From Phytoactinopolyspora mesophila (GTDB lineage Bacteria; Actinomycetota; Actinomycetes; Jiangellales; Jiangellaceae): 64,000 nt of DNA. Shown here piece by piece: positions 1-64,000 of the stretch; within the stretch, counting starts at the first letter, position 1, and every line of letters begins with the position of its first letter. The notes under the pieces were generated by a model. The model did not search any database. It was not told the origin of the DNA and saw nothing but the letters and a program-made list of their open reading frames with translations. Position numbers and translations under genes: made by a program. The DNA lies in assembly GCF_010122465.1 (NCBI RefSeq), contig NZ_WLZY01000006.1, positions 62,001 to 126,000 on the forward strand, read 5' to 3'.

Positions 1-869
1 ACTTTCTGATTCAACACGAGGTAGATCACCAGCATTCCGAAGATGTTCAACGATATTGCCGCGAAAAGCGGTCCGTACTGAGTGGTGCCGTATTGGCCGC
101 TGAAGTTCAATAGACCTACCTGAATAGTGCGCAACGAGCCGGAGTTGGTGAATGTCAGGGCGATGAGTAAGTCATTCCAGAAAAAGAAGAACTGCACCAG
201 TCCAACCGTGAACAGTGCGTTGCGCATCATCGGCAGACCGATCGAGAAGAACGACCGCACGATGCCGGCGCCGTCGATCGTCGAGGCCTCGAAGACCTCG
301 CGGGGAACCGCCCGGTAGAACGTGGCCATGAGGAACACGGTGAGCGGCAGTCCGGTGGCGGTGTAGGTGATGATCAGCGGCCATAAGGTACCGGTCAGGC
401 CGGTCTGGAAGTACACCGTGAACAAGGGCAGCAGGATCATCTGGATCGGCACCATGATCCCGACCAGGAAGATCAGTAGGACCGCATTACGGCCTTTCCA
501 GACCAGTACCTCCAACGCGAAACCGGCAGCGGTGCCGAGCAGGAGCATCACCAGCAATGCCGGCCCCACCGCGGTGACACTGTTGAGGAAGTACTGTGAG
601 AAGTTTCCCGTGGTCCATGCCTCGACGTAGTTGTCGAAGTTCCACTGCTCCGGCAGGGCGACCACCGAGTTCTCCAGGAACTCCCGCTGGGTCTTGAACG
701 AGCCGAGAAGCAACCAGACCATGGGATAGCAGACGACTACGAGGAGCAGCGTGACCAGCAGGTGCGCAGGCCACCGCTTGAATCGCTGTCGCCATCGTCG
801 AGCGCCGCGCCGCTGCTGGCGGCCGCCGCCGACCCGGCCGTGGGTTGTGTGGAGCTCAACCGTGGTCAT
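1..869 (-). CDS. Carbohydrate ABC transporter permease, MalG/CUT1 type (3' end outside window)
   Basis: The gene reads from 869 leftwards through the window edge with no stop, giving 289 residues, so only the last few codons are missing. One hydrophobic segment follows a basic N-terminus, then several further membrane segments, and an EAA-type loop (EASTIDGAG, about residues 193-201) that docks the ATPase. This is the inner-membrane permease of a CUT1 sugar importer. The ATG at 869 has an AAGGGG Shine-Dalgarno 8 bp upstream. An in-frame GTG at 878 overlaps the stop of the upstream permease and is an alternative start. It is the third gene of a binding protein-MalF-MalG operon. No ATPase gene is visible here, as is usual where MsiK-like ATPases are shared. 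Confidence 0.93.
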   Translation of the reverse strand, partial: MTTVELHTTHGRVGGGRQQRRGARRWRQRFKRWPAHLLVTLLLVVVCYPMVWLLLGSFKTQREFLENSVVALPEQWNFDNYVEAWTTGNFSQYFLNSVTAVGPALLVMLLLGTAAGFALEVLVWKGRNAVLLIFLVGIMVPIQMILLPLFTVYFQTGLTGTLWPLIITYTATGLPLTVFLMATFYRAVPREVFEASTIDGAGIVRSFFSIGLPMMRNALFTVGLVQFFFFWNDLLIALTFTNSGSLRTIQVGLLNFSGQYGTTQYGPLFAAISLNIFGMLVIYLVLNQK

Positions 870-874
870 AGTGG

Positions 875-1759
875 TCACCCCTTGGTGAGGTCGCGCCGGG
901 AGGCCCGGAAGATGAACACGGTCACGATGAGGCAGAGCAAGGTCAGCAGGAACGCGATCGAGCTGCCGTAGCCGTATTGGCCGTAGGCGAACGACGTCTG
1001 GAACATGTGAATAGTGAGGGGTGTGGTGGCGGTTCCGGGACCACCGCCGGTCAGCGCCAGGATGCTGTCGAACACCTTCAGGGTTCCGTTGATGCTGAAG
1101 ATGATCGCGGACACAAGGACCGGAAGCGACAGGGGCAACACGATGTGCCGGACCAATTTCCAGCCGCGGGTGCCGTCGACTCGCGCTGATTCGAGTACTT
1201 CTTCGGGGATGTCGACGAGACCGGCGTACAGCAACACGCCGTAAAAGCCCATCGATCGCCAGATATCCATGATCGCGATGACGAGAAACGAGGTGCCGCC
1301 GCTTCCGAACCAGTCGACGGATTCGATTCCGAAGACGTTGAGGAACGAGTTGACCAGCCCATCACGCGGTGCGATGGCGAACATCTGCTGGAAGAGCAGC
1401 GCCACGGCCACCGTCGGCAGGACAATGGGGAAGAACACGAGCGTGCGGACCACGCTCGAATACCGTCGCAGTACGAAGACGTACAGCAAGGCCAGCCCGT
1501 AGCCGAGAAGGACCTGGCCGACGGTGATGACCGCGGCGTAGCGCAGGGTGAATCCCAATGCCTCGCGGACCTTGCGGTCGCCGGCGAGCTGCGTGAGATT
1601 GTCCATGCCGACGAAGCTGAATCCGGTGACCGCATTGCCCTCGAACGCCGTGTAGCCCAGCGACCAGATGATCGGAACCAGCATGACGAGCGTGTAGACG
1701 AGCAGCGCCGGTCCGACGAGGATGGCGACGGATCGCTTATCGCCGAGTACGTGTTCCAT
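875..1759 (-). CDS. Carbohydrate ABC transporter permease, MalF/CUT1 type
   Basis: 294 aa with about six membrane segments, starting with a hydrophobic helix near residues 10-35. An EAA loop (ESARVDGTRGWKLVRHIVLP) lies near residues 188-207. It pairs with the MalG-type permease downstream to form the sugar channel. The start at 1759 has GAGGAGG just upstream. The length is typical for the family. The substrate cannot be read from sequence; the adjacent LacI regulator suggests a specific sugar or glycoside. Confidence 0.95.
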   Translation of the reverse strand: MEHVLGDKRSVAILVGPALLVYTLVMLVPIIWSLGYTAFEGNAVTGFSFVGMDNLTQLAGDRKVREALGFTLRYAAVITVGQVLLGYGLALLYVFVLRRYSSVVRTLVFFPIVLPTVAVALLFQQMFAIAPRDGLVNSFLNVFGIESVDWFGSGGTSFLVIAIMDIWRSMGFYGVLLYAGLVDIPEEVLESARVDGTRGWKLVRHIVLPLSLPVLVSAIIFSINGTLKVFDSILALTGGGPGTATTPLTIHMFQTSFAYGQYGYGSSIAFLLTLLCLIVTVFIFRASRRDLTKG

Positions 1760-1823
1760 CTGCCCTCCTCATGGACAGCGCTGCAGCGCTGGGCGCTGCT
1801 TTGGCAGGGGACAAGGACGCGCT

Positions 1824-3116
1824 TCAGTCAAGGTCGTCCTGCACCAGTCGCATGAACTCTTCGGCTGAGATCGATCCGGTCACCAGCGGCGCCGCGTTTG
1901 TCTGGCTGGTGATGGTGGCTTCGGTGCTGAAGAGTGCTTCGAACCAGAGCACTGTCTCGTCGGTCGCCTCGATCTGTTCCTGGACCTGTTGAGCAAGCGG
2001 CGGGACGTCGTCCACCGGCGTGTTCACCGCGAACCCGGAGATACGGCTGCGCTCCTCCAGCGCGGTGCTGCCGTAGTTCTCGGCGATGCAGGACAGCCAC
2101 GCGCTCGCGTCGTCGTCGTACTTCCGGTCGTTCATGGTGAGCGGCAACCCCACGTTGGCGGCTAGCTGGCCGCTGTGGCCGGCACCGCCCGCCACATCCG
2201 GGAACGGCATGAACGCGATGTTCTCCGCACCGATCGCGTTGCGCTCCTCGTCGGCGAAATCACTCAGTGCCCAGCTGCCCATGTAGTACATGGCGGCGTT
2301 GCCGTTCAGGAACTCGTTGGTCGAGGTGTCCATGTCGATCGATCCCACGCCGCGGCCGAAGTATCCGGCTTCGCCGAGATCGGCGACAGCTTGTGCTGCC
2401 TCGACGTACTCCGGGTCGGTGAGTTCGGCTTCTCCGTCGGCGACCCGCTGTAAGGCGTCCGGGCCGATGCTGCGGAAGATGTAGTTGCCGATCAGCCGGG
2501 TGATGGGCCAGCCTTGGTCGCCGCTGGCCGAGAACGGAACGACACCGGCCTCGGCGAATGTCTTCGCCGCGGCTACGAGATCGTCCCAGGTTGCCGGTAC
2601 GGACACGCCGTGTTCGTCGAAGAGGGCTGTGTTGTACCAGATGCCTTCGATGTTGTATTCCAGCGGAAGCGCGTTGAACCCGCCGTAGAGCGCCTCGATG
2701 GTGGAGACGGCCGCGGGCTGGATGTGCTCGATTGCGTCCAGCTCACTCAGCGCTTGTTCGAAGTCCAGCACATGCCCGGACTCGGCCAGGGTTTGCGTCA
2801 GCGCTGGAGCATTGCCCGCCGCGTACAGCACGGGGAGACCGTCCTGGCCCGCCAGGAGTTGCAGCTGCTGATCGAGGTTGGTTTGGGGCACCGTTTCAAC
2901 GGTTACCGGGGCCGCCTCGCTCTCCGCGGCGCACGCTCCGCCGGCGAGAGTCTCCAGCACAGCGGGTACGTCGGTGTTCTCGACGTGGATGAGAACATCG
3001 AACTCACCACTGCCGCCGGTCGCGCCGTCGCCGCCCCCGCAGGCGGCGATCAAGGCCATCGACAATCCTGCCACTCCGGCGCTGGTGCGCGCCGTCCTTC
3101 GGGAGCGAGCCATCAT
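1824..3116 (-). CDS. Extracellular sugar-binding lipoprotein, ABC importer family 1
   Basis: 430 aa. The N-terminus has Arg residues, a hydrophobic stretch and a lipobox ending at Cys (LIAAC, then a Gly-rich linker), so it should be a lipid-anchored solute-binding protein. The body resembles family 1 sugar-binding proteins (TWDDLVAAAKTFAEAGVVPF, and a membrane-distal MYYMGSW segment). It is the first gene of the importer operon. Two adjacent ATG codons (3116 and 3113) follow AAGGAGG; the second has better spacing. Transcription should be controlled by the LacI operator at 3136-3153. Confidence 0.95.
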   Translation of the reverse strand: MMARSRRTARTSAGVAGLSMALIAACGGGDGATGGSGEFDVLIHVENTDVPAVLETLAGGACAAESEAAPVTVETVPQTNLDQQLQLLAGQDGLPVLYAAGNAPALTQTLAESGHVLDFEQALSELDAIEHIQPAAVSTIEALYGGFNALPLEYNIEGIWYNTALFDEHGVSVPATWDDLVAAAKTFAEAGVVPFSASGDQGWPITRLIGNYIFRSIGPDALQRVADGEAELTDPEYVEAAQAVADLGEAGYFGRGVGSIDMDTSTNEFLNGNAAMYYMGSWALSDFADEERNAIGAENIAFMPFPDVAGGAGHSGQLAANVGLPLTMNDRKYDDDASAWLSCIAENYGSTALEERSRISGFAVNTPVDDVPPLAQQVQEQIEATDETVLWFEALFSTEATITSQTNAAPLVTGSISAEEFMRLVQDDLD

Positions 3117-3135
3117 TCCTCCTTGAATGGGTTCA

Positions 3136-3153
3136 ATTTGAAGCGCTTCAAAT
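3136..3153. promoter_or_regulatory. LacI-family operator palindrome
   Basis: ATTTGAAGCGCTTCAAAT is a perfect 18-bp palindrome with the central CG typical of LacI/GalR operators. It lies in the divergent interval between the binding-protein gene (start 3116) and the LacI-family gene (start 3207), so it likely gives both repression of the importer and autoregulation. Confidence 0.85.
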
Positions 3154-3206
3154 CTAGGGCCATGTGTGCCTCACCGCAACCCTCCCGAGAGGTATCGTGC
3201 TAAACG

Positions 3207-4256
3207 ATGTCGACCGATACCGCACCTGAGCCCGCGCGACGTGATCGCGCCAACCCCGTGATGGAGGACGTCGCGCGGCATGCCGGTGTCTCGCTCGGGA
3301 CGGTGTCGAACGTGCTCAACAACCCGGGGATCGTGACCGCCAAGACACGTGAGCGGGTGAACGCGGCCATTGCCGAGCTGGGGTTCATCCCGAACCGGAT
3401 AGCCCGTTCTCTCGCCGTCGGTCACGCGAACACCATCGGATTCGTCACGGTTGACCTCGCCAACTCTTACTTCGTCGACATTGCGCGCGGAGTCGAAGAG
3501 GTGATGGATCAGTCCGGTGTGCGGATCCTCCTCGCGAACAGCGATGTCGACCTCGCCAAACAGAGCACCTACATCGAGCTGTTCGAGGAATCGCGGGTTT
3601 CCGGCATCCTGCTGGCGCCGCTCGACGCACCGATGACGCGGGCCGAGGCGGCGCGGCAGCGGGGCACGCCCGTGGTGTATGTCAACTGGCCAGGCGTGGA
3701 CGGTGAGAGCTGCGGCGTCGTCGTCAACGAAGAACTCGGCGGGTATACGGCGACCCGGCACCTGATCGACATCGGCTGCCGGCGGTTGCTCTTCGCCGGT
3801 GGGCCGCTGACGTTGAGCGCCGTCGCTGAGCGGCTGTCCGGCGCGCGTCGTGCGGTGGCCGAACAAGCCGGCGTGGTCGAGCTTGAACTGCTTGAGACGG
3901 ACAAACTCACGGTGAAGCGCGGGCTGGACGTCGGGCGGGGCATCGCGGCCCGGGCGCCTGGCGACCGGCCTGACGGGCTCGTTTCGGCGGCCGACGCTCT
4001 GGCCTCCGGCGCTGTGCAGGCGATGATGTACGAAGGAATGGAGATGCCGGGCGATATCGCCGTCATCGGCTACGACAACAACCATTTCGCTGCCGACCAC
4101 GTTGTACCTATCTCGACGGTTGGGCAGCCCGGCGTCGACATGGGGCGGGCGGCCGCCAGGCTCCTCCTGGAGGAGATCTCCGGCGCGTCTCATCAGCACC
4201 GGACCATCACCATGGACCCGGAGCTCATCGTCCGGGCCAGCACCGCTGGTAGGTGA
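3207..4256 (+). CDS. LacI-family transcriptional regulator
   Basis: 349 aa. The N-terminal LacI helix-turn-helix (VARHAGVSLGTVSNVLNNP, about residues 19-37) with the hinge helix region (NRIARSLA) is followed by a periplasmic-binding-protein-like effector domain. It is divergent from the sugar importer and has a matching operator in the shared promoter, so it most likely represses that importer and responds to its sugar. The effector is not identifiable. Confidence 0.95.
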   Translation: MSTDTAPEPARRDRANPVMEDVARHAGVSLGTVSNVLNNPGIVTAKTRERVNAAIAELGFIPNRIARSLAVGHANTIGFVTVDLANSYFVDIARGVEEVMDQSGVRILLANSDVDLAKQSTYIELFEESRVSGILLAPLDAPMTRAEAARQRGTPVVYVNWPGVDGESCGVVVNEELGGYTATRHLIDIGCRRLLFAGGPLTLSAVAERLSGARRAVAEQAGVVELELLETDKLTVKRGLDVGRGIAARAPGDRPDGLVSAADALASGAVQAMMYEGMEMPGDIAVIGYDNNHFAADHVVPISTVGQPGVDMGRAAARLLLEEISGASHQHRTITMDPELIVRASTAGR

Positions 4257-4335
4257 GCCGGCGCATGTGTGTGCGATTTCGGGCGTCGGCTCAGGAGCCC
4301 ATGAAACGACATTTCGCAGGTGCTTGGAGCGGTAG

Positions 4336-5139
4336 ATGACGTCATATGTCGTGCATCGAAACGGCCAGGAAGCTAGCGCGGCCGAACTGGCGCCGCTTGC
4401 GTTCGCCGGGTATGCCCATTTCACTGCCATGCAGGTGCGCGGCGGTCACATACGGGGCCTGGACCTCCATTTGGAGCGGCTGCGACATGCCTCAATGGAG
4501 ATGTTCGGTCAGGTTCTCTCCGACGATTGGGTGCGGTCCTGCCTAAGGCGGGCGTTGCAGGCGGGACCGGCCGATCTTTCTCTGACGGCCACGGTGTACT
4601 CATCGGCCGGTGAGTTGACTGCCCGCGAGGCGGACGCCGGGCTCGACCTGCTGATCCGCACCCGCCCGGCCGCCTCTGGTCCGGAAGGACCGCTGACGCT
4701 CGCGGCGGTGGAGTACGAACGTGTGCTCCCGGATGTCAAGCACGTCGGAGAGGTGGCCAAAGCCTACTTTCGCCGCCGAGCTGTGCAGCAGGGTTTCAAC
4801 GACGCCGCGTTCGTCGACCGCCATGGCCGCCTCGGCGAGGGAACCATCTGGAACCTGGCTTTCTGGGACGGCTCGACGGTGATCTGGCCGGCGGCCGACA
4901 TGCTGGTTGGAACCACGATGGGCATTGTCCGCCGTCAGCTGGACCGTCTCGACGTTCCCCAGCGTGTCCAAGAGGTCACGGTGGCCGACCTGCCGGGGTT
5001 GTCCGGTGGTGTGGTCATGAACTCTTGGACACCTGGTGTGCCGGTGCATCGAATCGGCTCGGTGCCGCTGCCCGGTGCGCAGTCCTTCGTCGAACTGCTG
5101 CACCGGGCTTACCAGGCCGAACCGCTGGTGTCACCGTGA
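4336..5139 (+). CDS. Aminotransferase class IV family protein
   Basis: 267 aa with the fold-type IV PLP pattern: a DVKH segment with the probable Schiff-base Lys near residue 135, then NDAAFVDRHGRLGEG and TIWNLAFWDG around residues 155-180. Family members include D-amino-acid and branched-chain aminotransferases and aminodeoxychorismate lyase; the exact reaction cannot be assigned. It begins 80 bp after the LacI gene. Its 3' end overlaps the convergent MFS gene by 9 bp. Confidence 0.85.
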   Translation: MTSYVVHRNGQEASAAELAPLAFAGYAHFTAMQVRGGHIRGLDLHLERLRHASMEMFGQVLSDDWVRSCLRRALQAGPADLSLTATVYSSAGELTAREADAGLDLLIRTRPAASGPEGPLTLAAVEYERVLPDVKHVGEVAKAYFRRRAVQQGFNDAAFVDRHGRLGEGTIWNLAFWDGSTVIWPAADMLVGTTMGIVRRQLDRLDVPQRVQEVTVADLPGLSGGVVMNSWTPGVPVHRIGSVPLPGAQSFVELLHRAYQAEPLVSP

Positions 5140-6531
5140 GGCTGAACCGTCGTGAGCCGGTCTCGGCGGGGTCAGCTTGACGGCAACCACAGCGGCCACG
5201 GCCGCGGCGATCGCGGCGACGACGAAGCCGTTGGTGAAGCCGTCGAGTGTGTTGTCCACGAGGCTGACGGCGGCCACACTGGAGATGATGGCTGCGCCGC
5301 TGGCGGCGCCGAACTCGTGGAATGTGCTGACGATGCCGGATGCGATGCCTGCTTCGTGCGGGGCCACCTGACCCAGGGCGGTCGCCGATGCCACCACGAA
5401 GATCGCGCCGGTGCCGGAGGCGGCGATCGACACCCCGACCGCCACGGTGGCCGGGTGTAGCGACAGCGCCGGGATGGCCATCCCGGCCGCCGCGACCAGC
5501 AGGCCGACGACGCCCAGCGTGCGGGTACCGAGGCGTGCGATGCTCCGGCCGGTGAGGTTGGCTCCGGCCATTGTCGCCAGGGCGACGGGGAGGAACAGCA
5601 GGCCGGTCTGCATCGCGCCGTACCCGCGAGCGTGCTGGAAGTAGAACGTTCCGAGGAAGAACACGGCGATCATCAGCGCGGTTGCCAGGAAGATCAGGAA
5701 TGTGCCGGTTGCCACCGGGCGCCGGGCGAGCAGCCTGACGTCCATCAGGGGCGAGGTGGCCCGCTTCTGCCAGGTCACAAACGCCAGGTACCCCACGGCC
5801 GCGAGCGCGACGAGCCACCCGGTGGTGGCTGTGAGCCAGCCGTTCTCGCCCGCGGCGATGAACGCATAGATCAACGTGCCTGACGCTGCGGTGACCAGTA
5901 GCGCACCAAGGATGTCCAACCGGGCGCGAGGCGCGGCGGGGACCTGTCGCGGAAGCATGCGGGCGAGGGCGCCAACGATCACCAATCCGATGGGAATGTT
6001 GATGAAGAAGACCCAAGGCCAACCCGGGCCAGCGGTCAGAACGCCGCCGACCAGCACACCGAGTGCCGCGCCGCCACCTCCGAGTGCGGACCATATTCCG
6101 AGTGCGCGATTGCGCTCGTCGTTGTGAAACAGGGTGACGACCAGTGATAGCGCTGACGGTGACAGTAGCGCCGCCCCGACTCCCTGAGCGATACGTGCGC
6201 CGATGAGCATGCTGGGGGAATCGGCGAGCCCCGCTACCAGCGACGCCGCGGTGAACACCAGCAGTCCGGTGAGCACTACCCGCTTGGCTCCGACGAGGTC
6301 GGCCAGCCGCCCGCCCAGCAGCATCAAACCACCGAACGTCAGCGCGTACACGCTCACGGTCCAGGTCAGCGCCTCGCGAGTCAGACCCAGATCCATCTCC
6401 ATGTGCGGCAACGCGATCGCCACCACGGTGATGTCCAGGATCAGCATTAACTGAGCGACCCCGAGGAATCCCAGAATGTGCCAGCGCAGGGGGTGAGGCG
6501 CGCGTGCCTCGACTGCCTGGTCTTGCTTCAT
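5131..6531 (-). CDS. MFS drug exporter, DHA2 (EmrB/QacA-like) type
   Basis: 466 aa, almost entirely hydrophobic helices. It starts with the DHA2 signature region LDITVVAIALP (TM1), then motif A (GGRLADLVGAKRV) near residues 77-89 and motif C-like GVGAALLSPSALSLV near residue 125. It should be a proton-driven efflux pump in the membrane. GGGAGG lies 7 bp before the ATG. It is divergent from a TetR regulator with two operators in the promoter, the classic drug-pump repressor arrangement. Confidence 0.93.
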   Translation of the reverse strand: MKQDQAVEARAPHPLRWHILGFLGVAQLMLILDITVVAIALPHMEMDLGLTREALTWTVSVYALTFGGLMLLGGRLADLVGAKRVVLTGLLVFTAASLVAGLADSPSMLIGARIAQGVGAALLSPSALSLVVTLFHNDERNRALGIWSALGGGGAALGVLVGGVLTAGPGWPWVFFINIPIGLVIVGALARMLPRQVPAAPRARLDILGALLVTAASGTLIYAFIAAGENGWLTATTGWLVALAAVGYLAFVTWQKRATSPLMDVRLLARRPVATGTFLIFLATALMIAVFFLGTFYFQHARGYGAMQTGLLFLPVALATMAGANLTGRSIARLGTRTLGVVGLLVAAAGMAIPALSLHPATVAVGVSIAASGTGAIFVVASATALGQVAPHEAGIASGIVSTFHEFGAASGAAIISSVAAVSLVDNTLDGFTNGFVVAAIAAAVAAVVAVKLTPPRPAHDGSASR

Positions 6532-6547
6532 GATCGGCCTCCCGCCG

Positions 6548-6573
6548 TAACTCGTATCTCGATGTACGAGTTA
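6548..6573. promoter_or_regulatory. TetR operator 1
   Basis: An inverted repeat of 26 bp with arms TAACTCGTA and TACGAGTTA. It lies just upstream of the MFS start (6531) and probably covers its promoter. Confidence 0.75.
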
Positions 6574-6586
6574 AGAACTGGGAGTC

Positions 6587-6612
6587 TAACTCGTGTATTC
6601 CCGTACGAGTTA
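6587..6612. promoter_or_regulatory. TetR operator 2
   Basis: A second inverted repeat with the same outer arms (TAACTCGT ... ACGAGTTA), ending 11 bp before the TetR ATG at 6624. The paired operators suggest co-repression of pump and regulator. Confidence 0.75.
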
Positions 6613-6623
6613 CAGTTGGTGAC

Positions 6624-7238
6624 ATGCCGTCTGCCGAACCACGCCCGCGTCGTCGCGCCGACGCTGAACGCAGCATCGCCCGCGTCGTCGCGGCGGCGCG
6701 CACGTGCCTCAGCCAGGACCCGGACGCGACCATTGACGACATCGCCAAGGCCGCGGGTGTGGGGCGAATGACGCTGTACGGCCATTTCCCGACCCGCGCC
6801 GCATTGGTCGAGGCGGCACTCGTCGAGGCCCTGCGTGCCGGCGAGGAGACTCTGTCCGCCGTCGATCTCAGCGGCGATCCGCGTGACGCGCTGGCGCGGC
6901 TGCTCGAATCCAGCTGGTCTCTCGTCGCCGAGTCCGCGGCATTGCTTCAAGCGGCGCAGGGAGTCCTGCCCGCAGGGCGGCTCCGCGAGCTGCATGCTGC
7001 CCCGGCCGAGCGCGTCCAGCAACTCATCCGCCGGGGCCAGGAGGAGAAGGTCTTCCGCACCGACCTGCCGATGTCCTGGCTGGTCAGCGCCGTGCACCAT
7101 CTCCTGCATGCCGCCTCGGAGGAGGAGAGCAGCGGCCGTCTCGACGGCGCCGACGTGGCCTATGTCGTCACGGCTTCGGTTCAGTCGCTGCTGAACGTAC
7201 CTTCATCCGGGGTCGTCCCTGCAGTGGGAGCCGAGTGA
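6624..7238 (+). CDS. TetR-family repressor of the divergent MFS pump
   Basis: 204 aa. The TetR helix-turn-helix (TIDDIAKAAGVGRMTLYGHF) lies about residues 36-55, followed by a helical ligand-binding domain. It is divergent from the MFS exporter, and two near-identical 26-bp palindromes occupy the gap. The likely role is a ligand-released repressor of the pump; the ligand is unknown. Confidence 0.93.
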   Translation: MPSAEPRPRRRADAERSIARVVAAARTCLSQDPDATIDDIAKAAGVGRMTLYGHFPTRAALVEAALVEALRAGEETLSAVDLSGDPRDALARLLESSWSLVAESAALLQAAQGVLPAGRLRELHAAPAERVQQLIRRGQEEKVFRTDLPMSWLVSAVHHLLHAASEEESSGRLDGADVAYVVTASVQSLLNVPSSGVVPAVGAE

Positions 7239-7268
7239 CCTAGGCTGCGCCGGCGCCGCGAAAGTCGA

Positions 7269-8153
7269 TTGCTCGGCAATTCGGTAGTCCGTACCCTGAC
7301 GCCCGTGACCACGCAGGTGCCCTATCGCCCGATCCCGGTGGATCAGTCGGATGTTCGATACGCCCACGGCCCGGATTCGGTGGTGCAGCCGGGTGTGCCT
7401 GCTGGCGAGACGGTCGAGTTCCATTGGACAGACAGCACGACCTATCCGGGCACCACGCGCAAGTTCTGGGCCCACGTGCCGGCATCCTACGATCCGGCGG
7501 AGCCGGCCGCGCTGATGGTGTTCCAGGACGGCCGGTTGTACCTCGACCCCGACGGGGAGGTCCGCGGCGGCATCGTCCTGGACAATCTCATCCACCGCGG
7601 TGACATCCCGGTCATGATCGGCCTATTCGTCGATCCCGGCGTGTATGACGATGTCGCGGATGCTCAGCGGCGGAAGAACCGCAACGTTGAGTACGACGCC
7701 TTCGATGACCGCTACGTCGGCTTCCTGCTCAGTGAGATCATCCCGCAGGTCATGGAACGCTACTCGGTGACCGAGGACCCTGACCGGTGGGGCATCTGCG
7801 GCGGCAGCAGCGGCGGCAACTGCGCATTCACGGCCGCATGGTTGCGCCCGGACAGATTCCGCCGGGTCATCGGCTTCCTGTCCAGCTTCGTGCAGATGCC
7901 GCAAGGTAATCCGTACCCGGACTTGATTCCCAAGACTGCGCGCAAGCCGCTTCGCATCTTCTTGCAGGCCGGCCACCGTGACCTGGGCTGGAATAAACCG
8001 GAGTGGAATTGGCTGGCGAACAACCTGCGGGTGGCCGCGGCACTCGCCGAAGCGGGTTATGACTTCCGTCTCGTCTTGGGCGATGGTGGCCACAGCCCGA
8101 ATCACGGTGGCGTGCTGCTGCCCGACGCGCTCCGCTGGCTGTGGCGCGCGTAG
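7269..8153 (+). CDS. Alpha/beta-hydrolase esterase, Fes/IroE (esterase D) type
   Basis: 294 aa from a TTG at 7269; a GTG at 7305 is an equally plausible start. An N-terminal beta-sandwich-like region precedes the hydrolase core. The nucleophile elbow is GGSSGGN (Ser near residue 181) and the catalytic His is in GDGGHSPNHG near the C-terminus. Relatives hydrolyse siderophore esters or acyl/aryl esters; no siderophore genes are nearby, so the substrate is open. There is no signal peptide. Confidence 0.85.
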   Translation: MLGNSVVRTLTPVTTQVPYRPIPVDQSDVRYAHGPDSVVQPGVPAGETVEFHWTDSTTYPGTTRKFWAHVPASYDPAEPAALMVFQDGRLYLDPDGEVRGGIVLDNLIHRGDIPVMIGLFVDPGVYDDVADAQRRKNRNVEYDAFDDRYVGFLLSEIIPQVMERYSVTEDPDRWGICGGSSGGNCAFTAAWLRPDRFRRVIGFLSSFVQMPQGNPYPDLIPKTARKPLRIFLQAGHRDLGWNKPEWNWLANNLRVAAALAEAGYDFRLVLGDGGHSPNHGGVLLPDALRWLWRA

Positions 8154-8757
8154 CGCGAGATCTCAACTAGAAATTGTCTTTGAAGGGCAGGTCTCGGGCG
8201 GACACTACTTGGACCTGTGCCCAACGGGACTTCAATACCGCCAGGTTGAAGAAACCCGCGAGAACAGCCGCGAATCAGGTCTGACGGTATTGAAGTCAAG
8301 TTTTCACGCCGCGGACGTCTCAGCACCCTCAAACAGTCGGGCGTCTCCATCGGCCACCCGGCTCGTAATTCGAGTTGTCACGTTGGCGCGAAGCGCGTCA
8401 TACCAGAGACACATACCGCCCGGCCCCCTCGTGGGCCGGGTCTACTCATTCTGGTGGCAACCCCTGTCGGCGGGTGATCTGGTGCCTACCCGGAGAAACC
8501 CCTAGCCGCACAGACGGCTCGACTGAACGTGGCTATCGTGCCGTGCTTGATCACCGGCCCGAATCCCGCGGACCGGACCGCCACGGGCAGGCCTCATCGG
8601 GGCGTAACCCGGTAGTGTCTCCAACTCGATGTATCGATCCCTAGGTCGCCTCAGTTCGGTTGCGCCTGACTCATGCTTCGCGGTCGCATGATCGACAAAA
8701 CACGGATGGGCCGGTCGGCAAATCTGGGGTTCGGCAGCCCGTGGAGATGCCGCGACC
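8154..8757. other. 604-bp stretch without a credible gene
   Basis: No open frame here looks protein-like. It holds a 13-bp perfect inverted repeat (8228-8240 and 8285-8297, 44 bp apart) and a GC hairpin (CCCGGCC at 8419-8425, GGCCGGG at 8434-8440). It marks the left edge of the accessory zone. Confidence 0.5.
8228..8297. repeat. 13-bp inverted repeat pair
   Basis: GACTTCAATACCG (8228-8240) is repeated exactly in inverse orientation at 8285-8297. It may be a protein-binding site or the remains of a mobile-element end; nothing else supports a choice. Confidence 0.5.
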
Positions 8758-9838
8758 TTGGCCGACAATGTGGGCTACCGGGGAGTCAAGTTGCCCTGGC
8801 TTCGGGATGACCGTGAGGATAAGGCTGTGAGCGGGGTACGAGCGGTGGCGACCGCGGACTGGCTGGATTTCGTCCGCCGGGAGTACCCATTGGCCGAGGT
8901 GAGCTTCGTGCGCGACCTCGGCGGGAACTTCAACCCTGAATATGCAGGTCTCTGCCGCCCAAGGTGCCTTCGTCGTCCGGGTCTCACCAGAGTGGGTCGA
9001 TGTGGACCGGCTTACGGCAGTGCAGGCGGTGCGTGAGCATCTCCGCGGCCAGGGCTGGCCCATTCCCCAGACGATTCGTACTCGATCGGACAGGGGCCTG
9101 GCTCCATGGCGCGGCCGCCTCGTGGAGGTCGAGCGGTACGTCGAGCCACGCGGCACGAGCATGACCACTTGGCCTGCGATCAACGCTGGCATCCGGTGGC
9201 TCGCGCGGCTCCATGAAGACCTTCGCGCCGTGTCTGCCTCGCCGGCAGCGGCCAATCCTCCGATGGCGAATCATCTCGAAGCCGATGCTGTAGTTGCACC
9301 CATGATCGCCGGCATCGGCGCCTGGAACCTCTCCCCGGAGGAGGCGAGTTACCTCAAGGCCGCCGAGCGGCTAGCCGTGACACTCACCGAAGAGTCCCGA
9401 GGCTTTGAGCTGCCCCGCCAGTTGGTCCACGGCGACTTCTGGGCCGGCAACGTCTACATCTCTGGCAACCAGCTCACCTTGCTCCTCGACATGGACTTCC
9501 TCGGTGAACGCCCGCGGGTCGACGACTTGGCCGTCACCCTGTTCTTCATCAACGAACACATTGGTCGCGACGACACCTCTCAGGCTCGCATCGCCACGCT
9601 GCGCAACCTGGTCGACTTCTACGACGCCGCCGTCACCGTGCCGCTCAGCCCGACCGAACGCGCTGCCCTTCCCTACGCGATCCTTCGGACGCCTCTGACA
9701 TTCCTGCGCGACCTCGCCTACCTGGGCCCGTCCAGCCGCCTGGAACTGACCACACTCCGCGGCCCGGAGTACGAATGGGCTCTGAACCTACTCGAGACCC
9801 CTGGATGGCGAACCGCGTTCTGCGATCCACATTCATAA
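8758..9838 (+). pseudogene. Phosphotransferase (APH/choline-kinase-like), frameshifted
   Basis: The N-terminal part (WLDFVRREYPLAEVSFVRDL, then GGNFN) reads in one frame to about 8933. The rest continues in the next frame from about 8936 (LNMQVSAAQGAFVVRVS) to 9838. One extra C in the CCC run at 8933-8935 explains the break. The second part carries the catalytic loop LVHGDFWAGNVYI (HGD..N) and LLLDMDFLGERPR (metal-binding D), as in aminoglycoside/small-molecule phosphotransferases. The start is probably a GTG at 8827 or upstream. Either a pseudogene or a one-base sequencing error. Confidence 0.75.
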
Positions 9839-9930
9839 AGAGGCTGATGAGGTTGCGAGAATCGTTGGATTCCAGGTCCAGGTAGGTGGCCATTAGGTAG
9901 GTCGGCATACTGCTCAATGAGGCTGGCCAT
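9790..9930 (-). pseudogene. VapC/PIN-domain fragment
   Basis: The reverse strand encodes MASLIEQYADLP, a phrase typical of the last third of VapC toxins. After a frame change it reads LISLFMNVDRRTRFAI, reminiscent of the C-terminal DRR block. There is no N-terminal half. Too short and degraded for a firm call. Confidence 0.35.
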
Positions 9931-9976
9931 GCCGACTCCTCAGTGCGACCGCGCTCGGGGGCCATGTCGCAGCCGA

Positions 9977-10189
9977 TCACTTGAACTGGCCGAACCCTTC
10001 GGCGAGGTGCTCTTCGCTGTTTGCCCCGACGGCGGTGCCGTCTCCGCCCGTGCTTCCGAACCACGCCGGTGGCCAAGGCCGGTTTCGGCTTGCACGCAGG
10101 CACTCACGCATCTCCGCGAGCGCACGCGGTACCTGCTCATCGGGAAGCTCCGCGACCAGCCGAGCCAACTCCTCGCGTTCTCCGCTCAC
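9977..10189 (-). CDS. Small antitoxin-like hypothetical protein
   Basis: 70 aa (MSGEREELARLVAELPDEQV...). The N-terminal amphipathic helix is followed by a WPPAWFGS segment and an acidic tail. I recognise this only as a recurrent small actinobacterial protein of toxin-antitoxin neighbourhoods; no function is assigned. A decayed copy of its first codons lies at about 13463-13505, again just 5' of an HTH antitoxin gene on the opposite strand, so the two were probably once a repeated cassette. Confidence 0.45.
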   Translation of the reverse strand: MSGEREELARLVAELPDEQVPRALAEMRECLRASRNRPWPPAWFGSTGGDGTAVGANSEEHLAEGFGQFK

Positions 10190-10337
10190 GCGGGCAGCTT
10201 ACCGGGAACAGGAGTGGTGGATCGTGACTTGTTCCGTCCTTCGACGGAGGAGGCCTGTGATACTCCGCGCGGACTCGGAGGCAGGGAGGATCTCTGCGTG
10301 AAAACTGGCACAGAACCGCCTTCAATTTTGGGGCATC

Positions 10338-10453
10338 GGCTCCTCGCATACCGTGATCGCCGGCGTCAGGAGCGGCGTGCTCGGCGGCGAGTCGGCGGAT
10401 ACGGCGGCCTGGTCCTGCTCGCCAGAGATGGTCTCGTGGGCGCAGGGCGCTAG
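10338..10453 (+). pseudogene. Remnant of HTH antitoxin gene (C-terminal part)
   Basis: The frame reads LLAYRDRRRQERRARR, nearly identical to residues 3' of the HTH in the intact gene at 13578-14099. The upstream HTH codons are missing and the tail diverges, so this is a deleted copy of the same antitoxin. It forms, with the small gene at 9977-10189, a degraded version of the cassette near 13.5-14.3 kb. Confidence 0.6.
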
Positions 10454-10701
10454 CGGTAAGCGTCGCTACGTTTCGCGACGGTGAAGATTGTCACGGTTCG
10501 TTCAGCGTCGTTGATCTCGTACACGATGCGGTACTGCCCGAATCGGATGCGCCAATCGTGGTCGCTGCCTGCGAGCTTCTTCGCGCCGTGCGGGCGCGGT
10601 TCCGTTGTCAGGTCGATGATCCTAAGTAGCGCGGTCTCGAAGGCATCGCGTGGTAGGCGTTGGAGCTGCTTCAGAACGTCGGGGTGGAACTGAATTTTCA
10701 C
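10450..10701 (-). CDS. relE: RelE/ParE-family toxin
   Basis: 83 aa, with the RelE pattern: FHPDVLKQLQRLP at the start, KKLAGSDHDWRIRFGQYRIVYEI in the centre and VTIFTVAKRSDAY at the end. Arg/Lys residues on the central strands would contact the ribosome A-site in RelE mRNA interferases. It overlaps the antitoxin gene upstream by 4 bp (ATGA), a standard type II module. Confidence 0.9.
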   Translation of the reverse strand: MKIQFHPDVLKQLQRLPRDAFETALLRIIDLTTEPRPHGAKKLAGSDHDWRIRFGQYRIVYEINDAERTVTIFTVAKRSDAYR

Positions 10702-10970
10702 GAGGCTATGACCTCATCGGCACTGACGCCGAGGGCCTCCATCATCTCGGACAATGGCACGGCGGCGAAGCCCTCGGCGCGGAGTCCCCGAAGGCGCAAG
10801 GCGTCGGCGACGTCTGCGTGTTCGTGTAGGCGTTCGTAGTCCGCCATCGAGACGATGACGGCCACCTCAGAGCCGCTGTCGGTGATGATGGCTTCTTCGC
10901 CGGACGTGGCGACTTCACGGACGATCGAGCCGAGCTGGTTACGCAGGTCACGTAAGCTGTGTGTACTCAT
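10698..10970 (-). CDS. Phd/YefM-family antitoxin
   Basis: About 90 aa from ATG 10970 (MSTHSLRDLRNQLGSIVREV); longer in-frame starts exist at 10979 and 11006. The N-terminal Phd fold (EEAIITDSGSEVAVIVSMADYERL) binds DNA, and the C-terminal helices would wrap the RelE-like toxin encoded directly downstream. Likely autorepressing. Confidence 0.9.
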   Translation of the reverse strand: MSTHSLRDLRNQLGSIVREVATSGEEAIITDSGSEVAVIVSMADYERLHEHADVADALRLRGLRAEGFAAVPLSEMMEALGVSADEVIAS

Positions 10971-10980
10971 GTTCAACATG

Positions 10981-11178
10981 TTACACTCGTGGTCTGGCGC
11001 GGACAACAGGGCGTGTGATCATCATCGTGAAATCGGAAGTCGAGCCTGGGCTGAGCAGGGCCGCGAACTGATCGCCGGAGTCGGCGATGACGCGTACGGG
11101 GTGGTCCATCCAGATCTGGCCGTGATGGGTTTCGTATCGGGTTCTCAGTGAGGCTGGCTGGAAGAGTTGATCGGTCAT
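10981..11178 (-). pseudogene. Short DUF402-like fragment
   Basis: 65 codons reading SLRTRYETHHGQIWMDHPVRVIAD, weakly like the N-terminal strands of DUF402 nucleoside-phosphate hydrolases. The conserved acidic C-terminal half is absent. It lies immediately upstream of the antitoxin gene. Low certainty. Confidence 0.3.
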
Positions 11179-11260
11179 CGGGGGCCGGGGCCTGGCGACC
11201 AGAGCCCTTGCTCAAGGGCCACAAAGAAGGTGAGGGGGGCTTGTCGGTGCGGAGTGGCGG

Positions 11261-11706
11261 TCAGACGCTGGCCCGCATGGTGGTTAGCCACCTCTCACGG
11301 CGCTGTCCCTTCGCCGGGATCAGTCTGCTGGATTCGTCCGGATAGGAGACGGCGAAGGCATGAATGATCAGTTTGTCGTCGGCGATGACGTGACGGCGCC
11401 CGTGCGCTCGCATGACTCTAGTCATCAGTTCGAAGGTGTCGAGATACTCGTCGTGGTCGGCGTACAGCATGCGAGCGCACGAGAGTCCGACCTGCTCGGC
11501 AATATCACGAAAGAGCGGGGCGTTCGGAATCAACGCGCAGCATGGGTGAAGACGGTTGAGGTAGATGCCGGTGTTGTCGCTCAGCTCGCCGGGCATCGGA
11601 GTTTCACCATCCCATGACATGCGGGGACCGACGCCGAATGCATCCGGATGGGCTGCCAACACCTTGAGCAGTGCTGCCACAGTGCTCTTGCCGCAGCTGC
11701 TGGAGC
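11261..11706 (-). pseudogene. P-loop NTPase/kinase-like gene truncated by an integrase remnant
   Basis: The readable protein begins in the middle of a Walker A motif (SSSCGKSTVAALLKVL) and continues with YLNRLHPCCALIPNAPLF and YADHDEYLDTFELMTRVMRAHGRRHVIADDK. The bases upstream of the P-loop (from about 11702) belong to the integrase remnant on the other strand, so the true 5' end is gone. The frame stays open through the integrase antisense, which makes an artificial 213-aa protein. Confidence 0.6.
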
Positions 11707-11923
11707 CAGCCTGCGTGAGCTGATGCGACGGCTCGGTCATTCCAGCGCGAGGGCGCTGATCTACTAACACGCCACCAGCGACCGGGACCGCGCCATCGCG
11801 GCCGGTCTGGACACGCTGATCGCAGGTCTCAAGGCCGTTGAGACAGGCAACGATGACGAAGGTCCGCCGCTCGTCGCCGCTCGTCGGCGCTCGATCGGGC
11901 ACGTAACAGGCACGAAGGGCTGA
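11702..11923 (+). pseudogene. Tyrosine integrase 3' remnant 1
   Basis: Codons match the last 70 or so residues of the intact integrase at 25039-26202: GASLRELM.RLGHSSAR, then HATSDRDRAIAAGLD and EGPPLV. One codon is deleted before the catalytic Tyr, and the codon after Tyr is TAA (11765-11767) instead of CAG. It is followed by the same arm site, terminator and att arrangement as the intact element, so it marks an older integration at this tRNA site. Confidence 0.9.
11892..11913 (+). other. Integrase arm-type site, remnant copy
   Basis: CGATCGGGCACGTAACAGGCAC corresponds to the paired CGGGCAC motifs seen near both ends of the intact element (17082 and 26188). Spacing is conserved, with one altered base in the second motif. 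Confidence 0.5.
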
Positions 11924-11940
11924 GAGGAGGTGAGACGATG

Positions 11941-11981
11941 AAGGCCCAGATCAGCGGAAACTACCATCTGACCTGGGCCTT
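11941..11981. terminator. Hairpin terminator before att copy 1
   Basis: The stem AAGGCCCAG (11941-11949) pairs with CTGGGCCTT (11973-11981). It is homologous to the hairpin downstream of the intact integrase. Confidence 0.7.
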
Positions 11982-11986
11982 AGCGC

Positions 11987-12031
11987 GTGGAGCGGGTGAC
12001 CGGGATTGAACCGGCACAACCAGCTTGGAAG
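11987..12031. repeat. att copy 1 (tRNA-Gly 3'-end repeat)
   Basis: 45 bp identical to the anticodon-loop-to-CCA part of tRNA-Gly at 26283-26327. It is the left boundary of the older element remnant (11987-16972). Confidence 0.9.
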
Positions 12032-12163
12032 AACGGCGCCAAGCCAGGTGCTGGGCCGTTGACCAGTGCGAACGGTGACCGTGGTTGTCCGATCAGGCTT
12101 CTGATTGGCTGGGCCTTATCGCACGCGAATCGCACGACGCAGGAGACTCCTGGACACGTTCCT
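12032..12163. other. Spacer after att copy 1
   Basis: No gene is recognisable between the att copy and the antitoxin remnant that begins at 12164. Confidence 0.4.
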
Positions 12164-12333
12164 CTAAGCGGCCGTGCCCCGTTGTTGTTCGATGCGTTCG
12201 GCGATCCAGATCTTGATGATGGACTGGCGGGCGACGCCCGGTCGTCGTGCTCCAGGTCCCGGGAGGGGATCATCCAGGTGGGGACGTCGACATTGACGCG
12301 GCGTTGGCCTTTGCTGCGGTGGCGAGCCTTCGA
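12164..12333 (-). pseudogene. Ribbon-helix-helix (BrnA/CopG-like) antitoxin, frameshifted
   Basis: One frame gives QRRVNVDVPTWMI, the N-terminal beta-strand region. After a shift another frame gives GVARQSIIKIWIAERIEQQ and a TAG at 12164-12166. Joined, these match the compact RHH antitoxin layout. The partner toxin is not visible next to it. Confidence 0.6.
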
Positions 12334-12377
12334 TGGGCACCGCCTGTCGACTAGTGGCGCTGGTCTGGCTGAGTGGG

Positions 12378-12800
12378 TCAGGCTACCGAACCAGCCGAGA
12401 CAACCCACTCTGTCGGCTGCCCAGTGACCTCGGCGATCAGGTCGTAGTCAGCGTCGTAGTGCAAGACGGCGGCGTCGTTGACGTCGGCGCACGCGGCGAT
12501 GGTGAGGTCGGCTAGTGAGACTCCACGATGCTGGCTTCTGCTGGCTAGCTGCCGCTGAGCTCCGAGTGCGCGCGTCATGACCTCGTGCGTCATTGGCAGC
12601 TCAGTGAAACCGCTGACCAGAGCAGCTCGACGGGAATCGTAGTCTTTGGCCGAGGTGGCACTTCTGAGCACCTCGAGATCGACAATGGCGCAGCGGTACA
12701 GGGGGCGCAAGACTCCCAGCTCTTCGACACGCTCGCCGACCTCAGGCGTGGCCAAGCGGTGTATGACGGAGGTGTCGAGCAGATATCCCGTCAGCGCCAC
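12378..12800 (-). CDS. vapC: VapC-type PIN-domain ribonuclease toxin
   Basis: 140 aa. PIN acidic residues are in place: LLDTSVIHRL near residue 9, the E of DLEVL near residue 43, SLADLTIAACA near residue 95 and the D of HYDADYDLIAEV near residue 118, forming the Mg-dependent RNase site. It overlaps the 3' end of the vapB gene by 10 bp. It appears intact, unlike much of its surroundings. Confidence 0.92.
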   Translation of the reverse strand: MALTGYLLDTSVIHRLATPEVGERVEELGVLRPLYRCAIVDLEVLRSATSAKDYDSRRAALVSGFTELPMTHEVMTRALGAQRQLASRSQHRGVSLADLTIAACADVNDAAVLHYDADYDLIAEVTGQPTEWVVSAGSVA

Positions 12801-12997
12801 GCTTCATCCGCCTGACGGTCAAGCTCGGCAGGTGTCATGTCCGACTCGGCGATAAGGTCGCCCAGCCGACGACGTGCGTGCTTGGCCGTCGTCGCTCTCA
12901 ACGCGGCTTCGACCGTGGCGCGTTTCGTCGTTGTGCCGAGGATCTCTCCGGCCTGCGCCAGTAGGTCGTCGTCGATGTCAATCTGAGTCTTAGACAT
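12791..12997 (-). CDS. vapB: VapB-family antitoxin
   Basis: 68 aa from ATG 12997 (MSKTQIDIDDDLLAQAGEIL); a longer in-frame start at 13027 is less likely. The N-terminal strand and TTTKRATVEAALR helix give a ribbon-helix-helix-type DNA-binding unit, and the C-terminal tail binds the VapC encoded immediately downstream. Confidence 0.9.
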   Translation of the reverse strand: MSKTQIDIDDDLLAQAGEILGTTTKRATVEAALRATTAKHARRRLGDLIAESDMTPAELDRQADEAWR

Positions 12998-13149
12998 TCG
13001 GATACCCCTTCGCATAGATCTCAGCAAGTGTATCTCACACTATGTATCACGCGCGAGGGGCGGTGCCGGTGGCGGCATCTTGTGCGGCTTCGGGGGCAGC
13101 GCTGGCGACCCAGAACCCCCTTCGCGGTTGCGATGGTGCCGCAACGCCT

Positions 13150-13340
13150 CAATGTAGCCACGAAGCGCGGTGGCGTTCTCGGGCCGGTGTCCAGTGAAGA
13201 TGATCTTGTTCGACCCAGGCCACACCTCGGCCGAGTCGTCGGCGGAGCTGCTGGGCGACCGTCGACTTTCCTGCGCCGGAGTTGCCGCGCAAGATCACCA
13301 ACCGAGTGTCTCTACTGCCGACCACGCTGCGACAGGCTAC
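13150..13340 (-). pseudogene. P-loop kinase N-terminal fragment
   Basis: Reads RLVILRGNSGAGKSTVAQQL then RRRLGRGVAWVEQDHL, a Walker A motif and following strand of a small zeta-toxin/kinase-like protein. After about 50 residues the frame breaks (HTGR-like codons continue in another frame) and the remaining domain is missing. Confidence 0.55.
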
Positions 13341-13577
13341 CGTCCGGAGGTCGATGAGCCCGAAGTCTGCCGTCCCCGGCGCGGATGCTGATGAGAATCG
13401 CTTAAGCGACCTCGGTTGATGATGGATGAAGCTTGCGCTCGGTGAGCGCTGGGGACCTGCTCGTCGGGGATTCATCCGCGAGCCGAGCCACTCCTCGCGG
13501 TAATTTGAGAAGGGGATGCAAGAACAACGCCCGGGATGATGCCTAGTTGTTGCGATTTTTTCGTTTTGCTCGGCAGG
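13341..13577. other. Interval with decayed antitoxin-like codons
   Basis: No intact gene. About 13463-13505 resembles the first 20 codons of the small gene at 9977-10189 (minus strand), with indels. The rest shows nothing recognisable. Confidence 0.4.
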
Positions 13578-14099
13578 ATGGCTGCTATCAACACGGATGT
13601 ACAGGACAGCGCCCGCTACGACGAGCTTATTGTGCTTCCGCCTAGCGATATGGCGGCAATGGTGCGGCTTGCCAGCCTGTTGAAGCGGCACAGCGAGCCC
13701 CCGGGGCTGGTCGGGCCTGACGGTGAGCAGGTGCCGCTTCCGCTGGAGGTGTACGAAGTGCTTGTGCAGGTCGTCGCTGCGATGAAGGCGGGTAAGGCCA
13801 TCGCGGTGGCGCCGTTGGAGCAGCGGCTGACAACCCAGCAGGCAGCGGATCTCCTGGGGACCAGTCGTCCGACGCTGGTGAAGTTGCTTGACGAGCACGA
13901 GATCCCATACGAGCAACCTGGCCGGCACCGCCGGGTTCGCCTGAGCGATGTCCTTGCATACCGTGATCGTCGGCGTCAGGAACGGCGGGCTCGGCTTGAT
14001 GATATGACTCGCCAGGCTGTTGAGGACGGGTTGTACGACGCTTCGTCCGAGGCGTACACGCAGGCGTTGCGCAAGGCTCGCGGGAAGCCGGCAGTTTGA
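13578..14099 (+). CDS. Excisionase-type HTH antitoxin (partner of PIN toxin)
   Basis: About 173 aa from ATG 13578 (MAAINTDVQDSARYDEL); an upstream in-frame start at 13536 is poor. Residues about 85-140 form a MerR/excisionase-like HTH (LTTQQAADLLGTSRPTLVKL, then YEQPGRHRRVRLSDVLAYRD). The basic linker and acidic C-terminus (DDMTRQAVEDGLYDASSEA) fit antitoxins of PIN toxins. The PIN gene begins one base after its stop, as in a type II operon, but is broken. Confidence 0.8.
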   Translation: MAAINTDVQDSARYDELIVLPPSDMAAMVRLASLLKRHSEPPGLVGPDGEQVPLPLEVYEVLVQVVAAMKAGKAIAVAPLEQRLTTQQAADLLGTSRPTLVKLLDEHEIPYEQPGRHRRVRLSDVLAYRDRRRQERRARLDDMTRQAVEDGLYDASSEAYTQALRKARGKPAV

Positions 14100-14100
14100 C

Positions 14101-14320
14101 GTGTCGAGGTTCGTCGTCGTGCTGGACGCGTGCGTCCTTGTGCCGATCAGTCTTGCGGACACATTGCTGAGAATCGCCGAGGTGGAGCTGTATCGGCCTG
14201 TCTGGTCGCAGAAGATCCTCGACGAGGCACGAACTGCGGTTCTCGGGATCCATCCTGATGAGGACCCCACGGTCGCGTGGACGCGCGGTTACATTCGATG
14301 AACGACACGTTCGAAGACGC
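14101..14320 (+). pseudogene. PIN-domain toxin, 5' part, frameshifted and truncated
   Basis: From GTG 14101 it reads VVVLDACVLVPISLADTLLR (first PIN Asp) and YRPVWSQKILDEARTAV. An indel near 14265-14278 then shifts the frame: the expected VDARLHSMNDTFEDA follows in another frame while the original frame hits TGA at 14299-14301. Homology stops at 14320, the end of a 51-bp repeat shared with 15691-15741, where a C-terminal-like piece resumes. Confidence 0.8.
14270..14320 (+). repeat. 51-bp direct repeat, copy 1
   Basis: This matches 15691-15741 with two mismatches. Both lie inside PIN-toxin coding remnants. The copies flank the broken phosphotransferase block. Confidence 0.85.
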
Positions 14321-14382
14321 GAGCCCGGTGCGCGTCGGCCCGCGCGACGTTCGGGCGTGCCCAACGCTCAGACAGGTCCTGA

Positions 14383-15250
14383 TCATTTGTGGAACGCGGC
14401 TCGGGTCGCGGCTGCAGCGGCGCGGATGTATTCGGGATCGAACCACTCGACCTCACCGCCGTGGTGCCTATCGATGTAACGCCGATAGTCGAACGCCATG
14501 AGGTACAGCGGCCGTATGCACATCACCGCCCCGAGTCGGTCGAGTTCCTCGTCGGTCAGCTCGACGTGTCGCCGGTATGCGTTGACGCCCGCGTCGATCA
14601 GTTCCTCATTCAGCCAGGTGCCCCACATCAGGTAGGCGAAGTCGACGAGTCGCGGACCGCGCCCAGACGCCTTCCAGTTGATCGCGACGGGTCCGTGTTC
14701 GCTCACGACGGCGTGATCGGGGGCGTGGAGGAGGTTGCCGTGGAGCAACGCCTCGGGAAGGCCGTGACCGTCGTCAGCCGAGCGCATCTGGGCGCGGATC
14801 TGCGCGAATCGCTCGCGATGGGGGAGAGATCGGCGTACTTGACCGCGCCGCGCTTCCGTCGAACTCAGATCCAGCACCGCCGTCGAGCGCGAGGCGTTCC
14901 GCGGGGTAGTCGTGCCGCTCCAGGAATCGCAGGATCGCGGCGTCGCCCTCGACGCCGGCCCTCGGACGGGCGGGAGGGAACGCACGCGCGATCCACGGGT
15001 CGCCGTCACGCCTGTCGATGCGGAAGACGTAGGTCTTGTGCACACTGACCTTCGTCGCCGCGACCGGGTGGATGCCGTAGCAATCCCGAAGATGGGCGAG
15101 CAGGCGGTCAGCGGCGGGTTCGTGGTTCATGCGGGTACCGAGGCCCTCGAGATCGGTCAGCGCTTCGGTGTAGCGCTGCCCGGTTTCTTGGGCGTGGCGC
15201 CGGACAACCTTCTTGAAGCTGGCGTCCCTGGTCATGGGAACAAGCCTCAT
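14383..15250 (-). pseudogene. APH-type phosphotransferase, frameshifted
   Basis: Starts at ATG 15250 or 15235 (MTRDASFKKVVRRHAQETGQ). The N-terminal lobe reads VSVHKTYVFRIDRRDGDPWIAR and FLERHDYPAERL. Near 14870 the frame shifts, and VLDLSSTEARR, LLHGNLLHAPDHAVV and INWKASGRGPRLVDFAYLMW follow to the stop at 14383. The catalytic loop has HGN where most APH enzymes have HGD, and INWK where IDWK is usual. Both are Asp to Asn differences, so even the unbroken form may be inactive or a divergent branch. Confidence 0.75.
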
Positions 15251-15619
15251 CTGAACACCTTCGTCCCCCAGCGACGCGGTGTTGGAGAATGGCTTGTGAC
15301 GTCGACGACCGAGAGGGCGATTTCCCCTTCGCCAATGGAACCCCGGCTGGGGTGGATGTTCCACAGCTCGGCGACTGGTCGCCGCCGTGCAGGCACTGTC
15401 GCAGAGCAGCCGTGCATTCGTCAAGGACTGCACCCGGTACCGGTCGCGGGCGAGACGGTGTCACTGAACGCGCGGTGCCGCGCGGCATCCGGGACGGCGC
15501 TGGGTCACGACTGCGCCGTAGCCGATGGGGCTGTTTGAGAACGTCGTGAGGTTCACATATCAAATCTACTCGTGATTCTTTGTCATGTAGTGCGAGATCT
15601 CAACGCGAGTTGGTGTGAT
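15251..15619. other. Gene-poor interval with an AT-rich patch
   Basis: No credible gene. 15555-15595 is locally AT-rich for this genome and may hold the promoter of the broken phosphotransferase or the end of an inserted segment. Confidence 0.4.
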
Positions 15620-15680
15620 CGGCATCCTTACGTCATCTCAACGTAGAGCCTTGTTCCGTTGAGATGACGTAAGGATGCCG
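15620..15680. repeat. 24-bp perfect inverted repeat
   Basis: The arm 15620-15643 (CGGCATCCTTACG...) is perfectly complementary to 15657-15680, with a 13-base loop. There is no T-run, so it is not a standard terminator. It ends 10 bp before the second 51-bp repeat, at the boundary of the phosphotransferase block. Confidence 0.85.
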
Positions 15681-15690
15681 AACGAAGCGG

Positions 15691-15850
15691 CGGTCGCGTG
15701 GATGCGCGGTTGCATTCGATGAACGACACGTTCGAAGACGCATTCGTCGCTGGCTGGGAACCTCGCGCATGGCGGCATCAACTTGCGTGACGAGAATGAG
15801 CGCCACGTCGTCCCACCGCATGCGCCGCGAACACCGCGATCAAGTGCATG
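15691..15850 (+). pseudogene. PIN-domain toxin, second fragment with 51-bp repeat copy 2
   Basis: 15691-15741 repeats 14270-14320. The shifted frame reads VDARLHSMNDTFEDAFVAGW and then, after another frame change, DENERHVVPP, which fits the DDRHVVAAA block of PIN toxins. It is therefore the C-terminal side of the same gene family, heavily decayed. Confidence 0.65.
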
Positions 15851-15989
15851 GGCGCCGCTACCGCAACTACCGGCAATACGAGGCTCGTATCCTGCTACCC
15901 AGCCATCGGCCGACACGCCGATGGCGACACGTTTGAATCAGCAGGCCACCACAGCCAACTGCGGATGAGCCGGAAGGAGGAGGCGTTTC

Positions 15990-16742
15990 ATGAGTGAAGC
16001 GTTCTACTCGCACGCGACGCTGTACGACCTCATGTTCCCGGGCGGCGTGCCCGCGGTCGACTTCTACCGCACCGAGGCCAATCGGCGAGGCGGGCGCGTA
16101 TTCGAACTCGGGTGCGGCACCGGGCACAAGCTGATCCCCATCGCGTCCGACGGGCATCCGTGCGTCGGTCTGGACTTCTCGTCAGACATGCTGGCTGAGG
16201 CTCAGCGCAAGGCGAACGAGTGCGGTGTAGCGGTGGAATGGGTGCAGGGCGACATGCGAACCTTCGATCTGGACCGCACATTCGACTTCGTGTTTATCGC
16301 AGCCAATTCCTTACTGCATCTGCATGAGGCTGAGGATCTGGTGAGCTGCTTCCGGTCGGTTCGAAGACACCTGGCACCTGGAGCACGATTGGTCTTCGAT
16401 GTGTTCAACCCAAGCGTGCGCCTACTTGCTGAAGCCGATGGCGTGCGTCGCACCCGGGAGTCGTTGTCGTTCTTGGACCCTGACCGTGGCAACGTTAGCG
16501 TCGATGTCGCTGAGGTCTACGATGCGCCCGCGCAAGTGACTCGCGGGACGTGGTACCTCTCGACTAGCTCCGAGCCCGACTTCGTCGTCGCACCGCTGGA
16601 AATCAGGAGCATCTTCCCGCAAGAGCTGCCGCTGCTCCTCTCACTCGGCGGCCTTCGGCTCGTCGAGCGCTTCAGCGACTGGTCCAGTCGACCATTTGCC
16701 GGTGATGCGGCGCTTCAACTCTGCATCTGCGAATCCGCGTGA
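15990..16742 (+). CDS. Class I SAM-dependent methyltransferase
   Basis: 250 aa. Motif I is VFELGCGTGHKL (about residues 37-48), followed by the acidic end of strand 2 (GLDFSSDML), then VQGDMRTFDL and FDFVFIAANSLLHL. GGAGGAGG precedes the ATG. The substrate cannot be told; relatives act on small molecules. It is the only clearly intact non-toxin gene in the older element remnant and ends inside the integrase scar. Confidence 0.88.
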   Translation: MSEAFYSHATLYDLMFPGGVPAVDFYRTEANRRGGRVFELGCGTGHKLIPIASDGHPCVGLDFSSDMLAEAQRKANECGVAVEWVQGDMRTFDLDRTFDFVFIAANSLLHLHEAEDLVSCFRSVRRHLAPGARLVFDVFNPSVRLLAEADGVRRTRESLSFLDPDRGNVSVDVAEVYDAPAQVTRGTWYLSTSSEPDFVVAPLEIRSIFPQELPLLLSLGGLRLVERFSDWSSRPFAGDAALQLCICESA

Positions 16743-16828
16743 TTGAAGAAGCGGCGGCACGGGCAATCGCCGACGCTATGGATGCCCTGGCTGGCGCTGA
16801 CGACGGCGAAGGGGAGGACTCCGAATGA
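16743..16828 (+). pseudogene. Tyrosine integrase C-terminal remnant 2
   Basis: The last 28 codons (EEAAARAIADAMDALAG, then DDGEGEDSE and stop) correspond to the tail RDRAIAAGLDSLIAGIG and GEGDDEG of the intact integrase. Everything upstream, including the catalytic residues, has been replaced by the methyltransferase gene. It is followed by a terminator and att copy 2, as in the intact element. Confidence 0.75.
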
Positions 16829-16863
16829 CCACTACTGTGGCCCGTGCGTGGCCCACGACATGC

Positions 16864-16897
16864 GAAAGCCCGGCTCAGTCTGACTGGCCGGGCTTTC
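16864..16897. terminator. Hairpin terminator before att copy 2
   Basis: An 11-bp perfect stem (GAAAGCCCGGC at 16864-16874 with GCCGGGCTTTC at 16887-16897). It occupies the same position as the hairpins before the other two att copies. Confidence 0.8.
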
Positions 16898-16927
16898 CTG
16901 GTGCGTCGTTGACCTGCTGTTTTGCTG

Positions 16928-16972
16928 TGGAGCGGGTGACCGGGATTGAACCGGCACAACCAGCTTGGAAGA
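16928..16972. repeat. att copy 2 (left end of the intact element)
   Basis: The same 45 bp as the tRNA-Gly 3' half. It bounds the intact integrative element on the left and the older remnant on the right. Confidence 0.92.
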
Positions 16973-17209
16973 TAACGTCCGACCCGACTTGGCGCGGATG
17001 GCGTGAGCTGTGGCGGCATTCTCGCTGGTAAACATGCGCCCGCTGGCCGCATGTGACCGTTGTTGTCCCGGGTTTGCCGATCGATCGGGCACGTATCGGG
17101 CACGCGAGCGCACCCGTTCTACAGAAGAGGACTTCAGTTCAGGCGGCCCCGCCAGGAGTAGCACCTCCGTGGCGGGGCCTCGACCGAACCTAACTAGGAG
17201 GTTCCGGCC
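16973..17209. promoter_or_regulatory. Left-end arm sites and leader of the integrative element
   Basis: 17082-17103 carries the two spaced CGGGCAC motifs in the same arrangement as 26188-26209 at the right end, probably integrase arm-binding sites. 17145-17179 is a 10-bp GC hairpin (GGCCCCGCCA with TGGCGGGGCC). TAGGAGG at 17194-17200 serves the first gene. Confidence 0.55.
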
Positions 17210-17611
17210 GTGCATCAGAATCTACACACCTTCTCGTGTACTGCTCGACGTGACGATGATCTCTGGATTGTCGAGTGTGTCCAGCACCCGCACGTACGTA
17301 CGCGTGGGCGTCTTCTGGCCCAGGCCACCAGACGTCAACGGCACGTGCTTGCGTCCGCTGTGGGTGTGCCGGTGGCCAACCTGACCGTTGATGTGCAGCC
17401 GCTGCTGCCCGATGCGGTCAGGGATCACATCGCTCGGGCGTGGAAGCTGCGCACCACTGCTGCGTGGGCGAATCGTGAGGCTGCCGCCGCTCGCCGCGCC
17501 GCTGTTAGTGCGCTGGCGGCTGAGGGGTTGTCGTTGCGCGACATCGGCACCATCCTCGGAGTGTCCCACCAACGCGCCCACCAGCTCCTCAACCAACCGG
17601 CCGCGCGGTGA
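17210..17611 (+). CDS. Small HTH protein of the integrative element
   Basis: 133 aa from GTG 17210. The N-terminal half is a small beta-rich region (DDDLWIVECVQHPHVRTRGR). The C-terminus is a sigma-like HTH (GLSLRDIGTILGVSHQRAHQ, about residues 107-126). Such two-part proteins recur at the left end of actinomycete integrative elements, with no defined role. It is translationally coupled (GTGA overlap) to the GntR gene. Confidence 0.75.
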   Translation: MHQNLHTFSCTARRDDDLWIVECVQHPHVRTRGRLLAQATRRQRHVLASAVGVPVANLTVDVQPLLPDAVRDHIARAWKLRTTAAWANREAAAARRAAVSALAAEGLSLRDIGTILGVSHQRAHQLLNQPAAR

Positions 17612-17904
17612 GCGCGATGACACGCGAACCGGTCAAGCCGTTCGAACCTGATCGGGGTGGTCCGGGCTACTTGTTCGCGAAAGTGGCTGATCACATCGAG
17701 GCCCGTATCCGCTGCGGTGAACTCTCGCCTGATGGGCGACTGGCAGGCGAGCGGGCGTTGGCCGAGGAGTACGGCGTATCGCTTGGCACTGCCCGCCGCG
17801 CGGTCGCTGAACTGCGTGAGCGCGGCCTGGTCGTGGTGCTGCCTGCGAAGGGGACGTATGTGGTCCCGGCCGGTGGCGTCGGCCAGGGGCCGCTTTTTGC
17901 CTGA
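17608..17904 (+). CDS. Minimal GntR-family regulator
   Basis: 98 aa, only the GntR winged helix: YLFAKVADHIEARIRCGEL, then LAEEYGVSLGTARRAVAELR and a wing ending LPAKGTYVV. There is no effector domain. In pSAM2 a GntR-type repressor (KorSA) controls pra; this could be the functional analogue, but it is much shorter. The start is the GTG overlapping the previous stop, or ATG 17617. Confidence 0.85.
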   Translation: MSAMTREPVKPFEPDRGGPGYLFAKVADHIEARIRCGELSPDGRLAGERALAEEYGVSLGTARRAVAELRERGLVVVLPAKGTYVVPAGGVGQGPLFA

Positions 17905-18255
17905 CAGCGCGGCAGATCATGGGGGGTGCTGAGCCGTGCTCCTCTTGGCTGCCCTCATTCTGAGGCGTCCTCCTCGTAGCTGCCGGTCCTGTGGGCGGAG
18001 CGGGCCGGGTCAAGGGTCGAGCTTGCGAGATCGCGAAGCGACTTTGCCCTTGACGCGGGACGCGATGCTCAGAGGATGGCTGCAACGAGGGGGATGCCGA
18101 TTGGGCGAGCTTTCAGTTCGGCTCTTGTAGGTATCGATACTGCGACCAGGCCGCCCGGTCGCGCCCGGAACGGCCGCCAGGCCGCACGCCCGGCGCAGGC
18201 CGGGCGGTGCGGCGCGTCAGCGCCGCCTTGATCTCTAAGAGGTCAACTCGGCAAG
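17905..18255. other. 351-bp non-coding interval with hairpins
   Basis: 18009-18054 is a long imperfect palindrome (GTCAAGGG outside, GCTTGCGA/TCGCGAAGC inside). 18182-18212 is a strong GC hairpin (CCGCAC and GCCCGGC arms) fitting a bidirectional terminator between the GntR gene and the convergent Abi-like gene. No protein-like frame is seen. Confidence 0.55.
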
Positions 18256-18900
18256 TTAGGCGGGGCGTTCTGTGAAGATGGCCGCGACTTCGGACTGCGA
18301 TGTGATCCAGGCGCATAGGTCCGGGTCGACCCAGCGAGCGAGAGTCTTGAGGTCGGCAAGGTGTTGTTCGAGGGGCATACGGTATACCGGCTCATGATGT
18401 GCGATGCGGTTGCGAAGACGGTGAAGACGGGTGAGGCAATCGTGTAGCGGCCTGCGGCGCGGCTGATGTGGAAAGCCATGGCGCAGGACTGGTTTCCAGA
18501 GAGTGCGGTCGTACTGCGACGCCACAAGGTAGCGCCAGAAGCCGAAACTGAGCTCGGCGACTATCCGGCCGGGGTCGGCCTGTTTTCCAGTGCGTTTGAG
18601 ACGCTTCCGCGCGGTGAGGATGTCCTCACGGTGGTGTTGGGTCAGGACGCGGCCGGGGTCGTCGAACCAGCGGTCATGACCGTGCGTCGTGATGCACCAG
18701 GCCGTGAGCTGGGCATGCATGGCGTTGCGGACGAGCACTTCGATGTGGCTAAGGTCGAGCCAGAAGGCGGCTGAGATAGTGGCATTCCACTCATAGAGTG
18801 AGATGGCGGCTTGAAGGTCGCCACCGACATGCGTGCGGTAGGGCGACAGGCGCTCTCGGGAGAGTGCCCGTTCAAGACCGTCAGGGCGGCGGTTGTTCAT
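18256..18900 (-). CDS. Abi-like (Abi_2/HEPN) protein, possible phage-defence RNase
   Basis: 214 aa. The Abi-like pattern shows in LSPYRTHVGG near residue 20, LYEWNATISAAFWLDLSHIEVLVRNAM near 40-60, and a C-terminal RLRNRIAHHEPV (about 162-173). That last segment is the R-x4-6-H motif of HEPN ribonucleases found in AbiD/F-type abortive-infection proteins. It is soluble and has no signal. As cargo on a mobile element, a defence role is the natural inference. It is followed by nothing on its strand except the GC terminator. Confidence 0.8.
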   Translation of the reverse strand: MNNRRPDGLERALSRERLSPYRTHVGGDLQAAISLYEWNATISAAFWLDLSHIEVLVRNAMHAQLTAWCITTHGHDRWFDDPGRVLTQHHREDILTARKRLKRTGKQADPGRIVAELSFGFWRYLVASQYDRTLWKPVLRHGFPHQPRRRPLHDCLTRLHRLRNRIAHHEPVYRMPLEQHLADLKTLARWVDPDLCAWITSQSEVAAIFTERPA

Positions 18901-18932
18901 CCGTGCTGCCTTCCGTATACTTAATGACGAAG

Positions 18933-18967
18933 ACCCCGGTCGCCGCTGCTTTGCATGCCGCCGGGGT
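18933..18967. terminator. Hairpin downstream of the phosphatase gene
   Basis: ACCCCGG (18933-18939) pairs with CCGGGGT (18961-18967). It lies between the minus-strand phosphatase (stop at 19001) and the minus-strand Abi-like gene. Confidence 0.5.
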
Positions 18968-19000
18968 TACTGCTTTCTGGGGCTGTTGCTCTAACCGTCT

Positions 19001-19768
19001 TCATGCGCCGATCAGGGCAACCAGCGCGCTATGCACCCTGGGGGCGGCAGCCAGGACGTCCGGCCCGGTCAGGGTGTACGGGCTGCCGTCGTGGTGCGTG
19101 ACGATGGCACCGGCGGTCTGGGCGAGTGCGATGCCTGCGGCCATGTCCCATGGCTTGTTGGAGTGCACAACAACTGCGTCGATTCGTCCGGCCGCGAGCC
19201 ATGCGAGGTCGGTTGCGGCTGACCCGAGCATCCGGATGCGGCCTACGTTGTCGGCGAGGTTGGCGATTGTCGCCAACCGCTGTCGATTCTTGTTACTGCT
19301 GGTGGGGCCGGTGGCGAAGTCGCCGACTGCGACCAGGACCTCATCAACGGTTTCTGTCTGGCTGGCACGGATGGATCTGTCGTTGCAGTACGCCCGGCCG
19401 TCGCGCGTCGCGTACCGTTCGCGGTGGGCGGGCAGGGCGATCTCTCCGTGTACGGGGGTGTCTGCTTCGATGAGCGCCAGCGCTACTCCGAAGTTGGGTA
19501 GGCCTCGGCTGAAGTTCGTGGTGCCGTCAATCGGGTCCAGGCACCAGTAGGGATCTGGTGGCCCGCTGTGGCCACGCTCTTCGCCGAGGAAGCCGATGTC
19601 AGGTGTGAGGTCGCGTAGGAGCGTGCGCAGCTCGTCTTCGATGGCGAAGTCGGTGGCTGTGGCGTAGTCCCGATCGGACTTGTATGTGCGTTCAAGTGCG
19701 CGACTTCGGCCGAGGATTTCCAGCGCCTGGTCGATGGCGGCAGTCGAGGCGTGTTCACGCGTGAACAT
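19001..19768 (-). CDS. Inositol-monophosphatase-family phosphatase
   Basis: 255 aa from ATG 19768 (MFTREHASTAAIDQAL); an in-frame start at 19885 would overlap the XRE gene by 131 bp. The three Mg/Li-site motifs are present: FLGEERG, WCLDPIDGTTNF and NKPWDMAAGIAL. The family hydrolyses inositol phosphates, 3'-phosphoadenosine nucleotides or fructose bisphosphate, and the sequence does not decide among them. It overlaps the upstream regulator gene by 14 bp, so the two are co-expressed on the mobile element. Confidence 0.88.
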   Translation of the reverse strand: MFTREHASTAAIDQALEILGRSRALERTYKSDRDYATATDFAIEDELRTLLRDLTPDIGFLGEERGHSGPPDPYWCLDPIDGTTNFSRGLPNFGVALALIEADTPVHGEIALPAHRERYATRDGRAYCNDRSIRASQTETVDEVLVAVGDFATGPTSSNKNRQRLATIANLADNVGRIRMLGSAATDLAWLAAGRIDAVVVHSNKPWDMAAGIALAQTAGAIVTHHDGSPYTLTGPDVLAAAPRVHSALVALIGA

Positions 19769-20678
19769 CGTGTCCGGCGTCCCAAGCTTGGGTGAATACG
19801 TGTCCGAAGATCGGGAACAGGCCGTGGGGCTCGTGTTCGTTGGCCTCGATGACGAGCGTTGGTGAGTCCAGGCCTCGGGCGTCATGGAGATAGGGCTGCA
19901 CTATCGCGCGGTAGCCGTCAACGATGGTGATGTTGAAGCGCAGAGTCTCGTCATAGGTGCGGATCTGGAGCCGTTCGACGGCCTGCGGCGACAGCTGGTC
20001 GGTGAGCCGGAGAAGTGCGTGCATGTTCGTACGCGTCAACTCGGCTAGGTGCCCGGCTGGCATACCTTCTTCGTCTTCACGCGCCCGAATCGATGTGCCG
20101 TCTGGGTCGAGGAACAGGCACCGCAGATGTAGACCGTTCTCGATCAGTTCGGCGAGCGTGACGTCTGAGATGCCTTGGCAGACTGCGTTGAGACTTAGTC
20201 CCATGACGTCGGCTCGATCCGCTGCGGCGAGAGTTCGCACAAGCGGCATTGCTGCCTGGGTCTCTTCCCGAGTCGAATATACCGCCACAATGTCCTTCAC
20301 CGCTGGCGCGTCCATGGGGCCGCCTCGGGGTGAGATTCGGGCGTTCACGAGCGTTTCAAGTCGGGTGACTGCCGCACGAAGCTCGCCCACTTCGTCGCCT
20401 TCGGGAGTCTGGGGCAGCTCGACCTTGGCCGCGGGCTCGGTTACCCCGAGCGGCTGATCCAACGACAATGAGTAAAGCGCGGCGGATGCCAGCACGACAT
20501 CGGCCGGTGGTCTCGTCCTGCCTTTGATCCAGTTGCTCACAGCAGACTCGGAGTAGGCGCCGGACTCCGGTCCAACCCCCGCATCCTTCAACGCGGCCGC
20601 CAGGGCCGAAGCTCCACCGGCCGCGCGGCGAGCCTCCATCAACAGGCCCCGAATAACCGCATCCCAAGAAGTCATCAC
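19755..20678 (-). CDS. XRE-type regulator with DUF5919-like C-terminal domain
   Basis: 307 aa. Residues about 10-60 form an HTH that reads like a cytoplasmic repressor (ALKDAGVGPESGAYSESAVSNWIKG). A short coiled segment (ELRAAVTRLETLV) follows. The C-terminal 190 residues (VYSTREETQAAMPLVRTL, LRCLFLDPDGTSIRAREDEE, GYRAIVQPYLHDARG) look like the actinobacterial DUF5919 domain; I see no HKD nuclease motif. It probably senses a signal and controls the divergent pra-tra-rep operon and/or its own operon with the phosphatase. Confidence 0.75.
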   Translation of the reverse strand: MMTSWDAVIRGLLMEARRAAGGASALAAALKDAGVGPESGAYSESAVSNWIKGRTRPPADVVLASAALYSLSLDQPLGVTEPAAKVELPQTPEGDEVGELRAAVTRLETLVNARISPRGGPMDAPAVKDIVAVYSTREETQAAMPLVRTLAAADRADVMGLSLNAVCQGISDVTLAELIENGLHLRCLFLDPDGTSIRAREDEEGMPAGHLAELTRTNMHALLRLTDQLSPQAVERLQIRTYDETLRFNITIVDGYRAIVQPYLHDARGLDSPTLVIEANEHEPHGLFPIFGHVFTQAWDAGHDVHA

Positions 20679-20728
20679 GGGTTCGATGTTCCCACAACTC
20701 GTTCCAGAAGCGAAGTCCCGGTAGTGAA

Positions 20729-20743
20729 TCGCTTGACAAGCGA
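20729..20743. promoter_or_regulatory. Palindrome overlapping a -35 element, pra promoter
   Basis: TCGCTTGACAAGCGA is a perfect palindrome around a central A and contains TTGACA (20733-20738). A -10-like TGTACT lies 17 bp on at 20756. Half-sites (GAATCGCTT, GCGATTC) recur on both sides up to about 20800. It is a likely operator for the XRE or GntR regulator, blocking transcription towards pra. Confidence 0.6.
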
Positions 20744-20811
20744 ATCGCTTTTAGGTGTACTGGTTGCTAGTGGAGCGATTCACGCTCCTGGAGCGATTGC
20801 CGGAGGCGGTC

Positions 20812-21237
20812 ATGGCGTTGCAGGGTGCTATCCCGGTGGAGTTTGGTGTGGTGTTTCCGCATGGTGCGTTTGTGATCGGTGAGGTCACGGCGGAGGCGGA
20901 TTTTGATGCGTCGACGCGGGACAACCGGGTGCAGAAGCGGGACAAGGTCAGCGGGTTGCCGGTGTGGCAGGTGCCGGTGATGGATGCCGACCCGGAGGCT
21001 CGTAAGGGGCAGCGTGAGTTGACGGTGAAGATCGCGGCGGAGGTGCAGCCGGTGCCGCCGGAGATCTTGAACGGGACGCCGTTTCGCCCGGTGGAGTTTG
21101 AGGGGTTGACGGTGACGCCGTATGTGGACACCAACGGCCCACGTGCACGGCAGGCATTCAGCTTCCGGGCGTCGGGGATGCGCAAACCCGGCAACAAGCC
21201 AGCGGCGAAGGATGCGGCTGCGCGGGATGCGGCCTGA
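20812..21237 (+). CDS. pra: Pra-like activator of replication, integration and excision
   Basis: 141 aa from ATG 20812 with GGAGGCGG upstream; the longer open frame to 20755 lacks a ribosome site. The sequence matches the Pra family of pSAM2-type elements: EFGVVFPHGAFVIGEVTAEA, WQVPVMDADPEARKG and FRPVEFEGLTVTPYV. In pSAM2 Pra switches on rep, xis and int. Its promoter lies in the palindrome-rich gap shared with the XRE gene. Confidence 0.9.
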   Translation: MALQGAIPVEFGVVFPHGAFVIGEVTAEADFDASTRDNRVQKRDKVSGLPVWQVPVMDADPEARKGQRELTVKIAAEVQPVPPEILNGTPFRPVEFEGLTVTPYVDTNGPRARQAFSFRASGMRKPGNKPAAKDAAARDAA

Positions 21238-21322
21238 CCCACATAGACCGGCGCGGGGATCAGACCGGCTACCAACCTTTGATCCCCGCGCCTTCCAACA
21301 CCCCCAGCTTGGAGGGATCGGC

Positions 21323-21550
21323 ATGTCCAACCCTACCCACCACCACCACGAGCAGACGTGGACTGAGCCGCTGTTCACCTTTGGTGTCAGCAACGGCGTC
21401 ACAAGGCCGGGGCTGTTGTTTCCCTGTGCCGGCTGCCACGCCCTGACCGTCACCGAGCCCGGCGAGTGGTGCGCTGATTGCGCCGAACCATCGACCCGCC
21501 CAGTCCGAGCCGGCCGACGTTCCACCGGTTCGGAGAGGGGGCGGTCGTGA
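21323..21550 (+). CDS. Small zinc-ribbon-like protein
   Basis: 75 aa from ATG 21323 with GGAGGG upstream. It contains two CxxC pairs (CAGC and CADC, 18 residues apart), so it is probably a metal-binding ribbon. The C-terminus is basic. Its stop overlaps the start of the transfer gene (TGATG). Small Cys-pair proteins sit at this position in many related elements; function unknown. Confidence 0.75.
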   Translation: MSNPTHHHHEQTWTEPLFTFGVSNGVTRPGLLFPCAGCHALTVTEPGEWCADCAEPSTRPVRAGRRSTGSERGRS

Positions 21551-23001
21551 TGGGTGCCCACTACGCCAACGACCCGGCGCACGGGGATGAGTACTACACC
21601 CCACGCCGTCCCGGTGATGACGACCCGCTGATCATCTCGGTGGTCAAGCTCGTGTTCATGCTCGCAGCGGTACCGTTCGTGCTGCTGTGGCGCCACCCGG
21701 TCGCGACCCCGACCATCGTGGTCGGGCTGTGGCTGCTGTTCTTCCACGGCGTGGCGTTCACTGTCCTCACCCTGACCCTGATCGCGGGACTGGTGGTCTG
21801 GTACTGGCGTGCTCCGGACAGCTTCGAACGGTTCGTGGTGCACCAGGTGCGTGCCTGGTGGCGACGCTGGCGCGTCTACTCCCGGGGCTGGTCGTCGGCG
21901 ATGCACATGTGCGGCCTGGCGAAAGGGTGGGGCGCGAAGCAGTACGCCCCCCACGTGATCACCGTGCGCTGTGATCCGCACACCGATCACGTCCGGGTGA
22001 AACTGCTCCCCGGACAGACCAGCGACGACTTCGCCGCCCGCGCGGACGCGCTCGCCGCCACCTTCGGGGCGCTCGCCTGCCGGGTCGAAGAAGACAAGCC
22101 GGGGGTGCTGTGGTTGCGGTTCGTTCACGCCGACGCGCTACACGAGCCGGTACCGCCGTTGGAGCCGGATGACCCGGTAGCGCTCGATGCGCTGACCCTC
22201 GGTACCACCGACACCGGTGCCCCGTGGCAGTTGGGCCTGCCCGGCACCCATGTCCTCGTTGCTGGTGCGACCAACTCGGGGAAGGGGTCGGTGATCTGGT
22301 CCACCATCTGCGCCGTGGCCCCGGCGATCCGGGACGGGTGGGTGCAGGTGTGGGCGGTTGACCCGAAAGGCGGCATCGAACTGGCCCCCGGCGCGGGCAT
22401 GTTTGCTCGCTTCGCCCACGAACCCGAAGCGATGGTCCAGCTCATCGAGGAGGCGGCGGGGTTGATCCGGACTCGCGCCGATGCCATGCGCGGACACACC
22501 CGCCAACACACCCCGACCACACGTGATCCGTTCGTGCTGCTCATCATCGACGAACTGGCGTTCCTCACCGCATACATGCGCGACCGGGCGTTGACGAAAC
22601 GCCTCGCGTCGGCCCTGTCGGTGGTGCTGTCCCAAGGCCGCGCGGCCGGGCTGTGCGTGCTCGCGGCGGTGCAAGACCCACGTAAAGAGATCGTGAACAT
22701 GCGCGATCTGTTCCCCACCCGCATCGCGCTACGCATGACCGAGGCCGATCAGGTGGACATGGTCCTCGGCGACGGCACCCACCACCGCGGCGCCCACTGC
22801 GAACGCATACCCGAACACACCCCAGGTGTCGGGTACGTCGCCGTAGATGGGCGCGCCGAACCCATCCGAGTCCGCGCGGCCTACCTCGCCGACGACGACA
22901 TCACCACCCTGTGTGAACGCTTCGCACCCCACCGGTCCACCGCCAGGGCATCCGGTGGCCCGGTGGTGCGGGCTGTCTCGACAGAAGCGGAGGCGGCGTG
23001 A
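21550..23001 (+). CDS. traSA: FtsK/SpoIIIE-type conjugal transfer ATPase (TraSA/TraB-like)
   Basis: 483 aa. Two membrane helices (VVKLVFMLAAVPFVLLW, and a second near residues 50-75) precede the motor domain. Walker A is VAGATNSGKGSVIW (about 233-246) and Walker B FVLLIIDELAFL (about 327-338), with a Q-rich sensor block QGRAAGLCVLAAVQDP. Such proteins move double-stranded element DNA between mycelia as hexameric pumps. The start codon overlaps the upstream stop; the next gene overlaps its stop in the same way. Confidence 0.93.
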   Translation: MGAHYANDPAHGDEYYTPRRPGDDDPLIISVVKLVFMLAAVPFVLLWRHPVATPTIVVGLWLLFFHGVAFTVLTLTLIAGLVVWYWRAPDSFERFVVHQVRAWWRRWRVYSRGWSSAMHMCGLAKGWGAKQYAPHVITVRCDPHTDHVRVKLLPGQTSDDFAARADALAATFGALACRVEEDKPGVLWLRFVHADALHEPVPPLEPDDPVALDALTLGTTDTGAPWQLGLPGTHVLVAGATNSGKGSVIWSTICAVAPAIRDGWVQVWAVDPKGGIELAPGAGMFARFAHEPEAMVQLIEEAAGLIRTRADAMRGHTRQHTPTTRDPFVLLIIDELAFLTAYMRDRALTKRLASALSVVLSQGRAAGLCVLAAVQDPRKEIVNMRDLFPTRIALRMTEADQVDMVLGDGTHHRGAHCERIPEHTPGVGYVAVDGRAEPIRVRAAYLADDDITTLCERFAPHRSTARASGGPVVRAVSTEAEAA

Positions 23002-23276
23002 TGAGCATCCACATCGACCACGACCACATGATCAGCCGCGCGAGCACGCACCACGCTCGCCGTGTCCACGGGCACGACTGGGAAGTGTCCTGGCTACCCG
23101 AGCAACAGCTCACCCGTAACAAGGCGATCACCGCCATGACCCTCGCGGAGATCGTCGCGACCAAGACCGCCGACGGTGGGCTTCACTGCGATGACCCGGA
23201 CTGGTCACTCATCGACACCCTCGCCAGCGAACTCGGTCTCACCGGCCCCGCCGCCGTCGCCTCCCTCGGAGCGTGA
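23001..23276 (+). CDS. Small conserved protein of the integrative element
   Basis: 91 aa. A His-rich N-terminus (HIDHDHMISRASTHHARRVH) is followed by a compact region (WEVSWLPEQQLTRNKAITAM) and a C-terminal helix. It lies between the transfer ATPase and repSA, with a TGATG overlap. I do not recognise a named family; it could be a spread (Spd-like) accessory by position only. Confidence 0.65.
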   Translation: MSIHIDHDHMISRASTHHARRVHGHDWEVSWLPEQQLTRNKAITAMTLAEIVATKTADGGLHCDDPDWSLIDTLASELGLTGPAAVASLGA

Positions 23277-23280
23277 CCCC

Positions 23281-24825
23281 ATGACCACGCCGACCCTGGA
23301 CGACGACACCATACGCGGGCTCGCCGTCGCCGAGAAGGTGTGTGTGCGCCCGATCCTGTCCAAACTCACCGACACTGAGACCGGTGACACCCGCACGGTG
23401 CTCATCCCGTGCGGAGCCACCCGCGAACAAGTGTGCCCGTCCTGCGCCGACCGCGCGCGGAGACTGCGCATGCAGCAATGCCGGGAAGGGTGGCACCTCA
23501 GCGAAGAACCCACCACCGACAACGACGAAAGCCAGGACGACGACGACACCGACGAGGACCAAGGCGAGGGCGACGGCGATGGGGCGGGGGAAGGTGGGGT
23601 GCGTCGGGTCCGCTCCACCCGCCGCCGCGATGACGCCGACGACCTGCCACGTCCGCCGAAGCAGCACACGACTCTCGGCCGCAGCTTCGACACCCCGGAC
23701 GGCAAGACCTACCGGCCGTCGATGTTCCTCACGTTGACGATGCCGTCCTATGGGCGGGTGACCCGTGAAGGCGTTCCCGTCGATCCAGGCTCGTATGACT
23801 ACCGGCAAGCGGCGTTGGATGCGCTGCACTTCCCGAAACTCATCGACCGGTTCTGGCAGAACCTACGCCGCGCCACCGGTGTCCCGGTGCAATACTTCGC
23901 CACCGTCGAACCACAACGACGACTCGCCCCGCACCTGCACGCCGCCGTCCGGGGCACCTTCCCACGTGCCCTGATCCGGCAAGTCGTCACCGCGACCTAC
24001 CACCAACTCTGGTGGCCCTCCTTCGATGAGCCGGCCTACGTGGACCGGCTACCGGTCTGGGACGAGCACGCGTGCGGCTACGTCGATCCCGACACCGGGG
24101 CCTCGTTGCCGACCTGGGACGAAGCCCTCGACCAACTCGACGCCCACCCCGACGCCGAACCGGCGCACGTGGTCCGGTTCGGTACCCAGATCGACATGCA
24201 AGGCATCCTCGCCGGAACCCCCGCCGCCGACCGACGCGTCGGCTACCTCACCAAATACCTGACCAAGAACATCGCCGACGACCTCAACGACGATGGCGAA
24301 GTCTCGGCGGCCCGGCAAGCACATATCGATCGGATCGCCGACGAAGTGCGTTGGCTACCGTGTGCCCCGACGTGTGCGCACTGGCTCCGCTTCGGCGTGC
24401 AACCGAAGAACACCCGACCCGGGCAGGTACCGGGGCTGTGCCGGTCCAAAGCACACGACCGGGACCACCTCGGCCTCGGCGGCCGCCGCGTCCTCGTCTC
24501 CCGGAAATGGACCGGCAAGACGCTAACCGAGCACAAAGCGGACCGGGCCGCCATTGTCCGGACTGTCTTGGAAGACGCCGGTATCGATATGGACGACCAT
24601 GGCGAGTTTTCGGCAACCGCCACCCGAGCAGACGGCCTACCCCGCTACGTCTGGTCACCCGTCCGCCCCGGCGAGGCAGACGCGCCGTCGTATCTGCGGC
24701 TCATCGCCCACGCCATCAACCGAAGACAGGCCTGGCGCGAGCAATACGAACAGGCCAAACAACGCGCCGGACCACCCGACCCGAATCTTTCGGCAACCAT
24801 CCCCGGAGCCGCCACAGCGGCATGA
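23281..24825 (+). CDS. repSA: RepSA-family rolling-circle replication initiator
   Basis: 514 aa from ATG 23281, 4 bp after the previous stop. An N-terminal CPSCADRARRLRMQQCR zinc-like segment is followed by an acidic low-complexity linker (about 80-110). Rep motifs follow: FLTLTMPSYGRV, the HUH-like PHLHAAVRG (about residue 220) and the Tyr-Lys motif VGYLTKYLTKN (about 322). It should nick a double-strand origin to start replication of the excised element. A second Cys/His cluster (LPCAPTCAHWLRFG) follows. Confidence 0.93.
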   Translation: MTTPTLDDDTIRGLAVAEKVCVRPILSKLTDTETGDTRTVLIPCGATREQVCPSCADRARRLRMQQCREGWHLSEEPTTDNDESQDDDDTDEDQGEGDGDGAGEGGVRRVRSTRRRDDADDLPRPPKQHTTLGRSFDTPDGKTYRPSMFLTLTMPSYGRVTREGVPVDPGSYDYRQAALDALHFPKLIDRFWQNLRRATGVPVQYFATVEPQRRLAPHLHAAVRGTFPRALIRQVVTATYHQLWWPSFDEPAYVDRLPVWDEHACGYVDPDTGASLPTWDEALDQLDAHPDAEPAHVVRFGTQIDMQGILAGTPAADRRVGYLTKYLTKNIADDLNDDGEVSAARQAHIDRIADEVRWLPCAPTCAHWLRFGVQPKNTRPGQVPGLCRSKAHDRDHLGLGGRRVLVSRKWTGKTLTEHKADRAAIVRTVLEDAGIDMDDHGEFSATATRADGLPRYVWSPVRPGEADAPSYLRLIAHAINRRQAWREQYEQAKQRAGPPDPNLSATIPGAATAA

Positions 24826-24841
24826 TCGAAAGGAACCGACC

Positions 24842-25039
24842 ATGGAACGTCTACTCACCGTGGCTCAAGCCGCCGAGCTGCTGGGGACCACAACTCGGTT
24901 TCCACGGCGACTGATTGCAGAGCGCCGTATCCGGTTCGTCAAGATCGGCCGACATGTGCGGATACCTGCGTCGTCGCTGGTCCAGATGGTGGAGGCGGGC
25001 ACAGTAGAGCCTCGCCGGTCGTGTCGGCGGGCGGCGTGA
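24842..25039 (+). CDS. xis: Excisionase (Xis)
   Basis: 65 aa with a MerR-like winged HTH: LLTVAQAAELLGTTTRFPRR then RIRFVKIGRHVRIPASSLVQ. It has GAAAGGA upstream of the ATG. It directs the integrase towards excision. The stop overlaps the integrase start (TGATG), so the two are translated together. Confidence 0.9.
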   Translation: MERLLTVAQAAELLGTTTRFPRRLIAERRIRFVKIGRHVRIPASSLVQMVEAGTVEPRRSCRRAA

Positions 25040-26202
25040 TGGCGAAGGCGAAACGACGGTTCGGGCGGGTGCGGAAGCTGCCATCCGGGCGCTATCAGGC
25101 GCGCTATTTGGGGCCGGACGGACTGGACCACCCGGCACCATCTACCTTCGCAACGAAGACCGATGCGAACGTGTGGCTGACGGAGAAGGAAGCCGAGATC
25201 CGGCGTGGTGACTGGATCGACCCCGAATCCGGCATGGTTGCGCTGGCGGACTACGGGAAGGCGTGGATCGCTGAGCGGCCGAACTTGAAGCCGCGCACTG
25301 TGGCCCTCTACGAGACGCTGTTCCGGATCCACGTTGCGCCAGACCTTGGCTCGTTCGGGCTGCTGGAGATCACACCGGGACGGGTGCGGACGTGGCGGAA
25401 GGACCGGCTCGACGCGGGCACGGGTGCAGTGACGGTGGCCAAGTCGTACCGGCTGCTGAGCGCGATCATGAACACGGCCGTGCGGGACGGCCTGATCCGG
25501 CGTAACCCGTGCCAGATCACGGGTGCGGGACACGAGCCGAGCCCGGAACGATCTACCGCGAGTCTGACCGACGTGTTCGCTTTGGCAGACGCGATCCAGC
25601 CTCGGTATCGGTTGCTGGTTCTCCTTGCGGCGTTCGGAACGATGAGATGGGGCGAGCTGCTGGGCCTGCGCCGTAGTGACATCGACCTGGACGGCCGCAT
25701 TATCCAGATCAGCCGGTCGGTTCAACAGATCTCGGGTGCGCCCGTGGTGACATCGCCCAAGAGTTGGGCGGGTCGGCGCCGGGTTGCAGTTCCTGAGGCG
25801 ATCGTGCCCGAGATGCGGTGGCACCTGCGGGTGTTCGCGGAGCCTGGGCCGGACGGGCGTGTGTTCCTCGGTCCGAAGGGCGCTACGCCAAGCCGGACGA
25901 ACTTCCATCGGATCTGGCGTCGGGCGACTCATGAAGTCGGCCTGCCCGAACTTCACTTTCATGACCTGCGGCATTCCGGTGCCACATTGGCGGCTAGTAC
26001 CGGAGCGAGCCTGCGTGAGCTGATGCAACGGCTGGGTCACTCCAGCGCACGAGCGGCGCTGATCTATCAGCACGCCACCAGCGACCGGGACCGCGCCATC
26101 GCGGCCGGTCTGGATTCGTTGATCGCCGGTATTGGGGCCGCTGACACTGGCGAAGGTGACGACGAAGGTCCGCCGCTCGTCGGTGCTCGATCGGGCACGT
26201 GA
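25039..26202 (+). CDS. int: Tyrosine site-specific integrase
   Basis: 387 aa. A basic N-terminal arm-binding region (KRRFGRVRKLPSGRYQARYL) and a SAM-like core-binding domain are followed by the catalytic domain: Arg in MRWGELLGLRRSD (about 209), HDLRHSG (about 313), GHSSARAALIYQHAT with the nucleophile Tyr near 346. It is intact and lies 81 bp from the att/tRNA junction, so integration and excision at tRNA-Gly should still be possible. Two decayed relatives (11702 and 16743) lie to the left. Confidence 0.95.
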   Translation: MAKAKRRFGRVRKLPSGRYQARYLGPDGLDHPAPSTFATKTDANVWLTEKEAEIRRGDWIDPESGMVALADYGKAWIAERPNLKPRTVALYETLFRIHVAPDLGSFGLLEITPGRVRTWRKDRLDAGTGAVTVAKSYRLLSAIMNTAVRDGLIRRNPCQITGAGHEPSPERSTASLTDVFALADAIQPRYRLLVLLAAFGTMRWGELLGLRRSDIDLDGRIIQISRSVQQISGAPVVTSPKSWAGRRRVAVPEAIVPEMRWHLRVFAEPGPDGRVFLGPKGATPSRTNFHRIWRRATHEVGLPELHFHDLRHSGATLAASTGASLRELMQRLGHSSARAALIYQHATSDRDRAIAAGLDSLIAGIGAADTGEGDDEGPPLVGARSGT

Positions 26203-26209
26203 CGGGCAC
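26188..26209 (+). other. Right-end integrase arm site
   Basis: Two spaced CGGGCAC motifs overlap the integrase stop, in the same arrangement as 17082-17103. Confidence 0.5.
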
Positions 26210-26236
26210 GAGGGGTTGAGAGGAGGTGAGACGATG

Positions 26237-26277
26237 AAGGCCCAGGCTCGGCGAAAACTCCGCCTGACCTGGGCCTT
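26237..26277. terminator. Terminator between int and tRNA-Gly
   Basis: A perfect 10-bp stem AAGGCCCAGG (26237-26246) and CCTGGGCCTT (26268-26277). It lies between the convergent integrase and tRNA genes. Confidence 0.85.
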
Positions 26278-26282
26278 CGTGC

Positions 26283-26327
26283 GTGGAGCGGGTGACCGGG
26301 ATTGAACCGGCACAACCAGCTTGGAAG
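26283..26327. repeat. att copy 3 (right end, inside tRNA-Gly)
   Basis: 45 bp from the anticodon loop to just past CCA of tRNA-Gly, identical to the copies at 11987 and 16928. It is the functional attachment core retained by the complete tRNA gene. Confidence 0.92.
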
Positions 26328-26357
26328 GCTGGGGCTCTACCATTGAGCTACACCCGC
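26284..26357 (-). tRNA. tRNA-Gly (anticodon TCC)
   Basis: A 74-nt cloverleaf with encoded CCA. The acceptor GCGGGTG pairs with CACCCGC, the anticodon loop is CTTCCAA and the T-loop TTCAATC. It is the chromosomal target of the integrative elements, which rebuild its 3' half on insertion. Confidence 0.97.
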
Positions 26358-26420
26358 GTGGGGCTCGTGGCCCCGCGGTAAAGACTATACCGTGTTCTGC
26401 CGTAGACTTGTCCGGGCGCC

Positions 26421-26496
26421 CGGGGCGTAGCGTAGTGGCTAGCGCGCCTGCTTTGGGAGCAGGAGATCGCAGGTTCGAGTCCTGTCGCCCCGACCA
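26421..26496 (+). tRNA. tRNA-Pro (anticodon TGG)
   Basis: A 76-nt cloverleaf with encoded CCA. The acceptor CGGGGCG pairs with CGCCCCG, the anticodon loop is TTTGGGA and the T-loop TTCGAGT. It lies just upstream of the trigger-factor gene. Confidence 0.96.
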
Positions 26497-26598
26497 GCCA
26501 GCGGATATGGTGGTGGGTTCCGGTTCACGGAGCCCGCCGCCGTGGCCGTGACACAAGCCACCTAGACATAGGCCACCCATCACAGGAGACACGTCAGC

Positions 26599-28020
26599 GT
26601 GAAGAGCGTCGTCGAGACCCTCAACCCGACGCGGGTCCGGCTCGCGGTGGAAGTTCCATTCACCGAACTTGAGCCGAACATCAAGTCAGCTTATAAGCGC
26701 ATCGGCGGCCAGGTGAGTATCCCTGGCTTCCGCAAGGGAAAGGTGCCGCCGCTGGCTATCGACCAGTTCGTGGGCCGCCCGGTGGTGCTCGAAGAGGCCA
26801 TCAACGACGCCATTCCCAAGCTCTACGGCGATGCGATCCGCGAGAACGAGCTGCAGCCCATCGGGCAGCCCGAACTCGACGTCTCGGAACTCAACGACGG
26901 CGAAGAGCTGAAGTTCACCGCTGAGGTCGCGGTCAAGCCGAAGATCGAGCTGCCCGAGTGGGAAGGCCTTGAGATCCAGGTCGACGACCTCGAGGTGACC
27001 GACGAGGACGTCGACGAGCGTCTCGGGTCGCTGCGTGAGCGGTTCGGCACCTTGGTGGGTGTCGAGCGTGCTGCCGCGGACGGCGACTTCGTGCAGATCG
27101 ATCTCAACGCCACCGCTGACGGTGAGCCGGTCGAGGGTGGGCAGGCCACCGGCGTGTCGTACCAGATCGGCAAGGGCGGCATGATCGATGGCCTCGATGA
27201 GGCTGTCACTGGGCTCTCGGCCGGCGATACGACGACGTTCCGAACCACCCTGGTGGGCACCCACGAGGGCGAGGAAGTCGACGTCGAGGTGACTGTTACC
27301 GCGGTCAAGGAGCAGCAGCTGCCCGAGCTCGACGACGATTTCGCCCAGCTGGCCAGTGAGTTCGACACGCTGGACGAACTCAAGGAAGACCTGCGTGAGC
27401 AGGCGCTGCGGGCGGCCCGCATCGAGCAGGCCACGGAGGCCCGCAACAAGGTCCTCGAGGCGCTGATCGAGAAGTCCGGGGAGATCCCGGTGCCCGACGA
27501 GATCGTCCAGGCCCAGGTCGAGCAGCACTTCAGTGACGGCCACGGCGACGACGATCACCGTTCGGAGTTCGAGGAGCAGTTCCGGCAGAACCTCGTCCAG
27601 CAGTTCGTGCTCGACGAGCTCGTCAAGAGCGAAGAGGTCGAGGTCTCGCAAGAAGAGCTGACCTCGTACGTCGTCCAGCAGGCGATGCAGCGCCGGATGG
27701 ACCCGAACCAGCTGGCGCAACGACTTGTCGAGAGCGGGGAACTGCCGTCGGCGATGGCCGACGTGCGCCGCGGCAAGGCGCTCGCCCTCGTTGTTGAGAA
27801 GGCGTCCATCACCGACGCATCTGGACAGGCGGTAGAGCTTGACCGGTTGCTCGAGGACGGCTCGCTGGCCGAAGAGGGCGAGGACGTCGAGGGCGCCCCG
27901 GCCGCCGATGTGTCGTCGGTCGAGTTCGCCGAGCTGGACGAGTCGGCCGACGCCGACGAGGCCGGCGAAGAGACTGCGGCCGCGGACGGCGACGAAGAGC
28001 AGGACGAGTCGAAGTCCTGA
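26599..28020 (+). CDS. tig: Trigger factor, ribosome-associated chaperone
   Basis: 473 aa from GTG 26599 (CAGGAGA upstream). The N-terminal ribosome-binding domain carries the signature GFRKGKVPP near residue 44. The FKBP-type prolyl isomerase domain (GDFVQIDLNATADGEPVEGG to EVDVEVTVTAV) spans about 155-240. The helical C-terminal chaperone domain follows, with a long acidic tail (EDVEGAPAADV to the end) typical of actinobacteria. It precedes clpP1-clpP2-clpX, the usual order. Confidence 0.98.
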   Translation: MKSVVETLNPTRVRLAVEVPFTELEPNIKSAYKRIGGQVSIPGFRKGKVPPLAIDQFVGRPVVLEEAINDAIPKLYGDAIRENELQPIGQPELDVSELNDGEELKFTAEVAVKPKIELPEWEGLEIQVDDLEVTDEDVDERLGSLRERFGTLVGVERAAADGDFVQIDLNATADGEPVEGGQATGVSYQIGKGGMIDGLDEAVTGLSAGDTTTFRTTLVGTHEGEEVDVEVTVTAVKEQQLPELDDDFAQLASEFDTLDELKEDLREQALRAARIEQATEARNKVLEALIEKSGEIPVPDEIVQAQVEQHFSDGHGDDDHRSEFEEQFRQNLVQQFVLDELVKSEEVEVSQEELTSYVVQQAMQRRMDPNQLAQRLVESGELPSAMADVRRGKALALVVEKASITDASGQAVELDRLLEDGSLAEEGEDVEGAPAADVSSVEFAELDESADADEAGEETAAADGDEEQDESKS

Positions 28021-28471
28021 GCCTTGCGTCGTTGCGAGCGCTGATTTCTGAATGATCAGGTGGTGAAGCTGACCCCGCCTTGGCCTGGTCTGGCAGTTGT
28101 GCCGGATCCGTCATGGGCGCGGCTGGCTTCGCCACCTGATCTGCGTTTCGGCGCCTGATCATTCGCCGGGTATCCGGTGCGTGGTCAGATGACAGGCACG
28201 GCCGGATCTCGTCACATCCGCACACCTGATCGCCATCAGGCGGACGATCAAGTGACAAATCGGAGATCAGGTGACACAGCGGCGCACGCCGACAGCGAAC
28301 AGGGGCGTTCCGTGGATGGTGGACGAGCTCTGGTTGGTTAGTGTCAGAGCATCGACGTCGACCTGTGGCTCATCCGGAGCGACTCCGGGGCGGGCAAGGC
28401 CGGCATCGATCGAGACAATTGCCAGCGACAACCTATGACCACCATCTTCGAGAGCCTTGAGGAGTTGCACG
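28021..28471. other. 451-bp leader of clpP1 with repeats
   Basis: Imperfect inverted repeats of TGATCAGGTG type occur here: arms 28051-28062 and 28152-28163; a stem-loop at 28217-28244; direct repeats GATCAAGTGACA (28246) and GATCAGGTGACA (28265). A ClgR-like box follows. No protein-like frame is present. Confidence 0.6.
28287..28300 (-). promoter_or_regulatory. ClgR-like box upstream of clpP1
   Basis: Read on the minus strand it is GTTCGC-TGTCG-GCG, which fits the GTTCGC-N5-GCG consensus of the actinobacterial ClgR activator of clp genes. It lies 172 bp before the clpP1 start. No clgR gene is in the window. Confidence 0.65.
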
Positions 28472-29107
28472 GTGAACCCACGTCTCGAGACGCCTGGTTC
28501 CGTCTCTGCCCCCCAGGCCCACTCGCCGTCTCCGGCGAACATGGGCCTGGACGATCACATCTACAACCGGTTGCTTCGTGAACGCATCATCTTCCTCGGG
28601 TCCGAGGTGCGTGACCAGAACGCCAACGCGATCTGTGCCCAGCTGCTCCTGCTAGCAGCGGAGGACCCGAGCCGGGATATCCACCTCTACATCAACTCTC
28701 CTGGCGGTTCCGTCTGGGCCGGCATGGCCATCTACGACACCATGCAGTACATCAAGCCCGACGTCGCCACCTTCGCGATGGGCTTCGCGGCTTCGATGGG
28801 CCAGTTCCTGCTGTGTGCAGGCGCTCCCGGCAAGCGCTACGCGCTGCAGCACGCCAAGATCCTGATGCACCAGCCGTCCGGCGGCGTGGGAGGCACGGCC
28901 AGCGACATCATGATCCACGCCGAGTCGCTGTTGAGCACCAAGCGTGAGATGGCACGGCTGATCGCTCAGCACACCGGCCGCACCACCGAGGAGATCGAGC
29001 GCGACTCCGACCGGGACCGGTACTTCACCGCCGACCAGGCCCGCGAGTACGGCTTCGTGGACCAGGTGATCACCAGTGTTTCCGAGCTCCCGAGCAACGG
29101 TTCCTGA
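28472..29107 (+). CDS. clpP1: ATP-dependent Clp protease proteolytic subunit 1
   Basis: 211 aa from GTG 28472, with GGAG 7 bp upstream; an internal ATG at 28542 is less well placed. The catalytic Ser is in [11 protein letters not shown] and the His in [10 protein letters not shown], with the Asp further on. A short N-terminal propeptide precedes the core ([20 protein letters not shown]). Actinobacterial ClpP1 and ClpP2 form a mixed tetradecamer; clpP2 starts 39 bp downstream. Confidence 0.97.
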
Positions 29108-29146
29108 GCTGCCTCCGCGCCCACCGAGACGAAAGAGACTTCCGCG

Positions 29147-29755
29147 ATGAACTACTACATCCCGCAATGGGAGGAGCGCACCTCCTACGGTTTCCGACGT
29201 ATCGACCCGTACGCGAAGCTGTTCGAGGAGCGAATCATCTTCCTGGGCACTCCCGTGTCCGACGACGTCGCGAACGCGGTCATGGCCCAGCTGATCTGCC
29301 TGGAGTCCATGGACCCGGATCGTGACATCGAGATCTACATCAACTCGCCCGGCGGTTCGTTCACGGCGATGACGACCATCTATGACACGATGCAGTTCAT
29401 CAAGCCCGACGTCCGTACGGTCTGCATGGGGCAGGCGGCCTCGGCGGCCGCCGTGCTGCTGGCAGCCGGCGCGCCTGGCAAGCGGCTGGCGGTGCCCAAC
29501 GCGAGGGTGCTGATCCACCAGCCGGCCGTTGGCGAGGCCATTTTCGGCCAGGCCAGCGACATCGAAATCCAGGCCAACGAGATCCAGCGGATGCGGACGC
29601 TGATGGAGCAGATGATCTCGAAGCACTCGAACAAGACCCCCGAGGAGGTCCGCTCGGATGTCGAGCGTGACATGATCCTCACGACGCAGGAGGCCATCGA
29701 CTACGGGTTGGTCGACAACTTCACGGCGTCACGCAAGGCCAGTCTGACGAAGTAG
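29147..29755 (+). CDS. clpP2: ATP-dependent Clp protease proteolytic subunit 2
   Basis: 202 aa. The catalytic Ser is in MGQAASAAAVLL and the His in RVLIHQPAVGEA. The N-terminus (NYYIPQWEERTSYGFRRIDP) is the characteristic ClpP2 extension. It is co-transcribed with clpP1. Confidence 0.97.
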   Translation: MNYYIPQWEERTSYGFRRIDPYAKLFEERIIFLGTPVSDDVANAVMAQLICLESMDPDRDIEIYINSPGGSFTAMTTIYDTMQFIKPDVRTVCMGQAASAAAVLLAAGAPGKRLAVPNARVLIHQPAVGEAIFGQASDIEIQANEIQRMRTLMEQMISKHSNKTPEEVRSDVERDMILTTQEAIDYGLVDNFTASRKASLTK

Positions 29756-29982
29756 AAGATATGTCCGGGTGCGCCGACATCGATCCCGGCCCGGGATCCG
29801 GGCTCGGGTGGGCATGTTGCCCGCCGAGCCGGTCCCGGGCGGGTTCGATCCCGAACGCGACGCGCCCGATAGGTAGGGTTGGGTGCCACATGGCCGGGAA
29901 AGGATGTACCGTCGAAGGACGCGCACGCGACTCGTTCGCGGTAGGCGGGCAAGACGGCACCTGAGACGGAAGGACGAACCGC

Positions 29983-31284
29983 GTGGCACGCATCGGCGAC
30001 GCCGACCATCTGCTCAAGTGCTCTTTCTGCGGCAAGAGCCAGAAGCAGGTCAAGAAGCTCATCGCAGGGCCTGGGGTGTACATCTGCGACGAGTGCATCG
30101 ACCTGTGCAATGAGATCATCGAGGAAGAGCTCAGCGAGAACCCCGAGGCCGGTGGCCTGTCGAGCTTGCCGAAGCCGCGTGAGATCTACGAGTTCCTCGA
30201 GCAGTACGTCATCGGCCAGGAGTCAGCCAAGAAGGCGCTGTCCGTGGCCGTCTACAACCACTACAAGCGGGTGCAGGCCAAGCAGTCGGGCGCGATGCGC
30301 ACGTCGGACAAAGAAGAGGCCGTCGAACTCGCCAAGTCCAACATCCTGCTGGTCGGCCCCACCGGCTGCGGAAAGACGTATCTGGCTCAGACTCTGGCCA
30401 AGATGCTCAACGTGCCGTTCGCCATTGCCGACGCCACCGCGCTCACCGAGGCCGGCTACGTCGGTGAAGACGTCGAGAACATTCTGCTGAAGCTGATTCA
30501 GGCGGCGGACTACGACGTCAAGAAGGCCGAGACCGGCATCATCTACATCGACGAGATCGACAAGATCGCCCGCAAGAGCGAGAACCCGTCGATCACCCGG
30601 GACGTCTCCGGTGAAGGTGTCCAGCAGGCACTGCTGAAGATCCTCGAGGGCACCACCGCCAGCGTGCCGCCGCAGGGCGGGCGCAAGCACCCCCATCAAG
30701 AGTTCATCCAGATCGACACCAGCAACGTGCTGTTCATCGTCGGTGGCGCATTCGCCGGCCTGGAAGACATCATTCAGCAGCGGGTAGGCCGCCGCGGGCT
30801 CGGCTTCGCGGCTGACATGAGCGGCAACGACGACAACTCCACGAACGAGATCCTCGGCCAGGTCATGCCTGACGACCTGCTGAAGTTCGGCTTGATTCCG
30901 GAGTTCATCGGCCGGCTGCCGGTGCTGACCACGGTCAACCCGCTTGATCGCGAGGCGCTCATCCGGATCCTGTCCGAGCCGCGCAACGCGCTGATCAAGC
31001 AGTACAAGCGCACGTTCCAGATCGCGGACAACATCGAGCTCGAGTTCACCCCCGAAGCCATCGCCGCGGTCGCGGACCAGGCGTTGCTACGCGGCACCGG
31101 CGCGCGGGGCACCCGCGCGGTGGTCGAGGAAGTGCTCCTCGACGTCATGTACGAGGTCCCCAGCCGTGAGGACGTGGGGCGTGTCGTGATCGACCGCGAC
31201 GTGGTGCTGCAGAACGTGCTGCCCACCCTGGTCCCCAGAGAAGCGCCGCAGCGTCGCCGTGATCGCCGGGAGAAGTCGGCCTGA
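29983..31284 (+). CDS. clpX: ClpX ATPase subunit of Clp protease
   Basis: 433 aa. The C4 zinc-binding domain (KCSFCGKSQ, then [10 protein letters not shown]) spans about residues 10-45. Walker A is [15 protein letters not shown] (about 120-134), Walker [14 protein letters not shown], and sensor 2 [13 protein letters not shown]. It unfolds substrates into the ClpP1P2 chamber. The 227-bp gap to clpP2 contains a GC hairpin near 29788-29812, so clpX may also have its own promoter. Confidence 0.98.
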
Positions 31285-31294
31285 GCCTGGCGCG

Positions 31295-32689
31295 CTAGGC
31301 GTCGAACACCGACAGCTGTTGTTCGCTCGGCTTGCGGGTGAACGCGCTGACGACGACCATTACGGCCAGCGAGAGCACCAGCGCGGGCACCATGGGTGGC
31401 AGGCCCAGCGGGTCGTCGAGCTGATACCAGATCAGCGCGGTGCCGCCCCCGGTGACGACGCTGGCGGTTCCGGCCGCCGCGGTGGCGCCGCGCCACAGGT
31501 ACCCGGCGTACAGAGGGACCAGAAGTGCCGCGGCATACATCGTGTAGGCGAAGACGACGGCGGTGACGATGTCCGGCATGGCGACGGCGAGGCCGAAGCT
31601 CAGCAGGGCGAACACGACGACGGCCGCCTGGCCCACCTTGCGCAGCTCGATGGTGGACGCATCGCGGCGGATCAGCTGCCGGTAGAGGTCGCGGGTGAGG
31701 TTGATGCTGGCGCTGAGCAGGATCGAATTGGTGGACGTGACGATGGCCGCGGCCACGGTCGCTAGTAGCAGTGCGCCTACGACGGCAGGCATCAGCTCGG
31801 TGACCACCGTGGCGAAGACGTCGTCGGGCAGCACATCCGGGCCGAGCACGGCCTGTCCGCCCCAGCCGAGAAGAGCAACCATGCAGTATCCGGCCAGCGC
31901 CAGCGGAATGAGGAGGGTGAGTGCCTTCTTCGCCACCCGTTCGTCGCGGGCGGAGAACACCCGATTGAAGATGATCGCCTGCGAGACGGCGGTGGTGCCG
32001 AAGACGGCGATGGCCATATTGAAGGCACCGAGTCCGTCGGTGTTGGTGAAGGGCTGGAAATAGCCGTCGGGCGTGTCCGCGCCGAGAATGCCGAAGCCGC
32101 CGTGGTTGTTGAAGAGCAGGATGACCCCCGCCAGCAGGCCACCGAAGATCAGCAACGCCTGCAGGCTGTCGGTGAAGGCGACCCCCTTCATCCCGCCGAA
32201 CAGGGAGATCAGCGTGAACGCTACGACGCCGATGACCATGGCGGGCACCCGAGTGAGGTCGGTGAAGGTGGTGAGGATCCCGGCGATCGCCAGGATCTGG
32301 ACGGTGACGATCGCGATGTCCCCGATGATGATCATCACCGCACTGACATAGCGGGTGGAGTTGTCGTAGCGGATGGCCAGCAGGTCCGGAACGGTGAACT
32401 GCCGCAACTTGCGGCTGCGTTCGGCCATCACCACCGTGGCGAAGACGATACCGAGCACGCCGCCGATCCCGCTGAACCACCAAGCCGCCCCCATCGCGTA
32501 GAAGCTCCCGGTCCAGCCCACGACAGTGGCGCCACCGATGTAGGAGGCGAACAAGGTGCCGACCAGGACGGGCAAGCCGAGGCTACGACCAGCCAGAGCG
32601 AAGTCTTCGACTCCACTGATGTATCGCCTGAAGTAGACGCCGATGGCCACGATGATCACCAGGTAGATGGTGATCGTAGCGACGTACAT
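31295..32689 (-). CDS. Sodium:solute symporter (SSS/PutP family)
   Basis: 464 aa with about 12-13 membrane helices. The SSS family regions are visible: DFALAGRSLGLPVLVGTLFA near residues 29-48, then SYIGGATVVGW, and LFGGMKGVAFTDSLQALLIF near residue 165. GGGAGG precedes the ATG. It is divergent from the D-aminoacylase gene, so its cargo may be an amino acid or acyl-amino acid, by context only. Confidence 0.92.
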   Translation of the reverse strand: MYVATITIYLVIIVAIGVYFRRYISGVEDFALAGRSLGLPVLVGTLFASYIGGATVVGWTGSFYAMGAAWWFSGIGGVLGIVFATVVMAERSRKLRQFTVPDLLAIRYDNSTRYVSAVMIIIGDIAIVTVQILAIAGILTTFTDLTRVPAMVIGVVAFTLISLFGGMKGVAFTDSLQALLIFGGLLAGVILLFNNHGGFGILGADTPDGYFQPFTNTDGLGAFNMAIAVFGTTAVSQAIIFNRVFSARDERVAKKALTLLIPLALAGYCMVALLGWGGQAVLGPDVLPDDVFATVVTELMPAVVGALLLATVAAAIVTSTNSILLSASINLTRDLYRQLIRRDASTIELRKVGQAAVVVFALLSFGLAVAMPDIVTAVVFAYTMYAAALLVPLYAGYLWRGATAAAGTASVVTGGGTALIWYQLDDPLGLPPMVPALVLSLAVMVVVSAFTRKPSEQQLSVFDA

Positions 32690-32920
32690 GCCAACCTCCC
32701 ATGCTTGACCGGCATCCGGCCGGCTAGTTCAGCGCTGACAATTATGCAGTTAAGTCAGAAGTCAACCGCATTGGCTTCGTCGCGATGGACAGGGTGATCG
32801 GAGCGAACCTGGACGATCGCACGACGCCGGCGGTCCAGGTGTCGTCGGAGCCGACGAACCCTCTGGCTTCGGCGGCCCATACGGTGTGCCTGAGGCGATA
32901 CCGGAGAGGAGCTGGCATCT

Positions 32921-34477
32921 ATGACAGACCGGCTGGTTTTGCGTGGCGGCACTGTGTTCGACGGCCTGGGTACACCCGGACGCCGCGGCGACGTTCTCGT
33001 CGAGGGCGGCAAGGTGCGCGACATCGGTGCTGTCGAAGCCGCCGGCGCCAGGGAGATCGACTGCGACGGACTGTACGTCACGCCGGGGTTCATCGACGCG
33101 CACTCGCACAGCGACCTGGTGCCGGGTATGGACGAGCCTCAGCCGTTCAAGCTGTTCCAGGGGGTGACCACAGAGATCGCCGGCAACTGTGGGTTCAGTT
33201 TCGCTCCGCTGACCCCTGACTCGGCGGTGGTGGTGCGCGAGATGTTCGGAGAGCTGGCCGGGGGCGTCGAGGTGCCGGTCGGCTCGTTCGCCGAGTTCCT
33301 GGACACAGCCCAGCGCGACGGGCCGACCAATCACATGGCGTACCTGGTGGGACACCACACGTTGCGGTTGAGTGCTAACGGCGCCGATGAGGAGCTCCGC
33401 CCGGGCGCCGTCGAGACGATGCGCGATCTGGCCGCGGAGGCCTTCGAGGCCGGCGCCGTCGGCTTCTCAACGGGGCTGATCTACCCGCCGGGGTGTTTTG
33501 CCGACCGCGCCGAAGTGGAACAGATCGCGCGGGTCGCGGGTGTGTACGGCCGGATCTACGCCACGCACATGCGTGACGAGGGACGCTTTCTCGAAGACGC
33601 GATCGACGAAGCCGTGGCCATCGCCCAGGCCGGTGGCATCCGGCTGCAGATCTCGCATTGCAAGGCGGCGGGGCTGCCGGCACATGGCAAGGCCAGGGCG
33701 TTGCTGGAGCGAATCGAGCGCGCCCGGCTCGATGGCGTCGATGTGGTCGGCGATCAGTACCCGTACCTGGCCGGCGGCACGGTGATGCTGGCCCTCCTGC
33801 CGAACGCCGCCGCGGCGGGCGGGGGCGGCGCGATGAAAGCCCGGCTGTCCGATCCGCTCCAACGTGCTCAACTGCGGAAAGCCGCTGAGCGAGGCAACCC
33901 CGGCGACGGCATGTGGGCCAGCACCGAAGCGGCGAAAGTCATCGTCACCACCCACGCTGACACCGCCGTAGTGGGACGCACCCTTGCCGAGGTTGCCGGC
34001 CCGGCGGACCCGTTCGATACCTTGTGTGACCTGCTGGTTGCCGATCCCGCGGCGGCCATCGTGCTCGAGATGATGGTGGAGGACGACGTCCGGGAGATCA
34101 TGACCAGCCCACTGGTCGGTGTCGGGTCCGACAACGGTCCGCCGGTCGGGCTGCAGCATCCCCGTACCTACGGGTGCTTCCCCTGGCTGCTCGGCACCTA
34201 CGTACGGGACGAGAAGGTCCTGAGCTGGGAAGAGGCGATACGGAAGGCGACGTCGCTGATCGCACGCCAGTTCGGGCTCGCCGGGCGTGGCGTCCTGTTG
34301 CCCGGTTGCCACGCTGACATCACCGTTTTCGATCCGGCACGGATCGGTCACCGTGGCTCGTATGTCCAGCCGGACATCACTCCGGACGGCATTCAAGCCG
34401 TACTTCTCGAGGGAACCCCGGTAGTGGTCGACGGCGAGTTCAGCGGTAACCGGGCCGGCCGGGTGCTGAAGGGCTGA
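32921..34477 (+). CDS. N-acyl-D-amino-acid deacylase (D-aminoacylase)
   Basis: 518 aa, a metal-dependent amidohydrolase. The N-terminal strand (LVLRGGTVFDGLGTPGR) leads to the metal motif FIDAHSHSD (about 63-71), followed by LQISHCKAAG (about 245), DQYPYLAGG and VGVGSDNGPPVG (Asp, about 405). The C-terminus (ADITVFDPARI) closes the small beta domain. It hydrolyses N-acyl-D-amino acids to D-amino acids. It is the first gene of a plus-strand run that continues with a peptide importer. Confidence 0.93.
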   Translation: MTDRLVLRGGTVFDGLGTPGRRGDVLVEGGKVRDIGAVEAAGAREIDCDGLYVTPGFIDAHSHSDLVPGMDEPQPFKLFQGVTTEIAGNCGFSFAPLTPDSAVVVREMFGELAGGVEVPVGSFAEFLDTAQRDGPTNHMAYLVGHHTLRLSANGADEELRPGAVETMRDLAAEAFEAGAVGFSTGLIYPPGCFADRAEVEQIARVAGVYGRIYATHMRDEGRFLEDAIDEAVAIAQAGGIRLQISHCKAAGLPAHGKARALLERIERARLDGVDVVGDQYPYLAGGTVMLALLPNAAAAGGGGAMKARLSDPLQRAQLRKAAERGNPGDGMWASTEAAKVIVTTHADTAVVGRTLAEVAGPADPFDTLCDLLVADPAAAIVLEMMVEDDVREIMTSPLVGVGSDNGPPVGLQHPRTYGCFPWLLGTYVRDEKVLSWEEAIRKATSLIARQFGLAGRGVLLPGCHADITVFDPARIGHRGSYVQPDITPDGIQAVLLEGTPVVVDGEFSGNRAGRVLKG

Positions 34478-34599
34478 GCGAGCGGCGGATAGGACACTCT
34501 GACGAGGTCTGCGCCGACGAGTTGTCTGATTCACCAAAGACTCGTGGCACCCATCCGGGCGAGGCTGAGCGGAAACCAACCGTTCGCGAGGGAGCCACC

Positions 34600-36183
34600 A
34601 TGCGTATGGGTCCAACCATCGCGGTAGCCGGATCGGCCATGTTGTTTCGCGTAGCGTGTGGACCGGGCGGCGACGACGGCAGCGCCGAGTCGGATGAGGC
34701 CCGGAACACGACGTTCACCACGTCGATCCCGGCCGATCCCGGTGATCTGCATCCGCACATGACCACGCTGGCCGCGACCCGTGGGGTGGCGGCATACATG
34801 TATGACAAGCTGGTCTACTTCTCCATGGACGGTGAACAACTGCCCTGGCTGGCCGAGTCGTGGGAAGTCGAGCCGGACACTGTTACCTACACCATTCGGG
34901 CGGGCGTGACCTGCTCGGATGGTTCGCCCCTGACGGCGAGCGACGTAGCGGCCAACTTCGAGTTCATCGTCGATCCGGACAACGGTTCACCGGTGCGCGG
35001 GGTTCTGGTCCCGGCCGAGATGAACATCTCCGCCGACGACGAATCCAGGACGGTGACGCTGAGCATCGATGAGCCGGACCCGTTCCTCTTCCACAGCACC
35101 GGAGAGTTGTTCATCGCCTGCCGGGCCGGACTCGACGATCCCGATCTACTCACGGCCGGCGGGGTCGGCTCCGGCATGTACGAGCTCACCGAAGCGGTGC
35201 CGGACGACCGCTACATCCTCCGGCGCCGGGACGAGTTCAGCTGGGGTCCTGGCGAGATCTCGGCGGCAGACGAGGGGACGGTGGAGACCATCACCCTGCG
35301 CGTCATCGAGAACGAGTCGACCGCGGTCAACCTCTTCCTCTCCGGTGAGCTGGACGCGGTCACCGCTACCGGCGCCGACCGGCAGCGGCTCGAGGAGGAA
35401 TACGAACAGGTAGCGGCCCGGGGCACGGTGGGTGAGCTGTTCTTCAATCAGGCCGACGGGCGTCCCGGCGCCGATCCAGAGGTGCGGGCCGCCCTGGCAC
35501 AGGCGCTTGACTACTCGGAGCTCACGGCGGTGATCACCGGGGGATTTGGTGAGCGGTCGCGAGCTGTCGCCGCGATCGACCCGGTGGCCTGCGACTACGA
35601 CGCGGTGGATGGCAACCTGCCGGCAGCCGATCCGGCCGCCGCGGACGCCGCGCTCGACGCGGCGGGCTGGGAGCTGGACGCGAGCGGTGTGCGGGCCAAG
35701 GACGGGCAGCGCCTGTCCATCGAACTGGTCTACAACAGCACGCGTGGCGACACGACGGCGTCGGCAGCCGAGCTGATCGCCCAGAAATGGGGCGACGTCG
35801 GGGCGGGTGTCACCCCGAGGGGGATGCCGCCGACCGAGTACAACGAGGTCATCTTCAGCACCGGAGCGTGGGACGCTGCGCTGCTGCCGATCAACGTACG
35901 GTTGCCGAGCCAGCTCGTTCCGTTCTTCTCGGGCACGGTGCCGCCCGACGGGGTGAACCTTGCCCACCTGGAGAACGACGCCTACGAATCCGCGGTGGCC
36001 GAGGCGATGACGCTGCCGGGCGAGCAGAGCTGTGAGCTGTGGCGGCAAGCCGAACAGGCCCTGTTCGACGCACACGACGTCCTGCTCTTCGCCGACGAGA
36101 CGATTCCGACCTTCCTGCAGGGGGTCACGCTGGAGCGGGGTTCGGACGGGATCGTGGCGCCGACCATCCGCGTGGTGCCATGA
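34600..36183 (+). CDS. Peptide ABC transporter substrate-binding protein (family 5), copy 1
   Basis: 527 aa from ATG 34600 (GAGGGAG upstream). A hydrophobic N-terminus ends at VACGPGG; the residue at -3 of the Cys is Arg, so the lipobox is atypical. The family 5 core is clear: ADPGDLHPHM, LAESWEVEPDTVTYTIR, LTASDVAANFEF and FNQADGRPGADPEVR. It delivers oligopeptides to the permeases encoded next (ATGA overlap). It is clearly related to the second binding protein at 48269. Confidence 0.93.
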   Translation: MRMGPTIAVAGSAMLFRVACGPGGDDGSAESDEARNTTFTTSIPADPGDLHPHMTTLAATRGVAAYMYDKLVYFSMDGEQLPWLAESWEVEPDTVTYTIRAGVTCSDGSPLTASDVAANFEFIVDPDNGSPVRGVLVPAEMNISADDESRTVTLSIDEPDPFLFHSTGELFIACRAGLDDPDLLTAGGVGSGMYELTEAVPDDRYILRRRDEFSWGPGEISAADEGTVETITLRVIENESTAVNLFLSGELDAVTATGADRQRLEEEYEQVAARGTVGELFFNQADGRPGADPEVRAALAQALDYSELTAVITGGFGERSRAVAAIDPVACDYDAVDGNLPAADPAAADAALDAAGWELDASGVRAKDGQRLSIELVYNSTRGDTTASAAELIAQKWGDVGAGVTPRGMPPTEYNEVIFSTGAWDAALLPINVRLPSQLVPFFSGTVPPDGVNLAHLENDAYESAVAEAMTLPGEQSCELWRQAEQALFDAHDVLLFADETIPTFLQGVTLERGSDGIVAPTIRVVP

Positions 36184-37184
36184 CCGCCTCGCCCGCGGTA
36201 TCGGTAGTCACGGCGCGCAGACCGTTCACGCGGGTACGCAACCCGTGGGTGCTGTTCCTGACTCGCCGGGTGCTCAGGCTGCTCGTGTCGCTCGCTCTCT
36301 TGGTGACCCTCGCGTTCTTGATGATCCACCTGGTGCCGGGGGACCCAGTGCGCGGAGCCCTGGGGCTGACCGCACCGGCGGAGCTGGTCGAGGCCCGGCG
36401 GGAGGCACTGGGCCTGAACGACCCGCTCGTCGTGCAGTACTGGACCTACGTGACGTCGCTGTTCAGCGGCGACCTCGGAATATCGATGACCTCTGGGATC
36501 CCGGTGTACGACACGATCGCCCAGCGGTTGCCGGCGTCGGCCTCGCTCGGGCTGATGGCGTTCGTCGTCATCATGATGCTATCGATTCCGCTGGGCCTGT
36601 TCATGGCCGTGTTGACCAGGGGCGGGCGGCGACGCGGTGTCGAGCTGGGCTTCACCTCGACCAGCGCGACCCTGGCGGCGATCCCGGAGTTCCTTCTCGC
36701 GGTGGGGTTGATCTTCGTCTTCGGGGTCACCCTTGGCTGGCTGCCGGTGGCCGGGCGTGGGGGACCGGTCAGCTACGTGCTGCCAGTCATCGCACTGTCG
36801 GTGGGGCCGGCGCTGGTCATGGCCCGCATCGTGCGTGTTGAGGCGCTCGCGGTGCTGGAACAAGACTTCGTCCGGACCGCGCGGGCCAAGCGGCTGCCCC
36901 GATGGCGGGTCTACTTCCGGCACGCGTTCCCGAACGCCTTGACGTCCACGCTGACCATTAGCGGCCTACTGCTCAGCTCGATGGTGGTGGGGACGGTGCT
37001 GGTCGAGAACGTCTTCGCGTGGCCAGGGATGGGAATGACCATCGTGCAGTCGATCCTGGCCAAGGACTACCCGCTGGTCCAGGGCGCCGTGCTCGTGTAT
37101 GGCGGGACCGTGCTGCTGGTCAACCTCGTTGTCGACCTCATGCTGGCCGTCGTCGATCCGCGTTCGACGATCAGGGAGGCGTGA
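36180..37184 (+). CDS. Peptide ABC transporter permease, DppB type
   Basis: 334 aa from ATG 36180, which overlaps the binding-protein stop. The DppB/OppB layout shows a first helix (LVSLALLVTLAFLMIHLVPG), PVRGALG, then five further helices and the ATPase contact loop (EQDFVRTARAKRLPRWRV, about 225-242). It forms the channel with the permease half of the next gene. Confidence 0.95.
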   Translation: MTASPAVSVVTARRPFTRVRNPWVLFLTRRVLRLLVSLALLVTLAFLMIHLVPGDPVRGALGLTAPAELVEARREALGLNDPLVVQYWTYVTSLFSGDLGISMTSGIPVYDTIAQRLPASASLGLMAFVVIMMLSIPLGLFMAVLTRGGRRRGVELGFTSTSATLAAIPEFLLAVGLIFVFGVTLGWLPVAGRGGPVSYVLPVIALSVGPALVMARIVRVEALAVLEQDFVRTARAKRLPRWRVYFRHAFPNALTSTLTISGLLLSSMVVGTVLVENVFAWPGMGMTIVQSILAKDYPLVQGAVLVYGGTVLLVNLVVDLMLAVVDPRSTIREA

Positions 37185-37185
37185 C

Positions 37186-39081
37186 ATGGGACGGCGGCAA
37201 TGGCTGAACGCGCTGCGCAGCCCCGTCGGCGCGGTTGCGGCGGCGTTGTTGTCTCTGCTGGCGGTGCTGGCCGTGGTGGCGCCGATCATCTGGGGCGACG
37301 CGGCGGACGAGACCAACCCGGCGGCGTTGTCACAGGGGCCGTCGTCTGAGTACTTGCTGGGTACTGACGGACTCGGCCGGGACATCGCGTTGCGCGTCCT
37401 GGTGGCCACCCGGACGTCGCTGGGACTGGCGCTGGCATCCACCGCGATCGCGGTGTCGATCGGCCTGGTGCTGGGCGTGCTGCCCGCCGTGCTCGGGCGC
37501 CGAGCCGGGCGACTGGCCGTGGCGTTCGTGAACCTCGCTGTGGCTTTCCCGGCGTTGCTGCTGGCGTTGTTCTTCGCGGTCATCTTCGGCATCGGGGCCA
37601 AGGGTGCGGTGCTGGCCATCGGCATCGCGGGTGCTCCCGCGTTCGGCCGGCTCGTGCAGACGAACATCGCCGCGGTGGCCGGACGGGATTACGTCTCGGC
37701 GGCGCGTATTGCCGGTGTCGGGCGACTGCGGCTGATCTTCCGGCATCTCCTGCCGAACGTGGGCGAGCCACTCGTGGTGAACGCCGCATTGATGGCCGGC
37801 GGCGCTCTGCTGGCCTTCGCCGGGCTGTCCTTCCTCGGCCTCGGCGTGCAGGCGCCCGCCTACGACTGGGGCCGGCTGCTCGGCGAAGGCCTCGACCGGA
37901 TCTACCTCAACGCAGCGGCATCACTGGCACCTGGGGTGGCCGTCGTCGTCGCCGGGCTGGCGTTCACCTTGTTCGGTGAGTCGATCGCCAAGGTGGTGGG
38001 GCTGCGGACGGAACCGGCGCGGGCGGGGGCGGGCAAAATGCCTGCGGTACCCGGAGCGGTTGACGAGGACACCGGCGACGCCGTGCTCGTAGCGAAGGGG
38101 CTCCGGGTGGGCTTCTCGTCGGCTAGTGGATCCACCTACCCCGTGGACGGTGTGGACCTCACCGTGCATCGCGGCGAGACCGTGGGAATCGTGGGTGAGT
38201 CCGGCAGCGGGAAGAGTCTCACCGCGTTGGCCGTTGCCCGCCTGGCGCCGGAGACCGCAACCGTCAGCGCCGACCGGCTCGAATTCTCGGGCACCTCGCT
38301 CTTGGGCCGCTCCGACCCCGAGGTAGGCAAGCTTCTCGGGACCTCTCTGGCCATGGTCTTCCAGGACCCGATGACGTCGTTCAACCCGTCGATGCGCATC
38401 GGCTGGCAGCTGGCCGAAGTCACCCGGATCCATGAGGGGGCAGCGCGCCGGGAGGGCTTCGCCCGGGCGGTGGACCGGCTTGGCAAGGTGCGTATTCCCA
38501 GTCCGGAGCGGCGGGCCCGGCAATACCCGCACGAGTACTCCGGCGGGATGCGCCAGCGGGCCATGGTCGGGATGGGTTTGATGAGTTCGCCCAAGCTGAT
38601 CATCGCCGACGAGCCCACCACGGCGCTTGATGTCACGGTCCAGCGCCAAGTGCTCCGGTTGTTGCGGGAAGTGCAGGAGGAGACCGGCGCTGCCGTCGTG
38701 CTCATCTCGCACGACATCGCCGTCGTATCGCAGATGTGCGAGCGGATCGTCGTCATGTACGCCGGCCGCGTCGTCGAGGAGCTACCAGTGTCGCGGCTTT
38801 CGGCCGCCGCCCATCCCTATACCCGGGCGCTGCTCGGAGCAGTACCGGACATGACCAGTGACCGGGAGCAACCACTGGTGACCATCTCCGGCCGGCCCCC
38901 GGATCCCGGTGCCCGCCCGCCTGGGTGTGCTTTCGCGCCCCGGTGTGAATTGGCCGACGACGCCTGTCGCCGGCTCCCGGCGCTCGCCCCGGTGTCCGCG
39001 GGCCAGCGTGCGGCCTGCTGGCATCCGCAGCTGAGTTCGCTGGAGCCCGCCGGTGGGACCAGCGCAGGGGGTAAGGCATGA
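37186..39081 (+). CDS. Fused peptide ABC permease (DppC) and ATPase (DppD)
   Basis: 631 aa. Residues about 1-280 are a DppC-like permease (LLGTDGLGRDIALRVLVATR, YVSAARIAGVGRLRLIFRHL loop). About 300-600 are an ABC ATPase: Walker A GESGSGKS (about 344), MVFQDPMTSFNP Q-loop, signature YSGGMRQR, Walker B LIIADEPTTALD, and the oligopeptide-type C-terminal Cys cluster CAFAPRCELADDAC. The fusion is known in actinobacteria and fixes their stoichiometry. Confidence 0.95.
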   Translation: MGRRQWLNALRSPVGAVAAALLSLLAVLAVVAPIIWGDAADETNPAALSQGPSSEYLLGTDGLGRDIALRVLVATRTSLGLALASTAIAVSIGLVLGVLPAVLGRRAGRLAVAFVNLAVAFPALLLALFFAVIFGIGAKGAVLAIGIAGAPAFGRLVQTNIAAVAGRDYVSAARIAGVGRLRLIFRHLLPNVGEPLVVNAALMAGGALLAFAGLSFLGLGVQAPAYDWGRLLGEGLDRIYLNAAASLAPGVAVVVAGLAFTLFGESIAKVVGLRTEPARAGAGKMPAVPGAVDEDTGDAVLVAKGLRVGFSSASGSTYPVDGVDLTVHRGETVGIVGESGSGKSLTALAVARLAPETATVSADRLEFSGTSLLGRSDPEVGKLLGTSLAMVFQDPMTSFNPSMRIGWQLAEVTRIHEGAARREGFARAVDRLGKVRIPSPERRARQYPHEYSGGMRQRAMVGMGLMSSPKLIIADEPTTALDVTVQRQVLRLLREVQEETGAAVVLISHDIAVVSQMCERIVVMYAGRVVEELPVSRLSAAAHPYTRALLGAVPDMTSDREQPLVTISGRPPDPGARPPGCAFAPRCELADDACRRLPALAPVSAGQRAACWHPQLSSLEPAGGTSAGGKA

Positions 39082-40058
39082 GAGAGCTGGAATTCCGCGA
39101 CCTGACCGTGCGCTTCGGAACCGGACCGGCCGCCGTGACGGCCGTCGACGGCGTCAGCCTCAAAGTGCCAGCCGGGTCCATCGTGGGCCTGGTGGGTGAA
39201 TCGGGCTCCGGAAAATCGACCCTGGCCAAAGCCGCTGTCGGCCTGGCGCCCATGGCCGGCGGGCAGGTCCTGCTCGATGGCGCCGTCTTGGACCGCTCCC
39301 GCACCAGGCGGAAGCTGCAGATGGTCTTCCAAGATCCGTACTCCTCGCTCGACCCCAGGATGACCATCGGTGACTCCATAGCGGAGGCGATCCCGGAGCG
39401 GCGCAGCCGCAAGGAGCGGCGCGCCGAGCTCGCCAGACTCCTCGAGCTGGTCGATCTCGATCCGGCACGGGCGTCCTCTCTTCCCTCGGGACTCTCGGGT
39501 GGCCAGCGCCAGCGGGTGGCGCTGGCCCGGGCACTGGCCGCCGAGCCGGAGGTGATCCTGGCCGACGAGATCACCTCGGCGCTCGATGTCTCCGTCCAGG
39601 GAGCCGTACTCAACCTGGTCCGTGATCTGCAGCGTCGGCTCGGCCTGAGCATCCTGTTCATCTCGCACAACCTGGCGGTGGTGCGTTATGTCAGCGACAT
39701 CATCGCGGTGATGTACCTCGGCCGCATCGTGGAGGCCGGTCCGGCCAGCGACGTGCTCAACGCGCCGCGACACCCTTACACCAGAACGCTACTGGACGCC
39801 GCGCCCCGGATCGGCACGTCGCTCGACGACGCCGTGCCGGCCGACAACGCCGCACTCGATCAAGATCCACCGTCGCCCCACGAACCGCCGCCGGGCTGTG
39901 CGTTCCACCGCCGGTGCCCGTACGGACCGTTGATTCTTCCGTCGCGCACGATCTGCGCTGACGAAGACCCACACACCGGTGCGCAGATGCGTCCGCACCG
40001 CGCCGCGTGTCACTTCGCCGGGCAAGACATCCTGGCCACACACCTGGAGGCACCATGA
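39078..40058 (+). CDS. Peptide ABC transporter ATPase, DppF type
   Basis: 326 aa, ATGA overlap with the fused gene. Walker A is GESGSGKSTLAK (about 36-47), the signature LSGGQRQRVALARALA, Walker B VILADEITSALD, and the C-terminal CAFHRRCPYGPL Cys block. It supplies the second ATPase of the importer. Confidence 0.95.
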   Translation: MRELEFRDLTVRFGTGPAAVTAVDGVSLKVPAGSIVGLVGESGSGKSTLAKAAVGLAPMAGGQVLLDGAVLDRSRTRRKLQMVFQDPYSSLDPRMTIGDSIAEAIPERRSRKERRAELARLLELVDLDPARASSLPSGLSGGQRQRVALARALAAEPEVILADEITSALDVSVQGAVLNLVRDLQRRLGLSILFISHNLAVVRYVSDIIAVMYLGRIVEAGPASDVLNAPRHPYTRTLLDAAPRIGTSLDDAVPADNAALDQDPPSPHEPPPGCAFHRRCPYGPLILPSRTICADEDPHTGAQMRPHRAACHFAGQDILATHLEAP

Positions 40059-43000
40059 AACGCCGCATGAGAGAGGAGGACCTGTTCGCGCTGGAGATCC
40101 CGGCGCAGCCGGCCATCTCCCCGGACGGAAGCACCGTCGTCTACGTGCTTCGGACCGCGGACCTGGACGCCGACGAGAACCGGGCGGCACTGTGGCGGGT
40201 CACCGCCGCCACGGCCCAGCCGCGGCAGCTGACGTACGGAGCAGCGGATTCGTCGCCCACGTGGTCGCCGGACGGCCAGACCATCGCGTTCCTGCGGGCC
40301 GCCGGTGGCCCCTCGCAGGTCTGGTTGCTGGCGGCTGACGGCGGCGAGCCACGGCAGCTGACCAGCCTGCCCGGCGGCGCCGGTGCCCCGGTATGGAGCC
40401 CGGACGGCACCAGGATCGCTTTCACCGCAGCCGTCGACACCTGGGCGGGACCCGGCGAGGACGACGACGCGCGGACTCGGCGTGCTTCGGCGCCGATAGT
40501 CGCTGACCGCCTGGGTTATCGCAGTGACGGTGCCGGGCTGCTCCGCGGAGCCCGGCAGCACGTGCACGTCGTCGATGTCGCAACGGACCAGACCCGGCAG
40601 CTCACCCGGGGTGACTGGCACGCGGGCCCGCCCGAGTGGTCGCCGGACGGAACACGGCTGGCGTTTCCGGCCGCGAAGAGTGCCGACGCCGATCGCACCG
40701 GGGTGTCCGCCGTGTACGTGATCGACGTTGAGGCGGCGGACCCGGTTCCGGTACGGGCGGGGGACTACGACGGTCTGGCCGGCCCGGTGACGTGGACACC
40801 CGATGGTGATCACCTGCTCGTGGTCGGCCGCCAGGATGTGAGCGTGGGGCACAACATGCTGTTGCGCGTGCCACTGGACGGCGGCCCCGTCGTCGACCTG
40901 GCAGCCGGCCTGGACCGCAACGTGATGCCGGGTGGGCCCGGCTACCCCGGCGGGTTGCCGCAGATCAGTGCCGACGGGCGCAGGGTGGTCTTCTGTGTGC
41001 AGGATCGGGGCTGTACCCACGTCTACATGGTCGAGCTGACCGGCGGCGCGCCGCGGTTGCTCGTCGGCGACGCCGGCCGGGTCGTGTCCGGTCTCTCCGT
41101 GGCGTCGGATGCTGACCGGGTAGCGGTCATCGTGGCATCCCGGGACACGTACGGCGAGGTGTCCGTCGTCGACTTGGACGCCGGTGACGAAACAGTGGTC
41201 ACGGCGCACATGACCGTTGAACTAGACCTGATCACGCCCGAGGAGCGGGTGTTCATGGTCTCCGACGGCACCGAGGTGCACGGGTGGCTGATCCGTGATC
41301 CCGGCGCGCCGGCGCCGGGACCGTTGCTGGTGGACGTCCACGGTGGCCCGCACAACGCATGGAGCCCGGCGCCGGATCCGGGGCATGCCTACCAACAACT
41401 GCTGGCCGCCAGGGGGTGGTCGGTGCTGCTGCTGAATCCGAGGGGGAGCGACGGATACGGCGAAGCGTTCTTCACCGCCGCGGTCGGGGCCTGGGGTGTC
41501 GGCGATCAGCGGGACTTCCTCGAACCTGTCGAGCAACTCGTCACCGATGGAATCGCCGATCCGGACCGGCTGGCGCTGTCCGGATACAGCTACGGCGGCT
41601 ACATGACGTGCTGGCTCACCGCCCAGACCGATCGATTCGCCGCCGCGGTAGCCGCCGGGGTGGTCTCCGACCTGGCCAGCATGGCGGGCACGTCTGACGT
41701 CGGCCCGCTGTTCATCGACCTCGAACTGGGCTCGCTGCCGTATCGCGATCCCGACCGGCTCGCCGGGCAATCGCCCTACACCTACGTGTCCCAGGTCAGC
41801 ACCCCGACGTTGATCCTGCATGGACTCGCTGACGATCGCTGTCCGGTCGGGCAGGCCGAGCTGTGGTTCGCGGCGCTGCGCAACCGCGGTGTGCCGTCCG
41901 AGCTGGTGCTCTACCCCGAAGCGTCGCACCTGTTCATCCTCGAAGGCCGCCCGTCTCACCGTCTCGACTATTCCCAGCGACTCGTCGACTGGGTCACCCG
42001 TCATACCGTGAAGGAGAGTCTGATGACCGCTGCCCCTCTCGACCGCGACCACTGGCAGCACCGGCTCGCCGAACTCGCGGAGAAGTACAAGGTCCCCGGT
42101 GCGACCCTGGGGATCGCCAGCGGTGAGCACACGGTGGAGGTGGCCTATGGGGTCACCAACGTCGACACGGGTATCGAGGTCACCACCGACACGCTGTTCC
42201 AGATCGGCTCGATCACGAAGGTCTGGACGGCGTCAGCCGTCATGGCGCTGGCAGACGCCGGGAAGCTGGATCTCGACGAACCCGTGGTGACGTACCTGCC
42301 TGAACTGCGACTGGTGGATGCCGACGTGACCGCGAAGGTCACCATGCGGCATCTGCTGACCCACACCAGCGGGATCGACGGTGACTTCTTCCACGACACC
42401 GGACGGGGTGACGAATGCCTGGAACGCTACGTAGACGCGCTCAGCAGCCTTCAGCACAACCATCCGCTCAGTGCTACCTGGTCCTACTGCAACGCTGGCT
42501 TCACCCTTGCCGGCCGGGTGATCGAGAAGCTCACCGGGCAGGTCTGGGACGCGGCGATGAAAGACCTGCTGTACACGCCGCTAGGCCTCGACCACACCGT
42601 GACGCTGCCCGAGGATGCCCTGTTGCACCGAAGCGCCGTAGGACACGTGCACCAAGGGGATGAGGCGCCTAGGCGGGCGCCAGTATGGGGTCTGCCGCGC
42701 TCGGGTGGACCCGCCGGGCTCATCGCCTCCACCGTGGGCGATGTGCTTGCCTTCGCCCGGATGCACTTGTCGGGCGGTCTGGCTGCCGACGGGACCCGGG
42801 TCCTGGCGGCGGAATCGGTCGCATCGATGCAGGCCAACGAAGTCAACCTGCCTGATCCGTACACAGTGGCCGACTCCTGGGGCTTGAGCTGGTTCCGGCT
42901 CGATTGGAACGGCACCCGGCTGGTCGGTCACGACGGCAACACGATCGGGCAGTCGGCGTTCCTGCGCATCCTTCCCGAAGCCGGGCTGGCGGTGACGCTA

Positions 43001-43396
43001 CTCACCAACGGCGGCCATACCCGCGACCTGTATGAGTCGCTGGTGCGTGAGGTTTTCCGGGACCTCGCCGGGGTGGAGATGGTCACACCGCTGGCGCCTC
43101 CGGCGGACCCCGTGCCGGTGGACATCACGCCGTACTTGGGCACCTACAAGCGCACGCTGGTGACCATGGACGTCTTCGCCGGCTCGGATGGTCCGCGGAT
43201 GCGCATGACGGTTGACCAGACCTCCCTCGGTCTCGACGAGGAGGTCAAGGAGTACGACCTGGTGCCGGTGCGCGAGGACCTGTTCGTGCTGCGTCAGCCC
43301 GGCGCCGAAACGTGGACGCCGGTGACCTTCTACACGCTCGACGACGGCCGGCCCTACATGCATTTCGGTGCGCGCGCTACGCCGAAGGTCGCCTGA
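40055..43396 (+). CDS. S9 prolyl-oligopeptidase-family peptidase fused to a beta-lactamase-family hydrolase
   Basis: 1113 aa from ATG 40055. Residues about 1-400 form a TolB-like propeller (repeated WSPDG motifs). About 410-655 form the S9 hydrolase with the nucleophile in LSGYSYGGYM (about 510-519) and the catalytic His in PEASHLF. From about 657 a complete serine beta-lactamase/D-aminopeptidase-type domain follows: SITK (about 720), YCN motif, HDGNTIG (about 960). The reading frame is continuous across the joint, yet a GGAG and in-frame ATG at 42023 lie exactly there, so the second domain may also be made alone. No signal peptide, so it is probably cytoplasmic, acting on imported peptides. 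Confidence 0.9.
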   Translation: MKRRMREEDLFALEIPAQPAISPDGSTVVYVLRTADLDADENRAALWRVTAATAQPRQLTYGAADSSPTWSPDGQTIAFLRAAGGPSQVWLLAADGGEPRQLTSLPGGAGAPVWSPDGTRIAFTAAVDTWAGPGEDDDARTRRASAPIVADRLGYRSDGAGLLRGARQHVHVVDVATDQTRQLTRGDWHAGPPEWSPDGTRLAFPAAKSADADRTGVSAVYVIDVEAADPVPVRAGDYDGLAGPVTWTPDGDHLLVVGRQDVSVGHNMLLRVPLDGGPVVDLAAGLDRNVMPGGPGYPGGLPQISADGRRVVFCVQDRGCTHVYMVELTGGAPRLLVGDAGRVVSGLSVASDADRVAVIVASRDTYGEVSVVDLDAGDETVVTAHMTVELDLITPEERVFMVSDGTEVHGWLIRDPGAPAPGPLLVDVHGGPHNAWSPAPDPGHAYQQLLAARGWSVLLLNPRGSDGYGEAFFTAAVGAWGVGDQRDFLEPVEQLVTDGIADPDRLALSGYSYGGYMTCWLTAQTDRFAAAVAAGVVSDLASMAGTSDVGPLFIDLELGSLPYRDPDRLAGQSPYTYVSQVSTPTLILHGLADDRCPVGQAELWFAALRNRGVPSELVLYPEASHLFILEGRPSHRLDYSQRLVDWVTRHTVKESLMTAAPLDRDHWQHRLAELAEKYKVPGATLGIASGEHTVEVAYGVTNVDTGIEVTTDTLFQIGSITKVWTASAVMALADAGKLDLDEPVVTYLPELRLVDADVTAKVTMRHLLTHTSGIDGDFFHDTGRGDECLERYVDALSSLQHNHPLSATWSYCNAGFTLAGRVIEKLTGQVWDAAMKDLLYTPLGLDHTVTLPEDALLHRSAVGHVHQGDEAPRRAPVWGLPRSGGPAGLIASTVGDVLAFARMHLSGGLAADGTRVLAAESVASMQANEVNLPDPYTVADSWGLSWFRLDWNGTRLVGHDGNTIGQSAFLRILPEAGLAVTLLTNGGHTRDLYESLVREVFRDLAGVEMVTPLAPPADPVPVDITPYLGTYKRTLVTMDVFAGSDGPRMRMTVDQTSLGLDEEVKEYDLVPVREDLFVLRQPGAETWTPVTFYTLDDGRPYMHFGARATPKVA

Positions 43397-43407
43397 GCCC
43401 GCTCCGC

Positions 43408-44457
43408 TCAGGCCGGACGCCGGCCGTGTGCGATCTTGTGCGCGGCCGGCCACACGGTCGCGAGAATCACGGCAATGACCACCGGCGCCAGCAGGACCAC
43501 CGCACGGAACAACAACACCGCGGGTAGTGCGTCGCTGGCGGCCACACCGACCACGACGAGCGCGCCGACCAGTGTGGCCTCCGCCGAGCCGATGCCCGCG
43601 GGGGTAGGTGTGGTGGCCGCCAGTGCGGTGCCGGCCACGTAGGCGGCCATGCCGACGGCTATCGTCACCGGAAGTCCGAAGCTGGCCGTCACCATGGCGA
43701 ACCCTGCCGCCATGCTCAGCATGGCGAGGATCTGTGTGACCACCACGCCCACTGCGACCTTCGGCCGGGCACGTACCGACGAGGCGATCTCGCGGGCAGC
43801 GCATGCCACGCGGTACATCCGATCTCGTAGGACTCGCCCCATGCCGGTCCTGGGCTGGCTGCCAGCGCCGCGAGAGGCCCGGGCCCACACGGGAAGGCCG
43901 CGAATAGCGCTCCCGGCTCGACGCGCCAGATTGGGGCCGGTGACGATCATCAGCACCACCATCGCGATGGCGACCACCAGAAGTGACCCGCCTCCCCAGA
44001 GCCAGGCCAGGCTGAGCAACAGCCCGCCTGCGTAGGCCACGCAGCCACCGGCCGACCACATGGCGACCGCGCCGGCGGCCATCGTGTTCGACGCGCCTGC
44101 GCGCCTGAGTGCCGCGACGAACGCTCCGGCCGCCCCTACTCCGGCGGGGATCAGCCGGTTGGCGACGGTTCCGGTGATGTGCGCGGTCGTTGTGCCTGTC
44201 CACCCGAGGTGGCCGGCTGCGATGAGTCGTTTGCCGGTGATCGACGCAGCTGTGGCAGCCGCCCAGAAGCCCGCCGCGATGAGTGGCGCGAACGGTTGCC
44301 GGCGCATTCCTTCCAGCAGGTTGGGCAGCGCCTCGGGGAGCACCAGGACGCCACCGACCACCATGATGGCTATCAACGCCGAGATCCCGGCCACGCGGTA
44401 CACCAGCCGGAGACGGCGACGACGGGAAGCGCGTTGAGTGTCGCTCGCTACCACCAC
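43408..44457 (-). CDS. Flippase-like/LPG-synthase TM-family membrane protein
   Basis: 349 aa with about 8 hydrophobic helices. The pattern of the lysylphosphatidylglycerol-synthase transmembrane/UPF0104 family shows in TGTVANRLIPAGVGAAGAFVA and ATTPTPAGIGSAEATLVGAL. A basic loop lies near residues 190-215. It stands alone on the minus strand inside the plus-strand peptidase region. Substrate unknown; no fused synthetase domain. Confidence 0.8.
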   Translation of the reverse strand: MVVASDTQRASRRRRLRLVYRVAGISALIAIMVVGGVLVLPEALPNLLEGMRRQPFAPLIAAGFWAAATAASITGKRLIAAGHLGWTGTTTAHITGTVANRLIPAGVGAAGAFVAALRRAGASNTMAAGAVAMWSAGGCVAYAGGLLLSLAWLWGGGSLLVVAIAMVVLMIVTGPNLARRAGSAIRGLPVWARASRGAGSQPRTGMGRVLRDRMYRVACAAREIASSVRARPKVAVGVVVTQILAMLSMAAGFAMVTASFGLPVTIAVGMAAYVAGTALAATTPTPAGIGSAEATLVGALVVVGVAASDALPAVLLFRAVVLLAPVVIAVILATVWPAAHKIAHGRRPA

Positions 44458-44740
44458 ACTCTGCGGCGATCTTGAAGCAGCGGAAACGGGCGCTGCTTCG
44501 GGTCGCGGGCCTGCGTACGTGTCGGCGATAGGTCGGCTGCCTTAGATCGAGTGTGGCGGAATTCATAGAAGAATAGCAGGTCACCGGCGTGTCGTGCGTG
44601 TTGCTGGCGTCGCGGGCGAGGTAAAGAGACCGCTGGCTTGGGGTGCGCACATAGAGATGAGGCATCGCGATCACGCTTCGTCCCGATCGTTGGACAACTG
44701 GCCAAAGACACCTCCCTGCCTGCCATGACAAGATCGGCTG
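44458..44740. promoter_or_regulatory. Divergent promoter interval
   Basis: It contains a perfect 9-bp hairpin (GAAGCAGCG at 44474-44482 and CGCTGCTTC at 44491-44499) just upstream of the flippase-like gene. No gene is seen. It should hold promoters for both flanking genes. Confidence 0.45.
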
Positions 44741-45835
44741 ATGACCACCGTGGGAGCGATGGCCGAGGATCTTCGTCGGCTGGTCACCTGTGAATCGCCC
44801 TCCGCGGACCTGGCGGCGATCGCCCGCAGCGCGGACGTCGTGGCGGAGCTGGGTTCGCGGCTGACCGGTGCCGAACCGGAACGGATCGAGCTGGGCGGCT
44901 GTACACACCTCCGGTGGCGCTTCGGCGCCGGGGACCAGGTGCTGCTGCTCGGTCATCACGACACGGTCTGGCCGCTGGGATCGCTGGACAAGCATCCGTG
45001 GCGCGTCGCCGGCGGCCTCGCCTACGGTCCGGGATGCTTCGACATGAAAGCGGGCCTGGTGCAGATGTTCCATGCGCTCGCGTCGCTGCCGTCGCCTCGA
45101 GGTGTGACTGTTCTGGTCAGTGGTGACGAGGAACTGGGGGCGCCTACGTCACGCGAGCTGATCCAGGACGAGGCACGTCGATGTGCCTCGGCACTCGTAC
45201 TGGAGGGAAGCGCGGACGGCGGCCGGCTGAAGACCGCACGCAAAGGCATAGCCCTCTACGAGCTGCGAGTTCGCGGCCGAGCCGCGCATGCCGGTCTCGA
45301 GCCCTGGCAGGGCGTGAACGCTTCGGTGGAGCTGGCTCACCAGATTCTCGCACTGGCCGAGCTGGGCACCGGTCCGGACGGCACCACGGTGACACCCACG
45401 CTGATGACCGGCGGCACAGCGTCGAACACGGTGCCGGCGGAGGCATCGGTGAAGGTGGATGTCCGGGTCCCCAGCGTCGCCGAGCACCGCCGCGTCGACG
45501 CGGCCATTCGTGGCCTGACGCCGCGGCTGGCCGGAGCGGGACTGGACGTCGTCGCTGGTCCGGCACATCCTCCGCTGGAGCCGGACTCCTCGGCAGACCT
45601 GTACGCCCTCGCCGAGGAGGTGGCTGCCGAACTGCGTATTGACCCGCTGGGCTGGGCACATGTCGGCGGCGGCTCGGACGGCAACCTCACCGCCGGCGCT
45701 GGAACGCCCACGCTGGACGGCTTGGGCGCGGTAGGCGGAAACGCCCACGCGCCGGGTGAACACGTGGTGCTCGAACACATGCCGGTCCGCACCAGCGTCG
45801 TCGTCGGCTTGCTTCATCGCCTTCTCGGCGCCTGA
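44741..45835 (+). CDS. M20-family metallopeptidase (carboxypeptidase G2/desuccinylase-like)
   Basis: 364 aa. Metal-site motifs are in order: LLGHHDTVWPLG (about 68-79), GPGCFDMKAGL (about 97-107), VSGDEELGAP with the catalytic Glu (about 127), and NAHAPGEHV near the C-terminus. The dimerisation domain lies between about 170 and 270. The family removes C-terminal residues or acyl groups. In this neighbourhood a role as an N-acyl- or N-succinyl-L-amino-acid hydrolase is attractive. Confidence 0.92.
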   Translation: MTTVGAMAEDLRRLVTCESPSADLAAIARSADVVAELGSRLTGAEPERIELGGCTHLRWRFGAGDQVLLLGHHDTVWPLGSLDKHPWRVAGGLAYGPGCFDMKAGLVQMFHALASLPSPRGVTVLVSGDEELGAPTSRELIQDEARRCASALVLEGSADGGRLKTARKGIALYELRVRGRAAHAGLEPWQGVNASVELAHQILALAELGTGPDGTTVTPTLMTGGTASNTVPAEASVKVDVRVPSVAEHRRVDAAIRGLTPRLAGAGLDVVAGPAHPPLEPDSSADLYALAEEVAAELRIDPLGWAHVGGGSDGNLTAGAGTPTLDGLGAVGGNAHAPGEHVVLEHMPVRTSVVVGLLHRLLGA

Positions 45836-45966
45836 CGGCGTCCGGTCAGCGATCCGACGCTGCTGGACCGTTGCACAACTTCGCGACCGCCGGTTCATCG
45901 TCTGAGACGAATCGGCGCGCGGCCACGGCCCCTACGTTGGTGCTTTCCGATGAGGAGGAGGGGACC

Positions 45967-47358
45967 ATGGGGCAGCTCCATGAGATCCGCGACTGGCTTC
46001 CGGGCCGGCTGGCCGAGCTGATCGCCGAAAACCAGGTACCGGGGGCGGCAGTGGCGGTGCTGTCCGGCGGGAACATCGCTGAAGCGGCCGCCGGGGTGGT
46101 GAACCGACGCACGGGCGTCGAGACCACAACCGATGCCGTGTTCCAGATCGGTTCCATCACCAAGGTGTGGACCACCAGCTTGATCATGCAGCTGGTCGAC
46201 GAAGGAGCTATCGACCTCGACGCGCCGGTCCGGGCATACGTACCCCAGTTCCGCGTGGCGGACGAGGAAGCGAGCGCCCGTATCACCGTCCGGCAGCTCA
46301 CCTGCCATGTGAGCGGCTTCGAGGGTGACATCTTCACCGAGACCGGGCGTGGCGACGACGCCGTGGAGAAGTACCTCGACGTGATCACCGGTGTGCAGCA
46401 GTTGTTCCCGCCTGGCCAGCGCTTCTCGTACAACAACGCCGGCTACGTCGTACTGGGCAGAGTCGTCGAGGTCCTGCGAGGTAAGCCGTATGGCCAGGCG
46501 CTGCGTGATCACTTAATCGGTCCCCTGGGCCTGGAGCACTGTGCCGCCGACGCCTACGAGGCCATCATGCACCGAGCCGCCCTCGGCCACATCGAACCCG
46601 AGCCGGGGGCCGAGCCCGTACCCGCTCCGGTGTGGTCATTGGCCGCGTCGAACGCTCCGGCCGGCTCGTTGCTGAGTATGAGCGCTGCCGACTTGGTCCG
46701 TTTCGCACAGATGCATCTGTCCGGCGGCGTATCGCCAGACGGGAACCAGATCATCTCCGGAGCCTCCGTGGCTGCGATGCGCGAGCGACAGGTGGACCTT
46801 CCGTACCTGGGAATCCTGGGGGACGCGTGGGGGCTTGGCTGGGAGATCTTCGACTGGCCAGGCGGGACCGTGATCGGTCACGACGGTGGCACAATCGGGC
46901 AGTCGGCGTTCTTGCGGATCGTTCCCGAAGCCGGCGTGGCGGTCGCGTTGCTGACCAACGGTGGTAATCCGATGCCGGTGTTCTTCGAGGTTGCCGGCCG
47001 CGTGCTGAGTGATCTGGCGGGCGTGAGCGTCCCAACGCCGTTGGCCCCGCCGGCCGAACCTGAGCCGGTAACTGAGCCCGAGCGGTACGTGGGCCGTTAT
47101 GCCTCCGACGTCGCCGTGTACGAGGTCGACGCCGACGGCGACGGCCGGCTGTGGCAGACCATGACCCCGAAGGGTGTCCTCGCGGACGCCGGGCAACAGG
47201 AACAACGAGTCGAGATCGTCAGGTTGCGTTCGGACACGTTCGTTGCCCGGGAACGTGTGTACGGCATGTTCTTGCCGACCGCGTTCGTGGATTTCGACGA
47301 CGATGGCCGGGCACAGTTCCTGCATCAGGGGCGTGCCGTACCTCGAGTGCGGGCCTGA
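45967..47358 (+). CDS. Serine hydrolase, beta-lactamase (class C/D-aminopeptidase) family
   Basis: 463 aa from ATG 45967 after a GAGGAGGAGGGG ribosome site. The SxxK motif is SITK (about residue 58), the Tyr motif YNN (about 155), and the third motif HDGGTIG (about 305). It aligns closely with the C-terminal half of the S9 fusion protein (shared FQIGSITKVWT and TIGQSAFLRI), so the two arose by duplication. A C-terminal lipocalin-like region follows. No signal peptide. Confidence 0.9.
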   Translation: MGQLHEIRDWLPGRLAELIAENQVPGAAVAVLSGGNIAEAAAGVVNRRTGVETTTDAVFQIGSITKVWTTSLIMQLVDEGAIDLDAPVRAYVPQFRVADEEASARITVRQLTCHVSGFEGDIFTETGRGDDAVEKYLDVITGVQQLFPPGQRFSYNNAGYVVLGRVVEVLRGKPYGQALRDHLIGPLGLEHCAADAYEAIMHRAALGHIEPEPGAEPVPAPVWSLAASNAPAGSLLSMSAADLVRFAQMHLSGGVSPDGNQIISGASVAAMRERQVDLPYLGILGDAWGLGWEIFDWPGGTVIGHDGGTIGQSAFLRIVPEAGVAVALLTNGGNPMPVFFEVAGRVLSDLAGVSVPTPLAPPAEPEPVTEPERYVGRYASDVAVYEVDADGDGRLWQTMTPKGVLADAGQQEQRVEIVRLRSDTFVARERVYGMFLPTAFVDFDDDGRAQFLHQGRAVPRVRA

Positions 47359-47359
47359 C

Positions 47360-48265
47360 GTGCCGACCATCGTAGACGAGATCCGCGCGGTCTTCCGCTC
47401 CGCCGGGGTCGAAGGGTTCCTGCACGCCCGGCCGGTCGTGGCGTCATCACCCGAGGTGGCCGAGGCGAAACACGGCGAGGTCGACATCAACGCCGGCAAC
47501 CCGGTCATCCTCGCGTCGGTCTTCAAGATCCCGTTCGTCGTCGCCTACGCCCGCGAGGTCGCGGCCGGTCGGCTGGACCCGGAGGAGCGCACCACCGTCA
47601 CCGCACGCGACCGTATTGGCGGCGTCGGCACCGCCGGCTGCGCCGACGACGTCGAGATGAGCTGGCGTGACCTGGCGACGTTCATGATGACGATGAGCGA
47701 CAATGCCGCCACGGACATCATCTACCGCCGGGTGGGACAGGAACGGATCCAAGCGGTTCTTGACGATCTCGGCCTGACCGGTACACGCATCGTCGGTTGT
47801 TGTGCGGACTTGTTCGCGTCGATGGCAGATGATCTCGGTGTCGGACTCGACGGTCTAGGCGGTGCCCTCGCCGACGCGACTCCGGAGCGAATCCGGAAAC
47901 TGGCCATCCTGGACCCGTCGCGCACCAGCGCCACGACACCTCGCGACACCACCACGCTCCTGGCCGCCATCTGGACCGGCGCGGCGGCTCCGGAGGCGGC
48001 CTGTGCCGACGTGCGTTCGATCATGGCACAGCAGATCTGGCCGCATCGGCTGTCGTCGGGCTTCCCGGACGAGGTGGACGTAGCCGGCAAGACCGGTACG
48101 TTGCCCGGCGTCCGCAACGAAGCCGGAGTTGTCAGCTACCCCGATGGCCAGAAATACGCGGTCGCGGTCTTCACCCGGACCGACGTCCTTGATTACCGGC
48201 TGCCACAGGTCGATGCGGCGATCGGAACCGCCGCCCGGCTTGCCGTCGAACATTTGCGCAGGTGA
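47360..48265 (+). CDS. Class A beta-lactamase-fold serine hydrolase
   Basis: 301 aa from GTG 47360, one base after the previous stop. All three class A motifs are visible: SVFK (about residue 53), SDN (about 113) and KTG (about 244). A Glu in the omega-loop position cannot be placed with confidence. It has no export signal, which argues against a periplasmic antibiotic-resistance enzyme and for hydrolysis of imported compounds. Confidence 0.85.
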   Translation: MPTIVDEIRAVFRSAGVEGFLHARPVVASSPEVAEAKHGEVDINAGNPVILASVFKIPFVVAYAREVAAGRLDPEERTTVTARDRIGGVGTAGCADDVEMSWRDLATFMMTMSDNAATDIIYRRVGQERIQAVLDDLGLTGTRIVGCCADLFASMADDLGVGLDGLGGALADATPERIRKLAILDPSRTSATTPRDTTTLLAAIWTGAAAPEAACADVRSIMAQQIWPHRLSSGFPDEVDVAGKTGTLPGVRNEAGVVSYPDGQKYAVAVFTRTDVLDYRLPQVDAAIGTAARLAVEHLRR

Positions 48266-48268
48266 CGT

Positions 48269-49882
48269 ATGAGAAGAGGAATCATGCGTACGAGATTCTT
48301 GGCGGCCGGTGCCGCTGCCCTGATGGTGCTCATATCCGCGTGCGGCGGCAGCGGCGACGCGGAGCCGACCGAGGAACCGGCTGAACGCGCACCGGTGGAG
48401 GACGGCACGTTCCGTGCGGTGATAGCGGCCGATCCGGGCAACCTCGATCCGTTGATGACGGTGCTCTCGAACACCCGGTGGGTGACCACGTTCATGTACG
48501 ACTCGCTGATCTTCATCAACGAGGAGGGCGATGCCGTCCCCTACCTGGCGGAGTCGTGGGAGGTGGGCCTGGACGAGGTGACCTATACCCTCGCTGAGGG
48601 AATCACGTGCTCGGACGGAACCCCGCTGACGGCCAGCGACGTTGCCGCCAACTTCGAGTTCGTCGCCGATCCGGCCAATGGATCACCGCAGCTCGGCGTA
48701 TGGGTTCCACCGGGCGTGGCCGTCACGGCGGACGACGACGCGCGCACCGTGACACTGACGTCGCCGAATCCGGACCCCTTCCTGTTGCAGGCGACCGGGC
48801 TGCTGCAGATCGTGTGCGCGGCGGGTACGGCGGACCGTTCCATTCTGGAATCAGGCGCGGCCGGCACCGGCATGTTCGAGCTCGCAGCCGTCGCACCCAA
48901 CGACCACTACACGTTCGAGCGGCGCGACGACTACGAATGGGGACCCGAGGGGGCGGCGGCGTCCGACCCGGGCACACCGAAGTCGGTCACCCTGCACGTC
49001 GTGGGGAACGAGTCGACAGCGGTCAACATGTTCCTCGCGGACGAGATCGACGCGGTCTTGCCGACCGGTCCGGACGCCCAGCGCGCGGAGCAGTCCGGCG
49101 CGGACATCATGGAGATCACAGCGCCGCTCGGTCAGCTGTACTTCAACCAGGCTGACGGACGTGCCGGGGCTGATCCGGCGGTGCGGCTGGCGTTGACCCA
49201 GGCGGCCGACCTCACTGCCCTCGGCACGGTCACGGCTGACGGTCGTGGCAAGCCCTCCGAAGGGGTTGGCGGTCTCGAACCGAGGCCATGCCCGGCGGAC
49301 ACGGTGACCGGCAGCCTTCCAGCGCACGACGTGGACGGGGCTGCACAGCAACTCGAGGACGCAGGCTGGGAGGCAGGCCCGGACGGGGTGCGTGCCAAGG
49401 AAGGCCAGCCACTGGCGCTCTCGTTGCTCTATGTGGTCGACATAGGCCCCGGCCTGGCAGCAGGCGCCGAACTGCTGGCCCAGCAATGGAGCGCGATCGG
49501 CGTCGACGTTTCGCTGCAATCGATCACGCAGGCCCAGATCAACGAGGTGCTGTTCGGCAGTGGCGACTGGGACGCCGGGCTGATCATGCTCAGCGTGGCA
49601 TTTCCATCCCAGCTCGGGCCGTTCTTCTCCGGTCCGGTGCCGCCTGACGGAACCAACTTCGCCCACCTCGGCAACGAGGAGTACGAGGCGCTGACCGCCG
49701 AGGCGGCAGAGCTCCCGCTCGAGGAGGGGTGCGCCCTGTGGGAGGACGCTGAGCGTGCGCTGGTGAGCCAGGCGGACGTCGTTCCGTTCGTCGATCTGGT
49801 CACGCCGATGTTCCTCAACGGTGTCGAGTCTCGCCTGCTGGCCAACAACCTCTCGCCTCCGACCATCCGGATGTACGAGTGA
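48269..49882 (+). CDS. Peptide ABC transporter substrate-binding lipoprotein (family 5), copy 2
   Basis: 537 aa with a good lipobox (LMVLISACGG). It shares long stretches with copy 1 at 34600 (LTASDVAANFEF, FNQADGRAGADPAVR). No permease genes follow, so it probably feeds the importer encoded at 36180-40058. ATG 48284 is an alternative start. Confidence 0.93.
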   Translation: MRRGIMRTRFLAAGAAALMVLISACGGSGDAEPTEEPAERAPVEDGTFRAVIAADPGNLDPLMTVLSNTRWVTTFMYDSLIFINEEGDAVPYLAESWEVGLDEVTYTLAEGITCSDGTPLTASDVAANFEFVADPANGSPQLGVWVPPGVAVTADDDARTVTLTSPNPDPFLLQATGLLQIVCAAGTADRSILESGAAGTGMFELAAVAPNDHYTFERRDDYEWGPEGAAASDPGTPKSVTLHVVGNESTAVNMFLADEIDAVLPTGPDAQRAEQSGADIMEITAPLGQLYFNQADGRAGADPAVRLALTQAADLTALGTVTADGRGKPSEGVGGLEPRPCPADTVTGSLPAHDVDGAAQQLEDAGWEAGPDGVRAKEGQPLALSLLYVVDIGPGLAAGAELLAQQWSAIGVDVSLQSITQAQINEVLFGSGDWDAGLIMLSVAFPSQLGPFFSGPVPPDGTNFAHLGNEEYEALTAEAAELPLEEGCALWEDAERALVSQADVVPFVDLVTPMFLNGVESRLLANNLSPPTIRMYE

Positions 49883-49943
49883 CGAACACCGGCCCGTCGT
49901 TCGCGCTGACGAAAGACCCGGGTGATGATGGGAGGAGGCAACC

Positions 49944-50861
49944 ATGACGGACGAGCGTGGGCCAGGCACCGTGGAGGTTATGACGGTGAATGTTCCCGAT
50001 GCCGCGGAAATCGCGCACGACACCGCCCGGAGCGCGGCACAACACTCCGGCGTGGTGGTGCGCGATCTGCGCGAGATGTCTGAGCTGCAAGCGGTGGCCA
50101 AGCTGTTCCACAGCGTGTGGCAGCCCGACGAGTCCAGTCCGCTGGTCACCATCGAGCAACTGCGTGCTCTCACGCACAGCGGCAACTACCTGGCCGGTGC
50201 CTTCGATGGCGGTCTCCTGGTGGGGGCCTGCGTCGGGTTCTTCGCCGCGCCGGCGGGCAGCTCATTGCACTCCCATATCGCGGGCGTGTCCGGTGGGATG
50301 CGCGGACGAAGCGTCGGATTCGCGCTGAAGCTGCATCAGCGTGCCTGGGCCCTCGAGCGGGGACTCGCGGAGATCACGTGGACCTTCGACCCGCTGGTGC
50401 GACGCAACGCGTACTTCAACCTCGTCAAGCTGGGTGCGCGACCACGGGAGTACTTGGTCGACTTCTACGGTGACATCCCGGACGCCGTGAACGCCGGACA
50501 GGGCAGCGACCGGCTCCTGGTCGCGTGGGAACTGATGGATCCGGTCGTCGTCGCCAGTTGTGACGGCAGCCGTACCGAGGCCGATGCCGAACAACTGAAA
50601 GCCGCGGGAGCGGTGCTGGCGTTGGCGGAGACCGATTCCGGGCTCCCTGAGGCCAGCCCGGTCGTCGCCCGTGACCGCGCCGCCCAGCTGCTCGTCCAGG
50701 TACCCGGGGACATCGAGACGATGCGGATGCACGCTCCGGGCCTGGCGAAGCAGTGGCGGCTCGCCGTACGTGAGGTCCTCGGCGACTTGATCGCCGGGGG
50801 TGCGCGGGTGAGCGGCTTCTCCCGTACGGGGTATTACGTCGTCGAGAGGACCGCGTCGTGA
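49944..50861 (+). CDS. GNAT-superfamily acyltransferase paired with an NSAR-like racemase
   Basis: 305 aa, with GGAGGAGG before the ATG. A GNAT-like core shows in VVRDLREMSELQAVAKLFHS, GALKLHQRAWALE-type acyl-CoA loop (GRSVGFALKLHQ) and ITWTFDPLVRRNAYFNLVKL. Members of this branch are found beside N-succinylamino acid racemases and are thought to succinylate D-amino acids. It overlaps the racemase gene by 4 bp (GTGA). Confidence 0.82.
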   Translation: MTDERGPGTVEVMTVNVPDAAEIAHDTARSAAQHSGVVVRDLREMSELQAVAKLFHSVWQPDESSPLVTIEQLRALTHSGNYLAGAFDGGLLVGACVGFFAAPAGSSLHSHIAGVSGGMRGRSVGFALKLHQRAWALERGLAEITWTFDPLVRRNAYFNLVKLGARPREYLVDFYGDIPDAVNAGQGSDRLLVAWELMDPVVVASCDGSRTEADAEQLKAAGAVLALAETDSGLPEASPVVARDRAAQLLVQVPGDIETMRMHAPGLAKQWRLAVREVLGDLIAGGARVSGFSRTGYYVVERTAS

Positions 50862-51976
50862 AGATCGATGGCTTTGAACTGCGCCGGGTCTCGATGCCGC
50901 TGCGTTCTCCGTTCCGCACCTCCTTCGGTGTCGAGTCCGAGCGCGACGTCCTGCTCATCCGGGTCGTCACGCCGGACGCGGACGGCTGGGGCGAGTGCGT
51001 CGCGATGAGTCAGCCGTTGTACTCCTCGGAGTACGTGGATGGCGCCGCCGACGTCGTCCGCCGTTTCCTGATTCCGCGGCTGCTGGCCGCCGGGGAGCTG
51101 GACCCACAGCAAGTGGCTGCCGTGCTCGAGCCGGTCAAGGGGCACCGGATGGCGAAGGCAGCGCTGGAGCTGGCGGTGCTGGACGTGTGGCTGCGCGAAC
51201 GCGGTGAGTCCTTAGGCGCATACCTCGGGGCGGTGCGCGACCGTGTTCCCGCGGGCGTGTCGGTGGGGATCATGGATACGGTGCCTGAGCTGCTCGACGT
51301 GGTGCGGGATTTCGTGGGACAGGGGTATGTGCGGGTCAAGCTGAAGATCGCGCCGGGCTGGGATGTCGAACCGGTGCGGGCGGTGCGCGAGCGGTTCGGT
51401 GACGACCTGCTGCTGCAGGTGGACGCGAACGCCGCTTACACGCTCGCCGACGCGACGACGCTGGCCCGGCTCGACGCGTTCGACCTGCTGCTGATCGAGC
51501 AACCGCTGGCCGAAGACGACCTTCGCCAGCACGCCGAACTCGCCAAGCTGCTACGCACGCCGGTGTGCCTCGACGAATCCATCGAGTCGGCGAAGGATGC
51601 TGCCGATGCGATCGCACTGGGAGCGTGCCGGATCGTCAACATCAAACCCGGGCGGGTCGGCGGATACCTCGAGGCGCGCCGGATTCACGACCTGTGCCAA
51701 GCGCACGGGGTGGCGGTCTGGTGTGGGGGGATGCTGGAGACCGGGCTAGGCCGGGCGGCGAACATCGCGCTGGCCGCGCTACCGGGATTCAGCCTGCCTG
51801 GTGACACGTCCGCCTCGGATCGCTACTACGCCGAGGACATCACTGAGCCGTTCCTCCTCGATGCCGACGGGTGCGTGGCCGTGCCTGCCGGACCCGGTCT
51901 CGGCGTAGAACCTGTCCCCGACATCCTCGCCGCCCGCACCACCTCCACCGAGTGGCGGCCCGCCCCCAATAAATGA
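50858..51976 (+). CDS. Enolase-superfamily N-succinylamino acid racemase / o-succinylbenzoate synthase
   Basis: 372 aa. MLE-subgroup catalytic residues: KLKIAPG (KxK, about residue 164), metal ligands in QVDANAAY (D), IEQPL (E) and CLDESI (D), and the second acid/base Lys in NIKPGRVGG (about 266). The C-terminal GGMLETGLGRAANIAL is typical of NSAR/OSBS. No menaquinone genes are near, and the partner is a GNAT enzyme, so racemase activity is more likely than menaquinone synthesis. Confidence 0.9.
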   Translation: MKIDGFELRRVSMPLRSPFRTSFGVESERDVLLIRVVTPDADGWGECVAMSQPLYSSEYVDGAADVVRRFLIPRLLAAGELDPQQVAAVLEPVKGHRMAKAALELAVLDVWLRERGESLGAYLGAVRDRVPAGVSVGIMDTVPELLDVVRDFVGQGYVRVKLKIAPGWDVEPVRAVRERFGDDLLLQVDANAAYTLADATTLARLDAFDLLLIEQPLAEDDLRQHAELAKLLRTPVCLDESIESAKDAADAIALGACRIVNIKPGRVGGYLEARRIHDLCQAHGVAVWCGGMLETGLGRAANIALAALPGFSLPGDTSASDRYYAEDITEPFLLDADGCVAVPAGPGLGVEPVPDILAARTTSTEWRPAPNK

Positions 51977-52055
51977 TCAGGTTGGGTGGTTTTTCTCGTC
52001 CGTCACCATGACTGCAGGCATGGTGACGCCCGAGAAAACCCACCAAACATGATCA
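51974..52055. repeat. Long intergenic hairpin with TGATCA ends
   Basis: Arms of about 26 bp (starting TGATCAGG and ending CATGATCA) are imperfectly complementary. An inner 9-bp perfect stem (52002-52010 with 52019-52027) sits within. It may terminate the racemase operon; TTTTT is present on the plus strand within the left arm. Confidence 0.7.
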
Positions 52056-52163
52056 TTCGGCAAAGGGGCGGCTTGTCGGATCTTCCGACAAACGCGCGAC
52101 ACCTCGTAGGATCGGACAACTCTCCGACGGGTCGGCAGCGGCTACGGTCAAGGAGTGTTGCCG

Positions 52164-53765
52164 ATGGTGCACCGCCCACGAGCCACGCTCGGCCGCGTGC
52201 TCGACGATCTCGGATCCACCCTGCTCGAAGTCATCGCCGGTCGGATCGACGCCGGCACAGAGGTGGGCGGTGTTGTCATACACGACCCGCTTGACCCGCC
52301 TGAGCTGCCGGCCAACGCGCTGGTGCTCGGCGTGGGACTGGCCGCGTCGGACGAAATAGTCAAGGTGCTGCATGACATCGGCGCCTCCGGTGGTGTCGGC
52401 CTGGTGGTCCGAGCGCCCATCGAGACCGCGGCAGAGGTACACGAGGCGGTCGAGCACACCCGGGTCGCCGTGTTCGGGCTGACCCGCGGCGCGTCCTGGG
52501 TGCAGGTGTCTTCCCTGCTGCGGTCCCTGCTGGCGGTCGACGATCTAGGCAGCGACGACGGCGAGACCCTGGCCGGCGCCGGGGCCGGGGACCTGTTCGC
52601 CATGGCCGGCGCGGTTTCGGCACTGCTCGACGCACCCGTGACCATCGAGGATCTGAACTCGCGAGTCCTGGCGTTCTCGGCGAATCAGGACAGGGCCGAC
52701 GGGCCGCGGAAGGAAACCGTGCTGGGTCGTCAAGTTCCTGACCGCTACCTGCGCGAGCTGGAGCAACGTGGCGTGTTCCGGCAGCTCTATGGGTCCGACC
52801 ATCCGGTCTATGTGACGGACATGCCCGGCGTGGATTTACCCCGGGTAGCGATCCGGGTACGCGCCGGCGACGAGATCCTCGGATCGATGTGGGCGGCAGT
52901 GCCGGGGCCGTTGTCCGGCGAGCGCCGGCAGGCGTTCGCCGACGCGGCGAAACTGGTCGCCCTGCACATGCTGCGGCACCGCGCGGGCGCCGACGTCGAG
53001 CGGCGGCTGCGCGCCGAACTCGTCGCCAGCCTCCTGGAAGGCGGGCCGAACTCGCCGGATGCGGCCGCCCGGCTCGGCGTCGACACCGCACGTAGCTGTG
53101 TTCTCGCGCTGGCACTTCGTGGCGTCGAGGATGCGTCCAGCCTGGAAGCGGAGATGCAGCGAATCAATGGTGCGTTCGCGCTGCATCTGGGCGCCGTACA
53201 TCCGCGCTCGGCCGTGGCCCTCGTGGGCGGCGTGATCTACGGCGTCATCCCCGTGTCCGGGATCGGGCCAGCCACCGACCAGCGTGCGGTGGCGATCGCC
53301 CGGGAGTTCCTCGATCGGATCGGTGACCACCGCGACGTGGTTGTGGGTATCGGCCGGGTCGTCGACGACGCCGTGGAGCTGCCGCGTTCGCGTGCCGACG
53401 CCGACCGGACGCTTCGGGTGCTCCGGACCGGGCGCTCGTCGTCGCGAGTGGCGCGCTCGGAGGATGTGCAAACCGCGTCGCTGCTCCTCGAGCTGGGGGA
53501 TCTGATGGCAGCCGAGCGGCAGCAGCTCGCCGGACCGGTCTCCCGCCTCGCCGCGTATGACGCCCGGCACCGGGCGCAGATGGTCCATACGCTGCGGGCG
53601 TGGCTCGACGCGTTCGGCGACGTCGGCAAAGCGGCGGCAGTGATGCACGTACATCCGAACACATTCCGCTACCGGCTGCGACGACTCAGCCAGATCAGCG
53701 GGATCGATCTCGACGACGCCGAGGCGCGATTCGCCGCGATGCTCGAGCTGCGCCTCACTCCGTGA
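52164..53765 (+). CDS. PucR/CdaR-family transcriptional regulator
   Basis: 533 aa from ATG 52164 (AAGGAG upstream). The N-terminal PucR-like sensing domain (GGVVIHDPLDPPELPANALV onwards) covers about 20-140. A GAF-like middle follows, and the C-terminal PucR HTH (AAAVMHVHPNTFRYRLRRLS) lies near residue 500. Such regulators often activate catabolic genes for purines or amino acids. It is the natural candidate regulator of the peptide/D-amino-acid region upstream. Confidence 0.9.
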   Translation: MVHRPRATLGRVLDDLGSTLLEVIAGRIDAGTEVGGVVIHDPLDPPELPANALVLGVGLAASDEIVKVLHDIGASGGVGLVVRAPIETAAEVHEAVEHTRVAVFGLTRGASWVQVSSLLRSLLAVDDLGSDDGETLAGAGAGDLFAMAGAVSALLDAPVTIEDLNSRVLAFSANQDRADGPRKETVLGRQVPDRYLRELEQRGVFRQLYGSDHPVYVTDMPGVDLPRVAIRVRAGDEILGSMWAAVPGPLSGERRQAFADAAKLVALHMLRHRAGADVERRLRAELVASLLEGGPNSPDAAARLGVDTARSCVLALALRGVEDASSLEAEMQRINGAFALHLGAVHPRSAVALVGGVIYGVIPVSGIGPATDQRAVAIAREFLDRIGDHRDVVVGIGRVVDDAVELPRSRADADRTLRVLRTGRSSSRVARSEDVQTASLLLELGDLMAAERQQLAGPVSRLAAYDARHRAQMVHTLRAWLDAFGDVGKAAAVMHVHPNTFRYRLRRLSQISGIDLDDAEARFAAMLELRLTP

Positions 53766-53947
53766 CCACGGTCGCGCCGACAGCCCGTGCCTAGTTTCGT
53801 GACCCTTCTGTAACGGAACCGATGGGAACACTTCATCGCGCCGGCAAAACAGCCACGAGCTGGTGAAACGACAACGGGACCACATCTGCGTACGCAGGAC
53901 CGGGAATAGATATGATCGCGAGTTGTGGTGGTCAGAGGGGGTCTTCG

Positions 53948-55453
53948 GTGAACCGGTTCCGAGTCATGGCGGCGCAGCCGGTCAGCGGTGCGAGTTCGGC
54001 ATTCTTCCGGATCGCCTTCGGCATCGCGATGTTCGTCAACGTCTGGTTGTACCTGCCGTACCTGGTGCATGACTACTTCATCGACACGACCTTCCACTTC
54101 TCGTACGCGTGGTTCACCTTCATCGAGCCCCCGCCCGGCTTCGGTATCCAGGCGGTATACGTGGCCAAGGCGGCGCTGGCCGTCTTGATCGCCATCGGGT
54201 TGTGGTACCGGTTCGCCATCGCGGCATTCTTCGTGCTGCACACCTACGTGTTCCTGATCGACTCCACGTTCTTCCAGAACCACGAGTACCTGATCTCGCT
54301 GGTTTCGTTCTTCATGATCTTCATGCCGCTCGAGCGCCGATGGTCGGTGGATGCCCGACGGCGTCCCGCCCGCGCCTCGCAGACCGTGCCGGCATGGGTG
54401 GTCTGGCTCATCCGGTTCCAGTTCGGCATCGTCTACTTCTACGGTGGTGTCGCCAAACTCAACGCTGACTGGTTGCAGGGCGAGCCGCTGCGGATGTGGC
54501 TGCACCGGCGCACCGATATCGAGATCATCGGGCCACTGTTCGAGCACGAGCCGGTCATCTGGATCATGACGTACGGCTCGCTGATCTTCGACCTCGCCAT
54601 TGTCTGGCTGCTTCTCTACCGGCGTACCCGGGTACCGGCGTTCATCATCGCGACGTGCTTCCATCTGCTCAACGCCAGGCTCTTCGGGCTTTACATCTTC
54701 CCGTGGACCATGATCGCGGCCACCACCATCTACTTCCGGCCAGATTGGCCGGAGCTGGCGTGGGCCTGGTTCAGGCGCCGTCGTGGCATCGTCGCCACTG
54801 GACACGCTTCCGATCCGCAACTGGCGTCGGTCGCGGCAGCGCCGCACAGCGTCAATGGTGGCGTTGGGGGCCCGAGCGCCGGATCGGAAAGCAGTACCGC
54901 TGGGCGCACCGGATCCGGTGATCAGTCCGGTGATGGCATTCAGCAGGCCGGCTCGGGCGGTACGTCGTCGCCCCGCACCGGTGCGGGCACTACGGTGCGG
55001 CCGATCTCGAAGCTGCTGGCCGCGTTCCTGGTGGGCTGGGCCGTGGTGCAGATTGTGGCGCCGTTGCGGCACTATCTGATCCCGGGCTCGCCGAACTGGA
55101 CCGAGGAAGCCCACCGGTTCGCCTGGCACATGAAGCTGCGCGACAAACAAGGCACGGCCACCTTTTATCTCACGGCCGACGGCCGGACGTGGGAGGTCGA
55201 CGCCTCGGAGCATCTGAGCTGGAAGCAGGAGTTCCGGATGTACGGTCATCCCGAGCGGCTGGCGCGCTTCGCTCATCATCTGTCCGACCTGCACGACGGC
55301 GCCGAGGTTCGGGTCGAGACGTCGGTGTCGCTGAACGGGCGTGAACGGGTGCCGTTGGTGGATCCGGAGGTCGATCTCTCCGAAGTGCCGCTGGTCTGGT
55401 GGGGGCATGCGGACTGGATCCTGCCGTTGGAGGAACCGCTCCGCCGGGACTGA
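53948..55453 (+). CDS. HTTM-domain membrane protein (vitamin-K-dependent carboxylase-like)
   Basis: 501 aa from GTG 53948; ATG 53912 is an alternative. Residues about 1-280 contain several hydrophobic helices of the HTTM domain (FRIAFGIAMFVNVWLYL, YVFLIDSTFFQNHEYL, IRFQFGIVYFYGGVAKLNAD). A Ser/Gly-rich linker follows (about 300-350), then a helix and a soluble C-terminal domain (WTEEAHRFAWHMKLRDKQGT). Related bacterial proteins have no settled function. Confidence 0.85.
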   Translation: MNRFRVMAAQPVSGASSAFFRIAFGIAMFVNVWLYLPYLVHDYFIDTTFHFSYAWFTFIEPPPGFGIQAVYVAKAALAVLIAIGLWYRFAIAAFFVLHTYVFLIDSTFFQNHEYLISLVSFFMIFMPLERRWSVDARRRPARASQTVPAWVVWLIRFQFGIVYFYGGVAKLNADWLQGEPLRMWLHRRTDIEIIGPLFEHEPVIWIMTYGSLIFDLAIVWLLLYRRTRVPAFIIATCFHLLNARLFGLYIFPWTMIAATTIYFRPDWPELAWAWFRRRRGIVATGHASDPQLASVAAAPHSVNGGVGGPSAGSESSTAGRTGSGDQSGDGIQQAGSGGTSSPRTGAGTTVRPISKLLAAFLVGWAVVQIVAPLRHYLIPGSPNWTEEAHRFAWHMKLRDKQGTATFYLTADGRTWEVDASEHLSWKQEFRMYGHPERLARFAHHLSDLHDGAEVRVETSVSLNGRERVPLVDPEVDLSEVPLVWWGHADWILPLEEPLRRD

Positions 55454-55479
55454 ACCGGCTGCCAGGACATCTTCGGCCA

Positions 55480-57061
<1,582 letters not shown>

Positions 57062-57082
57062 CACCGTCTCACTCATTCCTCG

Positions 57083-57169
57083 GTGATCATCAGTACGTTG
57101 TGGTCGCTGAGAGGTGATCGACAGTACGCCGTGGTTGCGGGGTGACGACCACAACACACTGACGATCAC
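57083..57169. repeat. 24-bp imperfect inverted repeat after guaB1
   Basis: The arm 57083-57106 (GTGATCATCAGTACG...) matches the complement of 57146-57169 at 21 of 24 positions. A partial third copy in direct orientation lies between them (GTGATCGACAGTACG, 57114). It may be a terminator or an intergenic repeat element. Confidence 0.65.
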
Positions 57170-57253
57170 CCGGCGAGCGGGCCGTCCTGCCAGACGCGCC
57201 GCCAAGAATCTCGCCGAATCGGGGAATGAACCGCGCGCTGTGTTGTTACTAGC

Positions 57254-57270
57254 TACCCGTAGGGGGTATA
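57254..57270. promoter_or_regulatory. CsoR-like copper operator
   Basis: TACCCGTAGGGGGTATA resembles the pseudo-palindromic CsoR box (TACCC...GGGTA). It lies 23 bp before the ATG of the CopB-type ATPase. No csoR gene is in the window. Confidence 0.65.
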
Positions 57271-57292
57271 AGGTAGCGACCGGAGGTTCGAG

Positions 57293-59434
57293 ATGCCAGA
57301 GCGCGAAGCAAAGGTCCATGGCCACCACCACGGTGGAAGTCCTGAGTCAAATAAGCACAGCCACAGCGAACATGCGGAACACGGCGGGCACGCCGCTCAC
57401 AGCGAACATGCGGAACGCGGCGGGCAATCCGCTCATGGCGGTCACGACAACCACGACAAACATGCCGGGCACAGTCCGGCGATGTTTCGGGACCGGTTCT
57501 GGCTGTCGTTGGTCCTATCACTCCCGGTGGTTCTTACAAGCCACATGATCATGGAGTGGTTCGGCTACTCGCTGCACTTCACCGGCATCGAGTGGGTCGG
57601 GCCGGTCCTGGGAACGGTGATCTTCGCCTACGGCGGCCAGCCGTTCCTCGTTGGTGCGTGGCATGAGATCCGGGCGCGGCAACCGGGGATGATGCTCCTG
57701 ATCGGCATGGCCATCACGGTGGCGTTCGTGGCCAGCTGGACGGCCAGCCTCGAGCTGTTCGACGTCGAGGTGTGGTGGGAGCTGTCGCTACTGATCGTCA
57801 TCATGCTTCTCGGGCATTGGATGGAGATGCGGGCGATCGGGCAGGCGCAAGGTGCGCTCGCTGCTCTCGCGGAGCTGTTGCCTGACGAAGCAGAGCGGGT
57901 GACGCAGAACGGCGAGACCGAGACGGTCAAGATCGCCGATCTCGCGGTGGGGGATGTGGTACTGGTCCGCCCGGGGGCGCGAGTACCTGCTGACGGCACG
58001 ATCGTGCAGGGGGCGGCTGAGTTCGACGAGTCGATGATCACCGGGGAGTCGAACCCGGTGGCACGAGGCGAGGGAGACAACGTCATCGCGGCGAGTGTCG
58101 CTGCTGATGGTTCGGTGCGGGTGCGGGTTTCCGCGGTCGGCGACGACACCGCTCTGGCAGGGATTCAGCGACTGGTCGCCGAGGCACAGGAGTCCAGCTC
58201 GCGCAGTCAGGTGCTGGCGGACCGGGCAGCCGCGTTGCTGTTCTACGTGGCGGTGGCGGCCGCTGCGCTGACCGTGACGGTGTGGGCGCTGCTCGGTCGG
58301 GCGGACACCGCGATCACGCAGTCGGTGACGGTGTTGATCATTGCCTGCCCGCATGCCCTGGGCCTCGCGATCCCGCTGGTGATCTCGATCTCGACGTCGA
58401 AGTCCGCGCGAAACGGCATTCTGGTCAAGGACCGGCTGGCGTTGGAGCGCACCCGCAACGTCGATGCCGTGCTGTTCGACAAGACCGGCACGCTGACGAA
58501 GGGCGAGCACGCGGTGACCGGGATCGCGGCGGTCGACGGGGACGACGATGCGCTGCTGGCGCTGGCCGCTGCGGTTGAGTCGGACAGCGAGCACCCGCTG
58601 GCGCGGGCGATCGTGGCGGCGGCGCGGGAGCGTAGTCTCGAGATCCCTCAGGCCAGCGATTTCCGGTCGATGACCGGACGTGGGGTCCAGGCCGAGGTGG
58701 ACGGCACGACGGTGGCCGTGGGTGGCCCGGCGTTGTTGCGGCAGCTGGAGTTGTCCGCCCCTGATGAGCTGGGCGAGACGATCGAGCAGTGGCAGGGGCG
58801 TGGGGCGGCTGTGCTCAACGTGATCCGCGGCGGCGCCGTCGTCGGGGCGCTTGCGCTGGAGGATCAGGTGCGCGAGGAGTCGCGCGCGGCCATCGATGCG
58901 CTGCACCGTCTTGGCGTGAAGGTGGCGATGATCACCGGTGACGCACAACAGGTGGCCGACGCCGTCGCAGCGGACATCGGGATCGACGAGGTCTTCGCCG
59001 AAGTGTTGCCGGAGGACAAAGACAAGGCGGTCAGTGATCTGCAGGGTCGCGGGTACACGGTGGCCATGGTGGGTGATGGGGTGAACGACGCTCCCGCGCT
59101 GGCCCGCGCCGACGTCGGGATCGCCATCGGCGCAGGCACGGATGTGGCGATGGAGTCCGCCGGCATCGTGCTCGCCTCTGACGACCCGCGCGCCGTCGTC
59201 GCAGTGAAGCGCCTGTCCGCGGCCAGCTACCGCAAGATGCTGCAGAACCTGTGGTGGGCCGCGGGGTACAACCTCGCCGCGATCCCGCTGGCGGCCGGTG
59301 TGCTCGCCTGGGCAGGGTTCGTCCTCCCCATGGCACTCGGAGCGGTGCTGATGAGCCTGTCAACCATCGTCGTCGCAGCCAACGCCCAACTGCTGCGCCG
59401 CGTCGACCTCACGCCCGAACACGCCGCCGGCTGA
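57293..59434 (+). CDS. copB: CopB-type copper-translocating P1B ATPase
   Basis: 713 aa. A His-rich N-terminal tail (about residues 9-62, more than 15 His) replaces the CxxC domains of CopA. Eight membrane helices carry the CPH ion motif (IIACPHALGLAIPL, about 350). TGES, DKTGTLTKG (phosphorylated Asp near 403) and GDGVNDAPAL are intact. CPH and His-rich tails mark the CopB group, exporting Cu. CGGAGG lies 7 bp before the ATG, and a CsoR-like box precedes it. Confidence 0.95.
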   Translation: MPEREAKVHGHHHGGSPESNKHSHSEHAEHGGHAAHSEHAERGGQSAHGGHDNHDKHAGHSPAMFRDRFWLSLVLSLPVVLTSHMIMEWFGYSLHFTGIEWVGPVLGTVIFAYGGQPFLVGAWHEIRARQPGMMLLIGMAITVAFVASWTASLELFDVEVWWELSLLIVIMLLGHWMEMRAIGQAQGALAALAELLPDEAERVTQNGETETVKIADLAVGDVVLVRPGARVPADGTIVQGAAEFDESMITGESNPVARGEGDNVIAASVAADGSVRVRVSAVGDDTALAGIQRLVAEAQESSSRSQVLADRAAALLFYVAVAAAALTVTVWALLGRADTAITQSVTVLIIACPHALGLAIPLVISISTSKSARNGILVKDRLALERTRNVDAVLFDKTGTLTKGEHAVTGIAAVDGDDDALLALAAAVESDSEHPLARAIVAAARERSLEIPQASDFRSMTGRGVQAEVDGTTVAVGGPALLRQLELSAPDELGETIEQWQGRGAAVLNVIRGGAVVGALALEDQVREESRAAIDALHRLGVKVAMITGDAQQVADAVAADIGIDEVFAEVLPEDKDKAVSDLQGRGYTVAMVGDGVNDAPALARADVGIAIGAGTDVAMESAGIVLASDDPRAVVAVKRLSAASYRKMLQNLWWAAGYNLAAIPLAAGVLAWAGFVLPMALGAVLMSLSTIVVAANAQLLRRVDLTPEHAAG
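57363..57434 (+). repeat. Tandem 36-bp duplication in copB
   Basis: 57363-57398 and 57399-57434 are adjacent near-identical 36-bp units, each encoding 12 residues around HSEHAE. They show how the metal-binding tail has expanded. Confidence 0.85.
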
Positions 59435-59440
59435 CGCGTC

Positions 59441-59486
59441 AGCCTCGGGTTGCAGGACCTTACGCTGCGTCCTGCTGCCCGAGGCT
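59441..59486. terminator. Terminator after copB
   Basis: An 18-bp stem with two mismatches (AGCCTCGGGTTGCAGGAC with GTCCTGCTGCCCGAGGCT) lies 7 bp after the copB stop. Confidence 0.75.
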
Positions 59487-59562
59487 CAGGGGGCTCACAT
59501 TGCAGGACGCTGGGGATATCGTGTTGCCCGGAACCTGACATCTCACTGCCGACCCGCCGGAT

Positions 59563-61545
59563 GTGGTGCCTGTGCCCATTTCGTCGCAACCAGGACAGGC
59601 CCTCGGGGCCAATGACCCCGCCCAGGTCGGCGGCGTCCAGCTCACCGCGGTACTCGGCAGAGGCGGCCAAGGATCGGTCTACTTGGGGCGGGCGTCGGGC
59701 AACCGGAACGTCGCCGTGAAGGTGCTGCACGACCAGCTAGTGGCAGATTCCATGGCGAGGATGCGTTTCATCCGTGAGGCCGAGATCGCGCAGCGGGTGG
59801 CGGCGTTCTGTACGGCACAGGTGCTCGATGTCGGGTTCGAGGCCAACCTGCCCTACGTGGTCAGCGAGTACATTGCCGGGCCTTCTTTGCAGCGGCTGGT
59901 CGCTGAGGACGGGCCGCGGACCGGAAGCAGCCTCGACCGGCTAGCCGTCACCACGTTGACCGCTCTGGCCGCGATCCATCGGGCCGGCATCATTCATCGA
60001 GACTTCAAGCCCGGAAACGTGATCATGGGCCCGGAAGGGCCGGTCGTCATAGATTTCGGTATCGCCCGCTTCGCCGGCTACCAGGTGACTACGGGCTCGG
60101 CCATCGTCGGCACTCCGGCCTACATCGCACCCGAGCAGATCCGCCACGAGCCGGCAGGTACCGGTTCGGACGTGTTCGCGTGGGCGGCGACGATGGTATT
60201 CGCCGCAACCGGGCGGGTGGCATTCGGCCGGGGATGCGCGTTGCCGGCGGTCATCCATGCGGTCCTGCACGAAGATCCGGATCTTTCAGCAGTGCCTGAA
60301 CGCATCCGCTCGCTGCTGGCTGAATCTCTGGTCAAGCAGCCCGATTCGCGACCCAGCGTGGAGCAGTTGTTGGGGGCACTCACTGACGACGAGGTGCACA
60401 GGGGCCAGCCGTTGTCACCGGAGCGCACATCAGGTGGCGCCCGGCCTGCGGTTGCCACTCCCCATCAGCGCGTGGGGGACGACGCAACGGCGCTTCGCGC
60501 GTCGCCGACGGACAACGTAGCGCGGCAGCGGCCGACCGAAGTCGTCCCGCTGTTCGGCCAGCCAGTCGGTGCCGCCTACACCGGCCATACCGCGGTGGTG
60601 ACCGCCCTGGCAGTTGACGACTCGCAGGGCAGACCCATCGTCGTCTCCGCTGATCTTGGCCAGACCATCAGGGCGTGGGACCTGGTCAGCGGTGAGCCGG
60701 TCGGGGCGCCGATGCGCGGACACGTCGACCGCATATCGACGATCCTTGTGACGGACATCGAGGGCCACCCGGTAGTCGTCTCCGGCGACTGGACCGGTCG
60801 GGTGAAGACCTGGGATCTCGCGACCGGCGCCTGTCTGCGTTCGTGGGACGACGAAGGTGAGATCGTGACGGTCGGCCGGTCGGACGGGCGCCCAATTCTT
60901 GTCCGAGGTGGCGGCACGGTCATCGAGGTATTCGATCTTTCGAACGGTGAACTGATCCGGCGGCCGCTGACGATTCCGTTTTATCACCATGATCCGGATG
61001 CGCGGCCCATTGTCAGTCAGCTAGCGGTCGCGGAGCTAGATGGCCGGCAGGTGATAGTAGCCGGGTGCCGTGCGGAGGCGGTGCTTCGCTGCGCGGCCTG
61101 GGTGTTCGATCTGGCATCGGGGGACCCCGTGCCCGCCCCGCGGCGGACGCTTGGAGGGTCGGTAGAGCTCATGGGGGTAGTCCAGCGTGACGGACAGCCA
61201 TTCGTGGTCACCTATGGCCGCACACCGGGACTTCGGCGGTGGGCGGTCCGGGTATGGAATCTCGTCACCGGTGAACAGCCGGTGAAACTCCAGCAATCGG
61301 CCACTCTGCGCCGCGCGGTGGAGTCGATGACGGTGGCGGAGCTGGGCGGTGGTCCCGCCGTGCTCGCCAGCGGAGAACGTTCAGTGCGAGTGTGGGACCT
61401 GGCCACCGGGAATCGAATCGGCGAGCCCATAGGGCAGCAGGCTGACCGGATCACGGCGCTGGCTGTCACCCAGGTAGCGGGATTCCCCGCCGTGGTAGCC
61501 GGCTGTGCCGACGCTTCGGTCCACGCTTGGAGCCTCGCACCTTAG
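59563..61545 (+). CDS. Ser/Thr protein kinase with C-terminal WD40 repeats
   Basis: About 660 aa; GTG codons at 59563, 59566 and 59572 compete as start. The kinase domain (about 20-265) is complete: VLGRGGQGSVYLG glycine loop, VAVKVL Lys, IIHRDFKPGNVIM catalytic loop, DFGIARFAG and IAPEQ. A linker leads to WD40 blades from about 335 on (IRAWDLVSGEPVG, VKTWDLATGACL, VRVWDLATGNRI). No membrane helix, so it is cytoplasmic. The following membrane protein, GTPase and GAP1-like genes lie on the same strand with short gaps. Confidence 0.92.
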   Translation: MVPVPISSQPGQALGANDPAQVGGVQLTAVLGRGGQGSVYLGRASGNRNVAVKVLHDQLVADSMARMRFIREAEIAQRVAAFCTAQVLDVGFEANLPYVVSEYIAGPSLQRLVAEDGPRTGSSLDRLAVTTLTALAAIHRAGIIHRDFKPGNVIMGPEGPVVIDFGIARFAGYQVTTGSAIVGTPAYIAPEQIRHEPAGTGSDVFAWAATMVFAATGRVAFGRGCALPAVIHAVLHEDPDLSAVPERIRSLLAESLVKQPDSRPSVEQLLGALTDDEVHRGQPLSPERTSGGARPAVATPHQRVGDDATALRASPTDNVARQRPTEVVPLFGQPVGAAYTGHTAVVTALAVDDSQGRPIVVSADLGQTIRAWDLVSGEPVGAPMRGHVDRISTILVTDIEGHPVVVSGDWTGRVKTWDLATGACLRSWDDEGEIVTVGRSDGRPILVRGGGTVIEVFDLSNGELIRRPLTIPFYHHDPDARPIVSQLAVAELDGRQVIVAGCRAEAVLRCAAWVFDLASGDPVPAPRRTLGGSVELMGVVQRDGQPFVVTYGRTPGLRRWAVRVWNLVTGEQPVKLQQSATLRRAVESMTVAELGGGPAVLASGERSVRVWDLATGNRIGEPIGQQADRITALAVTQVAGFPAVVAGCADASVHAWSLAP

Positions 61546-61634
61546 CCGCTTCTCCGGCGACACTCAGCATGGACAACGCGCCTGGTGCCCGGCATGCTTG
61601 AGTTTCCTTGATCACGTTCCTCGCGGGGGTGCCC

Positions 61635-62180
61635 ATGGTCGTCTTCGCTCTGAGCTTCCTGTTGCACGCCTTGCTCGTGCTCAGCGTTCTCGCTTTCATA
61701 TACCTGCTCTTCCGGCTCGTGACCCAACCCGGCGAACTCCAGGACCGCTATCTCCTCGCGGCGATGGTCTTGGTCGGCGGCATGGTTGACCTGGCGGTCA
61801 ACGCGTCCGGTGTGACTCTGGCCGGCGCTGCCGTCGACGGTTTGTCGGACGCGGGCGCACTCGGTGTGGTTCTCAGCGCCATCCCCGCCGCCGCTCTGGG
61901 AGGCGGAGTCGGATGGTTGGTGACCCGGCGACGTATCTGGAAAGACAAGAAACGCGTGGTGCGGATCCTGGTCTTCCTGGGCACCATAGCCACCATCGAG
62001 TTCATGCTCGTCTACGCCCACACCATTCAGGAGGAAGGGCTGTCCCTGGGTCCGTCGATCGTTCCGAACGTGGCCTTCGTCGTCACGGCCATCCTGTACC
62101 TCGCACTGACGTCCGATCCCGATCCCCGCACGCACACCATTCGACGACGAGGTCAGGATGGCCCGTTCATCCCCCGGTGA
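61635..62180 (+). CDS. Small multi-helix membrane protein of the kinase-GTPase cluster
   Basis: 181 aa from ATG 61635 (GGGGG upstream); a TTG at 61608 is possible. Four or five hydrophobic helices (VVFALSFLLHALLVLSVLAF, YLLAAMVLVGGMVDLAV, GALGVVLSAIPAAALGGGVG, IVPNVAFVVTAILYLAL) alternate with basic loops; the C-terminus is basic. No family is recognised. Its position 5' of the GTPase gene (13-bp gap) suggests a membrane anchor or sensor for the system. Confidence 0.75.
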   Translation: MVVFALSFLLHALLVLSVLAFIYLLFRLVTQPGELQDRYLLAAMVLVGGMVDLAVNASGVTLAGAAVDGLSDAGALGVVLSAIPAAALGGGVGWLVTRRRIWKDKKRVVRILVFLGTIATIEFMLVYAHTIQEEGLSLGPSIVPNVAFVVTAILYLALTSDPDPRTHTIRRRGQDGPFIPR

Positions 62181-62192
62181 CAGGAGTACGAC

Positions 62193-63413
62193 ATGCCCCA
62201 GCCACCGATGAACACCACGCGCACGTGCCCGTACTGCGGACGCGACATCGTGCTCGGCAAGCTTCCGGTCGTCGCTACGAACTTCGGCGACCGGCTGGCC
62301 GGGGAGCCTGTGGATCGGCCGGCCTCGGGCGCGGAGCCGCTGATGTGGATCGGCGACTGGCCCGTGGTGGCCGAAGCACCGATGATGTCGACGAAATCTG
62401 TGAGCCGGGGCCCTCTCGGACGGGCCCGCGACTCGTTTCGCGGCGCCATGCCGTTGCCACATCCCGCGGAGATGGCCGCGTTCGAAGACAGCCCGGCCCG
62501 GCTCTGTACCCACGACGCCTGCCTCACACCGCTGCCTGCCGAGATCGACACCGGACGGATATTCATCGTGCCTGTTGTGGGCACCGTCGCCGCCGGGAAG
62601 TCGAGCTATCTGACAGTTGTGCTGCACCAGGCGTGGCGAGAACAACGCCTCGCCCGGTTCGGTTTCGAGCAATTCACCCTGGACGAGGAGTCCGTCGAGA
62701 CGTATCGGCAGCAATACCACCGGCGGCTGTTCCGGAAAAGGGAGATCCTCCCAGGAACACAGTTCGACGAGGATGTGGCCAAGAAGCCCCTCGTATGCCG
62801 TGTTCAATACGAAGGCGCTGACCCTGCGCTGTTGTTCCTGCACGACATCGGCGGGGAGATGCTGATGGACAGGAGCATGCGCCGCCGTTTCGGTGGATTC
62901 ATCCGCCGGGCCGATGCCATCATCTTCCTGATCGATCCGGTCTGCCTCGATCGCCCGGACGGCCGTTCGTGGGCGGAATGCGGAGTTCTGCAGGCTGATG
63001 ATCTCGATTATCCCCAAGGCCCTTTGTTCCGGGCCTGCATCGAAGAGCTGGAATCGGGCCGCCGCACGCCTATCGCGGTGACACTCTCGAAATCCGATCT
63101 AGTAGCCGATGCACTGCCGGAGATCGGCCGTTTTCTCGTGGAACCCCCCAACCGGCAAGATCCAGACGAATGGAACCAAGACCTGTCGGATCTTGAACAG
63201 ACGGTGATCCGGGCGCTACAAGGTCTTTCGGAATGGGATTTGCTGAACGCTCAGCGGATGATCGATCCGGAACTGATCTCATTCCATGCGGTCGCAGCTC
63301 TGGGCACGAACCCGCAGAACGGAGAGATCGTCGACCTCGCTCCGCAGCGGTGTATCGATCCGTTGGCGACTGTCCTGTTCCGGATTCCCGCCCTGACCGA
63401 GCCCGCGTCGTGA
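62193..63413 (+). CDS. TRAFAC-like GTPase with N-terminal zinc ribbon
   Basis: 406 aa (AGGAG upstream). A CPYCGRD ribbon half (residues about 11-17) and a second Cys further on (LCTHDACL) start the protein. The GTPase domain has Walker A PVVGTVAAGKSSYL (about 127-140), DxxG in FLHDIGGE (about 216), and TLSKSD as the NKxD equivalent. It resembles the GTPases found next to GAP1-type proteins in predicted actinobacterial signalling or conflict loci. The last codons overlap the next start (GTGA). Confidence 0.8.
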   Translation: MPQPPMNTTRTCPYCGRDIVLGKLPVVATNFGDRLAGEPVDRPASGAEPLMWIGDWPVVAEAPMMSTKSVSRGPLGRARDSFRGAMPLPHPAEMAAFEDSPARLCTHDACLTPLPAEIDTGRIFIVPVVGTVAAGKSSYLTVVLHQAWREQRLARFGFEQFTLDEESVETYRQQYHRRLFRKREILPGTQFDEDVAKKPLVCRVQYEGADPALLFLHDIGGEMLMDRSMRRRFGGFIRRADAIIFLIDPVCLDRPDGRSWAECGVLQADDLDYPQGPLFRACIEELESGRRTPIAVTLSKSDLVADALPEIGRFLVEPPNRQDPDEWNQDLSDLEQTVIRALQGLSEWDLLNAQRMIDPELISFHAVAALGTNPQNGEIVDLAPQRCIDPLATVLFRIPALTEPAS

Positions 63414-64000
63414 AGCCACTCGATCAGCTGTTGTTCACGTGGCACGACGGAGGGTTCCGGCCGGTCGCCGCTACAGGTGATCTTGGTAAGCCGCGGAGCT
63501 GGCTCGCCGACCAGGCGCTACGGCTGTGCCGTTACTACCCGCCGGCGCACCTCGGCGCCGGCGTGCACGCGCCGATCTCATACGGGTGGTGGACCGACGG
63601 GTCCACTCGCTGGGTATTTCGCCGGGGTCATCTCGGAAACGACCCCACGGGCCGCCCCGGCAACTTTTTTGCGCATATCCTCGCCGGTCACCGTGATGCG
63701 TTGCCATTGACGGCCGTGGCTGGGCGCTTCGGGTCGTCACATTGGTGGGATGGCGGTCCGATACCGAAGCTTTGGGATCGGGTAGAGCTGGCGGACATCC
63801 CGCCCGCTACTTTGGAGCCGGTCAGTGGTGAGCAACTCGAGTCTTTCCTGACCACGGTGTTGCGTGGGCGCGGCACCACTTGTGCTGTTCTGCGTGAACC
63901 CCCGGCTGTGACTATCGCGTGTGTCGCGGTGATCAGCCGGCGATTGCCCGGTCTGCTCGATGGCCTGCAGTTCTCCACCTATGAGGCGCCACAGCACGCC
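63410..64000 (+). CDS. GAP1-like GTPase-associated protein (5' part, runs off the window)
   Basis: 197 codons from GTG 63410, open to the window end. It begins LDQLLFTWHDGGFRPVAA, then SYGWWTDGSTRWVFRRG and TGRPGNFFAHILAGHRDALP, which fits the N-terminal domain of GTPase-associated protein 1 (GAP1-N2-like). It is translationally coupled to the GTPase gene. The remaining domains lie outside the window, so the full architecture is unknown. Confidence 0.7.
   Translation, partial: MKPLDQLLFTWHDGGFRPVAATGDLGKPRSWLADQALRLCRYYPPAHLGAGVHAPISYGWWTDGSTRWVFRRGHLGNDPTGRPGNFFAHILAGHRDALPLTAVAGRFGSSHWWDGGPIPKLWDRVELADIPPATLEPVSGEQLESFLTTVLRGRGTTCAVLREPPAVTIACVAVISRRLPGLLDGLQFSTYEAPQHA

Follow-up and report, generated by a model that had tools for sequence, protein, structure and literature searches.

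Four adjacent plus-strand genes of Phytoactinopolyspora mesophila, encoding a Ser/Thr kinase fused to a WD40 propeller, a small membrane protein, a DO-GTPase2 GTPase and a GAP1-N2 protein, constitute one accessory unit, since the same four genes are found in three genomes and are jointly missing from two congeners. We put at about even the chance that this cassette is a self-contained membrane-side kinase–GTPase signalling switch, because it is one unit in three genomes and at two sites, the motifs of its kinase are intact, and the families of its GTPase and GAP1 protein are confirmed. The features are given in coordinates of the window, i.e. the whole 64,000-nucleotide stretch of DNA that was analysed:

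59441..59486, no strand assigned: long hairpin just 3' of the copB stop and 5' of the kinase gene (RNA fold)
59563..61545, plus strand: Ser/Thr kinase–WD40 gene, 660 aa (Pfam, motif check, orthologues)
61635..62180, plus strand: membrane protein of no known family, 181 aa, about five helices (start placed by conservation)
62193..63413, plus strand: DO-GTPase2 GTPase (Pfam PF19993, hhalign, cysteines)
63410..64000 in the window, gene end at 65641 (L002:6411-8642), plus strand: GAP1-N2 gene (Pfam PF20013)

Distribution and surroundings of the cassette

The four genes are present, with their order kept, in P. halotolerans at the same site as in P. mesophila and in P. endophytica at another site with unrelated flanks. 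Two congeners have none of the four, and copB adjoins valS there. The first-pass annotation had read the four genes as a single system, and this distribution bears it out. The four-part version was found in 3/5 Phytoactinopolyspora genomes and in that genus only; the WD40 region of the kinase gene is present in the three cassette-bearing genomes and missing from the two cassette-free ones. The scan of named genomes used two exact N-terminal peptides as queries and therefore reaches close relatives only.

Identity to the P. halotolerans proteins is highest in the G domain (93%), the membrane protein (86%; 75% to P. endophytica), the GAP1-N2 domain (80%) and the kinase domain (79%), and falls to 65% in the WD40 region, 49% in the helical C-terminal part of GAP1 and 30% in the kinase linker. 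At the level of sequence, this profile fits a switch whose core is conserved and whose two arms, the propeller of the kinase and the C-terminal helices of GAP1, vary.

Co-occurrence of the four families, suggested earlier as a check, holds within the genus and was not seen at the distant loci. The distant set comprised 40 DO-GTPase/GAP1 loci (38 of 41 DO-GTPase rows plus two GAP1-only places; G390:C5, G338:C365 and G295:C37 were omitted), and the gene caller used, including in the first pass over these loci, was crude. None of the 40 had a WD40 protein or the membrane protein, and 12 had a kinase-like gene when the kinases of other loci served as queries: one among the first 20 loci (L090) and 11 among the second 20. 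The first pass over the first 20, made without those queries, had found no kinase. The link to a kinase is nevertheless recurrent, because in 9/40 loci, all nine in one family (f18), the kinase-like gene lies directly upstream of the DO-GTPase. By pattern matching only, L105 keeps HRD and lacks DFG, and L110 and L094 lack HRD (n = 3; L106, translated from an arbitrary start, was left out). Kinase activity is therefore not general at DO-GTPase loci, as all three examined kinases look degenerate.

An effector gene had been expected beyond the window. When the contig was extended past 64000 this was ruled out, because GAP1 ends at 65641, after which come valS, folC, DUF4233 and a CpaB/SAF-type gene. 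No effector domain was recognised in the four cassette proteins or in the genes examined on either side, four downstream and two upstream, although the membrane protein may itself be an effector of an unrecognised type. No fn3 domain was among the matches listed for the four proteins (the best 25 of 27 for the kinase; at E 0.1 for GAP1), and the next gene, valS, offers no FNIII partner. PADLOC-DB gave no model for the membrane protein, GTPase or GAP1 at E 1; the matches listed (best 25 of 34) were kinase models only (PD-T4-6, mad6, C3a189, MkoA), all on the kinase. Upstream, RNA folding of 59432-59500 gave -40.2 kcal/mol (z -4.2 against shuffles) for a hairpin without a T run, which could set the cassette apart from the transcription of copB; a scan for promoters and terminators did no better than on shuffles. 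The GC content of the cassette is near that of its surroundings.

The four proteins

The kinds of product described in the first-pass annotation were recovered by Pfam for three genes (Pkinase/WD40, DO-GTPase2 and GAP1-N2), and the membrane protein stayed under every family cut-off. The kinase–WD40 protein has an N-terminal kinase domain (Pkinase, E 1.1e-34) in which a motif check found VAVK, HRD and DFG all intact, then a variable linker and a C-terminal propeller matched by WD40 (PF00400) at 28.4 bits (cut-off 27); larger propeller models scored under their own cut-offs. Seven WD-like blade ends were counted by eye, which points to about seven blades. The gene starts with GTG, as in P. halotolerans (ATG in P. 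endophytica), and its orthologues in these two congeners are 68% and 54-55% identical.

The longest frame of the membrane protein opens at TTG 61608. The only start common to all three relatives is ATG 61635, giving 181 aa and an end at 62180. The protein has a basic loop, RRRIWKDKKRVVR, and an invariant C-terminal tail, RGQDGPFIPR, and a low-confidence structure model (pLDDT 54.5) has five long helices and one short one. No Pfam or NCBIfam family exceeded its cut-off (best NCBIfam match 19.3 bits against 100), PHROG gave no match at E 0.1, and no relative with a known role was found. A class-level search matched 4/393 genomes, three of them Phytoactinopolyspora, and a phylum-level search 4/396, one being P. 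mesophila itself; the matches outside the genus are short segments within longer frames (E 7.5e-5 to 7e-4) and are probably hydrophobic chance matches. The idea that the protein is the detached TM part of TM-bearing DO-GTPases was unsupported (hhalign 0.1%, with shallow alignments).

The GTPase matched PF19993 (DO-GTPase2) at E 2.7e-10 and 40.8 bits (cut-off 27), and profile–profile comparison with ten other DO-GTPase2 proteins gave 99.6% (hhalign). Its motifs are a P-loop GTVAAGKS, a switch DIGGE and SKSD. The N-terminal CxxC noted previously is present as C12-x2-C15 and, with C105-x4-C110, makes up the only four cysteines in residues 1-130; all four are kept in 3/3 and are candidates for one zinc site. 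The genome holds no second, TM-bearing DO-GTPase. By sequence, neither the GTPase nor GAP1 matched a solved structure at E 1, and wider alignments gave nothing below E 0.05. Among 50,697 phage records none matched the GTPase; two distant plasmid matches to DO-GTPase came from Rhodococcus (27-28% identity).

GAP1 is 743 aa long, with the N-terminal 197/743 codons in the window. Its GTG start at 63410 overlaps the GTPase stop by 4 bases (GTGA), which suggests translational coupling, as had been proposed along with the GAP1-like reading; the latter is now backed by an HMM search, in which PF20013 (GAP1-N2) was matched over its cut-off of 24 (E 5.3e-7, 30.2 bits; partial, 19-105 of 139). Profile–profile comparison with seven other GAP1 proteins gave 97.7% over residues 4-299 only (hhalign). 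At E 0.1, Pfam found neither GAP1-M nor GAP1-C, and no roadblock or longin model.

The structure model of GAP1 is of low confidence overall (pLDDT 54.2). Residues 1-110 are modelled as b-b-a-b-b-b-a, a longin-like order, at pLDDT 38-56 per ten-residue block, and with this low-confidence model Foldseek returned the Lst4 longin (probability 1.00, E 0.073) and VIA-align the 8yqg longin (Z 6.9, 103 aligned, 3.5 A). The longin is a fold of known GTPase regulators. From the model we tentatively propose, as an idea that is probably wrong, that GAP1-N2 may be a bacterial longin-type GTPase regulator. The cassette would in that case correspond, in minimal bacterial form, to the longin/DENN–GTPase switches of eukaryotes, with a sensor kinase and a membrane anchor set over it. 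From its N-terminus, GAP1 would then consist of a longin domain, a middle alpha/beta domain and an extended arm of helices, much as DENN is laid out in three parts. If true, this would give GAP1 a concrete biochemical role (GAP, GEF or nucleotide-state reader) in the 904 GAP1-N2 organisms counted in the accessible part of PMC7159879. Separately, the C-terminal helices of the same weak model look like helical repeats of a generic kind (VPS35, importin-like).

Proposed mechanism and alternative explanations

In the proposed switch, the WD40 propeller of the kinase would read a cytoplasmic protein cue, and the kinase would phosphorylate either a cytoplasmic loop or tail of the membrane protein or the GTPase/GAP1 pair, the targets and the order of action being guesses. 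The zinc-ribbon GTPase would act as the on/off element, docked at the membrane via the small membrane protein. The conserved N-terminal domain of GAP1 would contact the GTPase as regulator or effector of its nucleotide state, and the long, fast-changing helical C-terminal part could grip a changing partner. Since no dedicated killing enzyme is encoded, the switch would act either directly through the membrane protein or through a partner whose gene lies elsewhere.

That the cassette serves conflict or immunity is a real but minor possibility. The propeller of the kinase and the helical arm of GAP1 would then detect proteins of invaders or rivals, the GTPase would give the go-ahead for the response, and the membrane protein would be the effector that damages the membrane. 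The core pair has been predicted to be a conflict system (PMC7159879, from the part available), the cassette is patchily present (3/5 genus genomes, at differing sites) and its putative recognition parts diverge fast. However, the membrane protein is among the most conserved parts (86%/75%), unlike a swappable effector, and the lack of a recognised effector domain, the housekeeping rather than defence genes in the examined flanks, the GTPase's lack of phage matches and the unremarkable GC content all count against this explanation.

We consider it unlikely that the cassette is a cell-envelope or growth-control module, i.e. that it reports internal state to the wall-building or division machinery. 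The analogy comes from distant actinobacterial loci, in which a kinase-like gene and DO-GTPase2 are joined by an FtsW/RodA–transpeptidase fusion gene (L102 and L105, with full Pfam matches; L101, by similarity) or by a tubulin-like gene (L110 and L090), and the membrane component of the cassette would suit such a role. The Phytoactinopolyspora cassette, however, is free of genes for wall building or division, the link is drawn solely from distant loci by analogy, and the congeners that lack the cassette (2/5) evidently grow without it. That four unrelated genes lie side by side by chance is very improbable: the families are unrelated and overlap hints at coupling only in the GTPase–GAP1 pair, but the genes keep their order at two chromosomal sites with unrelated flanks, are jointly missing from two congeners, and come from a genome in which GAP1-N2 and DO-GTPase2 each occur once and Pkinase has 11 matches.

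The cassette is small enough, at four genes, for reconstitution, with the cassette-free congeners as natural controls, and could make testable both the action of GAP1 on the GTPase and the control of the pair by the kinase.

Comparison with known systems

As the first-pass annotation had stated, the GTPase–GAP1 core is of a computationally predicted kind: in the part of Kaur et al. 2020 (PMC7159879) available, DO-GTPase/GAP1-N2 systems are predicted to be conflict systems, are tied to multicellular bacteria and carry several further components; among DO-GTPase systems, 38% contain two GTPases. As far as that text extends, the cassette shares with them a DO-GTPase2 directly upstream of GAP1-N2, zinc-ribbon-type N-terminal cysteines, a membrane component, an actinobacterial host and a kinase (in their third theme). 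It differs in having no FNIII component, tubulin, HSP70/GrpE, PP2C or vWA gene, a single GTPase with one candidate zinc site where two N-terminal zinc ribbons are usual, a free ~5-TM protein, a kinase fused to WD40 blades with its motifs kept, and a GAP1 without Pfam-recognised GAP1-M and GAP1-C.

L094, a locus of the kinase theme, contains a kinase, PP2C, a vWA just below cut-off, two DO-GTPase2 and GAP1. Like the cassette, it groups a kinase gene with DO-GTPase2 and GAP1; however, its kinase lacks recognisable catalytic motifs, PP2C and vWA are among its components, and each of the three GAP1 domains of Pfam is recognised in its GAP1.

The cassette kinase has the layout of PkwA and AfsK, which we take to combine an N-terminal Ser/Thr kinase with a C-terminal beta-propeller; identity with AfsK was ruled out (NF053615, 191 bits; cut-off 1300). 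We know of no actinobacterial kinase–WD40 protein described alongside a DO-GTPase. A literature search found no publication joining kinase, WD40, beta-propeller, actinobacteria, GTPase and FtsW, and the accessible text of papers naming DO-GTPase or GAP1-N2 held predictions and no experiments on the four-part version.

As far as the available part of PMC3521125 goes, the cassette resembles MglA–MglB and the longin/roadblock regulators in pairing a GTPase with a presumed regulator, whose N-terminal model is longin-like in order; it differs in that its GTPase is a DO-GTPase2 and the likeness of GAP1 comes from a low-confidence model. Set against the part of PMC7159879 available, the DO-GTPase/GAP1-N2 core was already predicted, and what is new is its pairing with an intact kinase–WD40 protein and a ~5-TM protein.

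Four genes and their flanks

We read the cassette best as a kinase-controlled, membrane-side GTPase switch, in which the kinase would control the GTPase at the membrane side and GAP1 would act as the partner of the GTPase. The anatomy, unit status and conservation pattern of the cassette are observed, and the interactions are those that we infer. The gene set claimed by the first-pass annotation was borne out, the observation being right and well aimed. In the source genome (6.51 Mb) the genes are as follows:

59563-61545, plus strand, kinase–WD40 gene (Pfam: Pkinase 1.1e-34; WD40 just above cut-off)
61635-62180, plus strand, membrane protein gene (start ATG 61635)
62193-63413, plus strand, DO-GTPase2 gene (Pfam and profile–profile alignment)
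63410 to window-frame 65641, plus strand, GAP1-N2 gene (full protein 743 aa)

A motif check of the kinase–WD40 protein found VAVK, HRD and DFG, and the bigger Pfam propeller models all fell under their cut-offs. The longest frame of the membrane protein starts at TTG 61608; the start was set to ATG 61635 because only the ATG is common to the three relatives. The tail of this protein, RGQDGPFIPR, is unchanged in all three, and the basic loop TRRRIWKDKKRVVR between helices 3 and 4, taken with the positive-inside rule, would place the N-terminus outside and the C-terminal tail inside. The GTPase stop and the GAP1 start share GTGA, an overlap that is a sign of translational coupling.

Pfam identifies the four genes 3' of GAP1 as valS, folC, a DUF4233 family member and one of CpaB/SAF type; the ORFs beyond them read like Flp/Tad pilus genes. 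Two genes precede the cassette, one for a P-type ATPase (tentatively called copB by reading) and one of the IMP-dehydrogenase family. None of the six flanking genes was recognised as an effector gene. The effector that had been proposed past the window end, where valS and the genes after it lie instead, and the immunity part of that interpretation are both not supported so far.

Between GAP1 and valS there is a near-perfect extragenic hairpin of ∼84 bases (L002:8701-8784, window-frame 65700-65783), and a stretch of 111 bases there has a folding energy of -78 kcal/mol (z -12.7). A second arm of its pattern lies at window 52043-52056 on the minus strand, and the source genome has 43 occurrences of this pattern, against four in Phytoactinopolyspora halotolerans and none in three congeners. 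The hairpin looks like a member of a species-specific REP-like family. By eye, palindromes of similar layout with partly different letters precede valS in the empty copB–valS sites L013 and L014 and in L015, from another genus.

Distribution and conservation in the genus

The cassette GAP1 is present in 3 of the 22 genomes of the order, and the same three carry the GTPase and membrane protein (with very high scores) and the WD40 region (3 of the 5 genus genomes); the two carrying relatives have further, weaker WD40 genes at other places in the genome. In P. halotolerans (G019) the whole cassette stands immediately ahead of valS, just as it does in the window. In P. endophytica (G018) the cassette is on another contig with unrelated neighbours and valS is elsewhere, and in the congeners G017 and G020 valS lies directly 3' of copB. 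By eye, the gene before valS in G018 resembles the gene preceding the cassette in G019, so at that site, too, either G019 gained the cassette by insertion or G018 lost it. The GC content of the cassette is close to that of its surroundings and the GTPase identities to G019 and G018 (89% and 79-80%) roughly track those of valS (88% and 84%), which fits long residence in the genus. Between copB and the cassette, P. halotolerans has, at L010:2280-3994, a minus-strand gene that reads like an aldo/keto reductase and a gene of ∼265 aa whose end resembles a helix-turn-helix; a similar end is found before valS in G018.

The cassette consists of a conserved switch with variable arms:

Identity of cassette parts to G019/G018 (some G018 letters are masked by assembly gaps)
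G domain: 93/83%
Membrane protein: 86/75%
GAP1-N2: 80/68%
Kinase: 79/66%
GTPase ribbon region: 79/73%
WD40: 65/49%
GAP1 middle: 63/55%
GAP1 helical C-part: 49/48% (99 positions gapped in G018)
Linker: 30/30%

A possible fold for the GAP1 N-terminus

A GAP1 model was built from the P. halotolerans sequence with a two-row alignment; its first 110 residues are poor (pLDDT 38-56 per block). Their order, strand-strand-helix-strand-strand-strand-helix, is the element order of longin domains. Foldseek gave no match at E 0.001, and ranked the longin domain of Lst4 13th (probability 1.00, E 0.073, TM 0.44 on target). VIA-align ranked a longin from a Lokiarchaeal source 34th (Z 6.9, 3.5 A, 103/154 residues, 3% identity); by the tool's own caution, a Z below 8 may reflect a common arrangement. 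The rows ranked above the longin matches were mostly helical repeats aligned to the C-terminal part. In Zhang et al. 2012 (PMC3521125), longin and roadblock domains are treated as an old GTPase-interacting fold, and DENN as a longin joined to two further domains; none of these three terms appears in the main text of Kaur et al. 2020 (PMC7159879). That GAP1-N2 is longin-like is a doubtful lead from the model; were it right, a GTPase regulator role for GAP1 would follow naturally.

Distant loci and the described systems

At E 1e-3 with three-row profiles, at least 39 of the 393 class genomes matched DO-GTPase and at least 17 matched GAP1 (three being genus genomes in each case), which are lower bounds because the profiles were shallow and few candidates were scored per genome. 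We compared 40 distant places (38 of the 41 distant DO-GTPase rows and two from the GAP1 search), none of which matched the WD40 part or the membrane protein (E 1e-3). A kinase-like frame was found in 5 of the 40 with the window kinase domain as query, and in 12 with kinases taken from such loci. Nine of these 12 genes are directly upstream of DO-GTPase; all are in one family, f18, and the cases are therefore not independent, the nine genomes (∼5-11 Mb) having 34 to 91 Pkinase matches each. The other three loci (L094, L095 and L097) have one kinase type in common, and in L094 the kinase is grouped with PP2C and vWA as in Kaur et al., the vWA match (23.3 bits) falling just below its cut-off of 23.8.

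In f18, L105:5206-14177, L102:1796-10574 and L101 conserve together a ∼254-aa protein, a kinase-like gene, DO-GTPase2 and an uncharacterised ∼810-890-aa protein, and the set includes one fusion of FtsW/RodA and penicillin-binding transpeptidase domains, which suggests that one branch of DO-GTPase2 systems serves wall synthesis. In L110:7064-15730, L106 and L090, one neighbourhood holds a tubulin-like gene (a Pfam Tubulin_2 match in L110 and L090, by similarity in L106), a large uncharacterised protein, a kinase-like gene (without the HRD motif in L110) and DO-GTPase2. Among 14 control genomes, GAP1-N2 and DO-GTPase2 were each above cut-off in one, Corynebacterium glutamicum, and the core pair is thus present in a tractable laboratory species.

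Kaur et al. 2020 (PMC7159879) named DO-GTPases and GAP1, distinguished N1 and N2 types, predicted conflict roles and described FNIII partners, tubulin, HSP70 and kinase/PP2C/vWA themes; their main text has WD40 once, and FtsW, RodA, penicillin and transpeptidase nowhere. Beyond that paper, the only mention of DO-GTPase found in the open-access papers searched concerns phage-shock operons, with a predicted action in membrane stress. The described GAP1-N2 system has an FNIII partner, whereas the cassette has none, and the cassette further differs in the one candidate zinc site of its GTPase and in having no recognised effector. For these three reasons we call it a variant built on the DO-GTPase/GAP1-N2 core rather than a standard member.
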